Positions 1-64,000 of a stretch of 64,000 nt of DNA are shown one piece after another (positions within the stretch are counted from its first letter, which is position 1; every line of letters starts with the position of its first letter). Below the pieces are notes generated by a model. It saw nothing but the letters and a program-made list of their open reading frames with translations, ran no database searches and was not told where the DNA came from. The position numbers were made by a program, and so were the translations under genes. The stretch comes from Arthrobacter agilis (GTDB lineage: Bacteria > Actinomycetota > Actinomycetes > Actinomycetales > Micrococcaceae). The stretch spans positions 248,001 through 312,000 of the forward strand of contig NZ_NFSC01000031.1 in the NCBI RefSeq assembly GCF_002157505.1, given 5' to 3'.

Positions 1-463
1 CCTCCCCGAGGACCGCGGAATCGCGCAGGAGCGGTCCGATGAGCCGCATGACCATCGCGCGGGCGGTCTCGATCCCGTGGCTCAGGTACGCCGCTCCGAT
101 CACGGCTTCCATGGTGTCCGCGAGGATGGAGGCCTTGTCGCGGCCGTTGGTGAGCTTCTCCCCCTGGCCGAGCAGCACGTAGTTGCCGAGATCGAGGGCG
201 CGGGCCACCCCCGCCAGCGCCTTGGTGCTGACGACGGCGGAGCGCCGCTTCGCGAGTTCACCCTCGGACAGTCCGGGATTGTCCCGGTACAGCGCGTCCG
301 TCACGGACAGGCCGAGCACGGAGTCGCCGAGGAACTCCAGGCGCTCGTTCGTGGGGATCCCGCCCTGTTCGTAGGCGTAGGACCGGTGCGTCAGGGCAAG
401 ACGAAGCGTCTCGGTGTCGATATCGACACCGAGACGCTTCGTGAGTTCTGCTGTATTCTTCAC
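1..463 (-). CDS. rnc: Ribonuclease III, N-terminal part (3' end outside window)
   Basis: Cleaves double-stranded RNA in rRNA and mRNA processing. About 154 residues are visible, and the gene runs off the window at base 1, so the C-terminal dsRNA-binding domain is not seen. The RNase III signature [10 protein letters not shown] lies at about residues 39-48, and the second acidic cluster (ADTME, D116 and E119) is intact. I place the start at a GTG (461-463, VKNTAEL...) because family similarity begins immediately after it; no clear Shine-Dalgarno precedes it, so the start is moderately certain. It lies 74 bases after rpmF in the usual DUF177-rpmF-rnc order. Codons for residues 8-21 form a perfect 42-bp palindrome (401-442), a possible self-cleavage site. 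Confidence 0.95.
401..442. repeat. Perfect 42-bp palindrome inside the rnc coding start
   Basis: Bases 401-421 are the exact reverse complement of 422-442. The element covers exactly 14 in-frame codons of rnc ([14 protein letters not shown]), beginning about 21 bases after the start codon. The transcript could fold into a nearly continuous stem of about 19 pairs with a minimal loop. This resembles an RNase III substrate, so autoregulation is a reasonable inference but is not shown. Confidence 0.9.
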
Positions 464-537
464 AACCGCATCAGCTGATCCAGCATCGGACGGATGCCTG
501 CCGCAGCACCAGGCGTGCGGCAGGCTGCGGTCCGTTG

Positions 538-741
538 TTAGACGTCGGCTACCTTGCGGCCCTTGTACTCAAGGAACAGCGGGGTACCGGCTGAGTCGGT
601 GACAACCTTGGCCTGGTGGGCGAGGCTGTAGGTGACGCGGCCGTTCTCGATGGTCTTGACCAGCTTGGGCGCGGTTGCCTTCCACTGGGACCGGCGTGCA
701 CGGGTATTCGCGCGGGACATCTTCCGCTTCGGGACAGCCAC
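538..741 (-). CDS. rpmF: 50S ribosomal protein L32
   Basis: Small ribosomal protein of the large subunit, 67 residues, beginning [20 protein letters not shown], the canonical L32 N-terminus. The C-terminal half (residues about 25-67) lacks the Cys-x2-Cys pairs seen in zinc-binding L32 forms, so this looks like the zinc-independent type. The start lies 2 bases after the stop of the DUF177 gene, so the two are almost certainly cotranscribed and possibly translationally coupled. It is followed by rnc, the usual actinobacterial order. Confidence 0.97.
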
Positions 742-743
742 GG

Positions 744-1310
744 CTAACTCTCTTCTCTCTCGTCTGACTCTGACTTGGTTGCCGCGTCATTCTCAGCGGC
801 GGTGCCTGCCAGCCCGGCAAGGGCTGACCAGCGAGGATCCAAAACTTCATGGTGGTGGTCCGGATCATCGTTGAGCCGGGCTCCGCATTCGGAGCACAGA
901 CCCTTGCAATCCTCCCGGCACACCGGCTGGAATGGCAGCGACGTAACCACTGCATCCCTCAGCACGGGTTCCAGATCGACCGAATCGTTCTCCACCCTGT
1001 GCTGTTCTTCGTCCTCTTCCACCGACAGCGACTGGGAGTCGCTGTAGAAGAAGAGCTCCTGGATGTCCACATCGCGGTCGAACCGCAGTGGCTCCAGGCA
1101 ACGGCCGCACTCGCCGGTTACCTCGACGTTTGCCGTTCCCGACACCAGGATTCCCTCGTGCACCGATTCGAACCGCAGGTCCAGTTCCATCTCGGAACCT
1201 TCCTGCACACCGATCAGTGCGACGCCGAAGTCCTTCGGTGCCGGTACATGTTCTTCAACTGTCCGCATGCTTCCCGGACTGCGTCCGAGATCCTTGACAC
1301 TGAAAGTCAA
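744..1310 (-). CDS. DUF177 (YceD-type) protein, conserved partner of rpmF
   Basis: DUF177 proteins are encoded immediately upstream of rpmF in many bacteria and are linked to 23S rRNA/L32 maturation; the molecular role is not settled. At 188 residues it carries ECGRCL (C68, C71) and a second cysteine group C131, C135, C139, C142 ([13 protein letters not shown]), a likely metal-binding arrangement. Acidic stretches lie around residues 98-112 and at the C-terminus. The nearest conventional start is a TTG at 1308-1310 without a Shine-Dalgarno. Eight codons upstream, an ATT at 1332-1334 sits 5 bases after a perfect AGGAG and in frame; translation may begin there, giving 196 residues. Confidence 0.9.
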
Positions 1311-1425
1311 AGGCGAACTGAGATCGCTTTTAATGGTGACTCCTGTAGAACATATGACCGACGTACCATCTTAGCCTGATGAGGCGGGCAGTCCCAAAAC
1401 GCCGGGGCCGCCAGCAGGGTGCGGG

Positions 1426-1947
1426 TCACGCCTCTCCGGGGCGATCGTCGGCGTCCCGTTCCGTGCGTGGGTCCCCGTCGGACGGCACCAGGCGGCGGAA
1501 CACCGCGTCCGGGACGAACGGTCGCACATCGCCGCCGAGGAACGCGACCTCTTTGAGGAGCGTCGAGGAGACGTGCGCGAACTCGCTGCCCGTGGGCAGG
1601 AGGACGGTGTCGACGCCGGCGAGGTGGCGGTTCATCGTGGCCATGGGGAGTTCGTAGTCGAAATCGAGCCCGGACCTCAGTCCCTTCACGAGGGCCGTCG
1701 CGCCATGCTCCCTGCAGAAGTCGGCCAGGAGGCCGGAGCCCATCGGGAGCACCGTGACCCCGCTGAGGTGGGAGAGGCTCCCCGCACAGAACGCGATGCG
1801 GTCGTCCAGGGGGAACCGGTACTTCTTCGCATAGTTCGTCGACACCGCGACGATCACCTCGTCGAACAGGCGGGCGGCCCGGCTGATGATCTCGATGTGT
1901 CCGTTGTGGAGGGGATCGAAGGATCCGGGGCAGACGGCGCGGCTCAT
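1426..1947 (-). CDS. coaD: Pantetheine-phosphate adenylyltransferase
   Basis: Transfers AMP from ATP to 4'-phosphopantetheine to form dephospho-CoA, the penultimate CoA step, in the cytoplasm. The nucleotidyltransferase motif GSFDPLHNGH lies at residues 8-17, and the later VSSTLLKEVA segment matches the family ISST motif. At 173 residues it is slightly longer than the usual ~160 because of a charged tail (SDGDPRTERDADDRPGEA). ATG start after a G-rich stretch. 115 bases separate it from the DUF177 gene. In many actinobacteria rsmD directly precedes coaD; here about 4.5 kb of plus-strand genes lie between them. Confidence 0.96.
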   Translation of the reverse strand: MSRAVCPGSFDPLHNGHIEIISRAARLFDEVIVAVSTNYAKKYRFPLDDRIAFCAGSLSHLSGVTVLPMGSGLLADFCREHGATALVKGLRSGLDFDYELPMATMNRHLAGVDTVLLPTGSEFAHVSSTLLKEVAFLGGDVRPFVPDAVFRRLVPSDGDPRTERDADDRPGEA

Positions 1948-2094
1948 GCCCCCACGCTACCCAGTCGGGCTGGCTCCGTGGCAATGGGACGTGGCAATGG
2001 GACGTGCACGGAGAGCATGGGAAGAGGAGCGTGCCTCTTCCTTTCCGGCCGACACGGGAGGCATCCGGCTGGCAGGAGCGGCGATACTGGTGTC

Positions 2095-3330
2095 ATGACG
2101 ACGGAAGCGCGCACGACCATCCCCCCGGCCAGCGGCACGGCGCCGTGGGCGAGAGCGGCGCGCGGCGCGAACCTGCTCGGCAGCGACGGCAGGCTCGGCA
2201 TCACGATCTTCGAGGAGGTGACGGCCCTCGCGCAGCAGCATTCGGCGATCAACCTCGGGCAGGGTTTCCCGGACGAGGACGGGCCGCAGGAGATCCTCGA
2301 GGCTGCCCGCACCGCGATCGCCGAGGGCGCCAACCAGTACGCCCCCGGGCAGGGGCTCGCGGTCCTGCGCTCAGCGATCGCCGCGCACCAGGAGCGTTTC
2401 TACGGCCTGCACGTCGATCCGCAGACCGAGGTCATCGTCAGCACCGGGGCCACGGAGTCGATTGCGGCCGCGATCCTCGCCTTCGCCGGGCCGGGTGACG
2501 AGGTGCTCACCTTCGAGCCCTTCTACGACTCCTACGGTGCCGTGATCGGGCTCTCGGGTGCCACGCACACCACCGCACCCCTTCGGGCTCCGGACTTCCA
2601 GCCCGACGCCGCCTCGCTGGAGGCCGCCTTCAGCGAGCGCACCCGGGTCGTCGTCGTCAACAATCCGCACAATCCGACGGGCAGCGTCTTCGCCCGTCCG
2701 GCCCTCGAACTCATCGTGCAGCTGGCGGAGCGCTACGGGGCCATCATCGTGACGGACGAGGTGTACGAGCACCTGACGTTCGGGAGCAGGCACCTGCCGA
2801 TCGCTTCCCTGCCGGGCGCGGCCGGGCGCACCCTGACCATCTCCTCCGCGGGCAAGACGTTCTCGGTGACCGGCTGGAAGGTCGGCTGGCTCAGCGGCCC
2901 CGCGGAACTGGTGGCGCAGGTCCGCACCGTCAAGACCTTCCTGACGTACACCTCGGGAACGCCGTTCCAGGGTGCCGTCGCCCTGGGCCTGGGGCTGCCC
3001 GACGACTACTTCTCCTCCACCGCGGCGACGCTGCGGAAGAAACGCGACCTCCTGGGTGAGGGCCTCCGGGCCGCGGGCTTCGACGTCTTCGAGCCGCAGG
3101 GCACGTTCTTCACCGTGGTCGATGCCGCTCCCCTGGGCATCGACGATGCAACCGACCTCGCGCGACGCCTGCCGTCCCTGATCGGGGTCGCGGCCATCCC
3201 GGTGGCGGTGTTCTGCCACGAGGAGGGCGCTGACCACACGCGCTCCATGCTCCGGTTCGCCTTCTGCAAGAAGTTCGACGTGATCGAGGAGGGGGCCCGA
3301 CGCCTCGCCACGCTGCGGGAGCGCGTGTGA
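2095..3330 (+). CDS. PLP-dependent class I/II aminotransferase (DapC/kynurenine aminotransferase-like)
   Basis: A fold-type I aminotransferase of 411 residues. Visible motifs: the substrate-side INLGQGFPDEDGP segment, NNPHNPTG, the DEVYEHLTF aspartate segment, and SSAGKTFSVTGWKVGW with the PLP-binding lysine at about K254. This family includes actinobacterial N-succinyldiaminopimelate aminotransferases (DapC) and kynurenine/methionine aminotransferases; sequence alone does not fix the substrate. The ATG at 2095 is preceded by AGGAG about 16 bases upstream, rather far. The reading frame stays open well upstream but family similarity starts after 2095. Its stop overlaps the next gene's GTG by 4 bases, so the two are coupled. 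Confidence 0.9.
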   Translation: MTTEARTTIPPASGTAPWARAARGANLLGSDGRLGITIFEEVTALAQQHSAINLGQGFPDEDGPQEILEAARTAIAEGANQYAPGQGLAVLRSAIAAHQERFYGLHVDPQTEVIVSTGATESIAAAILAFAGPGDEVLTFEPFYDSYGAVIGLSGATHTTAPLRAPDFQPDAASLEAAFSERTRVVVVNNPHNPTGSVFARPALELIVQLAERYGAIIVTDEVYEHLTFGSRHLPIASLPGAAGRTLTISSAGKTFSVTGWKVGWLSGPAELVAQVRTVKTFLTYTSGTPFQGAVALGLGLPDDYFSSTAATLRKKRDLLGEGLRAAGFDVFEPQGTFFTVVDAAPLGIDDATDLARRLPSLIGVAAIPVAVFCHEEGADHTRSMLRFAFCKKFDVIEEGARRLATLRERV

Positions 3331-4181
3331 GCGATTCCCGGGAGCCGGAGTCCGACGGCGACTTCGACGTCCCCACGCGCTGGCTGCCGGGCGCCGCTGC
3401 CTATGCGGAGATCGACGAGGACGCCTACATCGACGGGGCGCTGATCCTCAGCATCGGTGGCGCGCAGCAGTCCCACGTCGACCTGCGGCACCCCGACCGG
3501 GTGTTCTACGAATACCTCCAGCGCATCGCCCGGGTTCTCGACCTGGTGCGGCCCCCCGCCGCTCCCCTGCGGATCCTGCACCTCGGCGCGGGGGCACTGA
3601 CCCTCGTCCGGTACGTCCAGGCGACCCGTCCGGGGTCCGCGCAGGTGGCGGTCGACCTGGAGACCGACCTCATCGACTTCGTCCTCGACGCCATGCCGCT
3701 CCCGGACGGCACGGTGTGCGAAGTCGTCGTCGCCGACGCCGCGGACGCGGTCCTCGAGCAGCCGGACGCCGCCTTCGACGCCGTCGTGCTCGACATCTTC
3801 GCCGGAGCCGACGCGCCCGCCCACCTGACCACCGCGGACTTCGCGGCCCACCTACTGAGGGTCTGCGCGGAGGACGGGGTGGTCCTGGTGAACGTCGGGG
3901 ACGACCCGCCGCTCGCCTTCGCCCGCGCGCAGAGCCGGCAGCTGTCCTCGCTCGCGGCAGGGACCGCCGTCCTGACCGAGGCCGGCATGGTCGGCGGCGA
4001 GCATCCCGGCAACGTCATCATCGCCGCCCGCCCCGCGGGCTGGCCGGACGCATGGACGCACGCACTCCTCGCAGCGGGGCCGCACCCGGCGGCAGTCCTC
4101 GTGGGCCGGGATCGCGAGGCCTTCGAGCAGGCGTTTTCGCAGGCCTCCGGGCAGGCACGCGAGCAGGGACGCGGGCAGTAG
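3327..4181 (+). CDS. Spermidine synthase-like methyltransferase-fold protein
   Basis: 284 residues, GTG start overlapping the upstream stop (GTGA). The central part has a Rossmann/SAM-type fold signature: ILHLGAGALTL (motif I, about residues 87-97), an acidic VDLETDL segment (motif II) and FDAVVLDIFAGADAPAHLTT, closely resembling spermidine synthase and related spermine/spermidine-synthase-domain proteins. There are no N-terminal membrane segments, so it is a stand-alone soluble version. The C-terminus is an Ala/Gln/Arg-rich tail (QASGQAREQGRGQ). Whether it makes polyamines is unknown; many actinobacterial proteins of this group lack proven aminopropyltransferase activity. Coupling to an aminotransferase suggests a shared small-molecule pathway. 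Confidence 0.8.
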   Translation: MSDSREPESDGDFDVPTRWLPGAAAYAEIDEDAYIDGALILSIGGAQQSHVDLRHPDRVFYEYLQRIARVLDLVRPPAAPLRILHLGAGALTLVRYVQATRPGSAQVAVDLETDLIDFVLDAMPLPDGTVCEVVVADAADAVLEQPDAAFDAVVLDIFAGADAPAHLTTADFAAHLLRVCAEDGVVLVNVGDDPPLAFARAQSRQLSSLAAGTAVLTEAGMVGGEHPGNVIIAARPAGWPDAWTHALLAAGPHPAAVLVGRDREAFEQAFSQASGQAREQGRGQ

Positions 4182-4347
4182 CCCAAACGGCAGGAGCGGT
4201 GTGGCATCCGCGTCCCAGGCGTGATAGTCCGCCCTTGGCTTGTCAAGCCGGATTCCTCCTCGCGCTGGTTCCCCTGCTTCTTCTAGCCTGAGAGAGCTTG
4301 AGCAGCCGGGCATCGAAGACCTTCGCGTCATCGGGGGGACCTGGACC

Positions 4348-4737
4348 ATGAACCACAAACTGCGAGTCACCGTTCGCCTCGACATCGACCTCCGCTGGGC
4401 GCGCATGGATGTACGTGGATGCCTCACCGAGGAGAACTGCCGGGCCCTCCTGCCCATCGTCCGACGCAGCTTCCGCTTCCTGCAGGAGCCGAACGTCGTG
4501 ATCGATGTGAGCAGCGCGCAGCACATCGACCCCGGGGGCGTCGACGCCCTCGAACGTCTTGGGATCACAGGATCGACCGCGCACCCCGTCCTCGGGATCG
4601 CGGGATCGATTGCGCACCCCGTCCTCGGCGACGGCCTCGGCACCTGCTCGCTGATCGTGCCGGAGGTCCTGCCCGCGTGCCCCTCCCGCTTTCCCCGGCC
4701 GCACGGCAGCCACCGCTTCGCCCGCATGAGTGCCTGA
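4348..4737 (+). CDS. Small STAS-like protein with internal tandem duplication
   Basis: 129 residues from the ATG at 4348 (G-rich stretch just upstream). The N-terminal two thirds read like a STAS/anti-sigma-antagonist fold: RVTVRLDIDLRWARMDVRG, a helix with ENCRALLPIVRR, then NVVIDVSSAQHIDPGGVDAL, resembling the beta strand and loop that carry the phosphorylatable Ser in SpoIIAA proteins. Here the loop reads HIDPGGVDAL, so the usual D-S-S-G phosphosite serine is replaced by proline. The C-terminal third is built on two copies of an 11-residue unit (GI-x-GS-x-AHPVL) and then a Pro/Arg/His-rich tail. An upstream in-frame ATG at 4240 is possible but less convincing. Function unknown. Confidence 0.6.
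   Translation: MNHKLRVTVRLDIDLRWARMDVRGCLTEENCRALLPIVRRSFRFLQEPNVVIDVSSAQHIDPGGVDALERLGITGSTAHPVLGIAGSIAHPVLGDGLGTCSLIVPEVLPACPSRFPRPHGSHRFARMSA
4561..4626 (+). repeat. Two tandem 33-bp coding repeats
   Basis: 4561-4593 and 4594-4626 are near-identical 33-base units differing at a handful of positions, each ending gcgcaccccgtcctc. They encode two 11-residue copies (GITGSTAHPVL, GIAGSIAHPVL) inside the small STAS-like protein. The reading frame is kept, so this is an in-frame duplication. Confidence 0.9.
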
Positions 4738-4948
4738 ACCTCCCCCGAACCGGCACCCCGTCTGCGCGGCAGGTGCGTCGACGGAACGACTCCCACCCCA
4801 CCTGACAGGAGCACCCTCGGCCCATCTGCGGGGCCGGCGGGCCCGAACCACCTGCACGCAGGCTCCGTCCTGGCGGCGGTACCCTGAGGAAGAAGCCTGC
4901 CGACGCCGGGCTCGCAGGACCGCAGGACGGAACAGGGAGGAGACAGCA

Positions 4949-5545
4949 GTGGCAGGCCTTCCCTATCTCCGGTCCCTCGTCCTCGTCTCGCTCGTCCTGT
5001 CGGTCTCGTCCGCGTCGCACGTCCTCGCGGAGGGCCATCTGCCCGCACCCGGGGTCCTGCTCCTGTTCGGCGTGCTCCTCCTCGTACCGATGACGCTGCT
5101 CGGCCGGCGGACGCTCTCCCTCCGCTCGTCGCTGCTGGCCATGGGCGCCGGGCAGTTCCTGCTGCACACCCTCTTCGGGATGACCGCCGTCCCCGCAGTG
5201 TGCGAGAGCTCCTCGGCGCTGCCCGGCCACCACGCCGCGTTCGAACTCGCCTGCTCGCCCGTGGCGCAGGGTGCCATGGGTCCGGTGGCAACCGACGCCC
5301 CCGTCATGGTCCTCCTCCACGGGATAGCCACGGTGCTCCTGGCGGTCGCCACCTCGCGGAGTGACGAGGCCGCTGCCCTCCTCCGCGCCTGGCTGCGGCC
5401 CCTCCTGACCCTTCCCGCCGTCGCATGCCCGGCTCCGACGCGCCGCCCGGTCCTCGACGTGCCACCGCCCGTTCCACCGCTGTCCGTCCACGCCTCGGTC
5501 CCGACCCTGCGGGGTCCCCCGCTCCGCGTAACGCAGCCCGCCTGA
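4949..5545 (+). CDS. Four-helix membrane protein upstream of YcnI
   Basis: 198 residues starting at GTG 4949, chosen because GGGAGG at 4935-4940 sits 8 bases upstream. Hydrophobic segments appear at about residues 6-24, 34-52, 58-78 and 112-130. Potential metal ligands lie in or beside them: HVLAEGH, LLHTLF, CESSSALPGHH, ELAC and MVLLH. The C-terminal ~60 residues are proline-rich and probably cytoplasmic or exposed. It is not a family I can name. It precedes a DUF1775/YcnI gene, and such genes are often paired with copper-handling membrane proteins, so a role in copper acquisition or delivery is an inference. Confidence 0.75.
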   Translation: MAGLPYLRSLVLVSLVLSVSSASHVLAEGHLPAPGVLLLFGVLLLVPMTLLGRRTLSLRSSLLAMGAGQFLLHTLFGMTAVPAVCESSSALPGHHAAFELACSPVAQGAMGPVATDAPVMVLLHGIATVLLAVATSRSDEAAALLRAWLRPLLTLPAVACPAPTRRPVLDVPPPVPPLSVHASVPTLRGPPLRVTQPA

Positions 5546-5663
5546 CCCTGCCTTCCCCGACGGAACCCGGGTCGATCGGCGGTCCTGCCCCGAGTCCGAT
5601 TCCCAGTTCCCTCCTGCTGCCGTCCGCCCTCGCGGGCTGCAGCGCATCCCGAAAGGCAGTTCC

Positions 5664-6392
5664 ATGATGTCGTCCTACCCTCAGCGCGCCTTCACCGGTG
5701 TCGCACTCACCACCGCCGGACTGATGGCCCTCGGCCTCGGCGCCGCAAGCGCCCACGTCTCGGTCGCACCCACGTCCACGACCGAGAACGGCTACTCCCA
5801 GCTCACCTTCAGCGTGCCCAGCGAGTCCGAGACCGCAGCGACGAATCAGCTCGAAGTGCAGCTTCCCACCGACCAGCCCTTCACCTCGGTCCGCGTCAAG
5901 CCCGTCGAGGGCTGGACGGCGGAGGTCGTCTCCGGCGCCCTGCCCGAGCCGGTCACGACGACCGACGGCGCAACGCTCACCGAAGCTCCCCTGTCCGTCG
6001 TGTGGACCGCGGAACCGGGCGCCGAGATCTCGCAGCAGGAATACCAGACCTTCTCGATCTCCGTGGGACGCCTGCCCGAGGCAGGCTCCACGGTGATGCT
6101 CCCGACGACCCAGTCCTACACCGATGGCGAGGTCGTCGAGTGGAACCAGGAGACCGAGGGCGCGGAGGAGCCCGAGAAGCCGGCGCCGTCCTTCGTCACC
6201 ACCGCAGCGGTCGAGGGCGACGCTTCGCACGGGACTCCGGAGACCGCCGGGACCCCGGAAGCCATCGACGCCGAGCAGGCCTCGGACACGACGGCAGGAT
6301 CTTCGTCGACACTCGGGTGGGCGGGTCTCGTCGCCGGTCTGCTCGGACTGGCCGCCGGGGCAACCGCCCTGGTCCGGACGCGCAGGGCATAA
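5664..6392 (+). CDS. YcnI-family (DUF1775) copper-associated surface protein
   Basis: 242 residues. The Sec signal peptide (residues 1 to about 30) ends ...GAASA, so after cleavage the mature protein begins with His (HVSVAPTS), the copper-ligating N-terminal histidine expected in DUF1775 proteins. The family's tryptophan is likely in VEGWTAEV or VVWTAEPG. After the domain (to about residue 160) come a Glu/Pro-rich linker and a C-terminal membrane helix (LGWAGLVAGLLGLAAGATAL) with RTRRA at the inside end, so it is anchored at the outer face of the membrane. A ribosome binding site-like GAAAGGCAG precedes the ATG. Known members bind Cu(II) for copper homeostasis. Confidence 0.9.
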   Translation: MMSSYPQRAFTGVALTTAGLMALGLGAASAHVSVAPTSTTENGYSQLTFSVPSESETAATNQLEVQLPTDQPFTSVRVKPVEGWTAEVVSGALPEPVTTTDGATLTEAPLSVVWTAEPGAEISQQEYQTFSISVGRLPEAGSTVMLPTTQSYTDGEVVEWNQETEGAEEPEKPAPSFVTTAAVEGDASHGTPETAGTPEAIDAEQASDTTAGSSSTLGWAGLVAGLLGLAAGATALVRTRRA

Positions 6393-6418
6393 CCTTCCGG
6401 GAAGTAGAGCGGAGTTCC

Positions 6419-6452
6419 GGCGCGGTGCCGGTAGGCGAACCGGCACCGCGCC
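6419..6452. terminator. Bidirectional hairpin between ycnI and rsmD
   Basis: A perfect 14-bp stem (6419-6432 with 6439-6452) and a 6-base loop AGGCGA lie between the converging ycnI and rsmD genes. There is no long T tract, as is common in high-GC genomes. Confidence 0.75.
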
Positions 6453-6486
6453 TCCGGGGGCTTCCCCCACGGCAGACCCTAGCGGC

Positions 6487-7059
6487 TCAGTCGACGGCGG
6501 GCTCCAGGAACCAGAGGCGCGTCTCGCCGTACTTCTTGTCCGAGAAGCGTTCGAGCCACGCGGGCCACTCCGGTTCCGGGGACCTCGCGGATCGCTCGAC
6601 CACGACGACGGCGCCCTCCGACAGCCTCGACTGCAGGGCCGCGAGGACGGCGAGCACCCCGTCCTCGCGGACGGTGTAGGGCGGGTCCATCAGGACGAGG
6701 TCCCAGGTCAGTTCCGGCGCGACGCGCTCGAGGTAGGTCTCGACCTTCGTCCGGTGCACCCGGACGGCCGTCCAGCCGAGCACGCGGTTCACCAGGTCCG
6801 CGTTGCGCTGGGCGACGGCGGCCGCCCGGTCGGCGGATTCGACGAGGTCCACGGAAGCCGCACCGCGGCTCGCACTCTCCACGCCGAGCGAGCCGGACCC
6901 GGCGTAGAGGTCCAGGACGTGCGCTCCGTGGATCACTCCGTAGGATTCCAGGCTGGAGAACAGGGCCTCCTTCACGCGGTCGGACGTCGGCCGCGTCCCG
7001 TTTCCCTCGACGCTGGTGAGGGTCGAGCCGCCCGCGGCTCCGGCGATGATTCGGGTCAT
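6487..7059 (-). CDS. rsmD: 16S rRNA (guanine966-N2)-methyltransferase
   Basis: Methylates G966 of 16S rRNA on the 30S subunit. 190 residues from the ATG at 7057-7059 (MTRIIAGAAGGSTL). Motif I is VLDLYAGSGSLGVESASRGA and motif IV is the N6/N2-type LMDPPYTV. A GTRPTSDRVKEALFSSL segment is typical of RsmD. The frame stays open a further 55 codons upstream into the ModC region, but the canonical R-I-I-A-G start motif fixes the ATG. It begins 10 bases after modC ends, so it may be transcribed with the mod operon. It normally sits between recG and coaD. Confidence 0.95.
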   Translation of the reverse strand: MTRIIAGAAGGSTLTSVEGNGTRPTSDRVKEALFSSLESYGVIHGAHVLDLYAGSGSLGVESASRGAASVDLVESADRAAAVAQRNADLVNRVLGWTAVRVHRTKVETYLERVAPELTWDLVLMDPPYTVREDGVLAVLAALQSRLSEGAVVVVERSARSPEPEWPAWLERFSDKKYGETRLWFLEPAVD

Positions 7060-7069
7060 GCTGACGACT

Positions 7070-8149
7070 CTATCGTCCGCCCGCGGGACTTCGCAGACCG
7101 GCCTCGTCCACTGGATAGACGGTTGCATCCGCAGGGTGGACGCCCAGGAAGATCCGGACACCGGGGGCGATTCCGAGCCCGACGGCGGTCGCCGGCGCGA
7201 CGTCGGCGGCAACCCCGCCCGCATGCACCCGCACGAGATCGCCGCGGTGTTCGATGTCGTCGACCTCCGCTCCGATCCAGCTCCACCCCGAACCGGTCTC
7301 GGCTGTCCGGGACACTTCGACGCTGACCGGCCGCACGGCCAGGGCGAGGCGTGCTCCGACCGGCGCTTCGTGCTCCAGCTGTACTTCCAGTCCGTTGTCC
7401 GCCCGGAATCCCGCCGTCGTCCGCCGACCCGGGACGAGGTTCAGGCCGGCGAGGCGCGCACCGAAGCCTGTCACCGGGCGCGTCAGGACGTCCCGGGTGG
7501 TGCCCGACTCGACGATCCTGCCGCCCTCGAGGATGAGCACCCGGTCCGCGAGCAGGAAGGCGTCGAGCGGGTCGTGCGTCACGAGAATGGTCGAGCGTTC
7601 GGCCAGGACCTCCCTCAGGAGGGTGCGGAGGGCCGGGGCGACGCTGACGTCGAGCGCCGCGAGCGGCTCGTCGAGCAGCAGCAGCGACGGGTCGGCGGCC
7701 AGCGCCCGGGCGACGGCGACGCGCTGCGCCTGCCCGCCCGACAGCTGGGCGGGCCTGCGGGAGGCGAGGTCGTCGACGCCGACGCGTTCGAGCCAGTGCC
7801 GCGCCGTCGACCGGGCTGCCGACCTGTGCTGCCCGCGGCTCCGTGGGCCGAACGCGACGTTCTCCAGCACTGTGAGGTGGGGGAACAGCAGTGCTTCCTG
7901 CGCCAGGAGCGAGACACCGCGATGGCGTGGCTCGGTCAGGACGCGCCGGCCGCCCCCGACGTCGAAGAGGAGCGTGCCGTCCAGTTCCGCGCGGCCCGCC
8001 GCCGGGGCCAGGAGCCCCGCCACCAGGTCGAGCAGGGTGGACTTCCCCGCCCCGTTCGGGCCGAGGACTGCGAGCGTCTCCCCCGGGGCCAGCTCGAACG
8101 AGACGTCGAACCCCCGTTCCGGGAGGGTCGCCGTGAAGGTGAAGCCCAT
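7070..8149 (-). CDS. modC: Molybdate ABC transporter ATP-binding protein
   Basis: 359 residues. Walker A GPNGAGKST is near residue 30, Q-loop SLLAQEALLFPHLTV near 82, signature QLSGGQAQRVAVARAL near 135, Walker B LLLLDEPLAALD, and H-loop ILVTHDPLDAF. The C-terminal ~130 residues form the Mop/TOBE-type extension seen in ModC (ALAVRPVSVEVS, VEVDDIEHRGDLVRVHAGG-type strands). It energises molybdate import with ModB and ModA. Its ATG overlaps the modB stop by one base (TGATG), indicating translational coupling. Confidence 0.95.
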   Translation of the reverse strand: MGFTFTATLPERGFDVSFELAPGETLAVLGPNGAGKSTLLDLVAGLLAPAAGRAELDGTLLFDVGGGRRVLTEPRHRGVSLLAQEALLFPHLTVLENVAFGPRSRGQHRSAARSTARHWLERVGVDDLASRRPAQLSGGQAQRVAVARALAADPSLLLLDEPLAALDVSVAPALRTLLREVLAERSTILVTHDPLDAFLLADRVLILEGGRIVESGTTRDVLTRPVTGFGARLAGLNLVPGRRTTAGFRADNGLEVQLEHEAPVGARLALAVRPVSVEVSRTAETGSGWSWIGAEVDDIEHRGDLVRVHAGGVAADVAPATAVGLGIAPGVRIFLGVHPADATVYPVDEAGLRSPAGGR

Positions 8150-8979
8150 CAGCGGACCGGATCGCGTTCGCTCGCCGGCCGGATCAATGGCATCGCGCTG
8201 ACCCCGAGCGGCCGGACCCGGTGTGCGACGCCGACGACGGCGATGGCCACTCCGACGAGGATGAGCGAGAGGGCGACGGCGGCGTCCGGATCCGTCTCCC
8301 GCTGCAGGTAGACCTCCAGCGGAAGCGTCCTCGTGGTGCCTTGGAGGCTGCCCGCGAAGGTCAGCGTGGCCCCGAATTCACCCAGCGCCCGGGCGAAGGA
8401 GAGCACGACTCCCGACACGAGCGACGGCAGCACGAGGGGCAGGGTGATCCGTCGGAGGACCGTCCAGCGCCCCGCTCCCAGGGTCGCCCCGACGGCCTCG
8501 TAGCGCGTGCCGGCCGAGCGGAGTGCCCCTTCGAGGCTGAGGACGAGGAACGGCAGTGCCACGAAGGCCTGCGACATCACGACCGCCGTCGTCGAGAAGG
8601 CGATGTCGACGCCCAGTGCGTGGAGACTGCTACCGAGCAGCCCGCGCCGACCGAAGGTGTAGAGCAGGGCGATACCGCCGACCACCGGCGGCAGCACCAG
8701 CGGCAGGAGCACGAGCGACCGGACGAGCCGCTGTCCCCGGAACGCCGTGCGGGCGAGGACGAGGGCCATGGGCACGCCGACCACGACACAGAGGAATGCC
8801 GCCGTGAGGGAGGTCCGCAGGCTGAGCAGGAGCGCCGCCTGCGCGCTCTCCGACGTGACGAGGGGGACGAACCGGGGCCAGTCGACCCGCAGGGCCAGAG
8901 CCGCGAGCGGCAGGACGACGAACAGGCCGCCCACGACGGCGATCGCGACCACCCAGCGGGGCAGGCTCGCGCCGCTCAC
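8149..8979 (-). CDS. modB: Molybdate ABC transporter permease
   Basis: 276 residues with about six transmembrane helices, the first at residues 8-28. The EAA-type loop that docks on ModC reads [32 protein letters not shown], followed by [22 protein letters not shown], which is characteristic of ModB/CysT-like permeases (ARALGEFGA). It lies 51 bases after modA and is coupled to modC. The C-terminus extends beyond the last helix with a short basic tail. Confidence 0.95.
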
Positions 8980-9030
8980 CCCGCATCCCGGAGGCCGGCG
9001 GCCGGGCGGAGTGGTTCAGGGCGGAGCGGT

Positions 9031-9831
9031 TCAGGGCGCACCGAAACCCGCCGCCCCGAGCACTGCCCGCCCGTCCGCTCCGAGCACGTAGTCGACGAAT
9101 GCCTGCGCCGTCGCGGTGTCCTCGCTGTCGGCGAGCGCCGCGATGGGATAGGTGGTGACCGCACCGGCTGCCTCGGGGAGGGGGATGCCGAGGACGGCAT
9201 TCCCGGCGGCCCGGACGTCGGTGACGTAGACGAGGCCCGCGTCCGCCTCGCCGGAGACCACCTTCCCCAGAACGTCGGTGACGGATGATTCCTCGCTGAC
9301 CGGCGTCAGGTCGACGTCCGCGGCCTCCTCGACCTGCGCCGTCACTGCCCCGCAGGGGACCTGCTGCGCGCACACGACCGTCTTCACGCCCGGCCGGGCG
9401 GCGTCCGCGAGGGACGAGATCCCGGCGGGATTGCCGGAGGGGACGGCGAGTTCGAGGGTGTTGGTGGCGAACCGCACTGCGTCTCCGGCGAGCAGGCCCG
9501 CAGCCTCGACCCGATCCAGGTTCCTCGTGTCGGCGGAGGCGAAGACGTCGGCCGGCGCGCCCTCCGTGATCTGGGTCGCGAGGTCGGACGACCCCGCGAA
9601 GGTGAGCGTGACGTCCGCGCCGGGGTGTGCTTCCTCGAACCGCGCAGCCAGGTCGGTGAAAGGCACCGTGAGGGACGCCGCCGCGAAGACGGTGATGGCG
9701 CCGTCCACCGCGTCGCCGGTCCGCTCGGTGCCTCCGCCCGCAGGAACGTTCCCCCCGCAGCCGGCGGCCAGCACGACGACGACGGGCGCGGCGAGTGCCA
9801 GGAGCCGGAAGCGGGACCGCCGCGTCCTCAC
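9031..9831 (-). CDS. modA: Molybdate-binding lipoprotein
   Basis: 266 residues. A lipoprotein signal with arginine-rich N-terminus and lipobox LAAGC (Cys25) tethers it to the outer face of the membrane. The mature part is a periplasmic-binding-protein type II fold: ITVFAAASLTVPFTDLAARF and VTLTFAGSSDLATQITEGAPADVFASAD are the standard ModA oxyanion-binding strands, with serines in AAASL and AGSS expected to contact molybdate or tungstate. Later VCAQQVPCGAVTAQV carries a Cys pair possibly forming a disulfide. The start overlaps the regulator's stop by 4 bases (ATGA). Confidence 0.95.
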   Translation of the reverse strand: MRTRRSRFRLLALAAPVVVVLAAGCGGNVPAGGGTERTGDAVDGAITVFAAASLTVPFTDLAARFEEAHPGADVTLTFAGSSDLATQITEGAPADVFASADTRNLDRVEAAGLLAGDAVRFATNTLELAVPSGNPAGISSLADAARPGVKTVVCAQQVPCGAVTAQVEEAADVDLTPVSEESSVTDVLGKVVSGEADAGLVYVTDVRAAGNAVLGIPLPEAAGAVTTYPIAALADSEDTATAQAFVDYVLGADGRAVLGAAGFGAP

Positions 9832-10232
9832 GCCTTCCCGCCCGGGGTCTCGATGATGACGGTGGTGGCCTTGACGACCGCGATCGCGACGGACCCCTCG
9901 GCGAGCCCGAGGTCACGGACGGCCTCACTGCTCATCAGGGACACCACCCGGTGCGGCCCGCACTGGAGCTCGACCTGCGCCATCACGGTGTCCGTGATGA
10001 TGTCGGTGACGATCCCGACGAACCGGTTCCGCGCGGACCGCCCGATGTCCGACGGATCCCCGGGCAGGACGGCGTTCCGCCGGGCCAGCCGCGCGAGTTC
10101 CAGCGCATCCACCACCACCTTGCCGGAGGTATCCTTCGTGCTCCCGAGGATGCCGCCGTCGATCCAGCGGCGGACGGTGTCGTCGCTGACGCCGAGGAAC
10201 CGCGCCGCATCGCCCACCCGTATCTGCGTCAT
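9828..10232 (-). CDS. MerR-type HTH + Mop (TOBE) domain molybdenum-responsive regulator
   Basis: 134 residues. The N-terminal ~60 form a MerR/excisionase-like helix-turn-helix (TQIRVGDAARFLGVSDDTVRRWIDGGIL). The C-terminal ~65 are a single Mop domain (NRFVGIVTDIITDTVMAQVELQCG, then SSEAVRDLGLAEGSVAIAVVKATTVIIE), the fold that binds molybdate. It is the first gene of the mod operon and overlaps modA, so it most likely senses molybdate and controls this operon, a job done by ModE (different HTH) in proteobacteria. A 12-bp palindrome CCGCAGCTGCGG lies 16-27 bases upstream of its start (10249-10260) and could be an operator. Confidence 0.88.
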   Translation of the reverse strand: MTQIRVGDAARFLGVSDDTVRRWIDGGILGSTKDTSGKVVVDALELARLARRNAVLPGDPSDIGRSARNRFVGIVTDIITDTVMAQVELQCGPHRVVSLMSSEAVRDLGLAEGSVAIAVVKATTVIIETPGGKA

Positions 10233-10272
10233 GAAAAGAACGTTACTCCCGCAGCTGCGGAAGCGCTGCTCC

Positions 10273-12504
10273 CTACCCCTTCTCGAGGAACGCTTCCTTC
10301 TCGGGGTTCAGGTAGAGGTCGATCGCGAGCGAGAGCCCCGGGTAGTCGTGCAGGTCAGGGTCACCTGCGACGATCTCCTGCGCATCGGCCCGCGCCTTCT
10401 CGATGACCTTGCCGTGCTGGGTGATCCTCAGGAAGCGCAGCGCCGAGCGACCACCGGACTGCGAGGCCCCGAGGATGTTCCCCTCCCGTCGCAGTTCGAG
10501 GTCCTTCTGTGACAGCTCGAATCCGTCGGTCGTGGAGGCCACGGCGGACAGCCGCTCGCGGCTCGGGTGCCCGGGTTCCAGTTTCGTGACGAGCAGGCAC
10601 GTGCCCGCATGGCCGCCGCGGCCGATGCGGCCCCGCAGCTGGTGGAGCTGGGAGATGCCGAAACGGTCCGCATCCATGATGACCATGAGCGTCGCGTTGG
10701 GCACATCGACGCCCACTTCGATCACGGTCGTCGCGATCAGCAGCTGCACGCTGCCGTCGGCGAAGCGCGACATCACGTCCGCCTTGTCCTGCGGGTCCAT
10801 GCGCCCGTGCAGCATCCCGGTCGCGACGCCCTGGAGCTGCGGGATCCCGCCCAGGGACTCGACGAGTCCTACGACGCTGGTGAGCTCCTGCTGTCCGCCG
10901 GGCTTCCGCTCCGCCGCGGGCTCCGCGTAGAGCGCCTCGGGCGCGTCCTCCTCGGTCTTCCCGTCGTCGCCGATCTTAGGGCACACCACGTACACCTGCC
11001 GGCCCGCGTTGATCTCCTCACGCGCCCGCGACCAGACCCGGTCCATCCAGGCGGGGTGCTCGGTGAGGCCCACCTCGTGGGTGGCGATGGGAGAACGGCC
11101 GGCGGGCAGTTCGGACAGCGTCGAGGTCTCGAGGTCGCCGAACACCGTCATGGCGACGGTCCGCGGGATGGGGGTCGCCGTCATGACCAGGACGTGCGGG
11201 GACGTGCGGGCCTTGGTGCGCAGGGAATCCCGCTGCTCCACGCCGAAGCGGTGCTGCTCGTCCACCACGATCAGGCCGAGGTCGAAGAACTCCACGTTGT
11301 CGGACAGGAGGGCATGGGTACCGATGACGATGCCCGCCTCACCCGACGCGGCGTCGAGGAGCGACTTCTTGCGCTGCGCGGCGGACATCGAGCCCGTCAG
11401 CAGGACCACGCGCGTGCCGTCCGTGGCACCGCCCAGCATCCCGCCCTCGGCGAGGGGGCCGAGCGTCCTGGTGATGGACTGGAGGTGCTGGGCGGCCAGG
11501 ACCTCGGTGGGCGCCAGGAGCGCCGCCTGCCCGCCGGCGTCGATGACCTGCAGCATGGCCCGCAGCGCCACGAGGGTCTTGCCCGAGCCGACCTCCCCCT
11601 GCAGAAGGCGGTTCATCGGGTGGTCGCGTGCGAGGTCCTCGGCGAGCGTCCGGCCGACGTCGAGCTGTCCCTGCGTGAGGGTGAAGGGCAATCGCGCATC
11701 GAACTGGTCGAGCAGGCCTCCGCCGCGGGGCGGCCGTGCTGTCGCTTCTTCCCGGGCCGCGAGCGCGCGGCGCCGCGCGAGGGCAGCCTGGAGGACGAAC
11801 GCCTCCTGGTACCGGAAGCGGTGCTGGGCACGGTAGGCGTCCTCGACCTGCAGCGGCCGGTGGACCAGCTCGTAGGCCGCGGCAAGACCCAGGAGCTTGT
11901 CCCGCCGGGCGATCGACGCCGGGACGGGATCGTCGAGCTCCGAGATCCGCAGCGTGTTGAGGATGATCCCGACAGCGGTCGCGATCTGGTCGCTGCCGAG
12001 TTTCTCCACCGCCGGGTAGACCGGGATGGGCCGGTGGACGTCCTCGGGGGCGTCGCCCTCGTCGAGGAGGGCGTACCGCGGGTTGGTGAGCGACAGCTTG
12101 CCGCGGTACACGGTCACCTTGCCGGAGAACATGGCACGGACACCGGGCTTGAGGTCACGCGCGGCAGCGAACCCGTTGAAGAACGTCAGGTTCATCCCGC
12201 CGAGCCGGCCGTCGGCGTCGTCCGTGATCACGACCTCGAGGAGCATCCCCTTGCGCGTGTGCATCCGGCGCGATGCCGCGGACTGCACGCGCGCGATCAG
12301 CGTGACCTCCTCGTCGACGGGGACGTCCGCGATGGGGGTCAGTTCTCCCCGCTTCAGGTAGGTGCGGGGGAAGTGGTTGAGCAGCTCGCCCACGGTGGAG
12401 ATGGCGAAATACTTCGCGAGCTGCTTGGCGACCGGCCCGAGGTGCCGGTCGAGCGGTGCGTCGAGCTCCGATGCGGTCACCGACCGCGCCGTGTCAGGAG
12501 TCAC
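10273..12504 (-). CDS. recG: ATP-dependent DNA helicase RecG
   Basis: Reverses and remodels stalled replication forks and branch-migrates Holliday junctions. 743 residues, near the family's usual 700-750. The N-terminal wedge domain contains an OB-type fold (about 60-160). Walker A GEVGSGKT has Lys309, DEQH is at 415-418, and helicase motifs MTATPIPRTVAMTVFGD, IATTVIEVGVDVPNATLMVI and QLHQLRGRIGRG follow in order. The GTG or ATG region overlaps the preceding FakA/DhaL-like gene by 11 bases, indicating one operon with thiL. In related genomes rsmD follows directly; here the mod operon intervenes. Confidence 0.97.
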   Translation of the reverse strand: MTPDTARSVTASELDAPLDRHLGPVAKQLAKYFAISTVGELLNHFPRTYLKRGELTPIADVPVDEEVTLIARVQSAASRRMHTRKGMLLEVVITDDADGRLGGMNLTFFNGFAAARDLKPGVRAMFSGKVTVYRGKLSLTNPRYALLDEGDAPEDVHRPIPVYPAVEKLGSDQIATAVGIILNTLRISELDDPVPASIARRDKLLGLAAAYELVHRPLQVEDAYRAQHRFRYQEAFVLQAALARRRALAAREEATARPPRGGGLLDQFDARLPFTLTQGQLDVGRTLAEDLARDHPMNRLLQGEVGSGKTLVALRAMLQVIDAGGQAALLAPTEVLAAQHLQSITRTLGPLAEGGMLGGATDGTRVVLLTGSMSAAQRKKSLLDAASGEAGIVIGTHALLSDNVEFFDLGLIVVDEQHRFGVEQRDSLRTKARTSPHVLVMTATPIPRTVAMTVFGDLETSTLSELPAGRSPIATHEVGLTEHPAWMDRVWSRAREEINAGRQVYVVCPKIGDDGKTEEDAPEALYAEPAAERKPGGQQELTSVVGLVESLGGIPQLQGVATGMLHGRMDPQDKADVMSRFADGSVQLLIATTVIEVGVDVPNATLMVIMDADRFGISQLHQLRGRIGRGGHAGTCLLVTKLEPGHPSRERLSAVASTTDGFELSQKDLELRREGNILGASQSGGRSALRFLRITQHGKVIEKARADAQEIVAGDPDLHDYPGLSLAIDLYLNPEKEAFLEKG

Positions 12505-13471
12505 CGGCCTCGGCTCCTACGGCGGGAGCGGCGAGCTGCGTCACGGAGATGTTGACGGGCGTGCCTGCGGCGTGGATGAGGGCGAGGGCCGGACCGGGGT
12601 CCGGGACATGCACGTGGACTCGCCAGCGGTATCCCTCCTCCACCGCCGTGACGGCACTCATGATGACGGAATCGCCCAGCTCGTCGAGGTGGAGGCGGAG
12701 CGTCGCGGCATCCAGCGGGCTGAGGTTGATCGTGCACATGACCTCCACACCGTCGGCGTCACCGCCGTCGTGGATGTGCGGCGCCTGGATGTCGTAGCCG
12801 TGGAGCCCGTCGAGCAGCTCGTCCTGCAGCTCCTCGCCGAGCGCGGCCGCGCGGAGCGCATCGAGGACCAGCAGGAAACCGACACCGCCGGCATCGACCA
12901 CCTCCGCGCGGGTGAGCGGGCCGAGCTGGCTCTCGGTGCGCACGACCGCCAGCAGCGCGTGCTGCACACAGCCCCTCAGGGCCAGCGCGAGGGCGTGGTT
13001 GCTGTCGTCGCCCGAATGTCCTGACGCAGCCTCGGCGGCACCCCGCGCGCTCGATTCGAGGACCGAGAGCATGGTGCCGGGGACGGGATCGCTGAGCGCG
13101 GACCAGCTGCGGATCTGCGCGCGGTGCAGCGATGACGCCAGGAGCGTGCACGTCAGGCGGGTGGCCCCCTGCAGCGGCTCGGCGAACGCCGCAAGGAAGA
13201 CGGCGAAGAGGGTGCCCGAGTTGCCGCGGGCATCCTCCATGGCGGCCCTGCCCGCGATGGCGAGCAGCTCCCCGAGGTCCGAGGCCTCGGCGTCGTGGGC
13301 CGCACGCGCCGCGGATCGGACGGTCTGATAGAGGTTGGTGCCGGTATCACCGTCGGCCACGGGGAAGATGTTGATGGCATTGAGGCGGTCGCTGTGGTTG
13401 CCGAGGGACTCTTCGGCCTTGCTCAACCAGCGCTTCATCGCAACTGCGTTAGCGGTGATTTTAGTCTGCAA
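12494..13471 (-). CDS. DhaL/FakA-like (DAK2 kinase domain) protein
   Basis: 325 residues. The N-terminal DhaL-type domain has LNAINIFPVADGDTGTNLY, whose acidic residues bind Mg-ATP in dihydroxyacetone kinase and fatty-acid kinase FakA, then AMEDARGNSGTLFAVFL and VDAGGVGFLLVLDAL. The C-terminal ~100 residues resemble the second FakA region but the protein is shorter than FakA (~550). The start is a TTG at 13469-13471 with GGGATGGGA just upstream, supported by alignment of the residues before DGDTG with FakA; an ATG at 13436-13438 is the alternative. It sits between thiL and recG, the conserved actinobacterial position. Role probably in acyl-phosphate metabolism; not certain. Confidence 0.85.
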   Translation of the reverse strand: MQTKITANAVAMKRWLSKAEESLGNHSDRLNAINIFPVADGDTGTNLYQTVRSAARAAHDAEASDLGELLAIAGRAAMEDARGNSGTLFAVFLAAFAEPLQGATRLTCTLLASSLHRAQIRSWSALSDPVPGTMLSVLESSARGAAEAASGHSGDDSNHALALALRGCVQHALLAVVRTESQLGPLTRAEVVDAGGVGFLLVLDALRAAALGEELQDELLDGLHGYDIQAPHIHDGGDADGVEVMCTINLSPLDAATLRLHLDELGDSVIMSAVTAVEEGYRWRVHVHVPDPGPALALIHAAGTPVNISVTQLAAPAVGAEAGDS

Positions 13472-14465
13472 AATGATCCCATCCCCTGAGGGCTGTCGCC
13501 TGTGACTCCAGTGTCACCTGCGGCGTGCCCGGCACTACCGAGCCTACCGCAGTGAACCCGGGCGGCAGCAGGGCGTCCTGCGGGAAGGTGGCGAGGAGCC
13601 CGTGGTCCTCGCCACCGCCGAGCACCCAGTCCATCGGGTCGACACCCAGCAGATCGGCAGCGGAAAGCAGCGGACCGGCGTACCGGCGCAGCAGGGCCGG
13701 GTCGAGGTCGAGCCGCACGCCGCTCGCGGTCGCGATCCGGCCGGCGTCGCGGACCAGGCCGTCCGAGATGTCAAGCATGGCGCTCGCGCCGGCCGTCGCA
13801 GCCGCAGGACCGGCGGCCAACGGCGGGCAGGGGCGCAGCTGCGCGGCGACGAGCTCCTCCCCCGTCGAGCCGAACTCCTCGACCGGACGGCCGTCCTCCA
13901 GGATGGCCAGGCCCGCGGCCGCGCGCCCCAGGGTTCCGGCCACGGCGACGGTATGCCCCACCTCGGCGCCGGACCGCAGGACGGCGGCGCCCCCGAGGCG
14001 CCCTGTCACGGCGGCAGTGATCACGAGCTGGCTGCCGCCTCCGAGGTCCCCGCCGACGACGGAGCACCCGGTGGCATCGAGGCCGCGGATGGCTGCGGCC
14101 AGACCGCGCGCGCAGTCCTCGACCCACTCCACGGGTGTCTGCGGCGGAAGAGTCAGGCTCACCACCAGGGCGGTCGCCGTGCCGCCCATCGCGTTGATGT
14201 CGCTCAGGTTCTGGGCAGCGGATTTCCAGCCGACGTCGTAGCCCGTGGTCCGGAAGCCGTTGGCCCTGATGAGCCGGAAGTCGTGGTCCTCGACGAGGGT
14301 GTCCACGGACACCACGACCGGCCCCCCGTGGTCGGCCAGCACTGCGGCGTCATCACCCGGGCCGACCACCGTGCCGGTGGGCGGGCCGAGCAGCGGAAAG
14401 ATCCTGGCGAGGAGCCCGCCCTCGCTCAGGTCGCCGACGGCGAGGCCCTGCGATGCTTCGGTCAT
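13461..14465 (-). CDS. thiL: Thiamine-monophosphate kinase
   Basis: Phosphorylates thiamine monophosphate to the active cofactor TPP. 334 residues from the ATG at 14463-14465; an upstream GTG would add 10. Motifs: GPGDDAAVL, VVSVDTLVEDHDF, VGWKSAAQNLSDINAMGG, VVGGDLGG and LDISDGLVRDAGRIA, the Mg-ATP and substrate signature of the PurM/ThiL superfamily. The stop overlaps the DhaL/FakA-like gene's start by 11 bases. No TPP riboswitch is visible upstream. Confidence 0.95.
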   Translation of the reverse strand: MTEASQGLAVGDLSEGGLLARIFPLLGPPTGTVVGPGDDAAVLADHGGPVVVSVDTLVEDHDFRLIRANGFRTTGYDVGWKSAAQNLSDINAMGGTATALVVSLTLPPQTPVEWVEDCARGLAAAIRGLDATGCSVVGGDLGGGSQLVITAAVTGRLGGAAVLRSGAEVGHTVAVAGTLGRAAAGLAILEDGRPVEEFGSTGEELVAAQLRPCPPLAAGPAAATAGASAMLDISDGLVRDAGRIATASGVRLDLDPALLRRYAGPLLSAADLLGVDPMDWVLGGGEDHGLLATFPQDALLPPGFTAVGSVVPGTPQVTLESQATALRGWDHFAD

Positions 14466-14520
14466 GATGCCTACCGTACGGTGCGCGGCCGACACTGCGG
14501 TCCGGGGCGGCCGGGCCGGC

Positions 14521-15942
14521 TCACGCCGTCGTCAGCGCCGCCACGTAGGCGGAGAGCCGGTCCGACGACGCGGCCGGAGCGAAGCCGGTCGCCTTGAGCT
14601 TCGCGAGATCGAGGGTGCTCCGGAGCGGGCGCGGCGCGGCGTCCTTCCCCGCGAAGTACTCGTCCGTGCTGACGCCGGTGACGTCCGTGCGGTCCCTGCC
14701 GCAGAGGGCGTACACGTCCGCGGCGATCTCCGCCCAGCTCTGCGGTTCGCCGTCGTTCGTGACGTTGTAGGTGCCGAACGGTGCTGCCGTGGCCAGGAGA
14801 TGCAGGATCGCCGCGGCGATGTCCTCCGTGAAGGTGAGGCGGCCGATCTGGTCGTCGACGACGGTCGGCGAGATGCCGCGGCCCGCGAGGCCGGCCATCG
14901 TCCGGACGAAGTTGTTGCCCTCGCCGATCACCCAGCTCGTGCGCAGGGTGTAGTGGCGCGGCACCGTGGCGACGACGGCGTCACCCGCGGCCTTGGTCTG
15001 TCCGTAGACGCCGAGCGGGCTGAAGGGCTCGGCCTCGTCGTGCAATTCCCGCGACCCGTCGAAGACGTAGTCGCTGGAGATGTGGACCAGGGTCAGGCGG
15101 TGGGTACTGGCCACCCGGGCGAGGGCGGCGACGCCGGCGACGTTGACGGCCCAGGCGGCCGTGCGGCCCTCATGTGTCTCCGCGGCGTCGACCGCGGTGT
15201 AGGCCGCGGCGTTGATGATCGTGCCGTAGGACGCCCAGGGCCGTGCGTCGTCGAGGTTCCCGCCGAGCAGGTCCAGTTCGGCGCGCCCGGCGAATTCGAC
15301 GGAGGGGTGACCGGCCAGCGCGATGCGCAGCGCCTTGCCGAGCTGGCCGTCGGCCCCTACGACGAGCGTCCTGCGCGGAGCGAGGGGCCTTACGTCAGCG
15401 AGGCGCGGGTGGTTCCGGTCCTTTTCCGACAGCTCCGCGTCGGCGAGCGGGATGGGCCAGTCGATGGCTGCGGTCTCGTCGGCGAGGTTGAGGAACACGT
15501 ACTGGTGCTGGGCGTCGGCGGACCAGTGGTCGTTGACGAGGTAGGTGTAGGCGGTGCCGTCCTCGAGGGTCTGGAAGGCGTTGCCGACCCCGCGCGGGAT
15601 GAAGATCGCCGTCGACGGATCGAGCTCGGCCGTGAAGACGGCACCGAAGGAGGGACCCTCGCGGAGGTCCACCCACGCCCCGAACACACGCCCCGTGGCG
15701 ACGGAGATGAACTTGTCCCAGGGCTCGGCGTGGATGCCGCGTGTGGTGCCTGCCGTCTCGTTGAAGGAGATGTTGTTCTGCACGGGACCGAAGTCGGCGA
15801 GGCCGGCGGCGGTCATCTTGGTCCGCTGCCAGTTCTCCTTGAACCAGCCCCGGTTGTCTCCGTGGACAGGGAGGTCGAAGAGAAGAACGCCGGGGATCGG
15901 CGTCTCGCGGGCGGCAAGGGGCTTCGAGAAGGCGGGTCCCAT
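14521..15942 (-). CDS. Fused RmlC-like epimerase + dTDP-4-dehydrorhamnose reductase
   Basis: 473 residues. The N-terminal ~190 form an RmlC cupin (GVLLFDLPVHGDNRGWFKENW, NNISFNETAGTTRGIHAEPWDKF, GVGNAFQTLEDGTAYTYLVND). The catalytic His of RGIH is kept, but the active-site surroundings differ from classical RmlC (RG-L-H-x-Q). The C-terminal ~280 form RmlD: TLVVGADGQLGKAL (NADPH), IINAAAYTAVDAAE, VHISSDYVFDG and YGQTKAAGD (Tyr-x3-Lys). Together these would convert dTDP-4-keto-6-deoxyglucose to dTDP-L-rhamnose. Start at the ATG 15940-15942, 4 bases after rmlB. No rmlA is present in this window. Confidence 0.92.
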   Translation of the reverse strand: MGPAFSKPLAARETPIPGVLLFDLPVHGDNRGWFKENWQRTKMTAAGLADFGPVQNNISFNETAGTTRGIHAEPWDKFISVATGRVFGAWVDLREGPSFGAVFTAELDPSTAIFIPRGVGNAFQTLEDGTAYTYLVNDHWSADAQHQYVFLNLADETAAIDWPIPLADAELSEKDRNHPRLADVRPLAPRRTLVVGADGQLGKALRIALAGHPSVEFAGRAELDLLGGNLDDARPWASYGTIINAAAYTAVDAAETHEGRTAAWAVNVAGVAALARVASTHRLTLVHISSDYVFDGSRELHDEAEPFSPLGVYGQTKAAGDAVVATVPRHYTLRTSWVIGEGNNFVRTMAGLAGRGISPTVVDDQIGRLTFTEDIAAAILHLLATAAPFGTYNVTNDGEPQSWAEIAADVYALCGRDRTDVTGVSTDEYFAGKDAAPRPLRSTLDLAKLKATGFAPAASSDRLSAYVAALTTA

Positions 15943-15946
15943 GGCC

Positions 15947-17065
<1,119 letters not shown>

Positions 17066-17069
17066 TGCC

Positions 17070-17903
17070 TCAGGACTGGTGCCGCCCCCGCCGGCGGACG
17101 GCGAGGACCGCGACGACGCCGAGCGCGACCGCGAGGATCCCCGCGCCGATCCACGCCACCGGGGCCAGGGACGAGATCCGTGCCTCCTGCACCGCCTCCG
17201 CCGTGCTGCTGGCGGTGGGCGTGGCGGAGCGGCTTACCCGCGGGGTCGAGCTCGTCGAGGAGGTCGCGGCCGGGGTCACCGGGGCGGCCTGCGCCTCGGT
17301 GGCCGCGGCAGGCGCACCGGAGGGCGAAGCCGATGCGGAGGCCGACGCCGAGGCTGTTGCCGACGCCGACGCCGAGGCTGTTGCCGGTGCCGTTGCTGCT
17401 GCCGTTTCCGTTGCTGTTGGCGACGCGGCCGGCGTCGCCCCTGCATCCGGATCCGGAGCGGCGATCTCGCCGTCGACCTCGACGACCTCGCCCGTGACCG
17501 CTTCGTAGCGCAGGTTCGTGTAGATGAGGGTGTCGGCGAACACGAGGTTTCCGGTTCCGGGCTCGATCAGGTATCCGGTGGCAGGGTGGACCAGGAACCC
17601 GGTGCGGGCATTGATGGCGAACCCGGTCTCCGGGTCGACACCCGACGTCGCCGTCGGATCGGTAGCGGGCGGAGCCGGTTCGCCGAAGGTGGCGGTCGGC
17701 TGCGGCTGCTGCACCACCGCCGGCTGCTGTACCACCGCGGGTTGCTGCCCGATGATGGCGGGCAGCTCGGGGGCCGGCTCGGGTTCGACCGCATGCGCGG
17801 CCAGCGGTGCGGCGAGCACCGCACCCGCGAGCAGGGCGGCAGCGGCCCCGGACAGGATTCTGGTACTGGCGGTTGTCGGGGTACGGCGGTGGGGCGCGTT
17901 CAT
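17070..17903 (-). CDS. Secreted membrane-anchored protein with TG octapeptide repeats and Ala/Ser/Thr stalk
   Basis: 277 residues from the ATG at 17901-17903 with GAGGA 4 bases upstream. A Sec signal peptide (about 1-36, cleavage near AAHA) is followed by a Gln/Pro/Val-rich region containing two QQPAVV copies. Then come at least four consecutive 8-residue units of the form xxTGfLvx (PETGFAIN, ARTGFLVH, PATGYLIE, PGTGNLVF), a segment DTLIYTNLRYEAVTGEVVEV, a long low-complexity Ala/Ser/Thr stalk (about 140-235), and one membrane helix (VAWIGAGILAVALGVVAVLAV) ending RRRGRHQS. No LPxTG motif, so anchoring is by the membrane helix. Function unknown; it neighbours rhamnose biosynthesis and may be a cell-envelope structural or adhesive protein. 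Confidence 0.8.
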   Translation of the reverse strand: MNAPHRRTPTTASTRILSGAAAALLAGAVLAAPLAAHAVEPEPAPELPAIIGQQPAVVQQPAVVQQPQPTATFGEPAPPATDPTATSGVDPETGFAINARTGFLVHPATGYLIEPGTGNLVFADTLIYTNLRYEAVTGEVVEVDGEIAAPDPDAGATPAASPTATETAAATAPATASASASATASASASASASPSGAPAAATEAQAAPVTPAATSSTSSTPRVSRSATPTASSTAEAVQEARISSLAPVAWIGAGILAVALGVVAVLAVRRRGRHQS

Positions 17904-18091
17904 GTGTCCTCGGCTCGGGCTCTCGCCCCCGACGCGCTGGAAGGCAGCGCGCGGGGTGCGGGTGGAACAGCAGCCTGAGACCGGCTGCGGCTCTCGAATC
18001 CTACTGTCGGCGGTATTCCCCGCCCTGCTTTCCGGAGAGGACGACGGCGTCGTGTCGCTCCGGTGCACGGGCCACCTACTAGGGTGGAACC

Positions 18092-18580
18092 ATGCCTGCC
18101 CTCCCCCGCGTCGGAACCCGTCTGGTGCCTGCGGCGGTGCTACTGGTCTCGCTGTCCGGCTGTGCCTCCGCGGTGGATGTCGACCCCGCCGGCGATGCCG
18201 CGAACGCCCGGTGCGCCGACGTGATGATCGCCCTGCCCCCGACGGTCGCCGACAACGACCAGCGCGAGACGAACAGCCAGGCGACGTCCGCCTGGGGGGA
18301 CCCCTCGAAAGTGGTCCTGCGTTGCGGGGTGACCGTTCCAGGACCCACCACCGACCCCTGCGTGACCGTGAACGACGTCGACTGGGTGGTCCGCGAGGGG
18401 GATCCGGCCTGGACCGCCACCACCTACGGGCGCGACCCCGCCGTCGAGGTGCTCTTCGACCCGGACGAGGTCGCGTCGAGCACCGTCCTCGTGGAACTCG
18501 GGGACGCCGTGTCGAGGATCGGGCAGACGCGTGCCTGCGTGGGACTGTCGGACGCGACCCCCGTACCATCGGGCGGCTGA
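18092..18580 (+). CDS. DUF3515 lipoprotein
   Basis: 162 residues with a lipoprotein signal (VLLVSLSGC, Cys at about 26). The DUF3515 signature is visible: DAANARCADVMIALPPTV near the mature N-terminus, a WGDPSKVVLRCGV segment and DVDWVVREG later, with conserved cysteines. Function unknown. In many actinobacteria this gene lies next to ddl and thiL. Here it is on the strand opposite to both and separated from them by other genes, so the neighbourhood has been rearranged. Confidence 0.88.
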   Translation: MPALPRVGTRLVPAAVLLVSLSGCASAVDVDPAGDAANARCADVMIALPPTVADNDQRETNSQATSAWGDPSKVVLRCGVTVPGPTTDPCVTVNDVDWVVREGDPAWTATTYGRDPAVEVLFDPDEVASSTVLVELGDAVSRIGQTRACVGLSDATPVPSGG

Positions 18581-18619
18581 CACCGTCCCGCCGAGCCGCG
18601 CGCGAGCCAGCACGCAGCG

Positions 18620-18728
18620 ACCGCACCAACCACCAGGAGGAACAGGCACCGAGCAATCCGGACCGCACCAACCAGCAGCCGGACCGGCACCGAGCAATCC
18701 CGACCGATCGAACCACCAGGAGGAACAG
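18620..18728 (+). repeat. Imperfect ~41-bp tandem repeats duplicating a Shine-Dalgarno region
   Basis: 18620-18660 and 18662-18702 are imperfect copies (each starts ACCGCACCAACCA and ends CGAGCAATCC). A third partial copy at 18703-18728 repeats ACCACCAGGAGGAACAG. The AGGAGG in the last copy sits 4 bases from the SMP-30 GTG start; an identical ACCACCAGGAGGAACAG occurs in the first copy about 85 bases earlier. Confidence 0.85.
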
Positions 18729-19585
18729 TGAAAGCCGAGCAAATCTCCGACGTCTGCACCTTCCATGGCGAAGGCCCGTACTGGGACCGACGCCGCGGCG
18801 AGCTCCTGCTGGTGGACATGATGGAGGGTGACGTCCTGGTCCGCCACGAGGACGGCAGCATCGACCGCCACGACGTGCACCCGCGGCTCGCGGGCGTGAT
18901 CCGGGGCCGGGAGTCGGGCGGCTACGTGGTCGGGGTCGAGCGGGGATTCCTGTTCACGGATGACGCCTTCTCGGTCCTCGAGCAGGGACCGGAAGCATTC
19001 AGCGACACGGCCGTGCGCATGAACGACGGCGGATGCGACACCGCCGGCCGCTTCCTGTGCGGGTCGATGGGCTGGGAGGGCGGTTTCGGCGCAGGCACCC
19101 TCTACTCCCTGGACACCAACCTCTCGGTGTCCACTGTGCTGACGGGCGTCACCATCTCGAACGGCCTCCACTTCTCCCCGTCCGGCGAGACCGCGTTCTT
19201 CAGCGACACCCCCACGGGGAGGATCGACGCCCTCGGCTACGACGTGAGTACCGGGCGGTTCACCGATCGCCGCACGTTCGCTGTCGTCGAGCCCGCGCTC
19301 GGCATGCCCGACGGCATGGCCATCGACGCGGAGGGCGGTATCTGGACCGCGCTCTACGGGGGCGGGGCCGTCGCCCGCTACGACTCCTCGGGCAGGCTCT
19401 CGGAGCACATCCCGCTGCCCGTCACGAATGTGACCGCGTGCGCTTTCGGCGGGAAGGACCTGGGGACGCTCTTCATCACCACCACACAGGAGAACATCCC
19501 CGAAGGGTCGGAGCCGACGGCGGGCGCCCTGTTCGCCGTCGAGCCCGGAGTTTCCGGCGCCCCCCTGCCGATGTTCAGGGGATAG
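18728..19585 (+). CDS. SMP-30/gluconolactonase family protein
   Basis: 285 residues, GTG start with AGGAGG 4 bases upstream. A six-bladed beta-propeller lactonase type: CTFHGEGPYWDRRRGELLLVDM carries the metal-binding Glu15. VRMNDGGCDTAGRFLCGSM (Asn and Asp ligands), ISNGLHFSPSGETAFFSDTPTGRI and MPDGMAIDAEGGIWTALYGG complete the usual metal sites. Likely hydrolyses a sugar lactone such as gluconolactone; substrate unproven. It stands alone between DUF3515 and a convergent SDR gene. Upstream tandem repeats duplicate its ribosome binding site. Confidence 0.9.
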   Translation: MKAEQISDVCTFHGEGPYWDRRRGELLLVDMMEGDVLVRHEDGSIDRHDVHPRLAGVIRGRESGGYVVGVERGFLFTDDAFSVLEQGPEAFSDTAVRMNDGGCDTAGRFLCGSMGWEGGFGAGTLYSLDTNLSVSTVLTGVTISNGLHFSPSGETAFFSDTPTGRIDALGYDVSTGRFTDRRTFAVVEPALGMPDGMAIDAEGGIWTALYGGGAVARYDSSGRLSEHIPLPVTNVTACAFGGKDLGTLFITTTQENIPEGSEPTAGALFAVEPGVSGAPLPMFRG

Positions 19586-19589
19586 CCGC

Positions 19590-19633
19590 CGGCATTCCCC
19601 GGACGACCACTGTCAAGCGCCCGAGGAATGCCG
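19590..19633. terminator. Possible hairpin between converging SMP-30 and SDR genes
   Basis: CGGCATTCC (19590-19598) pairs with GGAATGCCG (19625-19633) around a 26-base loop. The loop is long, so this is a weak terminator candidate. Confidence 0.35.
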
Positions 19634-19688
19634 AGAGTCCTTCGTCGCCGGTCCGGCCACGGATGGGAGCAGGGGCCGGGGCGGGCAG

Positions 19689-20528
19689 TCAGAGGATCGG
19701 CTTCCCTCCGGTGACTGCGATGCGCGCTCCCGAGACGTAGCTGGCCTCGTCGGACGCCAGCAGGACGTAGACCGCCGCGAGTTCGGCGGGTTGGCCGGCC
19801 CGCTGCAGGGGGACCTGCTGGCCGAAGCTCTCCACCTCGTCCTCGGGCATCGTGGCCGGGATGAGCGGGGTCCAGATGGGGCCCGGCGCCACCGAATTTG
19901 CACGGATGCCGCGTTCCGCGAGGAGCTGGGCCATCGACGCCGTCATGTTCGCGATGCCGGCCTTCGTCGCCGAGTAGGGCAGCAGCGTGGGCACGGGGTT
20001 GTCGGAATTCACCGAGCTCGAGCCGATGATGGACCCGCCCGGCGGCATGAAGGGCAGGACCGCCTTCGTCAGGTGGAAGAACGCGCTGAGGTTGATGGCC
20101 AGCGTGCGGTCCCACTCCTCGTCCGGAATCTCCTCGATGGTTTCGTGCGTCATCTGGAAGGCGGCATTGCTGACGAGGATGTCCACCTTCCCAAACTCCT
20201 CGACGGCCTTGTCGATCACGGCCCGGCACGTCGCAGGGTCGGCGAGGTCACCCGGGAACAGGACGGCCTTGCGCCCGGCCTCCTCCACCCACCGCGCCGT
20301 CTCCTGTGCGTCCTCGTCCTCGTCCAGGTAGCTGATGAGGACGTCGGCCCCCTCCCGCGCGTAGGCGATGGCGACGGCCCGGCCGATGCCGCTGTCACCG
20401 CCCGTGATGACCGCCTTCTTGCCGGCGAGACGCCCCGAACCGCGGTAGGACTGCTCGCCGTGGTCGGGGGTAGGCTCCATGGCGTCGGTGGTTCCGGGTG
20501 GTTCCTGCTGCTGGGCTGGCTGGCTCAC
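19689..20528 (-). CDS. Short-chain dehydrogenase/reductase, general-stress YghA/YdaD-type
   Basis: 279 residues. An N-terminal extension rich in Gln/Pro/Glu (MSQPAQQQEPPGTTDAMEPT) precedes KKAVITGGDSGIGRAVAIAYAREGADVLI (cofactor site with TGGDSGIG) and an acidic YLDEDEDA segment. It continues with NAAFQ (NAG variant), SIIGSSSVNSD, and the catalytic PYSATKAG Tyr-x3-Lys. The long N-terminus and the DSGIG motif are typical of the stress-induced SDR group that includes YghA and YhdF. The substrate is unknown. The start is 132 bases from the divergent glycosyltransferase. Confidence 0.9.
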   Translation of the reverse strand: MSQPAQQQEPPGTTDAMEPTPDHGEQSYRGSGRLAGKKAVITGGDSGIGRAVAIAYAREGADVLISYLDEDEDAQETARWVEEAGRKAVLFPGDLADPATCRAVIDKAVEEFGKVDILVSNAAFQMTHETIEEIPDEEWDRTLAINLSAFFHLTKAVLPFMPPGGSIIGSSSVNSDNPVPTLLPYSATKAGIANMTASMAQLLAERGIRANSVAPGPIWTPLIPATMPEDEVESFGQQVPLQRAGQPAELAAVYVLLASDEASYVSGARIAVTGGKPIL

Positions 20529-20660
20529 TGTTCCTCCTCGTGTCTACGGGCAATCGCGCCCGCCGGTTCCTTGCACCCTCACCGTAAGCACGCTTAGTAA
20601 TTGAAGGGAAGCGGCCAACCGGTCGGGAAACCCGTTGCACAAGGAGGACACCCACCGTCC

Positions 20661-21707
20661 ATGCAGTACGCAGCCGAATACATCCTGCCGTTGAAGTGGA
20701 CCGATGAGGGGCCCCTGACGGAGCTGGCCCACTACCTGCGCGACCTCGTCCGCTGGGTCGACGTCACCGTGGTCGACGGCTCCGACGAGCCCTTCTTCGA
20801 CCGGCATTCCCGGGCCTTCCCGCCGGAGGTCCGCCACCTCCGGCCCGATCCGGACCTCGTCCGCCGGGGCGGCAACGGGAAGGTGCACGGCGTGCTGACG
20901 GGGCTCGCCGCGGCCCGGCACGAGCTCGTCGTGATCGCGGACGACGACGTCCGGTACGGGCGCCCCGAGCTCCAGTGGGTCCTCGAACTCCTCGAGGAGT
21001 CCGACCTCGTGCGCCCGCAGAACTACTTCGCCCGGCTCCCCTGGCACGCCCGGTGGGACACGGGCCGGACCCTGCTCAACAGGGCGTTCTCCTCCGACTA
21101 TCCGGGCACGCTCGGCGTCCGCCGGAGCACCCTCCTCGCGGCGGGCGGCTACTGCGCCGACGCCCTCTTCGAGAACCTCGAGCTCATCCGCACCGTGAAG
21201 GCGGCCGGCGGTGTCGAGGCCCGCGCCGACGACCTCTTCGTGGCGCGACTCCCCTGCTCCTCCTGGCACTTCGCCCGGCAGCGGGTCCGCCAGGCCTACG
21301 ACAGCTTCGCGCAGCCCGGCAGGCTCGCCGTCGAACTCGGCCTGCTGCCCGCGGTCCTCCTGGCGAGGCCCGCCGGGCGCCACCTCGCCCTGGCGGGACT
21401 GGCGGTTGTCGCCGTCGCCGAGGTGGGCCGACGACGCCGCGGCGGACGGCACGTCTTCGGGTCGACGGCCGCCCTGTGGGCACCGGCCTGGCTCCTCGAA
21501 CGCGCCGTCTGCAGCTGGCTCGCCGTCGCGAGCAGGGCACGCGGGGGCGTGCGATACGCGGGCGGCAGGATGCTTCTCGCCGCGCACTCGGAGCGGTACC
21601 TGCGCGCGAACATCGAGCAGCGCCGCATCGGCAGCTCGGCGCCGCAGGCCGTCTCTCCCCCGGTGGCCGCACCCGTCCCCGCGGGGCACCTTCCGGAAAG
21701 TAAGTAG
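20661..21707 (+). CDS. Family 2 glycosyltransferase-like protein
   Basis: 348 residues from the ATG at 20661, with AAGGAGGA at 20641-20648. The N-terminal ~200 show a GT-A fold: YILPLKWTDEG, VDVTVVDGSDEPFFDRH, GGNGKVHGVLTGLAAARHELVVIADDDVRYG, whose DDD contains the metal-binding DxD. Then come SSDYPGTLGVRR and ENLELIRTVKAAGG. A hydrophobic segment near 230-255 (LAVELGLLPAVLL...LALAGLAVVAVAEV) suggests membrane association. Likely transfers a sugar to a lipid or envelope acceptor; substrate unknown. The first start (20601) is rejected because similarity begins at MQYAAEY. Confidence 0.82.
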   Translation: MQYAAEYILPLKWTDEGPLTELAHYLRDLVRWVDVTVVDGSDEPFFDRHSRAFPPEVRHLRPDPDLVRRGGNGKVHGVLTGLAAARHELVVIADDDVRYGRPELQWVLELLEESDLVRPQNYFARLPWHARWDTGRTLLNRAFSSDYPGTLGVRRSTLLAAGGYCADALFENLELIRTVKAAGGVEARADDLFVARLPCSSWHFARQRVRQAYDSFAQPGRLAVELGLLPAVLLARPAGRHLALAGLAVVAVAEVGRRRRGGRHVFGSTAALWAPAWLLERAVCSWLAVASRARGGVRYAGGRMLLAAHSERYLRANIEQRRIGSSAPQAVSPPVAAPVPAGHLPESK

Positions 21708-21746
21708 ACTGATGGCTCATGCTGGCCACGACCGATAGGAACTGAC

Positions 21747-21977
21747 ATGGCAGACACACTGGGAAGCCCCAACGCGGAGCCCGACGGCGGATTCGAGCGG
21801 GATCCCGAGGACTGGGTCACCGGCGACGAGCCCATGACCGCCGCGCAGCGCAGCTACCTCGACACGCTGGCACGGGAAGCGGGAGAAGAGATCCCGGCGG
21901 ACATCACCAAGGCGGAGGCCTCGGAGCACATCGACCGCCTGCAGAAGAAGAGCAAGAGGCTCGGCGGCGACTCGTAG
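21747..21977 (+). CDS. DUF3072 small protein
   Basis: 76 residues, with RBS-like ATAGGAACTG just before the ATG. The core FERDPEDWVTGDEPMTAAQRSYLDTLAREAGEE... then TKAEASEHIDRLQKKS is the recognisable DUF3072 pattern, mostly two helices. Function unknown; these small proteins are widespread in actinobacteria. It ends 120 bases before the convergent RibA-RibD gene, with a strong palindromic terminator between. Confidence 0.9.
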   Translation: MADTLGSPNAEPDGGFERDPEDWVTGDEPMTAAQRSYLDTLAREAGEEIPADITKAEASEHIDRLQKKSKRLGGDS

Positions 21978-22019
21978 CGACGCCTCCTGCAGCGTCCATC
22001 CCGCCAGCAGGATGCACCA

Positions 22020-22061
22020 GGGCGGGAATGACGCGGCGGGAATGCCGCGGCATTCCCGCCC
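22020..22061. terminator. Palindromic terminator with alternative pairing
   Basis: 22035-22060 is a perfect 26-bp palindrome centred on CCGCGG. A second copy of its left arm (GGGCGGGAATG, 22020-22030) can pair instead with 22051-22061. It lies between the converging DUF3072 and RibA-RibD genes, so it probably terminates both. Confidence 0.8.
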
Positions 22062-22097
22062 CTGGGCGGAGGCGGGGCCTTTCGTCCGGGCGCCGGC

Positions 22098-23483
22098 TCA
22101 GCGCACGGCGGCGAAGTTGAACTCGGTGCAGATGTCCTGGCCGAAGACGAATCGGCGGACGGGAGCCGTACGGGCCTCCGCCAGCGCATCCGAGCCGGAG
22201 AACCGGATGCCGGGGACGCCGTCGCCCACCAGCACCGGAGCAGTGGTCAGGTAGAGCCGGTCGAGCAGACCGGCCTCCAGGAAGCGCGAGACGGTGTTGC
22301 CGCCTCCCTCGACCAGCACCTTCCAGAGATCCCGCGCCTGCAGGATGTCGAGGACGCGGCGCGGAGCGAAATCGTCCGCGGCCAGCCTCACCACCTCCAC
22401 CGAGGCGGGCAGGGCCGCGGGCACGGCCGCGTCGTGCCCCACGATCCAGAGGGTCGGCACGCCGTCGTCCGCCAGGACGCGTGCGTCGACGCCCACCCGA
22501 GCCGCGGCGTCGAGCACCACGCGGACGGGGCTGCTGCCCGGCACGTCCTCGACGGCGAGCGAGCAGTCCTCGGTGAGCACGGTGGACGCACCGACGACGA
22601 CGGCGTCCACGAGGGCGCGCAGTCGCTGGAGGTGCCCGTGGTCGCCGCGGTCCTCATGGAAGCCGGAGTCGCCGGAGCGCGACGCGATGAACCCGTCCAG
22701 GCTCTGGCGCAGCTGCCCGACGACGATCTGTCCGGACGCTCCGGCCAGATAGCCGTACCGGTGGGCGAGCTCCTCCGCCTCGCCCTGTGCGGGCGCCGCA
22801 GGGACCACGCCGTCGAGCAGGTCGCTCCAGGCGTCGGCCGAGGGTGCCTCGTCGTGCCGCATCCGTGCACGCTTGGTCGCGAGGTACCCCGCGTTCTCCG
22901 AGCGCTCGGACACGGGCAGTCCGCGGCGCTCGACGACCGCGATCCCCAGGTCCTCCAGCGCTTCCTCCTTGGCGGGATTGCCGGAGAGCAGGCGGACAGC
23001 GCCGATGCCGAGGTCCTGCAGGATCTCCGCCGCCTGGTCGTAGCGCCGCGCGTCGATGGGAAGGCCGAGGGCGGTGTTCGCGTCGACCGTGTCCACGCCC
23101 CGGTCCTGCAGGGCGTACGCCTTGAGCTTGTCGAGCAGGCCGATGCCCCGGCCCTCGTGCCCCCGCACATAGACCACGACGCCGCGGCCCTCCTCGGAGA
23201 TGGCGGCGAGCGCAGCATCGAGCTGTTCACCGCAGTCGCAACGCCAGGACCCGAAGGCGTCGCCCGTCAGGCACTCGCTGTGGACACGGACCAGCGGAGC
23301 CGCAGCCTGCGCGGCGTGGACGCCGTCGTCGATCCCCTGCGCGAGCGCGACGTGCTCGGTCCCCTCGCCGTCGCGGTAGCCGATCATGCGGAACGTGCCG
23401 TGCCTGGTGGGGAGGACGGTCTCCGCGACCCTCTCGACCGTGGCCGGCACGGAGGCGGACTCAAGCTGGGTGGACTGGGTCAT
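22098..23483 (-). CDS. GTP cyclohydrolase II fused to RibD-type reductase domain
   Basis: 461 residues, two domains. Residues ~20-225 are GTP cyclohydrolase II (RibA): [20 protein letters not shown] with zinc ligands C71, C82, C84, and [26 protein letters not shown] for substrate and catalysis. Residues ~255-461 are the RibD C-terminal (DHFR-like) reductase: [59 protein letters not shown]. It would supply the first and third steps of riboflavin synthesis; the deaminase is not in this protein. No RibB domain. The 73-base upstream gap is too short for an FMN riboswitch. Confidence 0.9.
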
Positions 23484-23556
23484 GCATCAACCTTAGGAGC
23501 GTGGCGGGACGACGCGAAAACGCGCGTCGTAGGAGTCAACAGGACGGGAGGACCAT

Positions 23557-24474
23557 TTATTGCGGCACCGGGTCCGGACGGCGCACGCCTGCCGCGGCAC
23601 GTTCGAGGACCTCGCGGACGGCCAGGACGGCGGGCCGGCGCGCACCGGCACGGCGCGCCGACGTGAAGATGGAGCGGCTCGGGTTCTCGTCGAGGTCGAA
23701 CAGCTGCACGGGCACGTTCCGGCCGGTCCACACGAGGTCCGGCATGAGGGCGACGGCGTTGCCCGATTCGATCAGTCGGATCTGCGCCTGGAGGTCCGCC
23801 GTCTCGTACCGGACGTCGGGCTCGAAACCGGCACGCCGGCACGCCTGCTCGGCCCAGTGCCGGGAGGCCGCTCCCCGAGGTTCCATGACCCAGGCCGCTC
23901 CCGCCGCCCCGGCGACGGAGGAGATCCCGGCGGCGGGTCCGACCAGAGGAACGGCGAGGCGGATCGCATCCTCCGTCAGCGGCACGTGGTCGAGTTCCGG
24001 GTGGCGGGGAGCCGCGTGGCCCGGGTACTGCTCGGCGATGACGAGGTCGAAATCCCGTGCGAAGGTCTCGTACAGGGCCGTCTCCGGCTCCCGCTGCACC
24101 ATCTCCACGCGCACGTCCGGATAGTCGCGGGTCATGACCGTCAGGGCGTCGGGCATGAGCGCCAGGGCTGCCGACTGGAAGACCGCCACACGGACGGTGC
24201 CGGACACCGTGGTCAGGGAGGCCGCCAGGTCGGCTTCCGCCCGCTCCAGGGTCTCGAGCAGTTCAGCGGTGTGCGCGACCAGCACTTCGGCCTGCGCTGT
24301 GAGGACCACCCGCCGGCCGGTCTTCCGCAGCAGCTCCACGCCCACTTCCTTCTCGAGCAGGGCAAGCTGCTGGGACACGGAGGAGGGGCTGTAGCTGAGG
24401 GCGGCAGCAACATCGGCGAGGGTTCCGCGGATCTTGAGTTCACGGAGCAGGCGCAGTCTGCGCAGGTCGAGCAC
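23557..24474 (-). CDS. LysR-family transcriptional regulator
   Basis: 305 residues from the GTG at 24472-24474 (LDLRRLRLLRELKIRGTLADVA), with GGGAGG 4-5 bases upstream. The N-terminal winged HTH reads TLADVAAALSYSPSSVSQQLALLEKEVGVELLRKTGRRVVLT. The C-terminal ~210 residues form the effector-binding domain (VRVAVFQSAALALMPDALTVM...). It is divergent from putA across a 142-base gap containing a perfect inverted repeat. The simplest reading is a proline-responsive regulator of putA plus its own gene, like PutR-type regulators; the effector is an inference. Confidence 0.92.
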   Translation of the reverse strand: MLDLRRLRLLRELKIRGTLADVAAALSYSPSSVSQQLALLEKEVGVELLRKTGRRVVLTAQAEVLVAHTAELLETLERAEADLAASLTTVSGTVRVAVFQSAALALMPDALTVMTRDYPDVRVEMVQREPETALYETFARDFDLVIAEQYPGHAAPRHPELDHVPLTEDAIRLAVPLVGPAAGISSVAGAAGAAWVMEPRGAASRHWAEQACRRAGFEPDVRYETADLQAQIRLIESGNAVALMPDLVWTGRNVPVQLFDLDENPSRSIFTSARRAGARRPAVLAVREVLERAAAGVRRPDPVPQ

Positions 24475-24498
24475 GGGGCCTCCCAGTTCGGTTCTACT

Positions 24499-24522
24499 GA
24501 TGAATACCCTTCGGTATTCATC
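24499..24522. promoter_or_regulatory. Inverted repeat, probable LysR operator between lysR and putA
   Basis: GATGAATACC (24499-24508) and GGTATTCATC (24513-24522) are perfect inverse copies around CTTC. The outer T and A fit the T-N11-A pattern typical of LysR sites. The element lies 25 bases upstream of the lysR start and 94 bases upstream of putA, in an AT-richer patch of the intergenic region. Confidence 0.75.
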
Positions 24523-24616
24523 GCTTTTCCTAATCCTACGGCGGGACGGATACTGAACGTGAAGTAGCTGCTTCATCCTGTGCCCGGCGCAAGCCGTCGA
24601 ACCGAAAGCCGTTGCC

Positions 24617-27600
24617 ATGACAACCCAGATCCCGCCCCTCGAGGGCCTCGCCGACACCCCGGCACTCCACGACCCGCGCCCCACCCCTTACCCGGGGTCG
24701 GACCGCGCCCCTGAGTTCTCCGCTCCTGAGTTCTCCGCCGGTCCCGGCGGTACGACGGACATCCCCGCGGCACTGCCGGGCGCATCGGTCGCCCTCGTCC
24801 GGCGCTGGCTGACCGAGGCATCGAAGGTACCGGTGGACTCCTCGGCCAAGCAGCTCGCGGGCGTCCTCAAGGATCCCAACGGGCTCGCCTTCACGGTGGG
24901 CTTCGTCGACGGCGTCATCCGTCCCGAGGATCTCTCGGTCGCAGCCCGCAACCTCGGGGCCATCGCCCCGAAGGTCCCCGGCTTCCTCCCCTGGTACATG
25001 CGCTCGGCCGTGAAGGTCGGTGCCGCCGTCGCCCCCGTGCTGCCGCAGGTCGTCATCCCCATCGCCCGCCGCGTCCTCCGGGAGATGGTGGGGCACCTCA
25101 TTATCGACGCCTCTGACGCCAGGCTCGGGCGGTCCATCAGCAAGATCAAGCGCGAGGGCATCCGGCTCAATGTGAACCTGCTCGGCGAGGCCGTCCTCGG
25201 CGAGCACGAGGCCGAACGCCGCCTCGAAGGCACGGTCCGGCTCCTCGAGCGCCCGGACGTCGACTACGTCTCCATCAAGGTGTCCTCCACCGTCGCCCCG
25301 CACCCCGCGTGGGCCTTCGAGGAGGCCGTGGAGCACGTCGCCGAGAAGCTCGCACCCCTGTACGCGCTCGCCGCCCGGTCCGAGAAGCCGAAGTTCATCA
25401 ACCTCGACATGGAGGAGTACAAGGACCTGGACCTCACGATCGCCGTGTTCATGGCGATCCTCGACCGGCCCGAGTTCACGGACCTGGAGGCCGGGATCGT
25501 CCTGCAGGCCTATCTGCCCGACTCCCTCGCAGCGATGATCCGGCTGCAGGAGTGGGCGGCCGCCCGTCGCGCTCGGGGCGGTGCCGGCATCAAGGTCCGC
25601 GTCGTCAAGGGCGCCAACCTCCCGATGGAACACGTCGAGGCCTCCCTCCACGACTGGCCGCTCGCCACCTGGGGCTCGAAGCAGGATTCGGACACGCACT
25701 ACAAGCGAGTGCTCAACTACGCACTGCAGCCCGGTCGGGTCGACAACGTGCGCATCGGCGTGGCCGGCCACAACCTCTTCGACCTCGCCTTCGCCTGGCT
25801 CCTCGCCGGCGAGCGGGGCGTACGCTCCGGCATCGAGTTCGAGATGCTCCTCGGGATGGCGCAGGGCCAGGCCGAGGCCGTGAAGCGCGACGTCGGGTCG
25901 CTGCTGCTGTACACGCCGGTGGTGCACCCGGGCGAGTTCGACGTCGCCATCGCCTACCTGATCCGCCGCCTCGAGGAGGGCGCGAGCCAGGACAACTTCA
26001 TGTCCGCGGTGTTCGAGCTGTCCGAGAACGAGGCACTGTTCGAGCGCGAGAAGAACCGCTTCCTCGCATCGCTGGCAGCGCTCGACACCTCCATCCCGGC
26101 CCCGAACCGCCGGCAGGACCGCACGCTCCCGGAACCGGCGCACCCCGGGTCCGGATTCGTCAACACCCCGGACACCGACCCGTCCCTCCCGGCCAACCGG
26201 GCCTGGGGCCGGGCGATCCTCGAGCGTGTGGCCACCTCGGAACTGGGCAACGACGTCGTGGCCGCCACCACGCTCACGCGGGCGGAGGACCTCGAGGACA
26301 CCATCGCCGGCGCGGTCGCCGCAGCATCCTCCTGGGGTTCCCTGACGGGTGCCGAGCGCGCGGCCGTCCTGCACCGCGCGGGCGACGCACTCGAGGCACG
26401 CCGTGCCGACCTCATGGAGGTCATGGCGGCCGAGACCGGGAAGACCCTGGACCAGGCGGATCCCGAGATCTCCGAAGCCGTGGACTTCGCCCACTACTAC
26501 GCCGAGCGCGCCCGCGAGCTCGACGACGTCGACGGCGCCTCGTTCTCCCCCGTCCGCCTCACAGTCGTGACACCGCCGTGGAACTTCCCGGTGGCGATCC
26601 CCGCGGGATCGACCCTCGCTGCCCTCGCCGCCGGTTCGTCGGTCATCATCAAGCCGGCCTCACAGGCTCGCCGCTCCGGCTCCGTCATGATCGAGGCCCT
26701 CTGGGCCGCAGGCGTGCCGCGCGAGGTCCTGCGCCTCGTCCAGGTCGAGGAGGGCGACCTCGGGCGCCTGCTCATCTCCGATGCCCGCGTGGACCGCGTG
26801 ATCCTCACCGGCGGGTACGAGACCGCGGAACTCTTCCGCTCGTTCCGCACCGATCTGCCGCTGCTCGCCGAGACCTCCGGCAAGAACGCGATCATCGTCA
26901 CACCGAGCGCCGACCTCGACCTCGCCGCGAAGGACGTCGCGCAGTCAGCCTTCGGCCACGCCGGGCAGAAGTGCTCGGCCGCCTCCCTGGTCATCCTCGT
27001 GGGCAGCGTGGGTACGTCGCAGCGCTTCCGCAACCAGCTCCTCGATGCAGTGACCTCGCTGACCGTCGGCTACCCGTCGGATCCCTCCACGCAGATGGGT
27101 CCCGTCATCGAGCCGGCCGCCGGCAAGCTCCTCGACGGGCTGACGACGCTCGGGGACGGCGAGTCCTGGCTCGTGGAGCCGAAGCGGCTCGACGATTCGG
27201 GCCGGCTGTGGAGCCCCGGCGTGCGCGACGGCGTGAAGCGCGGATCGACGTACCACCTGACGGAGTACTTCGGCCCCATCCTCGGCATCATGACCGCGCC
27301 GACGCTCGAGGAGGCCATCGCGCTGCAGAACGACATCGACTACGGCCTCACCTCCGGCATCCACTCCCTCGACAGCCGTGAGATCGCCACCTGGATCGAC
27401 GGCGTGCAGGCCGGCAACCTCTACGTCAACCGGGGCATCACGGGTGCCATCGTGCAGCGCCAGCCCTTCGGCGGGTGGAAGAAGTCCGCCGTCGGAGCAG
27501 GCACGAAGGCGGGGGGCCCCAACTACCTCGTGGGACTCGGGACCTGGTCCCCCCGGGAATCGGCGGCCCAGGGCGCGCCCCTGCCCGCCGTCGCTCCCCT

Positions 27601-28159
27601 GCTGTCCGCTGCGCGCTCGGCAGGCCTGCCCGAAGCCGACGTCGCCCGGCTGACCCGCGCCGCGGCATCGGATGCCGCTGCCTGGAACGGTGAGTTCGGC
27701 CAGGTGAAGGATGTCTCCGCCCTCTCGGCCGAACGCAACCTCTTCCGCTACCTCGCCCACCCCGTGACGGTACGCCTCGCGGAAGGTGCTCCTGTCGCCG
27801 ATCTCGTCCGCGTCCTCCTCGCGGCGAAGGCGACCGGTGCCCCGGTAACGGTCTCGAGCGCCGTGGAGCTCCCAGCCGCACTCCGTCCGGTCGTCCAGGC
27901 ACAGACCCTGATCATCGAGGACGACAGCGCATGGCTGGCACGGGCCGCATCGCTTCCCGTCCGGCGCGTCCGGCTCATCGGCGGGGACGCATCCGCGCTG
28001 GCCGCCGCGACCGGCGGACGTCCCGACCTCGCGATCTACGCGCAGCCCGTCACCGAATCGGGCCGGGTGGAGCTGCTGCCGTTCCTGCAGGAGCAGGCGA
28101 TCAGCATCACGGCGCACCGGTTCGGTACGCCCAACGCGCTGACGGAGGGCATCGTCTAG
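24617..28159 (+). CDS. putA: Bifunctional proline dehydrogenase / P5C dehydrogenase
   Basis: Oxidises proline to glutamate in two steps: FAD proline dehydrogenase then NAD-dependent pyrroline-5-carboxylate dehydrogenase. 1180 residues. The N-terminus has a tandem PEFSA-PEFSA copy (residues ~32-42). The PRODH barrel spans about 130-460 (VDYVSIKVSS, INLDMEEYKDLDLT, LQAYLPDSLAAMIRLQEWA, VRVVKGANLPMEH). The ALDH domain spans about 530-985: TPPWNFPVAIP, general base E752 in LAETSGKN, catalytic Cys786 in GHAGQKCSA. The last ~190 residues are the extra C-terminal domain seen in long PutAs. There is no N-terminal DNA-binding domain, so regulation is left to the divergent LysR. Confidence 0.95.
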   Translation: MTTQIPPLEGLADTPALHDPRPTPYPGSDRAPEFSAPEFSAGPGGTTDIPAALPGASVALVRRWLTEASKVPVDSSAKQLAGVLKDPNGLAFTVGFVDGVIRPEDLSVAARNLGAIAPKVPGFLPWYMRSAVKVGAAVAPVLPQVVIPIARRVLREMVGHLIIDASDARLGRSISKIKREGIRLNVNLLGEAVLGEHEAERRLEGTVRLLERPDVDYVSIKVSSTVAPHPAWAFEEAVEHVAEKLAPLYALAARSEKPKFINLDMEEYKDLDLTIAVFMAILDRPEFTDLEAGIVLQAYLPDSLAAMIRLQEWAAARRARGGAGIKVRVVKGANLPMEHVEASLHDWPLATWGSKQDSDTHYKRVLNYALQPGRVDNVRIGVAGHNLFDLAFAWLLAGERGVRSGIEFEMLLGMAQGQAEAVKRDVGSLLLYTPVVHPGEFDVAIAYLIRRLEEGASQDNFMSAVFELSENEALFEREKNRFLASLAALDTSIPAPNRRQDRTLPEPAHPGSGFVNTPDTDPSLPANRAWGRAILERVATSELGNDVVAATTLTRAEDLEDTIAGAVAAASSWGSLTGAERAAVLHRAGDALEARRADLMEVMAAETGKTLDQADPEISEAVDFAHYYAERARELDDVDGASFSPVRLTVVTPPWNFPVAIPAGSTLAALAAGSSVIIKPASQARRSGSVMIEALWAAGVPREVLRLVQVEEGDLGRLLISDARVDRVILTGGYETAELFRSFRTDLPLLAETSGKNAIIVTPSADLDLAAKDVAQSAFGHAGQKCSAASLVILVGSVGTSQRFRNQLLDAVTSLTVGYPSDPSTQMGPVIEPAAGKLLDGLTTLGDGESWLVEPKRLDDSGRLWSPGVRDGVKRGSTYHLTEYFGPILGIMTAPTLEEAIALQNDIDYGLTSGIHSLDSREIATWIDGVQAGNLYVNRGITGAIVQRQPFGGWKKSAVGAGTKAGGPNYLVGLGTWSPRESAAQGAPLPAVAPLLSAARSAGLPEADVARLTRAAASDAAAWNGEFGQVKDVSALSAERNLFRYLAHPVTVRLAEGAPVADLVRVLLAAKATGAPVTVSSAVELPAALRPVVQAQTLIIEDDSAWLARAASLPVRRVRLIGGDASALAAATGGRPDLAIYAQPVTESGRVELLPFLQEQAISITAHRFGTPNALTEGIV

Positions 28160-28175
28160 GTCCTCGATCCCCCCT

Positions 28176-28203
28176 CGCCGGGCTGGTTCCTGCCGGCCCG
28201 GCG
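28176..28203 (+). terminator. Hairpin after putA
   Basis: CGCCGGGC (28176-28183) pairs with GCCCGGCG (28196-28203) over a 12-base loop, starting 17 bases after the putA stop. No T tract. Confidence 0.5.
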
Positions 28204-28328
28204 CGCCGGAGGCGTGCGAGCCAGGGGTCCTCCCCCCCCGCACCGCCCGTAGACTGGCGGGCGGAGAACCGGGCCGCGATCCGGACGACCACACGCCGCC
28301 CCGGGCGGTCGGAAGGATCCCGCCACCG

Positions 28329-29378
28329 ATGAACAGCCGCAGCACCACCCCGAAGACCCGGGACCTCCAGCTCCGAGCGTGGATCCCGGGTCTTCTGGTG
28401 CTGGCGGCCGGCGTCGCCGCTGCCATGGTTCTGGCCACTCTCCAGACGGTCCTCGGGGCCCTCGTTCTCGCCCTGATCCTCGGGATCCTGCTGGGCAATT
28501 CGGGGCTCTACACGGCGACACTCCGCACGGGCATCCGCGGCGGGACGAAACGCCTGCTCCGTGCAGGTGTCGTCCTCCTGGGGCTCCAGCTCGCACTGCC
28601 GGACATCCTCGCCCTGGGACCGCAGGTCCTCCTCCTCATCGTCGCGTGCGTCGCTGGAAGCTTCTACGCCACGCTCTGGCTCGGCCGGCGCCTCGGGCTG
28701 AGCCGGGCCGGCGCCCTCCTCATGGCGGCCGGCTTCTCGATCTGCGGCGCGTCCGCCGTCGCCGGGATGCAGGGCATCGCGGACGCCGACGACGACGAGG
28801 TGGCCTCCGCCGTCGCCATGGTGACGCTCTACGGATCCCTCATGATCATCGTGCTGCCACTGCTGAACACGCTCCTCGGCCTCGACGCGACGGAGTTCGG
28901 CGTGTGGTCCGGGCTCGCCGTCCACGAGGTGGCGCAGGTGGTGGCCGTCGCGAGCACGGCCGGGGCGACGGCGCTCGCATCCGCGACGGTCGTCAAGCTC
29001 GGGCGGGTGCTGATGCTGGCGCCCGTCGCGGCCGCAGCGGGCCTCGGGGAACGACGACGCTCGGGTCGGCGCGGCACGACGACCGGAGAGGACGGGAACG
29101 GGCGGGCGACCGGCCCGGCCACGCCCCTGGTACCCCTCTTCGTCGTGGGCTTCCTGGCTCTGGTCGTCCTGCGGTCGCTCGGCATCCTGCCTCCGCCCGT
29201 CCTCGACGCCGGCCGCACCGTGGCCACCGTCCTGCTCGCCGCGGGGATGTTCGGACTGGGCGCGGGGATCGACATCCGCCGCCTCCTGCGCACGGGCGGA
29301 CGGTTCGCCGCGGTCGGCGCCGCCTCCACGTTGCTGCTCGCAGGAGTCTCACTACTCGGCGTCGTCGTCCTCGCCTAG
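28329..29378 (+). CDS. YeiH-family (UPF0324) putative sulfate exporter
   Basis: 349 residues and about ten hydrophobic helices. Family marks are GALVLALILGILLGN, a GVVLLGLQLALPDILALG segment, GFSICGASAVAG, AMVTLYGSLMIIVLPLL and GVWSGLAVHEVAQVVAV. An unusually charged loop (ERRRSGRRGTTTGEDGNGR, ~238-257) interrupts the helices. Members are called putative sulfate exporters (cf. the taurine-linked TauZ), but transport by this one is unproven. It lies 170 bases after putA on the same strand with a hairpin in between, so it is probably a separate unit. Confidence 0.85.
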   Translation: MNSRSTTPKTRDLQLRAWIPGLLVLAAGVAAAMVLATLQTVLGALVLALILGILLGNSGLYTATLRTGIRGGTKRLLRAGVVLLGLQLALPDILALGPQVLLLIVACVAGSFYATLWLGRRLGLSRAGALLMAAGFSICGASAVAGMQGIADADDDEVASAVAMVTLYGSLMIIVLPLLNTLLGLDATEFGVWSGLAVHEVAQVVAVASTAGATALASATVVKLGRVLMLAPVAAAAGLGERRRSGRRGTTTGEDGNGRATGPATPLVPLFVVGFLALVVLRSLGILPPPVLDAGRTVATVLLAAGMFGLGAGIDIRRLLRTGGRFAAVGAASTLLLAGVSLLGVVVLA

Positions 29379-29573
29379 GATGTGTCGCCCGGCGCGCAGG
29401 GTGGGCGCCAGGATCATGGGTGTCCCGTCGTGCTGCTGGAACGGAGACGCAGTGGACCCGGATCGCAAACGGACCCGCACGGATCGACAGGCCATTGCCC
29501 CGGGGGCAACCTGTTGCAAGGATCATGGGAGGTCGCGCCCGTCGTCAGCGTCGTGCCGTATCGAGGGAGTGCC

Positions 29574-29699
29574 ATGGTCGACTCGTTTCTCCCGGACACG
29601 TTTCCGGACACATCGGATCCCGGCGGGCGGCCGTCGCCGCACGGAATGGCCCTGAGCGCGGCACCCCTGTCCCCGGCGCCCGCCGCTGTCCTGCCATGA
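29574..29699 (+). CDS. Possible 41-residue leader ORF overlapping the pirin start
   Basis: ATG at 29574 preceded by GAGGGAG (29563-29569) with 4-base spacing. It ends with TGA at 29697-29699, which overlaps the pirin ATG (29696-29698) as ATGA. The product (41 residues, acidic at the start, SFLPDTFPDTSDPG, then Ala/Pro/Ser-rich) matches nothing I know. The good Shine-Dalgarno and exact ATGA overlap suggest translational coupling. It could also be a chance open frame in the otherwise gene-free 29379-29695 stretch, where I see no other feature. Confidence 0.4.
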   Translation: MVDSFLPDTFPDTSDPGGRPSPHGMALSAAPLSPAPAAVLP

Positions 29700-30709
29700 G
29701 CAACCTCGAGGCGGTCCCCGAGGAAACCATCTGCACCGAGGGCGCCGCTACGGACGAGATCGAGTTCCTGGTTCCGCGGGAAGTACCCCTCGGCGGTCCG
29801 CGCGCCATGCCGGTGCGGCGCACCCTCCCGCAGAAGCAGCGGAGCCTTATCGGCGCATGGTGCTTCCTGGACCACTACGGCCCCGACCTCGTTCCGGACT
29901 CGGGGGGCATGAAGGTCCCGCGCCACCCCCACACCGGCCTGGCAACGGTGAGTTGGCTGTTCACCGGCAAGATCGCCCATCGCGATTCGGCGGGCTACGA
30001 GGCGATCGTCCGGCCCGGGGAGGTCAACCTCATGATCGCCGGACGAGGGATCTCCCACCAGGAGTTCTCCACCCCGGACACCGACATCCTGCATGGGGCC
30101 CAGCTCTGGTACGCCCTGCCCGATGCCACCCGGAACATGCCCCCGACCTTCGAACACCACGCCCCGGATCCCGTCATCGGCGACGGCACCGAACTACGGG
30201 TCTTCATCGGCTCACTGGCCGGATCGACCTCACCCGTGGCCACCCGCACCCCGCCCCTGCTGGGTGCCGAGGCGCTGCTCAGGGCCGGCGCGCGCCTCGA
30301 ACTGGACCTGGACCCGTCCTTCGAACACGGCATCCTGGTCGACACCGGGGAGATCTCCCTCGACGGGATGCCCCTGGCCGTCGACCACCTCCACTACCTG
30401 CGGACCGGCCGCGGCAGGACGGTCCTGCAGGCCGGACAGACCCCTGCCCGGGTGCTGGTCCTTGGCGGAGAGCCACTGGGAGAACAGATCGTCATGTGGT
30501 GGAACTTCGTCGGACGCTCCCACGACGAGGTGGTGTCGTACCGGGCCGCCTGGCAGGCGGAGATCGACGCCGAACCGGCCGACCCTCCCGGCAACGGCAT
30601 CTACCCGGACGGCGTGCCGTACCCCCGCTTCGGTCCCTACCCGGAAGGCTATCCGGACCCCCTGCCCGCCCCGGCGCTGCCCAACGCCCGCCTGCGCCCC
30701 CGCGCCTGA
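29696..30709 (+). CDS. Pirin family protein
   Basis: 337 residues in two cupin halves. The metal site is complete: HPHTGLATVSW gives H77 and H79, and GRGISHQEFS gives H121 and E123, the same four-ligand set used by human pirin and quercetinase-active YhhW. The second cupin (AGARLELDLDPSFEHGILVDTGEISLDG) lacks metal ligands, as usual. C-terminal ~50 residues are Pro/Asp/Tyr-rich (NGIYPDGVPYPRFGPYPEGYP). Possible quercetin dioxygenase or redox sensor; substrate unknown. Start at ATG 29696 because similarity (MPVRRTLPQKQRSLIGAWCF) begins soon after. Confidence 0.92.
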   Translation: MSNLEAVPEETICTEGAATDEIEFLVPREVPLGGPRAMPVRRTLPQKQRSLIGAWCFLDHYGPDLVPDSGGMKVPRHPHTGLATVSWLFTGKIAHRDSAGYEAIVRPGEVNLMIAGRGISHQEFSTPDTDILHGAQLWYALPDATRNMPPTFEHHAPDPVIGDGTELRVFIGSLAGSTSPVATRTPPLLGAEALLRAGARLELDLDPSFEHGILVDTGEISLDGMPLAVDHLHYLRTGRGRTVLQAGQTPARVLVLGGEPLGEQIVMWWNFVGRSHDEVVSYRAAWQAEIDAEPADPPGNGIYPDGVPYPRFGPYPEGYPDPLPAPALPNARLRPRA

Positions 30710-30845
30710 CGGACCCGTCCAGGAGGCCTGCAGAACAAAGCCATCAGCGCGGCGGGTGTCGCTCCGGCATCGACGACGCCGGGCAACCGGCAACTACGAT
30801 GCCCTCGACGACGGTGGTCCGGGAATGACTCGGCGCAACAGCGCG

Positions 30846-30874
30846 TTGAACAGGTCGATGCATATGCATCTACT
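30846..30874 (+). promoter_or_regulatory. Promoter with 14-bp palindrome between -35 and -10 boxes
   Basis: TTGAAC (30846-30851) and TCTACT (30869-30874) are spaced by 17 bases. Between them lies the perfect palindrome GATGCATATGCATC (30857-30870), just upstream of the ribosome binding site GAGGAGG. The placement is that of a repressor operator. Confidence 0.55.
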
Positions 30875-30886
30875 AGAGGAGGCGCC

Positions 30887-31513
30887 ATGACGAAAGTCAC
30901 AGTTGTCACAGCGGGACTCGGGGTCCCGTCGTCCAGTCGAATGCTTGCCGATCTGTTGTCGGACGCCCTGAAGGCGGAGCTGTCCCTTTCCGGCTCCGAC
31001 GCCACCATCGACGTCCTCGAACTTCGCGACCACGCAGTGGACATCGCGCACCACCTGGTGAGCGGGTTCGCGCCCCCTGCCCTGGCCGCCGCCATCCGGA
31101 ACGTCACGGACGCAGACGCGCTCATCGTTGTCAGTCCCGTTTTCTCAGGGTCCTACAGTGGACTGTTCAAATCCTTCTTCGATGTCATCGACAGCACTGC
31201 GCTCGAGGGCATGCCCGTTCTTCTGGGGGCGACAGGCGGCAGCGCACGTCACGCCCTGGTTCTCGAGCACGCCATGCGACCCCTCTTCAGTTACCTGCGG
31301 GCGCGGGTAGCTCCCACCGCCGTCTATGCGGCACCCCAGGACTGGGGAGCCGGCGCCGACAATGAACCTGCACTGGAACAGAGGTCACGCCGTGCCGCAC
31401 GGGACCTGGCTGGAATGCTCGTCGGTCGGTCCCCGGCACGCCCTTCATACCAGATCGAACCATCCGCGCCGTTCGAGGACCTCCTCGCAAGGATTCAGGC
31501 ACCGACGCCCTGA
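30887..31513 (+). CDS. NAD(P)H-dependent FMN reductase (CE1759-type)
   Basis: 208 residues with a flavodoxin-like fold: VTVVTAGLGVPSSSRMLADLL (phosphate-binding loop for FMN) and IVVSPVFSGSYSGLFKSFFDVI (the P-x-Y/F motif region of MsuE/SsuE-type reductases), then LLGATGGSARHALVLEHAMRPLF. Strong ribosome binding site GAGGAGG before the ATG. It sits 61 bases upstream of a luciferase-like monooxygenase and most likely supplies it with reduced FMN. A palindrome in the promoter suggests a dedicated repressor not encoded nearby. Confidence 0.9.
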   Translation: MTKVTVVTAGLGVPSSSRMLADLLSDALKAELSLSGSDATIDVLELRDHAVDIAHHLVSGFAPPALAAAIRNVTDADALIVVSPVFSGSYSGLFKSFFDVIDSTALEGMPVLLGATGGSARHALVLEHAMRPLFSYLRARVAPTAVYAAPQDWGAGADNEPALEQRSRRAARDLAGMLVGRSPARPSYQIEPSAPFEDLLARIQAPTP

Positions 31514-31574
31514 TCCCTCGGGCTCCGAGCCACCCGCCTTTCACACACCCCTAGAACCTCGTTGGAGAAGAATC

Positions 31575-32660
31575 ATGGAAATCGGCGTTTTCACAGTCAG
31601 TGACGTCACCCGGAACCCACTCACCGGTGAGACACCCACCGAGGGTGAGCGCATCAAGGCCGCCGTCGCCATCGCCAAGAAGGTCGAAGAGATCGGCATG
31701 GACGTCTATGCCACCGGCGAGCACCACAACCCGCCCTTCTACGCCAGCTCCCCGACGACGATCCTCGGCTACATCGCCGCCCAGACCGAGCGCATCACGT
31801 TGTCCACCAGCACCACCCTGATCACCACCAACGACCCGGTCAAGATCGCGGAAGACTTCGCCACGCTGCAGCATCTCGCCGACGGTCGCGTGGACCTGAT
31901 CCTCGGCCGCGGCAACACGGGGCCCGTCTACCCCTGGTTCGGCAAGAACCAGCAGGACAGCGTCGAGCTCACCGTCGAGAACTACAACCTGCTGCGCCAG
32001 CTGTGGGACAACGACGTCGTGAACTGGGAAGGCAAGTACCGCACACCGCTGCGCAACTTCACCTCGACCCCGCGTCCACTCAACGGCGTCGCACCGTTCG
32101 TCTGGCACGGATCGATCCGCACCCCGGAGGTCGCCGAGATCGCCGCGTACTTCGGTGACGGGTTCTTTGCCAACAACATCTTCTGGCCCAAGGAGCACTA
32201 CCAGCAGCTCATCAGCCTCTACCGGGAACGCTACGCCCACTACGGCCACGGCACCGCCGACCAGGCGATCGTGGGACTGGGCGGACAGTTCTTTCTGGCC
32301 CGCAAGTCACAGGATGCGGTGAAGGAGTTCCGTCCCTTCTTCGACAATGCTCCTGTCTACGGCCACGGGCCGACGATGGAGAGTTTCATGGCCCAGACGC
32401 CGCTGACGGTCGGCAGCCCCCAGGAAGTCATCGAAAAGACGCTGTCCTTCCAGGAGTATTTCGGCGACTACCAGCGCCAGCTGTTCCTCATCGACCACGC
32501 GGGCCTGCCACTGAAGACCGTACTGAACCAGCTCGACCTCTTCGGCGAACTCGTCCTGCCCGAACTACGGGCAGAATTCGCCAGGCGCCGCCCCGCCCAC
32601 GTCCCCGACAGGCCGGTGCACACCACGCGCAGGCTCAGCACCGTCACGGCCGCCGGGTGA
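31575..32660 (+). CDS. LLM-class flavin-dependent monooxygenase (CE1758-type)
   Basis: 361 residues from the ATG at 31575, with GGAGAAG just upstream; the frame is open earlier but without similarity. It is a TIM-barrel bacterial luciferase-like enzyme: MEIGVFTVSDVT, GMDVYATGEHHNPPFYASSPTTILGYIAAQTERITL (the D-x-x-x-x-GEHH flavin-monooxygenase segment), TTNDPVKIAEDFATLQHLADGRVDLILGRG. It uses FMNH2, presumably from the reductase encoded just upstream, to oxidise an unknown substrate. The C-terminus has an extra Arg/Pro-rich tail. Confidence 0.92.
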   Translation: MEIGVFTVSDVTRNPLTGETPTEGERIKAAVAIAKKVEEIGMDVYATGEHHNPPFYASSPTTILGYIAAQTERITLSTSTTLITTNDPVKIAEDFATLQHLADGRVDLILGRGNTGPVYPWFGKNQQDSVELTVENYNLLRQLWDNDVVNWEGKYRTPLRNFTSTPRPLNGVAPFVWHGSIRTPEVAEIAAYFGDGFFANNIFWPKEHYQQLISLYRERYAHYGHGTADQAIVGLGGQFFLARKSQDAVKEFRPFFDNAPVYGHGPTMESFMAQTPLTVGSPQEVIEKTLSFQEYFGDYQRQLFLIDHAGLPLKTVLNQLDLFGELVLPELRAEFARRRPAHVPDRPVHTTRRLSTVTAAG

Positions 32661-32679
32661 TCAGGATCGATTCGCGTTC

Positions 32680-32718
32680 AGGTCCTTGCCGGGTCCCGAT
32701 CGGCCCCGGCAAGGACCT
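32680..32718. terminator. Bidirectional terminator between the monooxygenase and ddl
   Basis: A perfect 14-bp stem AGGTCCTTGCCGGG (32680-32693) with 32705-32718 and an 11-base loop lies between the converging monooxygenase and ddl genes. Confidence 0.8.
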
Positions 32719-32723
32719 CCCGG

Positions 32724-33866
32724 TCAGCGCAGGCCGGTATCGCGGGCGAGCGCCAGAGCGATCAGCTCGTCGATGAGTTCGGTGTAGCCGAGACCGGATT
32801 TCGCCCACATCTGTGGATACATGCTGATCGGCGTGAAGCCGGGCATGGTGTTGATCTCGTTGATGACCAGGCGGCCGTCGGGCGTGTAGAAGAAGTCGAC
32901 GCGGGACAGTCCCTCGCCGCCGATCGCGTCGAAGGCCTCGCCCGCGAGCCTGCGCACCCGATCGATCACCTCCTGCGGGAGGTCCGCCGGGCAGGACAGC
33001 TCGGCGGCGGCGCCGTCGACGTACTTCGCTTCGAAGTCGTACCAGGCGTGCTCCCCGGGCTGGATGGCGATCTCGCCGGGCAGCGACGTGCGCGGGCCGT
33101 CGAGGCCCCGGCCCTGCAGGACCGCCACCTCGATCTCGCGTCCGAGGATCCCGGCCTCGATGACCACCTTGGGGTCGAACGCGCGTGCGGCCTCGACCGC
33201 AGCCCGGATGCCGTCCGCATCCTCGACCCGGCTGATCCCCATGGAGGACCCGGCGCGTGCAGGCTTGACGAACAGCGGGAATCCGAGCGCTGCGGCGCGC
33301 TGGATGCTCTCTTCCGCGTCGGTCCGCCACTGGCGGTCCGTCACCACCACGTACGGGCCGACGTCGAGGCCGGCCGCGGCGAAGACCACCTTCATGTAGT
33401 GCTTGTCCATCCCGACCGCGGACGCCAGGACTCCGGCCCCGACGTAGCGCATGTCGGCCAGCTCCAGCATGCCCTGCAGCGTGCCGTCCTCACCGAACGG
33501 CCCGTGGAGCAGCGGCAGCACGACGTCGACGCCGCCCAGGCTCTCCGGAACGGACCCGGGAGCGGCCACGAGCAGTTCCTGCCCCTCGCTGCCGTCGGCG
33601 GCGGTGCCCATCACGACCGCCTGCTCGGTCGCGGTGACCTCGGGCAGCACGTCGGCGCGGAGGGACCACGCGGACGGGTCGGCGGAGACGAGGGACCACT
33701 GGCCGGACTTGGTGATGCCCACCGGGACCACCTCGTACCGGGTGCGGTCGATCGCCTCGAGGACGCCCGCTGCAGTCACGCAGCTCACGGCGTGCTCGCT
33801 GGACCGGCCACCGAACAGGACGAGGACGCGGGGTTTGCGGGCGCGGGCAGGAGAGTCGGTGGTCAC
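32724..33866 (-). CDS. ddl: D-alanine--D-alanine ligase
   Basis: Joins two D-Ala for peptidoglycan precursors, in the cytoplasm. 380 residues, ATP-grasp fold. VLVLFGGRSSEHAVSC is the N-terminal HxxS-type motif; VLPLLHGPFGEDGTLQGMLELADMRYVGAGVLASAVGMDKHYMK and FPLFVKPARAGSSMGISRV are substrate and ATP loops; SRVDFFYTPDGRLVINEINTMPGFTPISMYPQMW carries the Mg ligands (D, E, N). GTG start overlapping the gpsA stop by 4 bases, so coupled. In this operon only the last position separates it from the accessory block. Confidence 0.97.
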   Translation of the reverse strand: MTTDSPARARKPRVLVLFGGRSSEHAVSCVTAAGVLEAIDRTRYEVVPVGITKSGQWSLVSADPSAWSLRADVLPEVTATEQAVVMGTAADGSEGQELLVAAPGSVPESLGGVDVVLPLLHGPFGEDGTLQGMLELADMRYVGAGVLASAVGMDKHYMKVVFAAAGLDVGPYVVVTDRQWRTDAEESIQRAAALGFPLFVKPARAGSSMGISRVEDADGIRAAVEAARAFDPKVVIEAGILGREIEVAVLQGRGLDGPRTSLPGEIAIQPGEHAWYDFEAKYVDGAAAELSCPADLPQEVIDRVRRLAGEAFDAIGGEGLSRVDFFYTPDGRLVINEINTMPGFTPISMYPQMWAKSGLGYTELIDELIALALARDTGLR

Positions 33867-34912
33867 GGTGCGGAATCGCCTTCCGGCTTGAGGTTGCGGG
33901 CCAGCAGGCGCGGCCCCAGGTCATTGACGGACAGGCGTCCCTGGAGGACGGCTACGACGCTTTCGGTGATGGGCATGTCGACGCCGAGTTTCATGGCGGA
34001 GTCGAGGACGGCCTGGGCCGACTTGATGCCCTCCGCCGTCTGGTTCATCCTCACCGTCACCTGGTCGAGGGTCAGGCCCTGCCCCAGCAGGTGGCCCGCC
34101 GTGTGGTTGCGCGAGAGCGCGGAGGAGCACGTGGCGATCAGGTCGCCCATGCCCGCCAGGCCCGCCATGGTCTCGGGCTTGCCGCCCAGCGCCACGGCGA
34201 GGCGGGTCGTCTCGGCCAGCCCGCGGGTGATGACCGACGCCTTCGTGTTGTCCCCCATGCGGCGTCCCTCGCAGATGCCGACCGCGAGGGCGATCACGTT
34301 CTTCACGATGCCGCCGATCTCCACGCCGATGACGTCGGTGGAGGTGTAGGGCCGGAAGTAGGAGGAGGTGCACGCCGCCGCGATCCAGGTCGCCGTCCCG
34401 TGGTCGGGGCACGCGACGACGGACGCCGTCGGCTCCTCGCGCGCGATCTCCATCGCCAGGTTGGGTCCGGACACGACGGCGATGCGGTCGGCCGGCAGCG
34501 CGAGCTCCTCGGCGATCACCTCGCTCATGCGGGCGTCGGTGCCGACCTCGAGTCCCTTCATGAGCGAGACGACGACGGCGTCGGCCGGCAGGAAGGGCCG
34601 CCAGGCCGGGAGCTGGGCGCGCAGCGTCTGGGCCGGCACGGCGAGGACCACCAGGTCGCTTCCGGCCAGGGCCTCCGTGACGTCGGCGGAGGCTGTTACG
34701 TTCCCCGGGAGACGCGTATCGCCGAGGTACGGCGAGTTCCTGTGGTCCGCGGTGATCTCGGCCGCGACCTCCGGGCGTCGCGACCAGAGCATGACCGCCG
34801 TGTCCGGAGAGGCATCGGCGAGCACCTTCGCGAACGTGGTGCCCCAGCTGCCGGACCCGAGGACCGCGATCTTCGCGGGCTGCGCGGGCCGACGAGCACC
34901 GACCGCTGTCAC
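33863..34912 (-). CDS. gpsA: Glycerol-3-phosphate dehydrogenase [NAD(P)+]
   Basis: Reduces dihydroxyacetone phosphate to sn-glycerol-3-phosphate for phospholipid synthesis. 349 residues: IAVLGSGSWGTTFAKVLADA (NAD(P) site), SLMKGLEVGTDARMSEVI, SGPNLAMEIAREEPTASVVA, and the catalytic-Lys segment GGIVKNVIALAVGICEGRRMGDNTKASVITRGLAETTRL. GTG start (34910-34912) overlaps the plsC stop by 4 bases, so plsC, gpsA and ddl are a coupled chain. The product feeds the acyltransferase encoded just upstream. Confidence 0.97.
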   Translation of the reverse strand: MTAVGARRPAQPAKIAVLGSGSWGTTFAKVLADASPDTAVMLWSRRPEVAAEITADHRNSPYLGDTRLPGNVTASADVTEALAGSDLVVLAVPAQTLRAQLPAWRPFLPADAVVVSLMKGLEVGTDARMSEVIAEELALPADRIAVVSGPNLAMEIAREEPTASVVACPDHGTATWIAAACTSSYFRPYTSTDVIGVEIGGIVKNVIALAVGICEGRRMGDNTKASVITRGLAETTRLAVALGGKPETMAGLAGMGDLIATCSSALSRNHTAGHLLGQGLTLDQVTVRMNQTAEGIKSAQAVLDSAMKLGVDMPITESVVAVLQGRLSVNDLGPRLLARNLKPEGDSAP

Positions 34913-35697
34913 GGTTCTCCTCCGGTCAGTGGTTCACCAGGATTCCCGTCGTCGTCCTGCGCCCCGGCGTTGCGGCCCATCCGCTTCTGCTGCTTCTCCG
35001 CAGGGTCCCACCGCTCGGCGGGCGGCTCCTCGCCCCTCAGCTCCGCCAGCAGTTCGGTGATGGCGTCGATGATGCGGTCGGTCGCGGCGTCGAGGGTGGT
35101 TCTCGTCAGCGGCGCGCCCCTGAACTCGCTGAGGTCCACCGGATCCCCGACGAGCACCCGGGAGCGCTTGCGCGGGAAGAGGTAGAAGCGCTTGGCATAG
35201 CGCGGGAAGACCTCGTGCGCACCCCACTGGGCCATCGGTACCACCGGCGCGCCGGTCTGCAGAGCGAGGCGGGCGGCGCCCGTCCGGCCCTTCATGGGCC
35301 ACATGTCCGGGTCGCGGGTGAGGGTGCCCTCGGGGTAGATGATGATGCCGCCGCCGTCGGCCAGGGCCTCACGAGCAGCTTCGAGCGATCGGTTCGCTCC
35401 GGCCGAACTGCGCTCGACCGGCACCTGCTTGATGGTGCGCAGGATCCATCCGATCACCGGCACCGTGAACAGCGACGCCTTCGCGAGGAAGTGCGGCATG
35501 ACGCCCTGGTTGTACAGGAAGTGCGCGACCACCACCGGATCGATCTCGGTGACGTGGTTGGGACAGATGATCATGCCCGTCCCGACGGGCAGCTTCTCCT
35601 GCCCGTTCCACTCCTTGTCCATCAGGCCGTTCATGACCGGCCTCACCCAGGAGGCGAGGAACGTGAACATGGCGCGTGAGCCCCGTGGCTCCCCCAT
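34909..35697 (-). CDS. plsC: 1-acyl-sn-glycerol-3-phosphate acyltransferase (PlsC family)
   Basis: 262 residues. The acyltransferase motifs are present: NHVTEIDP (NHx4D), a basic RTIKQVPVERS segment, IIIYPEGTLTRDP (EGT) and VPMAQWGAHEVFP. The first 20 residues include a hydrophobic membrane-contact helix (FTFLASWVRPVMNGL). C-terminal ~40 residues are charged and low-complexity. Two in-frame ATGs (35697 and 35670) are possible; the second gives MFTFLASW. It makes phosphatidic acid from lysophosphatidic acid, using the G3P line supplied via gpsA. Confidence 0.93.
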   Translation of the reverse strand: MGEPRGSRAMFTFLASWVRPVMNGLMDKEWNGQEKLPVGTGMIICPNHVTEIDPVVVAHFLYNQGVMPHFLAKASLFTVPVIGWILRTIKQVPVERSSAGANRSLEAAREALADGGGIIIYPEGTLTRDPDMWPMKGRTGAARLALQTGAPVVPMAQWGAHEVFPRYAKRFYLFPRKRSRVLVGDPVDLSEFRGAPLTRTTLDAATDRIIDAITELLAELRGEEPPAERWDPAEKQQKRMGRNAGAQDDDGNPGEPLTGGEP

Positions 35698-35710
35698 GTG
35701 CCCGGACCGC

Positions 35711-37060
35711 CTAGGAGAGTGCCACGGCGGCAGCCGGGGCGTCCTCCGTGATGTCGAAGTCGGCGCCCAGGCCCTCGAGCTTGTCCTGGAAGCGCTCGTA
35801 GCCGCGGTTGATCAGCTCGATCCCGGTGACGCGCGAGACGCCCTCCGCCGCGAGTGCCGCGATCAGGTGGCTGAAGCCGCCGCGCAGGTCGGGGATGTCG
35901 ATGTCCGCGCCACGCAGCTGCGTGGGGCCCGAGATGACGGCCGAGTGCAGGAAGTTTCGCTGCCCGAAACGGCAGGGCACGCTGCCGAGGCACTCACGGT
36001 GCACCTGGATGTTGGCGCCCATGCGGATCAGTGCTTCCGTGAAGCCGAAGCGGTTCTCGTAGACCGTCTCGTGGACGATCGACACGCCCGAGGCCTGCGT
36101 GAGGGCGACGACGAGGGGCTGCTGCCAGTCGGTCATGAAGCCGGGGTGGACGTCGGTCTCGAGGACCAGCGGCTTCAGGAGGCCGCCGGGGTGGTAGAAG
36201 CGGATGCCCTCGTCGTCGACGTCGAAGGCGCCCCCGATCTTCCGGTAGGTGTTGAGGAAGGCGGTGAGGTCGAGCTGCCGGGCGCCCTCCACATAGATGT
36301 CACCCTTGGTGACCAGCGCCGCCGAGGCCCAGGACGCCGTCTCGTTGCGGTCGGAGATGGCCTTGTGGTTGTAGCCGGTGAGGGTCTTGACGCCCTCGAT
36401 GCGGATGACGCGGTCCGTCTGCACCGTGATGATCGCGCCCATCTTCTGCAGGACGGCGATGAGGTCCATGATCTCCGGCTCGACGGCGGCACCCGAGAGC
36501 TCGGTGATGCCTTCCGCGCGGATGGCGGTCAGGAGCACCTGCTCGGTAGCTCCGACGCTCGGGTACGGAAGGGTGAGCTTCGCGCCGTGCAGGCCCTTCG
36601 GGGCGGAGATGGAGATGCCGCCGGGTCGCTTGTCGACGACCGCGCCGAAGTTGCGGAGGACCTCGAGGTGGTAGTCGATCGGACGGTCGCCGATCTTGCA
36701 GCCACCGAGGTCGGGGATGAAGGCCTCACCGATGCTGTGCATCAGGGGTCCGCAGAGAAGGATCGGGATACGTGAGTCACCGGCGTGGGCGTCGATGTCC
36801 TTGAAACGGGCCATCTTGGCGTCACTCGGGTCCATGGTGAGGTCGCCGGTGACGGGGTCCTTGGTCACCGTGACGCCGTGCAGCTGCAGCAGGCTGGTGA
36901 CGACGTCGACGTCCTTGATCTCCGGGACGTTGCGCAGGACCGAGGGCGTGTTCCCCAGCAGTGCGGCGACCATTGCCTTCGGAACCAGGTTCTTCGCACC
37001 GCGGACGGATACCTTGCCGGCCAACGGAAGTCCGCCGCGAATGGTCAGAACGCTACCCAT
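35711..37060 (-). CDS. murA: UDP-N-acetylglucosamine 1-carboxyvinyltransferase
   Basis: First committed step of peptidoglycan synthesis. 449 residues, EPSP-synthase-like double beta-alpha fold. N-terminal KVSVRGAKNLVPKAMVAALL holds the UDP-GlcNAc/PEP Lys-Asn. DLGGCKIGDRPIDYHLEVL has a cysteine (Cys121) at the position of E. coli Cys115, the fosfomycin target, whereas mycobacteria have Asp. The C-terminal DLRGGFSHLIAALAAEGVSRVTGIELINRGYERF is canonical. The first gene of the murA-plsC-gpsA-ddl string, 13 bases before plsC. Confidence 0.97.
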   Translation of the reverse strand: MGSVLTIRGGLPLAGKVSVRGAKNLVPKAMVAALLGNTPSVLRNVPEIKDVDVVTSLLQLHGVTVTKDPVTGDLTMDPSDAKMARFKDIDAHAGDSRIPILLCGPLMHSIGEAFIPDLGGCKIGDRPIDYHLEVLRNFGAVVDKRPGGISISAPKGLHGAKLTLPYPSVGATEQVLLTAIRAEGITELSGAAVEPEIMDLIAVLQKMGAIITVQTDRVIRIEGVKTLTGYNHKAISDRNETASWASAALVTKGDIYVEGARQLDLTAFLNTYRKIGGAFDVDDEGIRFYHPGGLLKPLVLETDVHPGFMTDWQQPLVVALTQASGVSIVHETVYENRFGFTEALIRMGANIQVHRECLGSVPCRFGQRNFLHSAVISGPTQLRGADIDIPDLRGGFSHLIAALAAEGVSRVTGIELINRGYERFQDKLEGLGADFDITEDAPAAAVALS

Positions 37061-37245
37061 GAATACCTATTTTCCTTCTACGTTGAAACCCCGCGGACGC
37101 TGAAATGCTCGTTCCAAGCATAGAAGCACCGCGGAGCAGACAGAAATACAAGGGTACTTCGAGCATCCCCTGTTTGCTGTTAGCAACCCGTCCCCGTGCG
37201 CCGCCATTCCTCGCAGGCGGCCGCGTATCCCGTGAGATGCATTAC

Positions 37246-37281
37246 GCCCGTGGCACCGGCGTTCCTCGCGGTGCCACGGGC
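37246..37281 (-). terminator. Terminator after leuCD
   Basis: A perfect 13-bp stem GCCCGTGGCACCG (37246-37258) with 37269-37281 and a 10-base loop, starting 10 bases past the leuD stop. It isolates leuCD from murA. The remaining 37061-37245 shows no gene. Confidence 0.8.
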
Positions 37282-37291
37282 AGGTACCGCC

Positions 37292-37891
37292 TCAGGTGCG
37301 GACGGGCAGGGTGGTGGGCTTGTAGGACGGGCGGCTCGCCTCGAAGGCCGTGATGTGCTCTTCCTGACGCAGCGTCAGGCCGATGTCGTCCAGTCCCTCG
37401 AGCAGGCGCCAGCGCGTGTAGTCGTCGATCTGGAAGGGGGCGCTGATCGAACCGCACTGCACCGTCCGCGATTCGAGGTCCACCGTGACCGTGGCGCCCG
37501 GCTCGTTCTCGAGGATCTTCCAGATGAGCTCGATGTCGTCCTGCGCCACCTGGGCGGCGACGAGTCCCTGCTTGCCGGAGTTGCCGCGGAAGATGTCGGC
37601 GAAGCGCGAGGACAGGACGGCCTTGAAGCCGTAGTCCTTCAGTGCCCAGACGGCGTGCTCCCGGGACGAGCCCGTCCCGAAGTCCGGCCCGGCGACGAGG
37701 ACCGAACCGCGGGAGTAAGGCTCGCGGTTGAGGATGAAGCCCTCCTCCTTCCGCCATCCGGCGAAAAGGGCGTCCTCGAAGCCCGTCCGCGTGATCCGCT
37801 TGAGGTAGACGGCCGGGATGATCTGGTCCGTGTCGATGTTGCTCTGGCGCAGGGGGACGCCGATGCCGGTGTGGGTGGTGATCTTCTCCAT
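37292..37891 (-). CDS. leuD: 3-isopropylmalate dehydratase small subunit
   Basis: 199 residues, the aconitase swivel-domain protein that pairs with LeuC in leucine synthesis. Motifs: [76 protein letters not shown] (the substrate-binding GSSREHA loop). It begins 9 bases after leuC and is cotranscribed with it. Confidence 0.97.
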
Positions 37892-37900
37892 GGCGTTCTC

Positions 37901-39370
37901 CTAGGCTGCTGGGATCGTGGGCTCGGCGGCATGGGCTCCGGTGCCACGGGAAAGGGGCGCCAGGTCCGACGGCGAGCTGAGGGTGCCACGGACGGCTGTC
38001 GCGGCAGCGACGACGGGTGAGACGAGGTGCGTGCGTCCGCCCTTGCCCTGCCGTCCCTCGAAGTTGCGGTTCGAGGTGGAGGCGCAGCGCTCCCCCGGTG
38101 CCAGCTGGTCCGGATTCATGCCGAGGCACATGGAGCAGCCGGCGAACCGCCACTCCGCACCGAAGTCCTTGAACACGCGGTCCAGGCCCTCGGCCTCGGC
38201 CTGCAGGCGCACGCGGGCCGAGCCAGGGACCACCATCATCCGGATCGCGGGGTCCTTCTCCCTGCCCCGGATGATGTCCGCGGCGATGCGCAGGTCCTCG
38301 ATGCGGCTGTTGGTGCACGAACCGAGGAAGACGGTGTCCACCCGGATGTCCTTCATGGGCGTACCCGGCTCGAGCGCCATGTAGTCCAGTGCGCGGTTGC
38401 ACGCGGCCTTGTCGTTCTCGTCCGCGAAGTCGTCGGGCGAGGGAACGGCCTGTGAGAGGGAGACGCCCTGCCCGGGGTTGGTACCCCAGGTCACGAAGGG
38501 CTCGAGCTCGTCCGCGTCGAGGAAGACCTCGGCATCGAAGACGGCGTCGTCGTCGGTGCGCAGCTCACGCCAGTCGGCGACGGCGGCATCCCAGTCCGCG
38601 CCCTGGGGCGCGTGGGGCCGGCCCTTCAGGTACTCGAAGGTGATGTCGTCGGGCGCGACCATGCCGGCACGCGCACCTGCCTCGATCGACATGTTGCAGA
38701 TGGTCATGCGGGCTTCCATCGACAGCGAGCGGATGGCCGACCCGCGGTACTCGAGGACGTATCCCTGCCCGCCGCCAGTCCCGATCTTGGCGATGACGGC
38801 GAGGATGATGTCCTTCGACGTCACGCCGGGCTTCAGCGTCCCCTCGACCGTGATGCCCATGGTCCGGAACGGCTTCAGGGAGAGGGTCTGCGTCGCCATG
38901 ACGTGCTCCACCTCGGACGTGCCGATGCCCATGGCGAGCGCCCCGAACGCGCCGTGCGTGGAGGTGTGGGAGTCGCCGCAGACGACGGTCAGTCCCGGCT
39001 GCGTCAGGCCGAGCTGGGGCCCGACGACATGGACGATGCCCTGCTCCGCGTCGCCGAGCGAGTGCAGGCGGACGCCGAACTCCCTGCAGTTGGCGCGCAG
39101 GGTCTCGATCTGCGTGCGGCTGGTCAGGTCGGCGATCGGCTTGTCGATGTCGATCGTCGGCGTGTTGTGGTCCTCGGTGGCGATCGTGAGGTCAGGACGC
39201 CGCAGGGGCCGGTTGGCGAGCCGGAGACCCTCGAAGGCCTGCGGCGAGGTGACCTCGTGGATCAGATGCAGGTCGATGTAGAGGAGATCGGGCTGCGCCT
39301 CCGCGCCGACGACGTCGCCCTTGCGGACCACGTGCGCGTCCCAGACCTTCTCTGCCAGTGTCTTGCCCAT
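37901..39370 (-). CDS. leuC: 3-isopropylmalate dehydratase large subunit
   Basis: 489 residues from the ATG at 39368-39370, with AAAAGGA 8 bases upstream; the frame is open further but [15 protein letters not shown] is the canonical start. [4Fe-4S] cysteines: [15 protein letters not shown] and [49 protein letters not shown] and the [24 protein letters not shown] segments are intact. With LeuD it isomerises 2-isopropylmalate. Divergent from an IclR regulator, with an inverted repeat in the 146-base gap. The C-terminus is extended by ~15 residues. Confidence 0.97.
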
Positions 39371-39485
39371 GACAATCGTCCTTTTCTGTCCGGTGGGCCG
39401 GTACCCGGTGGGGCGGCCGCTGCCGAGACTGATGCTCCGACAACTCAACCAGTGCCGTGCCGCGAGTGCCAGCCGCACAGCTTGC

Positions 39486-39502
39486 GTCTCAGATAATGAG
39501 AC
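39486..39502. promoter_or_regulatory. Inverted repeat, probable operator for leuCD and the IclR gene
   Basis: GTCTCA-GATAA-TGAGAC (39486-39502), with flanking TTGC (39482-39485) and GGCAA (39503-39507) extending the symmetry except for one base. It overlaps the -10-like GATAAT (39492-39497) and lies 15 bases upstream of the IclR ATG and 116 bases upstream of leuC. LtbR/NdgR-type regulators are known to act between these two genes in actinobacteria. Confidence 0.7.
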
Positions 39503-39516
39503 GGCAATATCATCTT

Positions 39517-40233
39517 ATGGACAATTCTAGCGGCGTCGGAGTTATCGACAAGGCCGCCCTCGTACTCGACGCCCTCGAGGCCGGACCCACCACCCTGGCG
39601 CAACTCGTCGCTTCGACGGGTCTCGCGCGGCCCACCGTCCACCGCCTGGCCCTCGCCCTCGCGCACCATCGCCTGGTCGGTCGGGACATCCAGGGGCGCT
39701 TCGTCCTGGGCAGCAGGCTCGTGGAGCTCGCCTCCGCTGCCGGCGAGGACCGCCTCATCGCGGCGGCGGGCCCCGTGCTGCTCAGCCTGCGCGACGCCAC
39801 CGGAGAGAGCGCCCAGCTCTTCCGCCGCCAGGGCGACTGGCGCGTCTGCGTCGCCTCGGCCGAGCGTCCCGTCGGATTGCGGGACACCATTCCGGTCGGC
39901 ACGCAGCTCTCCATGAAGGCGGGGTCCGCCGCGCAGTGCCTCCTCGCCTGGGAGGACCACGACCGCCTGCTCAAGGGACTGCAGAACGCGCGCTTCACCC
40001 CCACGGTCCTCGCCGGCGTCCGGCGGCGGGGCTGGGCCCAGAGCCTCGGGGAACGGGAGGCGGGGGTGGCCTCGGTCTCGGCTCCGGTACGCGGTCCCTC
40101 GGGGCGCGTGATCGCCGCCGTCTCGATCTCGGGTCCGATGGAACGCCTCACCCGCCAACCGGGGCGGATCCACGCGGAGGTCGTCTCCGACGCCGCACGG
40201 CAGCTCACCCTCGCCGTCGGCAAGGCGGAGTGA
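39517..40233 (+). CDS. IclR-family regulator, LtbR/NdgR-like
   Basis: 238 residues. The N-terminal winged HTH is VIDKAALVLDALEAGPTTLAQLVASTGLARPTVHRLALALAHHRLV; the C-terminal IclR effector domain includes SAQLFRRQGDWRVCVASAERPVGLRDTIPVGTQLSM and VSAPVRGPSGRVIAAVSISGP. In corynebacteria and streptomycetes the regulator divergent from leuCD (LtbR, NdgR/AreB) controls leucine and tryptophan genes, so this is the likely role. No Shine-Dalgarno precedes the ATG at 39517, suggesting a short or leaderless transcript. Confidence 0.9.
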   Translation: MDNSSGVGVIDKAALVLDALEAGPTTLAQLVASTGLARPTVHRLALALAHHRLVGRDIQGRFVLGSRLVELASAAGEDRLIAAAGPVLLSLRDATGESAQLFRRQGDWRVCVASAERPVGLRDTIPVGTQLSMKAGSAAQCLLAWEDHDRLLKGLQNARFTPTVLAGVRRRGWAQSLGEREAGVASVSAPVRGPSGRVIAAVSISGPMERLTRQPGRIHAEVVSDAARQLTLAVGKAE

Positions 40234-40823
40234 TGCCGGCCCGCCCCGGAGCAGGCTCCACGGCCGGTACCGACGCCGGTCCCGACGCCACCCACCGGTA
40301 CGCCATCTTCCTCCGCGGAGTGAACGTCGGCGGGATCACGGTCCGGATGGCGGAGCTGCGCGAGGAGCTCGCCACCCTTCCCGTCACCGATGTGGCCACG
40401 GTGCTCGCCAGCGGCAACGTCACGTGCTCGTCGCCCCTGGGCGCTGCCGAGCTCACGGAGTGCGTGGAGGAAGCACTGCGACGCCGCTTCGGGTACCTCG
40501 CCTGGGTCATCGTCGTCGGCCGTGCCGAACTCGTCGCGATTGCCGCGTCGGTTCCCCAGCCTCCGGCGGGCGCGGACGACGTGCACACCTACGTCACCCT
40601 GTTCAAGGCTCCCGCGGACCTCGAGGCCTTCCTCGCCGACGCCGAGGCATTGACTGAACGGCCCGAGGTACTTGCGGGCGGCAGCGCCATCGGGTGGTTC
40701 TCCCCCAAGGGGCAGTCCACCGAGGTCCCGCTCGCGAAGCTGCTCGGGAAGGCACGCTATGCGGCGACGTCCACCACGCGGAACATCAACACGGTGGACA
40801 AGGTCGTACGCCTCCTCGCCTGA
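40233..40823 (+). CDS. DUF1697 protein
   Basis: 196 residues; the ATG at 40233 overlaps the IclR stop by one base (TGATG), so the two are coupled. The DUF1697 pattern is clear: YAIFLRGVNVGG, MAELREEL, VATVLASGNVTCSS, TYVTLFKAPAD, then IGWFSPKGQSTEVPLAKLLGKARYAATSTTRNINTVDKVVRLL. The first ~20 residues (RPGAGSTAGTDAGPDA) are an unstructured extension. Function unknown. Confidence 0.9.
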   Translation: MPARPGAGSTAGTDAGPDATHRYAIFLRGVNVGGITVRMAELREELATLPVTDVATVLASGNVTCSSPLGAAELTECVEEALRRRFGYLAWVIVVGRAELVAIAASVPQPPAGADDVHTYVTLFKAPADLEAFLADAEALTERPEVLAGGSAIGWFSPKGQSTEVPLAKLLGKARYAATSTTRNINTVDKVVRLLA

Positions 40824-40937
40824 TCCCGGGAGTTCTGTGATCTCAGGAGTCCTGTGGTCCCGCAAGCACTGTCGGCAGCACTGTCGCGTTGGTAGTGTTC
40901 GACCAGCCTCTTCCCCCGGATCAGCACAAGGACAGCC

Positions 40938-41585
40938 ATGCGCCTCATCGCCGATGATTGCTACGAACTCGAGCAGCAGAAGGGCTCGCACGGCTTCGTG
41001 GTCTCGGGCGCCGGACGCACGGCGGTGATCGACCCGGGCATGTCCTCCGGTTTCGACGGCGTCATCGCCGAACTCCGCGCCAACGAGGCGAGAACGGGCC
41101 CGGTGACCGACATCGTCCTGACGCACTACGACGCCGACCATGCGCAGGCGGCGCAGCGGCTCCAGGAGGTCCTCGGTGCGACGGTGTGGATCGGAGCCGA
41201 GGACGCCGATGTCCTCCGCGGCCGTACGAAGCCGAAGACGCTCTTCCGGAAGGTGCTGCAGAGGGTGGCCCGCGTCCCGTTCCCCGAGGGTGCCCGGGAG
41301 CTGAGCGGCTCAGGCGAGATCTTCCCCGGGCTCGAGTATCTCCCCACCCCTGGCCACACTCCCGGCCACTATGCGTACCAGTGGCGCGGCGTGCTGTTCA
41401 GCGGGGACGCCGCCCGGGTCTCCGCGGACGGACGCGTCCGGAACTTCTACGGCGTGCTGAACAACGACAGGCAGGGAGCGTCGCGTTCCGTCGGGGTGCT
41501 CGCGGAGCGCATCGGCTCGGGAACCGTTGACTGGGTCTGCTCGGGCCACAACGCGGTCGCCCGCACGGCAGCCCGGTCCTCCTGA
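40938..41585 (+). CDS. Metallo-beta-lactamase-fold hydrolase with HxDxDH variant
   Basis: 215 residues. LTHYDADHAQ at 62-70 matches the metal-binding THxHxDH motif, but the second histidine is Asp65 (H63, D65, D67, H68). Other ligands look normal: TPGHTPGHYAY, VLFSGDAAR and a final VCSGHN. The H-to-D change predicts altered metal occupancy, though some active MBL groups carry it. Substrate unknown; the overall layout resembles glyoxalase II-type or lactonase-like proteins. It ends 41 bases before the convergent GTPase gene. Confidence 0.85.
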   Translation: MRLIADDCYELEQQKGSHGFVVSGAGRTAVIDPGMSSGFDGVIAELRANEARTGPVTDIVLTHYDADHAQAAQRLQEVLGATVWIGAEDADVLRGRTKPKTLFRKVLQRVARVPFPEGARELSGSGEIFPGLEYLPTPGHTPGHYAYQWRGVLFSGDAARVSADGRVRNFYGVLNNDRQGASRSVGVLAERIGSGTVDWVCSGHNAVARTAARSS

Positions 41586-41626
41586 CGAGGCGACGGGCAC
41601 CTTCGCCCGCCGACACCGGCCGTGGT

Positions 41627-43576
41627 TCAGGTGCGCTGAAGCGCCGCCAGGACCGCTGTGCGGAAGCTGTTGCAGCGTTCCACCTCGTCCTCCACGGGCC
41701 GCATGACGACCTCGTGAGCGACGCGCGAACATGAGGCCAGGAGCCGTCGTCGCACCCGGGACGCCCGACGCGCCGCACCCCATCGCGCCAGCAGCGCTGC
41801 GACGACGCCCAGCAGGATGCCGGTCACCACGCCACCGAGGATCAGGAGCGTGGGAAGCGGGAACCCCTCCACCCGTGGGACGTCGATCGCGGGGAGCTGC
41901 AGGAACCCGAGAACGGCCAGGACGCCGAGCCAGGCCAGTCCCGCGGCGAGCGCGGCGAAGGCGACCCACTGCAGGAGACCGAAGATTCCCCACCATGCCC
42001 GCCGGCCCGTCTCGAGGTCGGTGCCGGTGACGGCCGAGTCGAGGGCGTCGGTGAGGTCGGCAGCCGGACCACGCGCAGCGTCGCGGATGGAGGTGTGCCA
42101 GGGCTCGACAGCTCCCCCGGCCGACGCGTCCCCGAAGACGCGGAGGGCGTGGTCCACCTTCGCACGCTGGGCCGGCTGGCCCTGCGGCAGCGATGACCGG
42201 CGCATGTCAGGGGCGACATCCTGCCGTCGGAGATTCAGCCGCCGGAGCGGGTCCGGACGGAGCCCCGCCAGCCAGCGCGTGACGGGCCAGCCCGCCACGG
42301 CGTGCGCATCCCGGCGGTATGCACTGCGGACGGCGTCGACCACCACCGGTACTCCCGCCGCGGAACCGAGCTCGTCGGACAGGGCGGTGATCGCTCCCCC
42401 GGACGGCCTGGCCACCGGGTGCTCCACGGCGAAGGGGAGGAGCTCCGCCGCGGCGTGTGCGGCGTCCGCCGCCATCCTCCGCGTGGCTGCTGCCCGGCTC
42501 TCGGCGAGTGTGCGAATGGCGCCGGCGAGCCCGGTGACGCCGTCGCCGGTGCGGGCGGACACCGGAAGGACGACGACGTCGGACAGTCCCTCGCCTGCCA
42601 GGATGCCCTTCAGCGACGACGTGACGGCTTCGAGGTCCTGGGGCCCCAGGCGGTCCGCCTGGTTGAGTGCCACGATGGTCACGGCCTCGTGGGTCGCCAG
42701 CCCCCGCAGGAATCCGTGATGGAGGGCCGCATCGGCGTACTTCTGGGGATCGACCACCCACAGGAGGACGTCGACCTGCCCGGCGAGCCGCTGGACGATC
42801 TCGCGATGGGCGAGCGTGGTCGAATCGAAGTCGGGGAGGTCGAGGAGGATCAGGCCGGGGGCGTCGTCTGCTGCTACGGTCCGCACCACTGCCGCGGCCT
42901 GGGGCGCGGCCGGCGCCTTGGGACGGCGCCGCCACCGGAAGAACCCGCGGAGGCCCCTCACCGCATCCTGGGCCCGGCCGGCGGTCGGGTCGGCAGTGCC
43001 CTGCGCGTCGTGCCCGTCGCGCCCGGCATCCGTCTTGTGCTCCTCGTGCCTGTCGAGCCGATCCTGCCGGTCCTGGCGACCCTCGTGCCCCTCATGCCCC
43101 TCGTACCCGTCGAGGACCAGGACGGCGGCACCCATGGATCGGAGCGCAGCAGTAGTTCCCTGCGCCGCCACAGCGGCCGATCCGGCGACGAGCGGGGCAC
43201 CCTCCGGCAGTTGGACACGCTGGCTGACTCCGAGCCAGTCGAGCAGCTCATCGCTCCCCCGGCGTCCCCAGACGAGGGCGAGGGGTTCCGACGTCGTCGG
43301 ACGGCGTGCGGCCACCCGAGCGGCATCCGTACCGCTCAGCGCGTTCACGAGGGAGGACTTCCCGCTGCCGGTGGGTCCGAACACACCGACGACCGTGTGG
43401 TCGGCTGACAGTGACCGGCGCGCCCCGGCGCGCTCCAGCGTGCCGCGGAGGCGCTCGAGCTCGTCCTGCGGCAGTCGGTCCGTCCCGAGCTCGTACGCCT
43501 CCTGGAGGCGGTCCAGAGCGTCCAGAAGGGAGGTCGCGAGCAGCGCGTCCGCCGCCGCTCCGGTGTCTCGGCTCAT
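41627..43576 (-). CDS. Dynamin-like/YfjP-type GTPase with charged insert
   Basis: 649 residues. The GTPase domain has GVFGPTGSGKSSLVNALSG (P-loop, ~65-84), PTTSEPLALVW (switch I), LILLDLPDFDSTT (D-x-x-D switch II) and ALNQADRL (N-x-x-D). Between ~155 and ~215 is an insert with EGHEGHEG and QDRQDRLDRHEEHK, followed by a basic FFRWRRRPK stretch. Two hydrophobic segments (~535-560 and ~585-610) near the C-terminus suggest membrane attachment. Its ATG overlaps the stop of the preceding GTPase gene by 4 bases. Such tandem GTPase pairs act together in membrane remodelling in other families; the role here is unknown. Confidence 0.85.
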   Translation of the reverse strand: MSRDTGAAADALLATSLLDALDRLQEAYELGTDRLPQDELERLRGTLERAGARRSLSADHTVVGVFGPTGSGKSSLVNALSGTDAARVAARRPTTSEPLALVWGRRGSDELLDWLGVSQRVQLPEGAPLVAGSAAVAAQGTTAALRSMGAAVLVLDGYEGHEGHEGRQDRQDRLDRHEEHKTDAGRDGHDAQGTADPTAGRAQDAVRGLRGFFRWRRRPKAPAAPQAAAVVRTVAADDAPGLILLDLPDFDSTTLAHREIVQRLAGQVDVLLWVVDPQKYADAALHHGFLRGLATHEAVTIVALNQADRLGPQDLEAVTSSLKGILAGEGLSDVVVLPVSARTGDGVTGLAGAIRTLAESRAAATRRMAADAAHAAAELLPFAVEHPVARPSGGAITALSDELGSAAGVPVVVDAVRSAYRRDAHAVAGWPVTRWLAGLRPDPLRRLNLRRQDVAPDMRRSSLPQGQPAQRAKVDHALRVFGDASAGGAVEPWHTSIRDAARGPAADLTDALDSAVTGTDLETGRRAWWGIFGLLQWVAFAALAAGLAWLGVLAVLGFLQLPAIDVPRVEGFPLPTLLILGGVVTGILLGVVAALLARWGAARRASRVRRRLLASCSRVAHEVVMRPVEDEVERCNSFRTAVLAALQRT

Positions 43577-45390
43577 GCCTCGTCCTCCGCGGCTGCCTGC
43601 AGTCCGGTCGGAACCGCCGTGCGCAGCTGCTGGGCCAGGACACGCAGCGACTCCGCCGGCGTCTGGTGGGCCAGCGGCTCGAGGCAGCGGTCGAAGTCCT
43701 CGCGTTCGTGCCGGAACAGGCCATCCACCCGCTGCGACAGGTTCTTCCGGGCGATCGCCGTCAGGCGCCGCACGGCATCATCACCGAACACCGCTTCCAG
43801 GAGTTTCTGGCCCGCGATCGCCGACGCTCCGGCGATGCCGATCTCACCACCGGTCAGCCCGCCGGTCGAGGCGAAGACCACCACCATCAGTGCCACGGCG
43901 ACGCCGTTGACGCCGAAGGAGAGCATCCGCGCCGTGAACCGCTTGTCGGCCCCCTCGGCCTGCACCAGCTGCAGGAGGTCCTGCTGCCACGCCCGGATCT
44001 CGCGGGCCACGCTGGAAGAGAAGTCATCGGCACGCCAGGAGGGCACGCCCTCGAGCAGCACCCTGCCGGCCTGCTCCGCCCGCCAGCGGCGGCGCGTCGC
44101 TTCGTCCGCGCGCGCCGCCTGCTCCACGATGACGGTCTGCAGGCCGCTCCCGATGGCGTCCGCCACCGTCGCGGCAGGAGCCGGCCGGCCGGTGAAGAAC
44201 GCACTGACCCGGTCCCGCGCCCAGCCGATCCTCGTCTCGAGCCCCCGCATGAATTCACCCGTGCCGACGAAATCCTGCCAGCGGGCCAGCACTTCGCCGC
44301 GCAGCAGCCTGCCGTCCTCGGTGGCGGCAAGGACATCGGTCAGCGCGTCGCGGTAGGCGGCGTCGACCGAGGCGCGCAGTGCGTCACCGACCGACTGCTC
44401 CTGCGCGGCCGCGTCGGCGATCGAATCGATGCGCCCTGCCAGCGCGCGCATGGCACCCTTCACAGTGCGCCGGGCGATGTCCCGGCGGCCCTCGGCGTCG
44501 GCGGCGAGCGCCTGCAGCCACCGGCTGATCGGCACCACGGCGTCCGCGGGCAGCATGCGCGACGAGCCGAGGGGAAGTTCCGGGACGACGAAGATGGGAG
44601 CGTGTCCGAGGTTCTCGGCGGACAGGAGGTTCAGGAGGTCGCCCCTGATCTCCTCCTCCACACCGGTCGGCACGCGATCGAGGACGACCGCCACCAGGAC
44701 GTCGCGCCGCCCCGCCTCGGCCAGCAGCTTCCACGGCACGGCGTCGGCGTAGCGGTTCGCCGTCGTCACGAAGATCCAGAGATCCGCTGCCGCCAGCAAC
44801 TGTCCGGCGAGCTTGCGGTTCTCGTCCGCGATGGAATCGACGTCGGGAGCGTCCAGCAGTGCGAGGCCGGCCGGAAGAGTCCGGGTGGGCCGCAGGAGAA
44901 GGGTGTCCGGCCCGGCGGCGGGCCCCCGTTCTGCGGACGGGTCCATCGTCGTTGCGGGGTCCGGCTGGTGTGTGGGATCCCCGTCCTCCGCGCCGTCGTC
45001 GCCCGCCAGCCGGACCCGGCTGAGCGTCGGCAGGACGCGGGCGTCGTCGAACCAGCCTGCGTCATCGGGGTGGTGGAGCAGGAGCGGCTGGCGTGTGGTG
45101 GGCCGAACGGCGCCCGTCACGGACACGGGACGGCCCACGAGGGCGTTGACGAGGGTGGACTTGCCGGCACCCGTCGAACCGCCGACGACGGCGATCAGTG
45201 GCGCGTCGAGGCTGGCCAGCCTGGGAAGGATGTAATCGTTCAGCTGAGCACGGGCGGCGACCGCCGATTCCCTCGCGTCGGCCGAGCTCGGCAGGGCCAG
45301 GGGGAACGCGAGGTTCTCGAGCGCGCCGCGTACTTCCCGCAACAGCGGGGGCAGCCCCCGGGCTTCGCTGGCGGTGGATGGTGCGCTCAT
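43573..45390 (-). CDS. Dynamin-like GTPase, upstream partner
   Basis: 605 residues from the ATG at 45388-45390. The GTPase domain has IAVVGGSTGAGKSTLVNALVGRPVSVTG (P-loop, ~65), PTTRQPLLLHHPDD, LALLDAPDVDSIADENR (D-x-x-D) and VLDRVP. The long helical rest includes two hydrophobic stretches (about 480-515: FGVNGVAVALMVVVFASTGG and EIGIAGASAIAGQKLLEAVFG). It is encoded directly before, and coupled to, the second GTPase (ATGA). Likely peripheral membrane GTPases forming a heteromer; process unknown. Confidence 0.85.
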   Translation of the reverse strand: MSAPSTASEARGLPPLLREVRGALENLAFPLALPSSADARESAVAARAQLNDYILPRLASLDAPLIAVVGGSTGAGKSTLVNALVGRPVSVTGAVRPTTRQPLLLHHPDDAGWFDDARVLPTLSRVRLAGDDGAEDGDPTHQPDPATTMDPSAERGPAAGPDTLLLRPTRTLPAGLALLDAPDVDSIADENRKLAGQLLAAADLWIFVTTANRYADAVPWKLLAEAGRRDVLVAVVLDRVPTGVEEEIRGDLLNLLSAENLGHAPIFVVPELPLGSSRMLPADAVVPISRWLQALAADAEGRRDIARRTVKGAMRALAGRIDSIADAAAQEQSVGDALRASVDAAYRDALTDVLAATEDGRLLRGEVLARWQDFVGTGEFMRGLETRIGWARDRVSAFFTGRPAPAATVADAIGSGLQTVIVEQAARADEATRRRWRAEQAGRVLLEGVPSWRADDFSSSVAREIRAWQQDLLQLVQAEGADKRFTARMLSFGVNGVAVALMVVVFASTGGLTGGEIGIAGASAIAGQKLLEAVFGDDAVRRLTAIARKNLSQRVDGLFRHEREDFDRCLEPLAHQTPAESLRVLAQQLRTAVPTGLQAAAEDEA

Positions 45391-45481
45391 GGCTCCATCA
45401 TGCCAGCCCTTCCCCCTGCGTTCAGGGCTCCACGCCAGCACGCCCCGGACTTAACCGGAAGACATTCTTCTGGACAACAGA

Positions 45482-45513
45482 AAATCCCGGACATCGGCCG
45501 ATGTCCGGGATTT
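45482..45513 (-). terminator. Intrinsic terminator for the tRNA transcript
   Basis: A perfect 32-bp palindrome centred at 45497/45498 lies downstream of tRNA-Glu on the minus strand, followed by TTTTCTGTT in that direction: a classical stem plus U-rich tail. Confidence 0.85.
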
Positions 45514-45554
45514 CCCGTTGTGCCCTTGCGGACGTGCGCCCTTTCGAGCTGCTG

Positions 45555-45627
45555 TGACCCCAGCGGGATTCGAACCCGCGTTACCGCCGTGAGAGGGCAG
45601 CGTACTAGGCCGCTATACGATGGGGCC
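45555..45627 (-). tRNA. tRNA-Glu (CTC)
   Basis: 73 bases. Acceptor GGCCCCA pairs with TGGGGTC (one G-U), discriminator A. The anticodon loop CCCTCTCACGG gives CTC. The T arm reads GCGGGTTCGAATCCCGC. The CCA end is not encoded. It is downstream of tRNA-Gln and one gene away from gltX, on the same strand. Confidence 0.93.
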
Positions 45628-45695
45628 AGTACTTTTCCATCCTACTACTGCTTTTTACTGCTTTTTGCCATCCTGCCCGTGAGGACCGGAGTGCG

Positions 45696-45767
45696 CTGGG
45701 GTACCAGGACTCGAACCTAGAATGTTGGTACCAGAAACCAGTGTGTTGCCAATTACACCATACCCCA
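45696..45767 (-). tRNA. tRNA-Gln (CTG)
   Basis: 72 bases. Acceptor TGGGGTA pairs with TACCCCA, discriminator G. The loop TTCTGGT gives anticodon CTG. The T arm CTAGGTTCGAGTCCTGG closes (with one mismatch possible at its base), and the anticodon stem has a C-A mismatch at its outer pair. CCA is not encoded. It is probably cotranscribed with tRNA-Glu. Confidence 0.9.
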
Positions 45768-45837
45768 ATGGCACTTTTCGAAGACCCGATCGTGCTGGGT
45801 TTTCGACCGCGTAACCGCTCCGCGCCGAGAAATAACT

Positions 45838-46689
45838 TTACCGGACAGAGGGCAGGAACTGCAAAACGGCCGTCAGATCCGCAATGCGCGGCACCTCGAG
45901 GGCTTCCTCGGCGGAACCGGGTCCCGCCGGATTCCCCGCCTTCTCGGGCGTCTCCACCGGGACCACGGAGGGCTCCCGAGCCGATTCCGTACCGGGTTCC
46001 CCGCGCATGCCCGTGCGGTCGAGCCAGACGCCGACGAGACCTGCCGAGCGTGCCCCGACGGCATCGATCAGGCGGTTGTCCCCCACGTACAGGGTGCGTT
46101 CCGGAGCTGTGCCGATGAGCCTGGCGCCCTCCAGGTAGATGCCGGGCTCGGGCTTCGCGACGCCGACCGCGTCGATGCCGACGAGGACGGATATGCGGTT
46201 CAGGCCCGCCCGGTCCAGTTTGGCCCTCTGGTAGTCGTGCACGTTGTTGCTGACGGCTCCGTAGGGGATGCCCCTCGCGTCGAGTTCGTCGAGCAGCGGC
46301 ACGACGTCGTCGTAGGCCCGGAAGTGCAGGGGAAGCGTCTGCTCGTACGCCCGCACCCAGGCATCCGCCGTGTGGCCGAGGAAGGGCTCACGGGTGAAGC
46401 CCGCCCGTGCGTGGCGGATCCGATGCACGCGCTGCTCCTCGAAGGTGAGCTCACCGGCGAGGAAGCGGTCGTAGTGCCTCTGCGGGTCGCCCGTGTACAG
46501 GGCCTTGTACCGTACCCAGTCGTCGTCGCTGAGGTGGTCGAGCGCAGGATCGGGAATGGCCTGGAGCGTCCGCCCCATGGCCTGCTCGAGGTCGACGAGC
46601 GTTTCGTCGATGTCGAACAGGACGCCGTCGACGCCCGGGCTCTCCTGGACCGCCTGCTCCGCCCCTGCCGGGGGCGTCGGAAACGGCAC
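45838..46689 (-). CDS. HAD-superfamily hydrolase
   Basis: 283 residues, GTG start. VDGVLFDIDETLVDLEQAMGR holds the D-x-D-x-T nucleophile pair (D26, D28). Motif II is YGAVSNNVHDYQRAKL, motif III VGVAKPEPGIYLEGARL, motif IV LYVGDNRLIDAVGARSAGLVGVWLDR. The cap domain between ~45 and ~130 is helical. The last ~60 residues are a Glu/Pro-rich extension not found in most relatives. Substrate unknown (phosphoglycolate- or pyrophosphatase-like). The start is 3 bases after the gltX stop, so the two are cotranscribed. Confidence 0.9.
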   Translation of the reverse strand: MPFPTPPAGAEQAVQESPGVDGVLFDIDETLVDLEQAMGRTLQAIPDPALDHLSDDDWVRYKALYTGDPQRHYDRFLAGELTFEEQRVHRIRHARAGFTREPFLGHTADAWVRAYEQTLPLHFRAYDDVVPLLDELDARGIPYGAVSNNVHDYQRAKLDRAGLNRISVLVGIDAVGVAKPEPGIYLEGARLIGTAPERTLYVGDNRLIDAVGARSAGLVGVWLDRTGMRGEPGTESAREPSVVPVETPEKAGNPAGPGSAEEALEVPRIADLTAVLQFLPSVR

Positions 46690-46692
46690 AGC

Positions 46693-48201
46693 TCAGTCCA
46701 CCGTGGCGCGGAGCGCGCGGACCCGGGCGAGCGAGGAGTCCCGCCCGAGGATCACCATCGACTCGAACAGCGGCGGTGAGATCCTGCGGCCCGAGATAGC
46801 CGTGCGCACCGGCCCGAACGCCAGGCGGGGCTTCAGCCCCAGCGTGTCCACCAGCGCGGACCGGAGAGCGCCCTGCAGGGACTCCGCGTCCCACGACCCG
46901 ACCCCCTCGAGGGCCTCCAGTGTCGCGTCGAGGACCTCGCCCAGATTGTCGGGCAGGCCCTTGCGTGCGTCGTCGGCGATGTCGATGGCGTCGTCGGCCT
47001 TGAACAGGAAGCCCAGCATCTCCGGCGCCTCACCGAGGAGGGTGATGCGTTCCTGGATGAGTGGGGCCGCTTCCGCGACGATCCGCAGCTCCTCCTCGGT
47101 GGGGTCGGCGCCGATGAGACCGGCAGCGGCGAGGTAGGGCAGGAGCCGTGAGCGGAATTCGGCCGGGTCGAGCAGCCGTACGTGCGTGCCGTTGATCGCC
47201 TCGGCCTTCTTGAGGTCGAAGCGCGCCGGGTTGGCGAGGACGTCGCGCACGTCGAACTTCTCGACGAGCTGCTCGACCGAGAAGATGTCCTCGTCGGCCG
47301 AGAGGCTCCAGCCGAGCAGCGACAGGTAGTTCAGGAGTCCCTCGCGGATGAAGCCGCGCTCCCGGTGTAGGAAGAGGTTGGACTCGGGATCCCGCTTGGA
47401 CAGTTTCTTGTTGCCCTGGCCCATGACGTACGGCAGGTGGCCGAACAGCGGCATGTAGCGTGCGACTCCGATGTCGATCAGCGCGCGGTACAGCGCCACC
47501 TGGCGCGGCGTGGAGGACAGCAGGTCCTCTCCGCGGAGGACGTGCGTGATCCCCATGAGGGCGTCGTCGACAGGGTTGACGAGCGTGTACAGCGGCGCCC
47601 CGTTGGCCCGCACGACGGCGAAATCGGGCACGCTACCGGCCCGGAAGGTGATCTCGCCGCGGACGAGGTCGGTGAACGTGATGTCCTCGTCCGGCATGCG
47701 CAGGCGCAGGACTGCCGGCCGCCCGGAGGACCGGAAGGCTTCCTTCTGTTCCTCGGTCAGGGCGCGGTCGTAGTTGTCGTAGCCGAGCTTGACGTCGCGT
47801 CCTGCTGCCCGGTGGCGCTCCTCCACCTCCTCGGGCGTGGAGAAGGACTCGTAGAGGTGGCCGGCCTGGACGAGGCGTTCGATGACGTCCTGGTACAGCT
47901 CACCGCGCTGCGACTGGCGGTAGGGCGCGTGCGGCCCGCCGACCTCGACGCCCTCGTCCCAGTCGATACCCAGCCAGGTCATGGCCTCCAGGAGCTGGTG
48001 GTAGCTCTCCTCGCTGTCACGGGCGGCGTCGGTGTCTTCGATGCGGAAGACGAGCTTCCCCCCGGTGTGACGCGCGTAGGCCCAGTTGAACAGGGCCGTG
48101 CGGATCAGCCCGACATGCGGGGTGCCCGTCGGCGACGGACAGAATCGGACCCGGACGGGCGTGGCATCGGTGACGGTGGGGATATCTGCGGCAGTAGTCA
48201 T
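46693..48201 (-). CDS. gltX: Glutamyl-tRNA synthetase
   Basis: 502 residues. Class I signature [26 protein letters not shown] (HIGH variant HVGL), [24 protein letters not shown], then [20 protein letters not shown] (KMSKS variant). The C-terminal anticodon-binding domain is helical to the end. It charges tRNA-Glu and, in actinobacteria lacking GlnRS, typically tRNA-Gln as well. Both of those tRNA genes lie about 0.9 kb downstream on the same strand. Confidence 0.97.
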
Positions 48202-48327
48202 GATGGTCCCAGTCTAAGTGCGACCACCGGCCCCGCCCTCGTACGGCAGCGACGCCGAGGGTGTGCAGCTTGTCCGCCACCGATGCGCCGTCGGTCGCCG
48301 GTCCCGCGGCCGACGACGCCCTGTCCG

Positions 48328-49101
48328 TCAGCGGCGCGCTGGGTTGGACAGGCGTCCGATGCCTTCGATGTCGACGTCGTACCGCTGGCCGTCGGTGATC
48401 ATTCCGACCCCGGCGGGTGTCCCGGTGAGGATGACGTCACCTGGCAGCAGCGTGAAAGCCTGTGACACGTAGGCCACCAGCTCGCGTGCTCCCCAGATCA
48501 TGTCGCTCGTGGAGCCGTCCTGGCGGAGTTCGCCGTCCAGCGTCCCGCGGATGCTGAGGTTCTCGGGATCGAGGTCGGTCTCGATCCAGGGCCCTATCGG
48601 GCAGGAGGTGTCGAAGCCCTTCGCGCGGGCCCACTGGTCGTCAGTCTTCTGGACGTCCCGCGCCGTCAGGTCGTTGGCGCAGGTGTAGCCGAAGACGACG
48701 TCGTCCACGCGCTCGAGCGGAACGTCCTTGCAGATGCGCCCGATGACGACGGCCAGTTCGGCCTCGTAGGAGATCTGGTCGGAGAAGGAGGGCAGCATGA
48801 TCGGGTCGCCGGGACCGATGACCGAGGTGTTCGGCTTGAGGAACATCAGCGGTGCGGCCGGCGTCTCGCTGCCCATCTCCTGGATGTGGTCGGTGTAGTT
48901 CCGGCCGACGCCCACGACCTTGCTGCGGGGAATGACCGGGGCCAGGAGCCGGACGTCCTCCAGGGCATGGCGTGCGCCGGTGAGCTGGACGCCGGCGTAG
49001 AAGGGATCGCCCTGGATCACGGCGACTTCCTCGCTCCCGGCGGTTCCCTCCACGACTCCGAACGTTGGGTCATCATTTACGACAAAGCGTGCAATTCGCA
49101 T
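48328..49101 (-). CDS. Fumarylacetoacetate hydrolase-family protein
   Basis: 257 residues from the ATG at 49099-49101. FAH-family signature: KVVGVGRNYTDHIQEMGSETPAAPLMFLKPNTSVIGPGDPI, then ISYEAELAVVIGRICKDV (Mg-binding E-x-E), YTCANDLTARDVQK, WARAKGFDTSCPIGPWI, LPGDVILTGTPAGVG. Likely hydrolyses a 2-oxo-diacid or acylpyruvate. It is upstream of gltX with 126 bases between; the pair is a conserved neighbour arrangement in actinobacteria. Its start is separated from the small peptide gene by a strong terminator. Confidence 0.94.
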   Translation of the reverse strand: MRIARFVVNDDPTFGVVEGTAGSEEVAVIQGDPFYAGVQLTGARHALEDVRLLAPVIPRSKVVGVGRNYTDHIQEMGSETPAAPLMFLKPNTSVIGPGDPIMLPSFSDQISYEAELAVVIGRICKDVPLERVDDVVFGYTCANDLTARDVQKTDDQWARAKGFDTSCPIGPWIETDLDPENLSIRGTLDGELRQDGSTSDMIWGARELVAYVSQAFTLLPGDVILTGTPAGVGMITDGQRYDVDIEGIGRLSNPARR

Positions 49102-49176
49102 AGCGCCCAGCCTAACGTGAGGCGTTGGCCGCGGAGCGTGCCCGGATGTGGTTTGCTCGCACCAGGGAGTTAAAGA

Positions 49177-49223
49177 GATACCGCGGGCACTCCCTCCCCA
49201 GAAACGAGGGTGCCCGCGGTATC
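49177..49223 (-). terminator. Terminator of the secreted-peptide gene
   Basis: GATACCGCGGGCAC (49177-49190) pairs with the complementary arm ending at 49223, extended by CCCTC/GAGGG, giving a stem of about 18 pairs with one bulged base. On the minus strand it is followed by TCTCTTTAACT, so it would terminate transcription 63 bases beyond the peptide gene's stop. Confidence 0.85.
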
Positions 49224-49285
49224 GGTACTGCGGATCAGACCGGAAACTCAAAGACCCTGCGAGACGTCAGGATCAAGCGATCGGC

Positions 49286-49426
49286 TTAGTAGGGCCAGTA
49301 GCCGACGCGATCGGTCGAGGAGACAGTGGTATCGGAGCCGGCCTTGGCAGGAGCCGCGTTGGCTGCTGCAGCACCTCCGCTGACGAGGAGGGTTGCGAGC
49401 AGGAGGGCAGAGGTGAAGCGCTTCAT
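49286..49426 (-). CDS. Small secreted peptide precursor (46 residues)
   Basis: ATG at 49424-49426, with AAGGA about 8 bases upstream, ending at TAA 49286-49288. Residues 1-24 form a textbook Sec signal peptide: MKRFTSALLLATLLVSGG then AAAANA, cleavage expected after A-N-A. The remaining 22 residues begin APAKAGSD and end DRVGYWPY, giving an aromatic C-terminus like processed bacterial signalling peptides. It has its own promoter-like boxes (49498-49526) and terminator (49177-49223), and is divergent from a TPR-like protein. Unrelated to any peptide family I can name; a Phr/PapR-like pheromone precursor is the leading inference, a small secreted structural or antimicrobial peptide the alternative. 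Confidence 0.8.
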   Translation of the reverse strand: MKRFTSALLLATLLVSGGAAAANAAPAKAGSDTTVSSTDRVGYWPY

Positions 49427-49497
49427 GGCGTACGTCCTTATGGCTTGATCGACAGTGGTTGGAGTTCCGCATAGGTACCACGGCGTCCTCCGTATTT

Positions 49498-49526
49498 ATC
49501 GTAAGCCACACCAGTCACTTCTGTAA
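49498..49526 (-). promoter_or_regulatory. Promoter of the secreted-peptide gene, with inverted repeat
   Basis: On the minus strand, TTACAG (49521-49526) and TACGAT (49498-49503) are separated by exactly 17 bases, about 72 bases before the peptide ATG. The -35 box overlaps the inverted repeat TCTGT-A-ACAGA (49520-49530), itself flanked by ACTTC (49516-49520) and GAAGT (49537-49541), a plausible regulator site. Confidence 0.6.
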
Positions 49527-49632
49527 CAGATTCTACGAAGTTATTTTGAACTATTTCCGCAGGATTGTTCCCCGAGCCTTCTGAACCGAGAATGGTATGA
49601 GTCAGACCGTCAACCGGAAGTCATAGGTACGC

Positions 49633-50673
49633 ATGTCACATCAGCACGATTCCGGCCAACGCATGCTGCTCGAGTTCCAAGCCCGCGACGCATGGAACCA
49701 GAGAAACTACGCGGCGGCGCAGAAGCTTGCCGAAGAGTGGGCCGCTATGTCGGCGGCGAACCATGAAGAGGAGAGTTGGTGGAACGCCTCCTTCCTGGTG
49801 TCGGAATGCCTCCGCAAACAGGACCTGATGAACGAGTCATTGGCAGTGGCGGATGAACTGGCGCACCACCCCCTGACTCAGCAGTCGGTGGCATTGCAAG
49901 CGCGAATCTTCACCCTGCGCGCTTTCGCTTTGCAGGGCAGCGGTGACCTGACCACGGCAGTTTCAGCAGCCCGAAGCGCGGTCGCAGCGGCCCTGACCGA
50001 GCCGGTCCACAACGCCATCGCCATCGAGGCGCAAAACGCGCTCATTGCTTCTCTGGCCGAGAGTGTCCTCCTGGAAGATGCTTGGAGGGAGTGTCTCGTG
50101 CTTGCCGAGATGCTATCAGCAGAACCAAATAGCCAAACGAGCGGTCTCGGCTACTGGGCCATCGGCAATGTGGCCTTCCTCCTCAAACACATCACCGAGG
50201 GTGTCGCTTATCACCAGCAGGCTGCCAAGAACCTGTCGCCGACCAATGACCTCGACCTATGGGCTCGGTTCAACCGAGGATCGGCCCAGTTCCGCCTCAC
50301 GGCTGGTTTGATCGAGCCCGAGACACTTGAATGCATAGAACGTGCCGAACTAGCTAGCTCGATCGTCGGCGGCACCCAGCGGGATCAGCTTGAGTTGCGC
50401 CTGAACCGGGCCCAATGGCTTGTATTGACCGGGCAGTTCGACGCCGCGGTCGAACTGCTCTCCGCGATCATCGACCAGAAGCATCTGCTCGCCAAGCACA
50501 TCGCGGCACAGGCTCATTTCCTGCTGGGACAAGCCCAGTCTGCACGCAGCAGGGACACCGAGGCGATCATCAATCTTGAAGAGAGCGAAAATCTCTTCCT
50601 CGAGTCCGGCGCGGAAGACAGGGCGTCAGCGGCCAGGGCCCTGATCCACAGCCTGCAGGGGTTGCGGGGATAA
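49633..50673 (+). CDS. TPR-like helical protein, candidate peptide receptor
   Basis: 346 residues, all helical by pattern, with repeated helix pairs of ~35-40 residues (e.g. LLEFQARDAWNQRNYAAAQKLAEEWAAM, SLAVADELAHH, LRLNRAQWLVLTGQFDAAVELLSAII, QAHFLLGQAQSARSRDTEAIINLEESENLF). No HTH, no signal peptide, no membrane segment. Size and build resemble Rap-type receptors (~380 residues, TPR, no HTH) more than XRE-TPR regulators. A GGAAG about 13 bases upstream is a weak ribosome binding site. Codons such as ATA, CTA, TCA, AAT and CAA are used more than in neighbours, suggesting acquisition by transfer. It is divergent from the secreted peptide gene. Receptor function is inferred. Confidence 0.85.
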   Translation: MSHQHDSGQRMLLEFQARDAWNQRNYAAAQKLAEEWAAMSAANHEEESWWNASFLVSECLRKQDLMNESLAVADELAHHPLTQQSVALQARIFTLRAFALQGSGDLTTAVSAARSAVAAALTEPVHNAIAIEAQNALIASLAESVLLEDAWRECLVLAEMLSAEPNSQTSGLGYWAIGNVAFLLKHITEGVAYHQQAAKNLSPTNDLDLWARFNRGSAQFRLTAGLIEPETLECIERAELASSIVGGTQRDQLELRLNRAQWLVLTGQFDAAVELLSAIIDQKHLLAKHIAAQAHFLLGQAQSARSRDTEAIINLEESENLFLESGAEDRASAARALIHSLQGLRG

Positions 50674-51119
50674 GACGGCCCCGATCTCCTGACCGTTGTC
50701 AAGAAACCGTCCCTCGAAGATGCCACGAGTTGACTGCTGGCCCTGCTGGCATAGAGTCATCTCAGGCCCCGGTCGGGCCGGGCGTTTTCCCCCATTACTC
50801 CCACCCTGGCCGGGGCTCATTCATGCCCGGACTGAACCGAGGGCCAGCGCGGCGCGGACGGGCGAGGCACGTCGGTAGGATCCGCGGGGAGGAATGCTAA
50901 TCTTGCCCCCGTCAGGTAGTGCGGATGCATCATGGATCCGGTCACTGCAGGACATGCGCGACGGCAGAGGTCGACGCGCTCCATTCCTTGTTCGGCGGCG
51001 GCAACTCGGGGGTAGCGCCATGACGACGATCATCGTCTGCACCACGCGGCCCTGTCACCGCGATGGCAGCCGGGCCCGTCCCGCAGGACGGGTTCCCTCC
51101 GGAATGTACGCTGGGACCG
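50674..51119 (+). other. 446-base intergenic region before the GGDEF-EAL gene
   Basis: No convincing gene. A weak hairpin GGCCC-CGGTC-GGGCC (50765-50779) followed by GGGCGTTTTCC could terminate the TPR transcript. A perfect 7-bp stem CCCGTCC/GGACGGG with a 4-base loop (51075-51092) lies 27 bases before the GGDEF-EAL start. An open frame at 50894-51130 has a misplaced Shine-Dalgarno and Arg-rich, unlikely protein, and is not called. Confidence 0.5.
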
Positions 51120-52694
51120 ATGAGCGCTGACCACAAGGACCCCCGGCTCGCGATGCTGGTCGAGAGCATCGTCCGGCTTTCCCGGGGAGAATTGAGCAGC
51201 CGCATCGAACCCTCGACGGCGAGGGACGAGGTCGACGCCGTCATCACCGGAGTGAACCTGCTCGCGGAGGAGCTCGAGCAGGTCTACGAGCAGTTCGAGA
51301 AGCGCGTCGAGAGCCGCACCGCCATGCTTCGCCAGGCGCACCTGGACATGATGAAGATGGCGATGTCCGACGCCCTGACCGGCCTCGCCAACCGCGTCGC
51401 ACTCATGGAAGGGATCGAGGAAGCGCTCGGCCAGGCCGCGAACGGAGCACTGCCCCCGGCCCTTCTGCTCCTCGACCTGGACAGCTTCAAGAACGTGAAC
51501 GACCGCTTCGGGCACGACGCCGGCGACCGCGTCCTCCAGGAAGTCGCCGCTCGGCTCAACAGCGTCGTGCGCGAGAGCGACCTCGTGGCGCGTCTCGGCG
51601 GCGACGAGTTCGCGATCCTGCTTCCTGCCGCATCCAGGGAAGTCGCCACCCAGGTAGCGCGCCGCGCCCTCGAGGTCCTGGGCGAACAGATCCAGCTGGA
51701 TTCGCTCTACGTCACTGCCAAGGCGAGCATCGGTGTGCGCCTGGGCGCTCCCGGTCAGACGGCCGACGACCTCCTGCTGGATGCGGACACGGCGATGTAC
51801 GCGGCAAAGCGCGAGGGGCGCAGCATCATCAAGGTCTTCGAACCGGTGATGCTGTACTCGCGGCAGCTCCGGAGCCAGATGGCCACCGAGCTGCGGGGTG
51901 CCATCAGTTCCAATGAGCTCATCCTCCACTACCAGCCGGTGGTGGAGCTCGCGACGAACCGGATCCTGGGCGTCGAGGTCCTCGTGCGGTGGCAGCACCC
52001 CCTGCGCGGACTGATTCCCCCGGACACCTTCATCCCGCTGGCCGAGGAGATCGGGGTCATCCACGACCTCGACCGCTGGGTCATGTCCACGTCACTGAGG
52101 CAGCTCGCCCAGTGGCGCAGCGACTTCGCACTCGACGACGACTTCCAGCTGAGGGTCAACCTGTCCGCCGTCGAACTCAAGCAGCTGGACCTCGTCGACC
52201 ACGTCCGGTCACTGCTCCGCGCACTGGACCTGCCGGCGCACAGCCTCGTGATCGAGATCACCGAAACGGCGATCGTGACGCGCGGCGAGGTGGAGATGTA
52301 CTCGCTGCTGAGCCTGCAGCAGCTCGGGGTCGGCATCGAGATCGACGACTTCGGAACGGGCTATTCCTCCATCAGCTACCTCCGCGAGCTACCCGTGAGC
52401 ATGGTCAAGGTGGACCGCTCCCTCCTGGTCGAGCTGAACACGAGGGCCGGCCAGCTCGAGTTCGTCGCGGCGATCCTGCAGCTCATCCGGGCGGCCGGAC
52501 TCGAAGCGGTCTTCGAGGGCATCGAGACGCGGGAGCAGGCGGACCAGTTGCGGGCGCTCGGATGCGCCAGCGGCCAGGGGTACTACTTCAGCCGCCCCCT
52601 GCCCACCGACGACGCGTCAGCGCTGCTCGCGACCACGCGTTATCTCCGCGCCGGCGAGGGCATCGACGGTTCCGAGATCGCACCGTCCCGCTGA
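51120..52694 (+). CDS. Soluble GGDEF-EAL c-di-GMP turnover protein
   Basis: 524 residues from the ATG at 51120. A HAMP-like/coiled-coil N-terminus (about 1-80, MLVESIVRLSRGEL, then LAEELEQVYEQFEKRVESRT) lacks membrane helices. The GGDEF motif is intact at 160-164 with an I-site RESD at 151-154, giving product inhibition. The EAL domain has EVL at 286-288 in place of EAL (ExLxR kept), with NLSA, EITETA, DDFGTGYSS, KVDRS and EGIET all present, so both activities may be possible. The signal is not identifiable from sequence. It lies downstream of the TPR/peptide pair, perhaps coincidentally. Confidence 0.9.
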   Translation: MSADHKDPRLAMLVESIVRLSRGELSSRIEPSTARDEVDAVITGVNLLAEELEQVYEQFEKRVESRTAMLRQAHLDMMKMAMSDALTGLANRVALMEGIEEALGQAANGALPPALLLLDLDSFKNVNDRFGHDAGDRVLQEVAARLNSVVRESDLVARLGGDEFAILLPAASREVATQVARRALEVLGEQIQLDSLYVTAKASIGVRLGAPGQTADDLLLDADTAMYAAKREGRSIIKVFEPVMLYSRQLRSQMATELRGAISSNELILHYQPVVELATNRILGVEVLVRWQHPLRGLIPPDTFIPLAEEIGVIHDLDRWVMSTSLRQLAQWRSDFALDDDFQLRVNLSAVELKQLDLVDHVRSLLRALDLPAHSLVIEITETAIVTRGEVEMYSLLSLQQLGVGIEIDDFGTGYSSISYLRELPVSMVKVDRSLLVELNTRAGQLEFVAAILQLIRAAGLEAVFEGIETREQADQLRALGCASGQGYYFSRPLPTDDASALLATTRYLRAGEGIDGSEIAPSR

Positions 52695-52739
52695 CCGGCT
52701 GGGCAGACGGACGGCGGGCACCGCGCGTAGCGATCAGTC

Positions 52740-53846
52740 TCAGACCAGGCGCGTCAGCCAGCCGTGCGTGTCCTCCACGACGCCGGTCTGGATGCCCAGC
52801 AGCTGGCTCCGGATCGACATGGTCACCTCGCCGGCCGGTGCGCCCGCAGAGCCGATGAAATCGTCGCCGTCGCGCAGTTGCCCGATGGGCGTGATGACAG
52901 CGGCAGTACCGCAGGCGAAGACCTCGGTGATGTCGCCGCTGGCGACGCCGTCGCGCCATTCATCGAGCGTGATCTTGCGTTCGCTCACCTGGAGTCCCCG
53001 GTCCCTGCCGAGCTGGATGATCGAGGACCGGGTGACGCCCTCGAGAATGGTGCCGGAGAGCGCAGGAGTGACGAGGGAACCGTCCCGGAACACGAAGAAG
53101 ACGTTCATGCCGCCGAGTTCCTCGACTGCGTTGTCGTTGAACTGGTCGAGGAAGAGCACCTGCTTGCAGCCGTGCGCTTCGGCCTCGAGCTGCGCCGCGA
53201 GCGACGAGGCGTAGTTGCCGCCGGCCTTCGCAGCACCCGTACCGCCGCGCCCGGCACGGGCGTAGTTGCGGGAGACCCAGATGTCCACGGGCTTCACCTC
53301 GCCGCCGAAGTAGTTGCCCGCGGGTGACGCGATCACCCGGTAGGAGACCTCGCGGGCGGGCCGGACGCCGAGAAATGCCTCGGTGGCGATCATGAACGGC
53401 CGGAGGTAGAGGCTCTCCCCGTCTCCGGAGGGAATCCAGTCGGAGTCGGCGGAGACGAGCTGGCGCAGGGACTCGAGGAACAGTTCCTCGGGCAGCTGGG
53501 GCAGGGCGAGGCGGGCTGCGGAGCGGTTCAGGCGGGCCGCGTTCGCGTCGGCGCGGAACGTCCAGACGGAGCCGTCGGCGTGCCGGTAGGCCTTCATGCC
53601 CTCGAAGATCTCCTGCCCGTAGTGCAGGACGGCGGCCGCCGGATCGAGGGCGATCGGGCCGTAGGGTTCGAGCCGTGCATCGTGCCAGCCGCCGACGCCG
53701 GACTCGTCGACGCGGAAGTCGACGATGGCCGTGTGGTCGGTGAAGAAGTTGCCGAAGCCCGGATTCGCCAGCACCGCCTCCCGCTCCTCGGCCGACTTCC
53801 GCTGCGTCGACAGGTGCTGGGCGAACTGGGTATCGGTGGCTGTCAT
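52740..53846 (-). CDS. ilvE: Branched-chain amino-acid aminotransferase
   Basis: 368 residues, fold-type IV PLP enzyme. PLP lysine lies in GTGAAKAGGNYASSLAAQ (K of AAKAGG), with YEVSYRV-type (REVSYRVIASPAGNYFG) and EELGGMNVFFVFRDGSLVTPAL (EELGGMN) motifs, and ITEVFACGTAAVITPIGQL near the C-terminus. Interconverts Val/Leu/Ile and their 2-oxo acids. It is on the same strand as, and 97 bases after, leuB. Confidence 0.97.
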   Translation of the reverse strand: MTATDTQFAQHLSTQRKSAEEREAVLANPGFGNFFTDHTAIVDFRVDESGVGGWHDARLEPYGPIALDPAAAVLHYGQEIFEGMKAYRHADGSVWTFRADANAARLNRSAARLALPQLPEELFLESLRQLVSADSDWIPSGDGESLYLRPFMIATEAFLGVRPAREVSYRVIASPAGNYFGGEVKPVDIWVSRNYARAGRGGTGAAKAGGNYASSLAAQLEAEAHGCKQVLFLDQFNDNAVEELGGMNVFFVFRDGSLVTPALSGTILEGVTRSSIIQLGRDRGLQVSERKITLDEWRDGVASGDITEVFACGTAAVITPIGQLRDGDDFIGSAGAPAGEVTMSIRSQLLGIQTGVVEDTHGWLTRLV

Positions 53847-53943
53847 GGTTCCTCCGCGCTGGAACGGACTGCACGCGCGGCATGGCCGCCGTCGCCCGTC
53901 GGTGGTCAGTGCTCCGGCACTGGGTTAATGATGTGTAACCACC

Positions 53944-54996
53944 TTAGGACACGGCAGCGGCAATAGCATCGCCGATGGCCGAGGTCCTGCGGGCACCGGA
54001 ACGCGAGGCGATGTCCTTCTCGACGGCCTGCTCGATCCGCTGGGCGTGGGTGTCGAGGCCGAGGTGACGGAGCAGAAGCGCTCCGGACAGGATCGCGGCC
54101 GTCGGGTCGGCGATCTGCTGGCCGGCGATGTCCGGGGCGGACCCGTGCACCGGCTCGAACATCGAGGGAGCCGTGCGGTCCATGTTGAGGTTCGCGGAGG
54201 CCGCGAGGCCGATTCCCCCCGAGACCGCTGCAGCCAGGTCCGTGACGATGTCGCCGAAGAGGTTGTCCGTGACGATGACGTCGAAGCGCGAGGGGTCGGT
54301 GACGAGGAAGATCATCGCGGCGTCCACGTGCAGGTAGTCGTGGGTCACGTCGGGGAACTCGGCGGCGACGGCCTCGACGGTGCGCTTCCACAGGTGGCCC
54401 GCGTAGACGAGGACGTTGTGCTTGTGCACGAGTGTCAGCTTCTTCCGGCGCCCGGACGCACGTGCGAAGGCGTCCCGCACGACGCGCTCCACTCCATGTG
54501 CGGTGTTGAGTGAGACCTCCGTGGCGACCTCGTGCGGCGTCCCACCGCGCAGCGTTCCCCCGTTGCCGGTGTACGGCCCCTCCGTTCCCTCACGCACGAC
54601 GACGAAGTCGATGACGCCGGGATCGGCCAGCGGACTGGCCACGCCCGGGTACAGCTTCGAGGGCCGCAGGTTCACGAAGTGGTCCAGCGAGAAGCGGAGC
54701 TTCAGCAGGAACTCCCGCTCGATCAGCCCTGAGGGGATGCGGGTGTCACCGGGGGCGGCCCCGACGGCGCCGAAGAGGATGGCGTCGTGGCGCCGCAGCT
54801 GCTCCAGGGTCGCGTCGGGCAGGGTCTCCCCCGTGGCCAGCCAGTGCTCCGCTCCCAGTTCGTAGTCCGTCAGCGAGAGCTCGACGTCGTCACCCACCGC
54901 CGCACGCAGCACCTTGACCGCCTCCCCGGTCACTTCCGGGCCGATTCCGTCTCCGGGGATGACGGCGAGGTCGATACGGTGCGGGGCATCAGTCAT
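53944..54996 (-). CDS. leuB: 3-isopropylmalate dehydrogenase
   Basis: 350 residues from the ATG at 54994-54996 ([22 protein letters not shown]). Dehydrogenase motifs include [87 protein letters not shown] and [29 protein letters not shown]. Oxidises 3-isopropylmalate in leucine synthesis, the step after LeuCD. In this genome leuB and ilvE form a two-gene unit about 14 kb from leuCD. Confidence 0.97.
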
Positions 54997-55106
54997 GGTC
55001 CCAGCGTAGGAAAGCAGCAGCACGCGCAACAATCCGTCCGCAGGGTGAGACGGCTCCACCCAGAGTCGGATGTGCGACGGCGGGGGCCCACCTAGAGTTG
55101 GTCCCC

Positions 55107-56312
55107 ATGGACATCCACCTGCGGCTGGCACGCTGGGTCCGCGCGCACCCCGGGACGATCGATGCATGGCTCGCGCTGGGGATCTTCGTCGTCCTCGTCC
55201 TGCCGTTCGCGGCGAGCGGTGTGGAGGGGACCGGCCCGACCGTCGTCGTGTCCGTGGCCCTGGTGCTCCCCCTCGTTTGGCGCCGTTCGCGCGTGGTGCC
55301 CTCGGCCACGGTCATCGCGGGCGTCTCCGTGCTGCAGCTCATCACCGGCATCGAACCGGTTCCCGCCCAGGTCGTCATCCTCATCACGATCTACACCCTG
55401 GCCGCCTTCGGCCCGCGCTGGGCGAGCCTCGGGGGCCTCGGTCTCGCCATCGCCGGGGCCGCTATCGGGCTCGTGCGGTACGGCGACCTGCTGGGTGTGA
55501 GCGGAAGCAACTCGGTGCTGAGCACGGTGCCCCTGTTCCTGATCCTGCTGTTCTTCGTGGAGTCCCTCGCGCTCCTCGCCTGGACGATGGGCGACCTCGC
55601 CCGGTCGCGGCGGCTCACCTACCGTGCACTCGAGGACCGGAACCGGCGCCTGGAGGTGGAGCGGCAGCAGGAGCGCGACCTCGCCGCGGCGGACGAGCGC
55701 AGCCATATCGCCCGGGAGATGCACGACATCGTGGCGCATTCCCTGTCGGTGATCATCACGCAGGCCGACGGTGCGCGGTATGCGAGCGCACAGGCACCCG
55801 ACGTCGCCGTACGGACGCTCGGTACCATCGCCGACACCGGTCGGGGATCGCTGCGCGAGATGCGGCGGCTGCTCGGCGTCCTCCGCGGTGATGAGAGCGC
55901 GTCCACCCGGCCGCTCCCCACGCTCGAGGACATCGACTCCCTCATCCAGTCGGTCCGCAGGTCCGGTGTGCGGATCGACTGCCGCCGCGTCGGGACACCG
56001 CGCAGGGACCTGCCGCTCGGAGCGGAGCTCACGGCGTACCGGGTGGTGCAGGAGTCGCTCACGAACGTGCTCAAGCACGCGGGGTCGGCCACGTCCACGG
56101 AGGTGTCGCTCGAGTACGGCCCGCGGGGACTCATCATCACGGTGGACGACGACGGGCGTGGGGCCGCTCCGGATCCTGCCACGGCGGGCGCGGGCCAGGG
56201 CATCATCGGCATGACCGAGCGGGTCCGGCTCTACGACGGCACGGTCTCGGCTGCGCCGCGCACGGCGGGCGGCTACCGCGTGCAGGCGTTCATCCCGTAC
56301 ACGCAGGCCTAG
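55107..56312 (+). CDS. Sensor histidine kinase, DesK/NarX-type
   Basis: 401 residues. Roughly five N-terminal membrane helices (residues ~20-150), then a linker [27 protein letters not shown] and the HisKA_3 dimerisation helix [29 protein letters not shown] with phosphoacceptor His206. The ATPase domain has [18 protein letters not shown] (N-box) and VDDDGRGAA plus [16 protein letters not shown] (G-boxes). Divergent from leuB. It pairs with the response regulator 57 bases later, and the next two genes are an ABC exporter it may control. Confidence 0.93.
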
Positions 56313-56368
56313 GCTGGGTGTACCGCTCAGCGGCACGCCCAGGAACAGCACAGGAGAGCGACACGACC

Positions 56369-57127
56369 GTGGACAGCACCGCCAGCAGCACCGCCCCGTC
56401 CGGCACACCGTCGGCCGTCGACGCCCCACCTCCCATCCGCATCGCGATCGTGGACGACCAGCACCTGGTGCGGAGCGGTTTCGCCATGCTGATCAATTCG
56501 CAGCCCGACCTCGAGGTGGTCGCCGAGGCCGCGAACGGGGAGGAAGCGGTGAGGGCCCTCGCGACCACGCGGGCCGACGTCGTCCTGATGGATGTGCGCA
56601 TGCCGGGCATGGACGGCATCGAGGCCACGCACCGTATCCTCGCCGAGCACGTTCGTCGCGTCCCCGCCACGTCCGGCGGGGACGCAGGACCGCGCATCGT
56701 GGTCCTGACGACCTTCGACCTCGACGAGTACGCCCTGTCCGCGATCCACGCGGGAGCGAGCGGCTTCCTGCTCAAGGACGCCCCACCCGAGGAACTGCTC
56801 GAGGCGGTCCGGACCGTATACCGAGGCGACGCCGTCATCGCGCCGTCCACCACGCGCCGGCTGCTCGACCACGTGGCGCCGCTCCTGCGCCAGCCCTCGG
56901 CAACGCAGGACGCGCACGCCGCCGCGGTGGCGCGGCTGACGGCCCGCGAGCGCGAGGTGTTCGAACTCATCGCCCAGGGACTCTCGAACCCGGAGATCGC
57001 CCTGAAACTGTTCCTCTCCGAGGCCACGGTGAAGACACACGTGGGCCACATCCTCGCCAAGCTCGAGGCACGGGACCGCGTCCAGGCCGTGGTCATGGCC
57101 TACGAGACGGGGATCGTCCGCCCCTGA
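56369..57127 (+). CDS. NarL/FixJ-type response regulator
   Basis: 252 residues from the GTG at 56369 (AGGAG about 12 bases upstream); a GTG at 56318 would add 17 residues. Receiver domain IRIAIVDDQHLVRSGFAMLI, phospho-Asp75 in VVLMDVRMPGMDGIEATHRIL, and conserved VVLTTFDLDEYALSAIHAGASGFLLKD. LuxR-type HTH LTAREREVFELIAQGLSNPEIALKLFLSEATVKTHVGHILAKL. A 26-residue Ser/Thr/Pro/Ala-rich N-terminal tail precedes the domain. Partner of the upstream kinase; a terminator follows. Confidence 0.94.
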   Translation: MDSTASSTAPSGTPSAVDAPPPIRIAIVDDQHLVRSGFAMLINSQPDLEVVAEAANGEEAVRALATTRADVVLMDVRMPGMDGIEATHRILAEHVRRVPATSGGDAGPRIVVLTTFDLDEYALSAIHAGASGFLLKDAPPEELLEAVRTVYRGDAVIAPSTTRRLLDHVAPLLRQPSATQDAHAAAVARLTAREREVFELIAQGLSNPEIALKLFLSEATVKTHVGHILAKLEARDRVQAVVMAYETGIVRP

Positions 57128-57136
57128 CACCGCCTC

Positions 57137-57159
57137 GGACGGGAGGGTGCCTCCCGTCC
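57137..57159 (+). terminator. Terminator after the two-component system
   Basis: A perfect 10-bp stem GGACGGGAGG (57137-57146) / CCTCCCGTCC (57150-57159) with a 3-base loop, 9 bases after the response regulator stop. It suggests the exporter genes have their own promoter in the 57160-57288 gap. Confidence 0.7.
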
Positions 57160-57288
57160 CGGGGAACGATACCGGCGGCCGGTCGTAGTCCCCCGCCCTT
57201 GCCGCTCATCCCCCGGTATGACGAACTGCGCCACAACCCCGGACCTGGCGCCGATCCGCCGGGACCGGAGGATCCATAGCGTGGAGGC

Positions 57289-58074
57289 ATGACTACTTCC
57301 ATGCATCCCGCCGGCACGACGGCGATCCCCGCGGACAGCTCCCCCGCTCCGACAGCCGCTGTCTCCGCCAGGGGCGTCTCCAAGAGCTACGGGCGCGGCG
57401 AGACCGCCGTCCACGCCCTCCGCGATGTCTCACTCGATTTCGACCGGGGACGCTTCACGGCCATCATGGGTCCGTCCGGCTCCGGCAAGTCGACACTCAT
57501 GCACTGCCTCGCCGGCCTCGACAGCATCGACGCCGGACGGCTCTGGATCGGTGGGACCGACATCACCGGGCTGCCCGACACCGCACTCACCCGACTGCGC
57601 CGCGAGCGCGTCGGTTTCGTGTTCCAGGCCTTCAATCTCGTACCGACCCTGACGGCGGAGCAGAACATCACCCTGCCGGTGGCCCTCGCCGGTGGCAGCG
57701 TGGACACCGCCTGGCTGCAGCAGATCTCGTCCTCCCTGGGACTGGCCGGCCGGTTGTCCCATCGCCCCCATGAACTCTCCGGCGGACAGCAGCAGAGGGT
57801 CGCCGTCGCCCGCGCCCTCCTGACGAGGCCGGACGTGATCTTCGGCGACGAGCCCACGGGCAATCTCGACTCGACGACCGGTGCGGAGGTCCTGTCCCTC
57901 CTGCGGCGGAGCTGCCGCGAGATGGGCCAGAGCATCATCATGGTCACCCACGACCCGGTCGCGGCCTCCTACGCCGACCGGGTGGTCCTCCTCGAGGACG
58001 GCACGCTCGTCGGCGAACTCGAGCAGTCCACACCCGAGGCGATCCTCGCTGCACTCGCGAAGCTGGGGGCATAG
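57289..58074 (+). CDS. MacB/LolD-type ABC transporter ATP-binding protein
   Basis: 261 residues. Walker A MGPSGSGKSTLMHCLAG (Lys67), Q-loop VFQAFNLVPTLTAEQNI, signature LSGGQQQRVAVARALLTRP, Walker B VIFGDEPTGNLDS, H-loop VTHDPVAA. It is the ATPase of the type VII exporter/mechanotransmission family that works with a FtsX/MacB-like permease. Coupled to the permease gene (one base between stop and GTG). Together with the preceding two-component system, the layout matches BceAB-like self-protection modules, although those permeases usually have a single FtsX core with an extracellular insert. Confidence 0.93.
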   Translation: MTTSMHPAGTTAIPADSSPAPTAAVSARGVSKSYGRGETAVHALRDVSLDFDRGRFTAIMGPSGSGKSTLMHCLAGLDSIDAGRLWIGGTDITGLPDTALTRLRRERVGFVFQAFNLVPTLTAEQNITLPVALAGGSVDTAWLQQISSSLGLAGRLSHRPHELSGGQQQRVAVARALLTRPDVIFGDEPTGNLDSTTGAEVLSLLRRSCREMGQSIIMVTHDPVAASYADRVVLLEDGTLVGELEQSTPEAILAALAKLGA

Positions 58075-58075
58075 C

Positions 58076-60634
58076 GTGCTGCAGGTAGCCCTCGCGCAGG
58101 TCCGTGTCCATGCACGGCGCTTTCTCGCCGTCGGCCTCGCCGTGATGCTCGGCGTCGCCTTCCTCTCCGCGACGCTCATGGTCGGTGCGACCACGAGGGC
58201 CAGTCTCGGCGAGAGCATCGGCGCCTCCTATGCCAAGGCCGGCCTCGTGGTGACCGGGCAGGAGGGCCCGGAGGTGCCCGCCGAGATCGCCGGGGAGCTC
58301 GCGTCCGTCCCCGGAGTGGACGTCGTCCACGGGCTCGAGCGCGCCTACACCCGGGTCACCACGGGGTCGGCCACCGCGCTCGCCGTCCTCACCGCGGTGG
58401 CACCGGACCGGCTCGAGACCACGAGGGTGACGAAGGGCACCTACCCTTCGGGACCGGGCGACGTGGCACTGGACGAGGCATCGGCCGTGCGTCTGGGTGT
58501 CGTCCCCGGCGACACCCTCGCCGTCGACTCCGGAGCCGCTCCCACCTCCCCGGTCCATGCACTCACCGTCACGGGACTCACCGCGCCGAGTGCCGATCCC
58601 ATGCTCTCCGGGGCGGCTCAGGTCCTCGCCCCCTCCTCCGTGGTGCGCGAGGTGAATGAGGGTGGGACGACCTACCGCAATCTCCAGCTCGCGCTGTCGC
58701 CCGGCGCCGATCCGACGGCGGTCGCCTCGGCCGTCGCCGCTTCCCTCGCCGCATCGCGGACCGATGGGGCCGCCGACCTGGTGGTGAGGACCGCCGCCGA
58801 ACAGACCGTCACGGATGTCGCGGCGCTCTCGGACGGCGGTGACGCGCTCACGGGGATCCTCCTCGCCTTCGCGGCCGTGGCCGTCCTCGTCGCCGGACTC
58901 GTCATCTCGAACACGTTCTCGGTCCTGGTGGCGCAGCGTACGCGTGAACTGGCCCTGTTGCGCTGCATCGGTGCCGAGCGGCGCCAGGTCCGGGCATCGG
59001 TGCTGGTCGAGGGCGCCGTCGTGGGACTGGTGTCATCGGTGCTCGGCGTCCTGCTCGCCGTCGGGGTCATGGCCGCCCTCGTGGGGCTTGCCCGCCGGAC
59101 AGGCTTCGGGTCCTTCGCCGTCCTGGCCGTTCCGCCGTCGGCCGCGGTGACAGGCGTCGGTGTCGGAGTCCTGATGACCCTGCTCGCGGCGCTCGTGCCG
59201 GCGCGCGCAGCGACACGGGTCGCGCCCCTGGCCGCGCTCCGTCCGTCGGAGCCGCCGACCACCGGGAGCGCGAGCGGCCGCGTCCGCCTCGTGATCGGCC
59301 TGGTGGCGGTGTGCGGTGGGGCGGCGCTCCTCCTGCTCGGCGCCGTGTCGGTCGCGATCCTGCCTGCCGTGGCAGGCGGCGCGGTGTCCTTCCTCGGCGT
59401 CATGCTCCTCTCCCCCTTCTTCGTCCCGGTGAGCGTGGCCGCCGTCGGGAGGATGGCCCGCCCGCTCGGGGTTCCCGGCACCCTCGCGTCCGTCAATGCC
59501 GTCCGAAATCCGGCGCGCACCACCGCGTCGTCGGCGGCGCTGATGGTCGGCGTGACGCTCGTGACCATGATGATGGTCGGGGCGCAGACCGCCCGGACGG
59601 CCTTCGACCGCGAGCTGGACGAGAACTACGCCGTCGACCTCGAGATCTCGGGGCTCGGGACTGCAGCTGCCGTGCCCGGTGCGAGCGTGAACCCGTCCAC
59701 GCTCCTGCAGGTCGACGGCGTGCGGGCCGTCGTCGAACTCACCCCGGTTCTGCTCACGAGCGCCGAGGACGGCGCATCCCTGGTCTACGCCGCCGACCCG
59801 GCAGCGATCGCCGGCGTGCTCAGGGCGCAGGGAGTCGCACTGACGGACGGGATGGTCCTGGCGCCCCAGGACTGGAACCAGGGCGAAGTGACCGTGGAGG
59901 CCGCGAATGGTCCTTCGACCCTTCCCGTCACCTCCACCGATGCCACCTTCTTCCTGCCGCTCATCACCCCCGCGACCGCGGAGGCCCTCGGCGGCACCCC
60001 GGACGGCGCGCTGTCCGCCTACCTGGGAGCCGCCGGGGATCCCGATCCGGCGGATCTGCAGGGATCCCTGTCCTCCTACGTCGGCGCGACGTTCTGGCTC
60101 GGGCTCGACGACGCACGGGACGCAGGGACGGTAGCGGACATCCAGTCACGGATCGTCGCAGCCACCGGGGTCTCCGAGTACCAGGTCACCGGAGCAGCGG
60201 TGGAGCGTGCGGCCTACAACCAGATCATCGATGTACTGCTGCTGATCGTGACGGCGCTGCTCGCCGTCGCCGTCCTGATCGCACTCATCGGGGTCGCCAA
60301 CACGCTGTCCCTGTCCGTGCTGGAGCGGCGCCGGGAGAACTCGCTCCTGCGTGCCCTCGGTCTCACACGGGCACAGCTGCGCGGGATGCTGGCGGTCGAG
60401 GCGGTTCTCGTCGCGGGGGTCGCGGCGCTCCTGGGAACCGGCCTCGGTATCCTCTACGGCTGGCTCGGGGCGCAGTCGGCGCTGGGCGGGATCGCGACGG
60501 TCAGCCCGTCCGTGCCGATCGGCCAGGTCGGGGCGGTCCTCGCTGTGGCAGTCGCCGCCGGACTGCTGGCCTCCGTGCTCCCCGCCCACCGGGCAGCACG
60601 ACTCTCGCCCGTCGCCGGACTCGCCATGGACTGA
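58076..60634 (+). CDS. FtsX/MacB-like ABC permease
   Basis: 852 residues starting at GTG 58076, 1 base after the ATPase stop. Two FtsX repeats: helix 1 near residue 18-38, a large extracellular region, then helices at about 260-290, 310-345 and 355-400; a second set begins near 440 and ends with three helices (~715-840). Conserved permease core: LALLRCIGAERRQVRASVLVEGAVVGLVSSVLGV and SLLRALGLTRAQLRGMLAVEAVLVAGVAALLGTGLG. Likely exports a peptide or lipid-linked compound or controls lipoprotein release; substrate unknown. Extracellular Asp/Thr-rich segments are large. Confidence 0.9.
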   Translation: MLQVALAQVRVHARRFLAVGLAVMLGVAFLSATLMVGATTRASLGESIGASYAKAGLVVTGQEGPEVPAEIAGELASVPGVDVVHGLERAYTRVTTGSATALAVLTAVAPDRLETTRVTKGTYPSGPGDVALDEASAVRLGVVPGDTLAVDSGAAPTSPVHALTVTGLTAPSADPMLSGAAQVLAPSSVVREVNEGGTTYRNLQLALSPGADPTAVASAVAASLAASRTDGAADLVVRTAAEQTVTDVAALSDGGDALTGILLAFAAVAVLVAGLVISNTFSVLVAQRTRELALLRCIGAERRQVRASVLVEGAVVGLVSSVLGVLLAVGVMAALVGLARRTGFGSFAVLAVPPSAAVTGVGVGVLMTLLAALVPARAATRVAPLAALRPSEPPTTGSASGRVRLVIGLVAVCGGAALLLLGAVSVAILPAVAGGAVSFLGVMLLSPFFVPVSVAAVGRMARPLGVPGTLASVNAVRNPARTTASSAALMVGVTLVTMMMVGAQTARTAFDRELDENYAVDLEISGLGTAAAVPGASVNPSTLLQVDGVRAVVELTPVLLTSAEDGASLVYAADPAAIAGVLRAQGVALTDGMVLAPQDWNQGEVTVEAANGPSTLPVTSTDATFFLPLITPATAEALGGTPDGALSAYLGAAGDPDPADLQGSLSSYVGATFWLGLDDARDAGTVADIQSRIVAATGVSEYQVTGAAVERAAYNQIIDVLLLIVTALLAVAVLIALIGVANTLSLSVLERRRENSLLRALGLTRAQLRGMLAVEAVLVAGVAALLGTGLGILYGWLGAQSALGGIATVSPSVPIGQVGAVLAVAVAAGLLASVLPAHRAARLSPVAGLAMD

Positions 60635-60676
60635 CGCTCCGGCGCACGGCGTCCTCGGTTCCCGCTCCGAGCGGCA

Positions 60677-60682
60677 TATATT
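60677..60682 (+). promoter_or_regulatory. -10 element TATATT for the soluble kinase gene
   Basis: TATATT, AT-rich in a GC-rich setting, lies 40 bases upstream of the GTG start at 60717, between the permease stop and the kinase. No clear -35 partner. Confidence 0.5.
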
Positions 60683-60716
60683 AGGGACATTGCAGCAGAG
60701 GGTCGGAGAGGACGCC

Positions 60717-62414
60717 GTGGCGCAGGAGGCAAGAGCAGGGATTCGCGGGAAGGCATCTGCCGTCGTCGCTTCCCCGTCCGCGGAGGACTGCGCGGACCTG
60801 CAGCGCGTCCTCGCAGCCGGCGGCTATCCCTCCAGGACCGCCACCACGCCCGAGGCGCTCCTCGACGAGGTGCTCGCGGCGCGACCAGACGTCCTGCTCG
60901 TGGACCTCGAGACGGCGCTCGCCTACGCAGGGTCCCTGGCCGACGTCGTCGTGGAGCACCCACAGCTCGCCCGCCTGCCGGTGATCCTCCTCCTGCCCGA
61001 GGCCGGTACCAGTGCCTTGCCGGACGCGCTGACGCCCTACGTGTCGGACGTCGTCTTCCGCCCGGTCACCCCCGCCGAACTGCTGCACCGGACACACGCC
61101 GCCATCACCCGGCAGCAGCGCCACCAGCAGCAGAGGACGTCCTCGGCACGCCTGCGCGAGGAGATGAGGCGGATCTCCGCGCGCATCCGGGCGACGAACG
61201 ATCCGGCGGCGATGGTCGACCAGTTCCTCCCGGCAGTCGGGCGAGCGCTCGGCGCACACCACCTCGTGCTGCAGATCTTCGATGACGAGCGGGTCGCCGC
61301 CCGGAGCAGCACCTGGACGAGCGAACCGGGCCCCAGGCGCCAGCCCCTCACCGCCCCGCTGCGCATCCACCAGGAGGCTTCCCTCGCCCTCGCGCTGAGG
61401 CTCTGGGAGGAGTCCTCGAGTGCGAGGTTCAGCACCGGTGCGGCCGTCCCCGCAGTGCGCGACGTCGAGGCTCCCGGATGGCTGTGCGACCGCGCGGGCA
61501 ACGGCAGCACGGTCAGCGGGGTCGTGGCAGCGCTCGGTGAGGGGGACACCCCGTTCGGTGTGCTCTGGATCATCAGCGAGGAGACGCCGCTCGCCTGGTC
61601 CGGCGTGGAGAGCGCGCTGACGCAGCATGTCCTCGGCAACCTCGCCCACGGACTGATCCAAGCGCAGCTCATCTCCCGGCAGCAGCAGGCCGTCCGCAAA
61701 CTGAGCGCCCTCAACCAGGCGAAGAGCGACTTCGTGGGGACCGTGAACCACGAGCTGAGGACTCCGCTCGCATCGATCGCCGGATACCTCGAGATGATCC
61801 TCGACGGCGTGGGCGGCGAGCTGCCGCCGGAAGCCAGCACGATGCTCCAGGCCGTCGAACGCAATACCGCGAAGCTGAGCGAGCTCATCGAGCACATCTC
61901 GGCGGTCTCCTCGCGGGACACCGACGCGTCCGAACACGGCCCCGTCGATCTCGTCCACCTCGTCTCGCAGCTGACCGGCCGCGCCGTGCTGCAGGCCTCG
62001 GCCGGCGGCATCACGCTGGACTCCGCACTGCCGGACCACGCCGTGACGGTCTCCGGCAACCGCGAGCAGCTCTCCGCAGCCCTGGCCATCGTGCTGTCCA
62101 ACGCCATCAAGTTCACCCCGGAGGACGGCACGGTCTTCGTCGGACTCACGCACGAACCCGATGAGGGACACGTGGTCGTCGTCGTGCGCGATACCGGCAT
62201 CGGCATCCCCCCGGACGACCTGCCCCGACTGTTCGAGTCCTTCCACCGGGCGGCCAACGCGAACCAGGTCCTGCCGGGAGTCGGGCTCGGCCTGTCCATC
62301 GCGAAGAAGACGTTCGAGGCGCACCACGGGACTATCACGATCGAATCGAGCCTCGGCGTCGGCACCGCCGTCGCCATCACGCTACCGCTGTTGAACCACG
62401 CTCCCGTAGGGTGA
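60717..62414 (+). CDS. Soluble histidine kinase with receiver-like and GAF domains
   Basis: 565 residues from GTG 60717 (GGAGAGGA just upstream). The N-terminus is a degenerate receiver (ASPSAEDCADLQRVLAAGGYP... RPDVLLVDLETALAYAG), with Asp in LLVDLE at the phosphoacceptor position. A GAF-like region (~180-310, ISARIRATNDPAAMVDQFLPAVGRAL) follows, then HisKA QAKSDFVGTVNHELRTPLASIAGYL with His345 and HATPase_c (AIVLSNAIKFTPEDG, VVVRDTGIGIPPDDLPRLFESF, GVGLGLSIAKKTFEAHHG). No membrane helices. It has no response regulator beside it, so an orphan sensor. Confidence 0.9.
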   Translation: MAQEARAGIRGKASAVVASPSAEDCADLQRVLAAGGYPSRTATTPEALLDEVLAARPDVLLVDLETALAYAGSLADVVVEHPQLARLPVILLLPEAGTSALPDALTPYVSDVVFRPVTPAELLHRTHAAITRQQRHQQQRTSSARLREEMRRISARIRATNDPAAMVDQFLPAVGRALGAHHLVLQIFDDERVAARSSTWTSEPGPRRQPLTAPLRIHQEASLALALRLWEESSSARFSTGAAVPAVRDVEAPGWLCDRAGNGSTVSGVVAALGEGDTPFGVLWIISEETPLAWSGVESALTQHVLGNLAHGLIQAQLISRQQQAVRKLSALNQAKSDFVGTVNHELRTPLASIAGYLEMILDGVGGELPPEASTMLQAVERNTAKLSELIEHISAVSSRDTDASEHGPVDLVHLVSQLTGRAVLQASAGGITLDSALPDHAVTVSGNREQLSAALAIVLSNAIKFTPEDGTVFVGLTHEPDEGHVVVVVRDTGIGIPPDDLPRLFESFHRAANANQVLPGVGLGLSIAKKTFEAHHGTITIESSLGVGTAVAITLPLLNHAPVG

Positions 62415-62444
62415 TGAGCTGAACGAACCACGGAAGGACTTCCC

Positions 62445-62984
62445 ATGACGCGCGTCGCGAACGGCACCCCGGTACGCCAGCTGGACCTCGGGACACTGCT
62501 GCCCTACCTCGACCTGCACCTCGTCGGCGCGACCAACGGAGTCCGCCTCTTCAGTGCGGCGCGGGTCTCCTGGGCCGGAACTCCCCACGAGGAGGATTTC
62601 GCCCGACTGCGCCGCGAGATCGGCCAGGAGCGCGCCTTCCTCAAACGGCTCATCAAGGCTCTGGGCCACCGGCCGAGCCTTCTGAAGATGGCGCTGGCAC
62701 GAGTCCTGTCCGTCGTCGCGGAACTCGATCCGCTCAACCCGATGAGGCGCAGGGCCAACGCCGGCGCCCAACTGGAACTCGAAGCCCTCCAGTCCCTGCT
62801 CAAGGGCAAGGAGGCACTCTGGTCCACACTCCTCGCGCTGTCCGCCGATGCCTCCGCGACCACGGGCGACGCGGTGCTCAACCGACCCGTCCTGGAGCAG
62901 CTGCTCGACGCGTCGAAGCGCCAGCAGGAGACCGTCGCCCGCGTCATGACGGAGACGGCAGCGGACCGCTTCCTGCGGCACTGA
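62445..62984 (+). CDS. Small helical protein, function unknown
   Basis: 179 residues with GGAAGGA 7 bases before the ATG. I do not recognise it. It is predicted helical and basic in the middle (RRRANAGAQLELEALQSLLKGKEALWSTLLAL), with an N-terminal VRQLDLGTLLPYLDLHLVGATNGVRLFSAARVSWAGTPHEEDFARLRREIGQERAFLKRLI. It lies 30 bases after the soluble kinase on the same strand and is probably in the same transcript. It might be an output or accessory partner of that kinase, but this is inference. Confidence 0.75.
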   Translation: MTRVANGTPVRQLDLGTLLPYLDLHLVGATNGVRLFSAARVSWAGTPHEEDFARLRREIGQERAFLKRLIKALGHRPSLLKMALARVLSVVAELDPLNPMRRRANAGAQLELEALQSLLKGKEALWSTLLALSADASATTGDAVLNRPVLEQLLDASKRQQETVARVMTETAADRFLRH

Positions 62985-63006
62985 GGCCCAGCGGCCCGCC
63001 GCAACG

Positions 63007-64000
63007 TCAGGACGCGGCGGGCTCCTCGTACTTCGGGAACACCGGCGACGGTGCGGGCAGGGCGGTGCCCGGCTCGATGCGCCGGTCGAGCGCGCTGAAG
63101 AGACGCCGGGCGTCGTCGGCCTCCGTGCCCTGGCCGAGCGCCGTGAGGATCTGCCCTGCGCTGCCCGGCATGACGGGCTGCGCGAGGACGGCCACCACCC
63201 GGAGGACCTCCAGGGTCACGTACAGGACGGTGTTCATGCGCTCGGGATCGGTCTTCCGCAGGACCCAGGGCTGCTGGTCGGCGAAGTAGGCGTTCGTGTC
63301 GCCGAGGACTGTCCACACGGCTTCGAGGGCGCGGGAGAACTCCTGCCGGTCGTACGCAGCACGGCTGGCCTCCAGCAGGGCATGGGCCTGGTCGAGGATC
63401 TCCGTGTCGGCCGGTGAGAACGCTCCCGGCTGGGGCACGGCACCGTCGCAGTTCTTTGCCACCATGGACAGTGACCGCTGCGCCAGGTTGCCGAAGTTGT
63501 TGGCCAGGTCGGAGTTCATCCGCCCGACGACGGCCTCGTGGCTGTAGGAGCCGTCAGCCCCGAACGGGACCTCGCGGAGGAGGAAGAAGCGCACGGAGTC
63601 GAGGCCGTACTGGTCCACCCAGTCCGCGGGTGCCACGGTGTTGCCGAGCGACTTGGACATCTTCACGCCCCGGTTGTGCAGGAAGCCGTGGATCATGACG
63701 CGCTTCGGCAGTTCGAGGCCCGCGGACATGAGGAAGGCGGGCCAGTAGATGGCGTGGAAGCGTGAGATGTCCTTGCCGATCACGTGGACGTCGGCGGGCC
63801 AGAACCTGCGGAAGCGCTCCGAGTCGGTGTCGGGGAAGCCGACGCCGGTCAGGTAGTTGGTCAGCGCGTCCACCCAGACGTACATGACGTGCCGGTCGTC
63901 GCCGGGGACCGGAACGCCCCAGTCGAAGGTGGTGCGGCTGATGGACAGGTCCTCGAGCCCGCGCCGCACGAACGAGATGACCTCGTTGAACCGCGGCTGC
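63007..64000 (-). CDS. metG: Methionyl-tRNA synthetase, C-terminal part (5' end outside window)
   Basis: About 331 residues are visible; the gene enters from beyond base 64000, so the N-terminal HIGH motif is not seen. MYVWVDALTNYLTGVGF, PADVHVIGKDISRFHAIYWPAFLMSAG, MIHGFLHNRGVKMSKSLGNTVAP (KMSKS) and FLLREVPFGADGSYSHEAVVGRMNSDLANNFGNLAQR are diagnostic. It ends in the helical anticodon-binding domain (to EEPAAS); no C-terminal tRNA-binding (OB-fold) extension is present. It converges on the kinase-linked small protein, with 22 bases between. Confidence 0.97.
   Translation of the reverse strand, partial: QPRFNEVISFVRRGLEDLSISRTTFDWGVPVPGDDRHVMYVWVDALTNYLTGVGFPDTDSERFRRFWPADVHVIGKDISRFHAIYWPAFLMSAGLELPKRVMIHGFLHNRGVKMSKSLGNTVAPADWVDQYGLDSVRFFLLREVPFGADGSYSHEAVVGRMNSDLANNFGNLAQRSLSMVAKNCDGAVPQPGAFSPADTEILDQAHALLEASRAAYDRQEFSRALEAVWTVLGDTNAYFADQQPWVLRKTDPERMNTVLYVTLEVLRVVAVLAQPVMPGSAGQILTALGQGTEADDARRLFSALDRRIEPGTALPAPSPVFPKYEEPAAS

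Follow-up and report, generated by a model that had tools for sequence, protein, structure and literature searches.

The cytosolic peptide-pheromone receptors described to date come from Firmicutes and from mobile elements of these bacteria, where RRNPP/RRNPPA systems are characterised, in the accessible text of PMC10075063, by a TPR receptor of 250–500 aa and an adjacent, Sec-exported propeptide of 10–100 aa. That paper, the introduction of which describes actinobacterial signals as typically enzyme-made small molecules, reports the use of RRNPP_detector on Firmicutes and viruses, and the accessible text of an RRNPPA evolution study likewise covers Firmicutes (PMC9765709). No such system appears in the accessible portions of an actinobacterial quorum-sensing review (PMC4748050), a 2026 quorum-sensing review (PMC13220807) or a paper on luxR genes in Arthrobacter (PMC9659744), and no actinobacterial case was found in a literature search combining RRNPP with Arthrobacter or Actinomycetota, the reach of which excluded most subscription papers and bioRxiv preprints. 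Here, a divergent gene pair from a 64,000-nucleotide stretch of Arthrobacter agilis DNA (the window) is compared with its relatives and with these described systems.

The propeptide gene and its TPR-like neighbour

The small gene of the pair (49286–49426, minus strand) starts with ATG and encodes a 46 aa propeptide, MKRFTSALLLATLLVSGGAAAANA/APAKAGSDTTVSSTDRVGYWPY, divided at an AxA site into a predicted Sec-type signal peptide (residues 1–24) and a secreted part of 22 residues. A charged start and a hydrophobic stretch precede the AxA site, and the residues that follow it close on VGYWPY, the codons of which (49289–49306, minus strand) specify the candidate mature signal, a case of the core [VI]Gx-WP-x, which in relatives is C-terminal or repeated two to eight times. 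The Shine–Dalgarno sequence AAGGA (49435–49439, minus strand) is placed 8 nt before the ATG, and an intrinsic-terminator hairpin (49177–49223, minus strand) stands 3′ of the gene, between it and an FAH-type gene; the 76-nt fold has a free energy of −37.2 kcal/mol (z −4.3) and is followed by CUCUUUAA. The initial annotation had described this gene in the same terms, with the Sec signal, 22-residue product, Shine–Dalgarno sequence and terminator all borne out, and had also given it a promoter; the divergent intergenic region (49427–49632, unstranded) presumably holds the promoters of both genes, but a simple sigma-70 scan called none there, including for the propeptide gene. At Rfam gathering scores, the window yielded two tRNAs only.

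Applied to both strands of the 64-kb window, the strict ORF rule used for all locus counts (35–140 aa, a hydrophobic start and WP near the end) returned the propeptide ORF as its single candidate. Searching the genus with the peptide gave matches at E up to 1 in 38/38 genomes, the many weak ones among them probably reflecting signal peptides that match by chance; the best match extends from residue 1 to residue 45 or 46 in 35 of the 38, with E no higher than 0.014. The propeptide has a pN/pS of 0.34 over 17 orthologues in the 46-aa class, and within the genus constraint is no stronger on the last eight residues (0.36) than on the signal peptide (0.33) or linker (0.35); the WP pair alone stands out, being invariant in all 17. 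A chance ORF was rejected on this ratio together with same-rule controls on other strands and regions, and a leader peptide of the downstream FAH gene was rejected on the strong hairpin between the two genes and on the occurrence of the pair in other contexts in other genera.

The receptor candidate is encoded divergently (49633–50673, plus strand) and has 346 aa, with no HTH match found, in keeping with the initial description of a TPR-like protein without a DNA-binding domain. Its TPR_12 match is weak (E 7e-5; 23.4 bits, below the Pfam cut-off of 30.1), and an AlphaFold2 model generated from a four-sequence input is all-helical, with paired helices in a TPR-like arrangement and a mean pLDDT of 88.6; on secondary structure alone, the helix pairs start at the N-terminus and no separate bundle is evident. 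The best 50 of 1547 matches in a fold search are generic TPR superhelices, for example, LGN and MalT domain III, and include no named RRNPP receptor. Conservation across 25 diverse relatives peaks in helices A4, A5 and B5. A candidate peptide groove is marked on helix A4 by the codons for W175 to N179 (50155–50169, plus strand), with W175 conserved in 25/25 and N179 in 24/25 aligned relatives, and the same register recurs one repeat later on helix A5 with W210 to N214 (50260–50274, plus strand), both residues being present in 25/25. Both W/N pairs occupy what we take to be TPR consensus positions 5 and 9, on the groove side. An asparagine of the groove is described as the peptide-backbone anchor of RNPP receptors in the accessible text of PMC3601957. 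In RapF such an asparagine, on a TPR helix A, is N227; N179 and N214, conserved on helices A4 and A5, are candidate counterparts. The TPR protein is present in 38/38 genus genomes and gave no match to phage and plasmid collections, so that there is no sign of a mobile-element origin in the collections searched.

Pairing and a repeated core among relatives

Receptor loci were drawn from the genus, family and order, together with three named records (Arthrobacter sp. fls2-241-R2A-200, Paenarthrobacter nicotinovorans and Arthrobacter ipis). With HTH-bearing and HTH-less receptors taken together, 144 of the 295 family genomes, and 17 of the 32 genera, match at E up to 1e-10; the order search matched 23 of 347 genomes at E 1e-15 (20 from the window's family and 3 from another), a search of the phylum at E 1e-12 matched 4 of 396, and at those thresholds the receptor family is therefore largely confined to Micrococcaceae. 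Altogether 121 receptor loci were found, of which 10 with less than 700 bp upstream were left out, leaving 111 counted and 109 after removal of duplicates (the near-identical strains L091 and L094 may both remain); these are mostly best-scoring matches, a non-random sample. An XRE HTH profile split the 109 into 72 HTH-less and 37 HTH loci, and signal peptides were called from simple hydrophobicity, charge and AxA rules.

Under the strict rule, a divergent Sec-type WP propeptide ORF is found at 70 of the 72 HTH-less loci, the kind of neighbour that the initial annotation had expected of TPR homologues, and at 20 of the 37 HTH loci, the other 17 being without one. One HTH-less miss (L111) has an ORF in the same place that ends TTLFPIIF; the second is a tandem unit at a contig break in genome G017, in which a peptide ORF ending IDNWPH adjoins FAH at the start of another contig. 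Two HTH loci passed over by the rule carry repeats nonetheless: two IGNWPDPM copies seen by eye at L121, and three IGDWPLGG copies behind a poor signal peptide at L077, recovered by eye and in a looser scan. As controls, the same strand upstream of the 111 receptor loci gave 0 strict-rule candidates, and the regions downstream of receptors gave 8 in 250,568 strand-bases, six of these being the peptide that belongs to a second tandem unit and the other two looking like chance. HTH-less receptors form one group in a quick tree (SH-aLRT 85), which fits a single loss or gain of the HTH; because they form one such group, and because 42 of the 72 come from the window's genus, the linkage counts are not counts of independent events. 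The initial pairing of a secreted peptide with an HTH-less TPR protein holds within this branch, while HTH-bearing relatives (37 of the 109 loci) also exist.

Two tandem peptide–receptor units occur in seven genus genomes (G011, G012, G017, G031, G035, G036 and G037; loci L061–L067). In the quick tree, the unit-1 receptors form one clade, accompanied by ID[DN]WP peptides, and those of unit 2 form a separate clade, accompanied by xGNWP peptides; since both units of one genome have the same species history, this sorting points to receptor–peptide pairing.

The core was counted in 162 copies across 90 propeptides, with one to eight copies in each, and has the shared form [VI]-G-x-W-P-x. As WP is demanded by the ORF rule, the evidence for pairing lies in the locus count and not in the count of W and P letters. 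Ahead of WP, glycine occupies position −2 in 134/162 copies and valine or isoleucine position −3 in 140/162 (72 and 88 of the 98 copies in the HTH-less set; 62 and 52 of the 64 in the HTH set), and 57 of the 70 HTH-less propeptides stop one residue after WP. Counted copies are identical over xxWP in 39/39 multi-copy propeptides, ranging from two IGWWPN copies in Paenarthrobacter, four xVGNWPD in G012 and four TGNWPN beside the HTH receptor of L134 to a maximum of eight VGDWPH in L119. Three of the 90 propeptides exceed 100 aa (101, 103 and 117). Repeats that have lost WP, in L117 and L139, were left out of the copy count; in L117 (2790–2966), one of two copies is without Trp, IGNSPD beside IGNWPDPM, a decaying repeat. 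Firmicutes propeptides of AimR, NprR, PlcR and Rap carry up to six copies in the accessible text of PMC9765709; pheromone precursors can show such a pattern, in which a short core recurs exactly, set apart by spacers. Conservation of the YWPY end, raised in the initial annotation, proved partial, with the aromatic–proline WP of the [VI]Gx-WP-x core shared and the whole YWPY ending not conserved; this shared core, together with the pairing, supports the RRNPP-type peptide–receptor reading proposed there.

Several further loci were noted. The genus genomes hold a second, weaker TPR match elsewhere, which in six cases read is an XRE-TPR protein; a WP-repeat ORF is located near one of these six paralogues, and no peptide candidate came up near the other five. 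In the window's own genome this second match (6794–8020 of L074, contig C24) is an XRE-TPR regulator, near which no WP peptide was found and after which a 426-residue secreted-looking ORF follows. The HTH-TPR loci L116, L119 and L134 have WP propeptides with 2–8 copies, and the genes adjoining their receptors, which we take to be purC and purD, set these loci apart in context from the HTH-less branch. Divergent secreted-type ORFs also accompany receptor relatives in another family of the order, with three TVGGSWPT repeats in L156 (2746–2922) and an SDTWPA end in L157 (2813–2983); the WP code may reach beyond Micrococcaceae.

A GGDEF-EAL neighbour and the proposed circuit

A HAMP-GGDEF-EAL protein encoded beyond the receptor in the window (51063–52694, plus strand; an internal ATG at 51120 fits its relatives better by eye) was missed by the initial annotation and is, from its domain matches and its linkage in relatives, a candidate output enzyme. 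GGDEF-EAL genes are present in the fetched flank of 55 of the 72 HTH-less loci, downstream at 51 and upstream at 4, and in that of 0/37 HTH loci (26 with at least 2.4 kb downstream), the latter being expected if HTH receptors act on DNA. The other 17 HTH-less loci belong to 13 genomes, in all 13 of which the closest GGDEF-EAL relative shares its contig and strand with a receptor, the nearest one being 4.5–5.0 kb away; in one of them (G030), this nearest receptor belongs to the other, broken unit. Linkage recurs across genera in different flanks, and the upstream position at four loci implies that it survived a rearrangement. In L093 and L094, from Arthrobacter-group named records, 4 bp are shared by the receptor ORF and the GGDEF-EAL ORF, as judged from mechanically assigned ORF starts; in the window the two are separated by 389 bp, and therefore need not form one operon. 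A terminator suggested by eye between the two genes at about 50765–50795 was rejected, its fold being near that of shuffled sequences (z −1.0). Two GGDEF and two EAL matches were found in the window's genome, and in three of the 38 genus genomes (G012, G031 and G036) the linked GGDEF-EAL protein is the only EAL match.

Other genes recur in these surroundings. A STAS-like ORF, assigned to DUF7793 by Pfam in the one tested, often adjoins the GGDEF-EAL gene. In two checked loci, an opposite-strand CBM5-12 gene, with a GH18 (chitinase-type) match below the Pfam cut-off, is inserted between receptor and GGDEF-EAL (5859–7418 of L067; 4691–6256 of L096). A histidine kinase gene, GAF-HisKA-HATPase by Pfam, adjoins the propeptide gene in L093 (1688–3559), as does one similar by eye in L095 (1836–3545), and the kinase might belong to the circuit in Arthrobacter-group loci.

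An RRNPP-like peptide-pheromone system, with a GGDEF-EAL output and an HTH arm acting on transcription, is considered the probable explanation of the pair, and from the comparison we infer its export, processing, import, binding and output (with the sign of that output) along the following lines. The small gene would give rise to a Sec-exported propeptide, from which the [VI]Gx-WP-x core, C-terminal and in relatives often repeated, would be released outside the cell; at high peptide levels, an oligopeptide importer would take the core back up, to be bound in the cytosol by the TPR protein, in its concave groove near W175/N179 and W210/N214. Having no DNA-binding domain, the HTH-less receptor would work by contacting another protein, most likely the GGDEF-EAL protein encoded near it, through which peptide level would tune c-di-GMP, and HTH-bearing relatives paired with a peptide of this kind would represent a transcription-factor arm of the family. 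Import is possible given nine SBP_bac_5 matches above cut-off in the window's genome, which are candidate peptide-binding proteins; no importer gene was seen directly adjoining the pair in the window. A more specific proposal is put forward tentatively, namely that this is an actinobacterial pheromone family with receptors independent of those of Firmicutes RRNPP systems, or too distant from them for recognition, in which the HTH-less receptor directly regulates the GGDEF-EAL enzyme, in some genomes the sole EAL protein found, and protein contact would thus couple peptide quorum sensing to c-di-GMP.

The identity of the receptor's partner is where the closest rival diverges. The peptide could be a pheromone and the HTH-less TPR protein could target a transcription factor or other partner, either Rap-like or the XRE-TPR paralogue, with GGDEF-EAL as a syntenic neighbour only; the 389-bp gap in the window and the 4.5–5.0 kb in 13 genomes would suit such an arrangement, as would the intervening CBM5-12/GH18-like gene on the opposite strand in two checked genomes and the second, weaker TPR match of the genus, with its WP-repeat ORF at one of the six XRE-TPR proteins read. 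This is judged rather unlikely because the GGDEF-EAL linkage is kept from genus to genus, with differing flanks and in either position (51 downstream and 4 upstream), because the ORFs overlap by 4 bp in two of the named Arthrobacter-group records, and because 0/37 HTH relatives have a GGDEF-EAL neighbour.

Multi-core RiPPs include products with repeated cores, a feature shared with the propeptides described here, and the secreted peptide might in principle be an antimicrobial or RiPP-type product with the TPR protein as its regulator or protector. Such a function is very improbable: among loci with ORFs read, in a non-systematic survey, no maturation enzyme, transporter or immunity-type gene was recognised by the pair, the core is common to several genera, and the same core accompanies HTH-bearing regulators in other contexts. 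Retention of the pairing both at 70/72 HTH-less loci and where units are duplicated in tandem, together with the pairing of the same core with HTH receptors elsewhere, argues against a peptide that acts outside the cell on a wall or membrane receptor, with the TPR gene merely sharing a divergent promoter region; predicted Sec-type export and the want of an importer gene directly beside the pair in the window would accord with extracellular action, to which we assign a slight chance. Should the RRNPP-like pheromone system be correct, a conserved and often multi-copy peptide code, with HTH and HTH-less receptors, would offer a testable language for Actinobacteria, and the GGDEF-EAL link would, if true, connect quorum sensing by peptides with c-di-GMP; at about six residues, the core proposed as the signal can readily be synthesised and tested.

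Comparison with described systems

Judged on sequence features, the system is classed as RRNPP-like, the properties sought by the detector having been found here with simpler tests: the receptor has 346 aa, a TPR-like model and TPR fold matches (TPR_12 falling below the Pfam cut-off), and an adjacent Sec-type propeptide, by hydrophobicity, charge and AxA rules, is present in the window and at 70/72 HTH-less loci. No RNPP-type Pfam or NCBIfam match is listed for the receptor at E up to 1, and a PDB profile search matched mainly TPR, PPR and designed proteins, with no RRNPP chain among the 25 sequences at E up to 1; one HTH relative weakly matches PlcR, in the HTH part only (E 0.045). The system is filed without a named subfamily because no sequence match to one was obtained and none is among the best 50 of 1547 fold matches.

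Rap–Phr of Bacillus resembles the pair in having an HTH-less TPR receptor, a neighbouring Sec propeptide with a C-terminal signal, and action via a protein partner, which here is a putative one. Rap–Phr genes run in the same direction, whereas the genes here are divergent, are actinobacterial and encode a receptor with no Rap family match. Rap phosphatases have no HTH, an N-terminal 3-helix bundle and a response regulator as target; the receptor here has no HTH match and is linked to a GGDEF-EAL gene, and its partner is probably a c-di-GMP enzyme in place of a response regulator. The HTH-TPR relatives with multi-copy propeptides recall NprR–NprX and PlcR–PapR of Bacillus, from which they differ in peptide core and phylum, the sequence match being confined to the weak one to the PlcR HTH. 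ComR–XIP of Streptococcus offers a further likeness, an HTH-TPR receptor that reads a short peptide rich in Trp; the XIP peptide has a WW motif, ComS is exported by another route, and no ComR is among the PDB sequence matches of the receptor. On the output side, the likeness is to DSF–RpfR of Burkholderia, where a quorum signal is tied to a GGDEF-EAL protein, the domain make-up of RpfR including GGDEF-EAL; DSF is, however, a fatty acid bound by the enzyme itself, without a peptide or TPR receptor, whereas in the system proposed here a TPR protein would read a secreted peptide and pass the signal to the enzyme.
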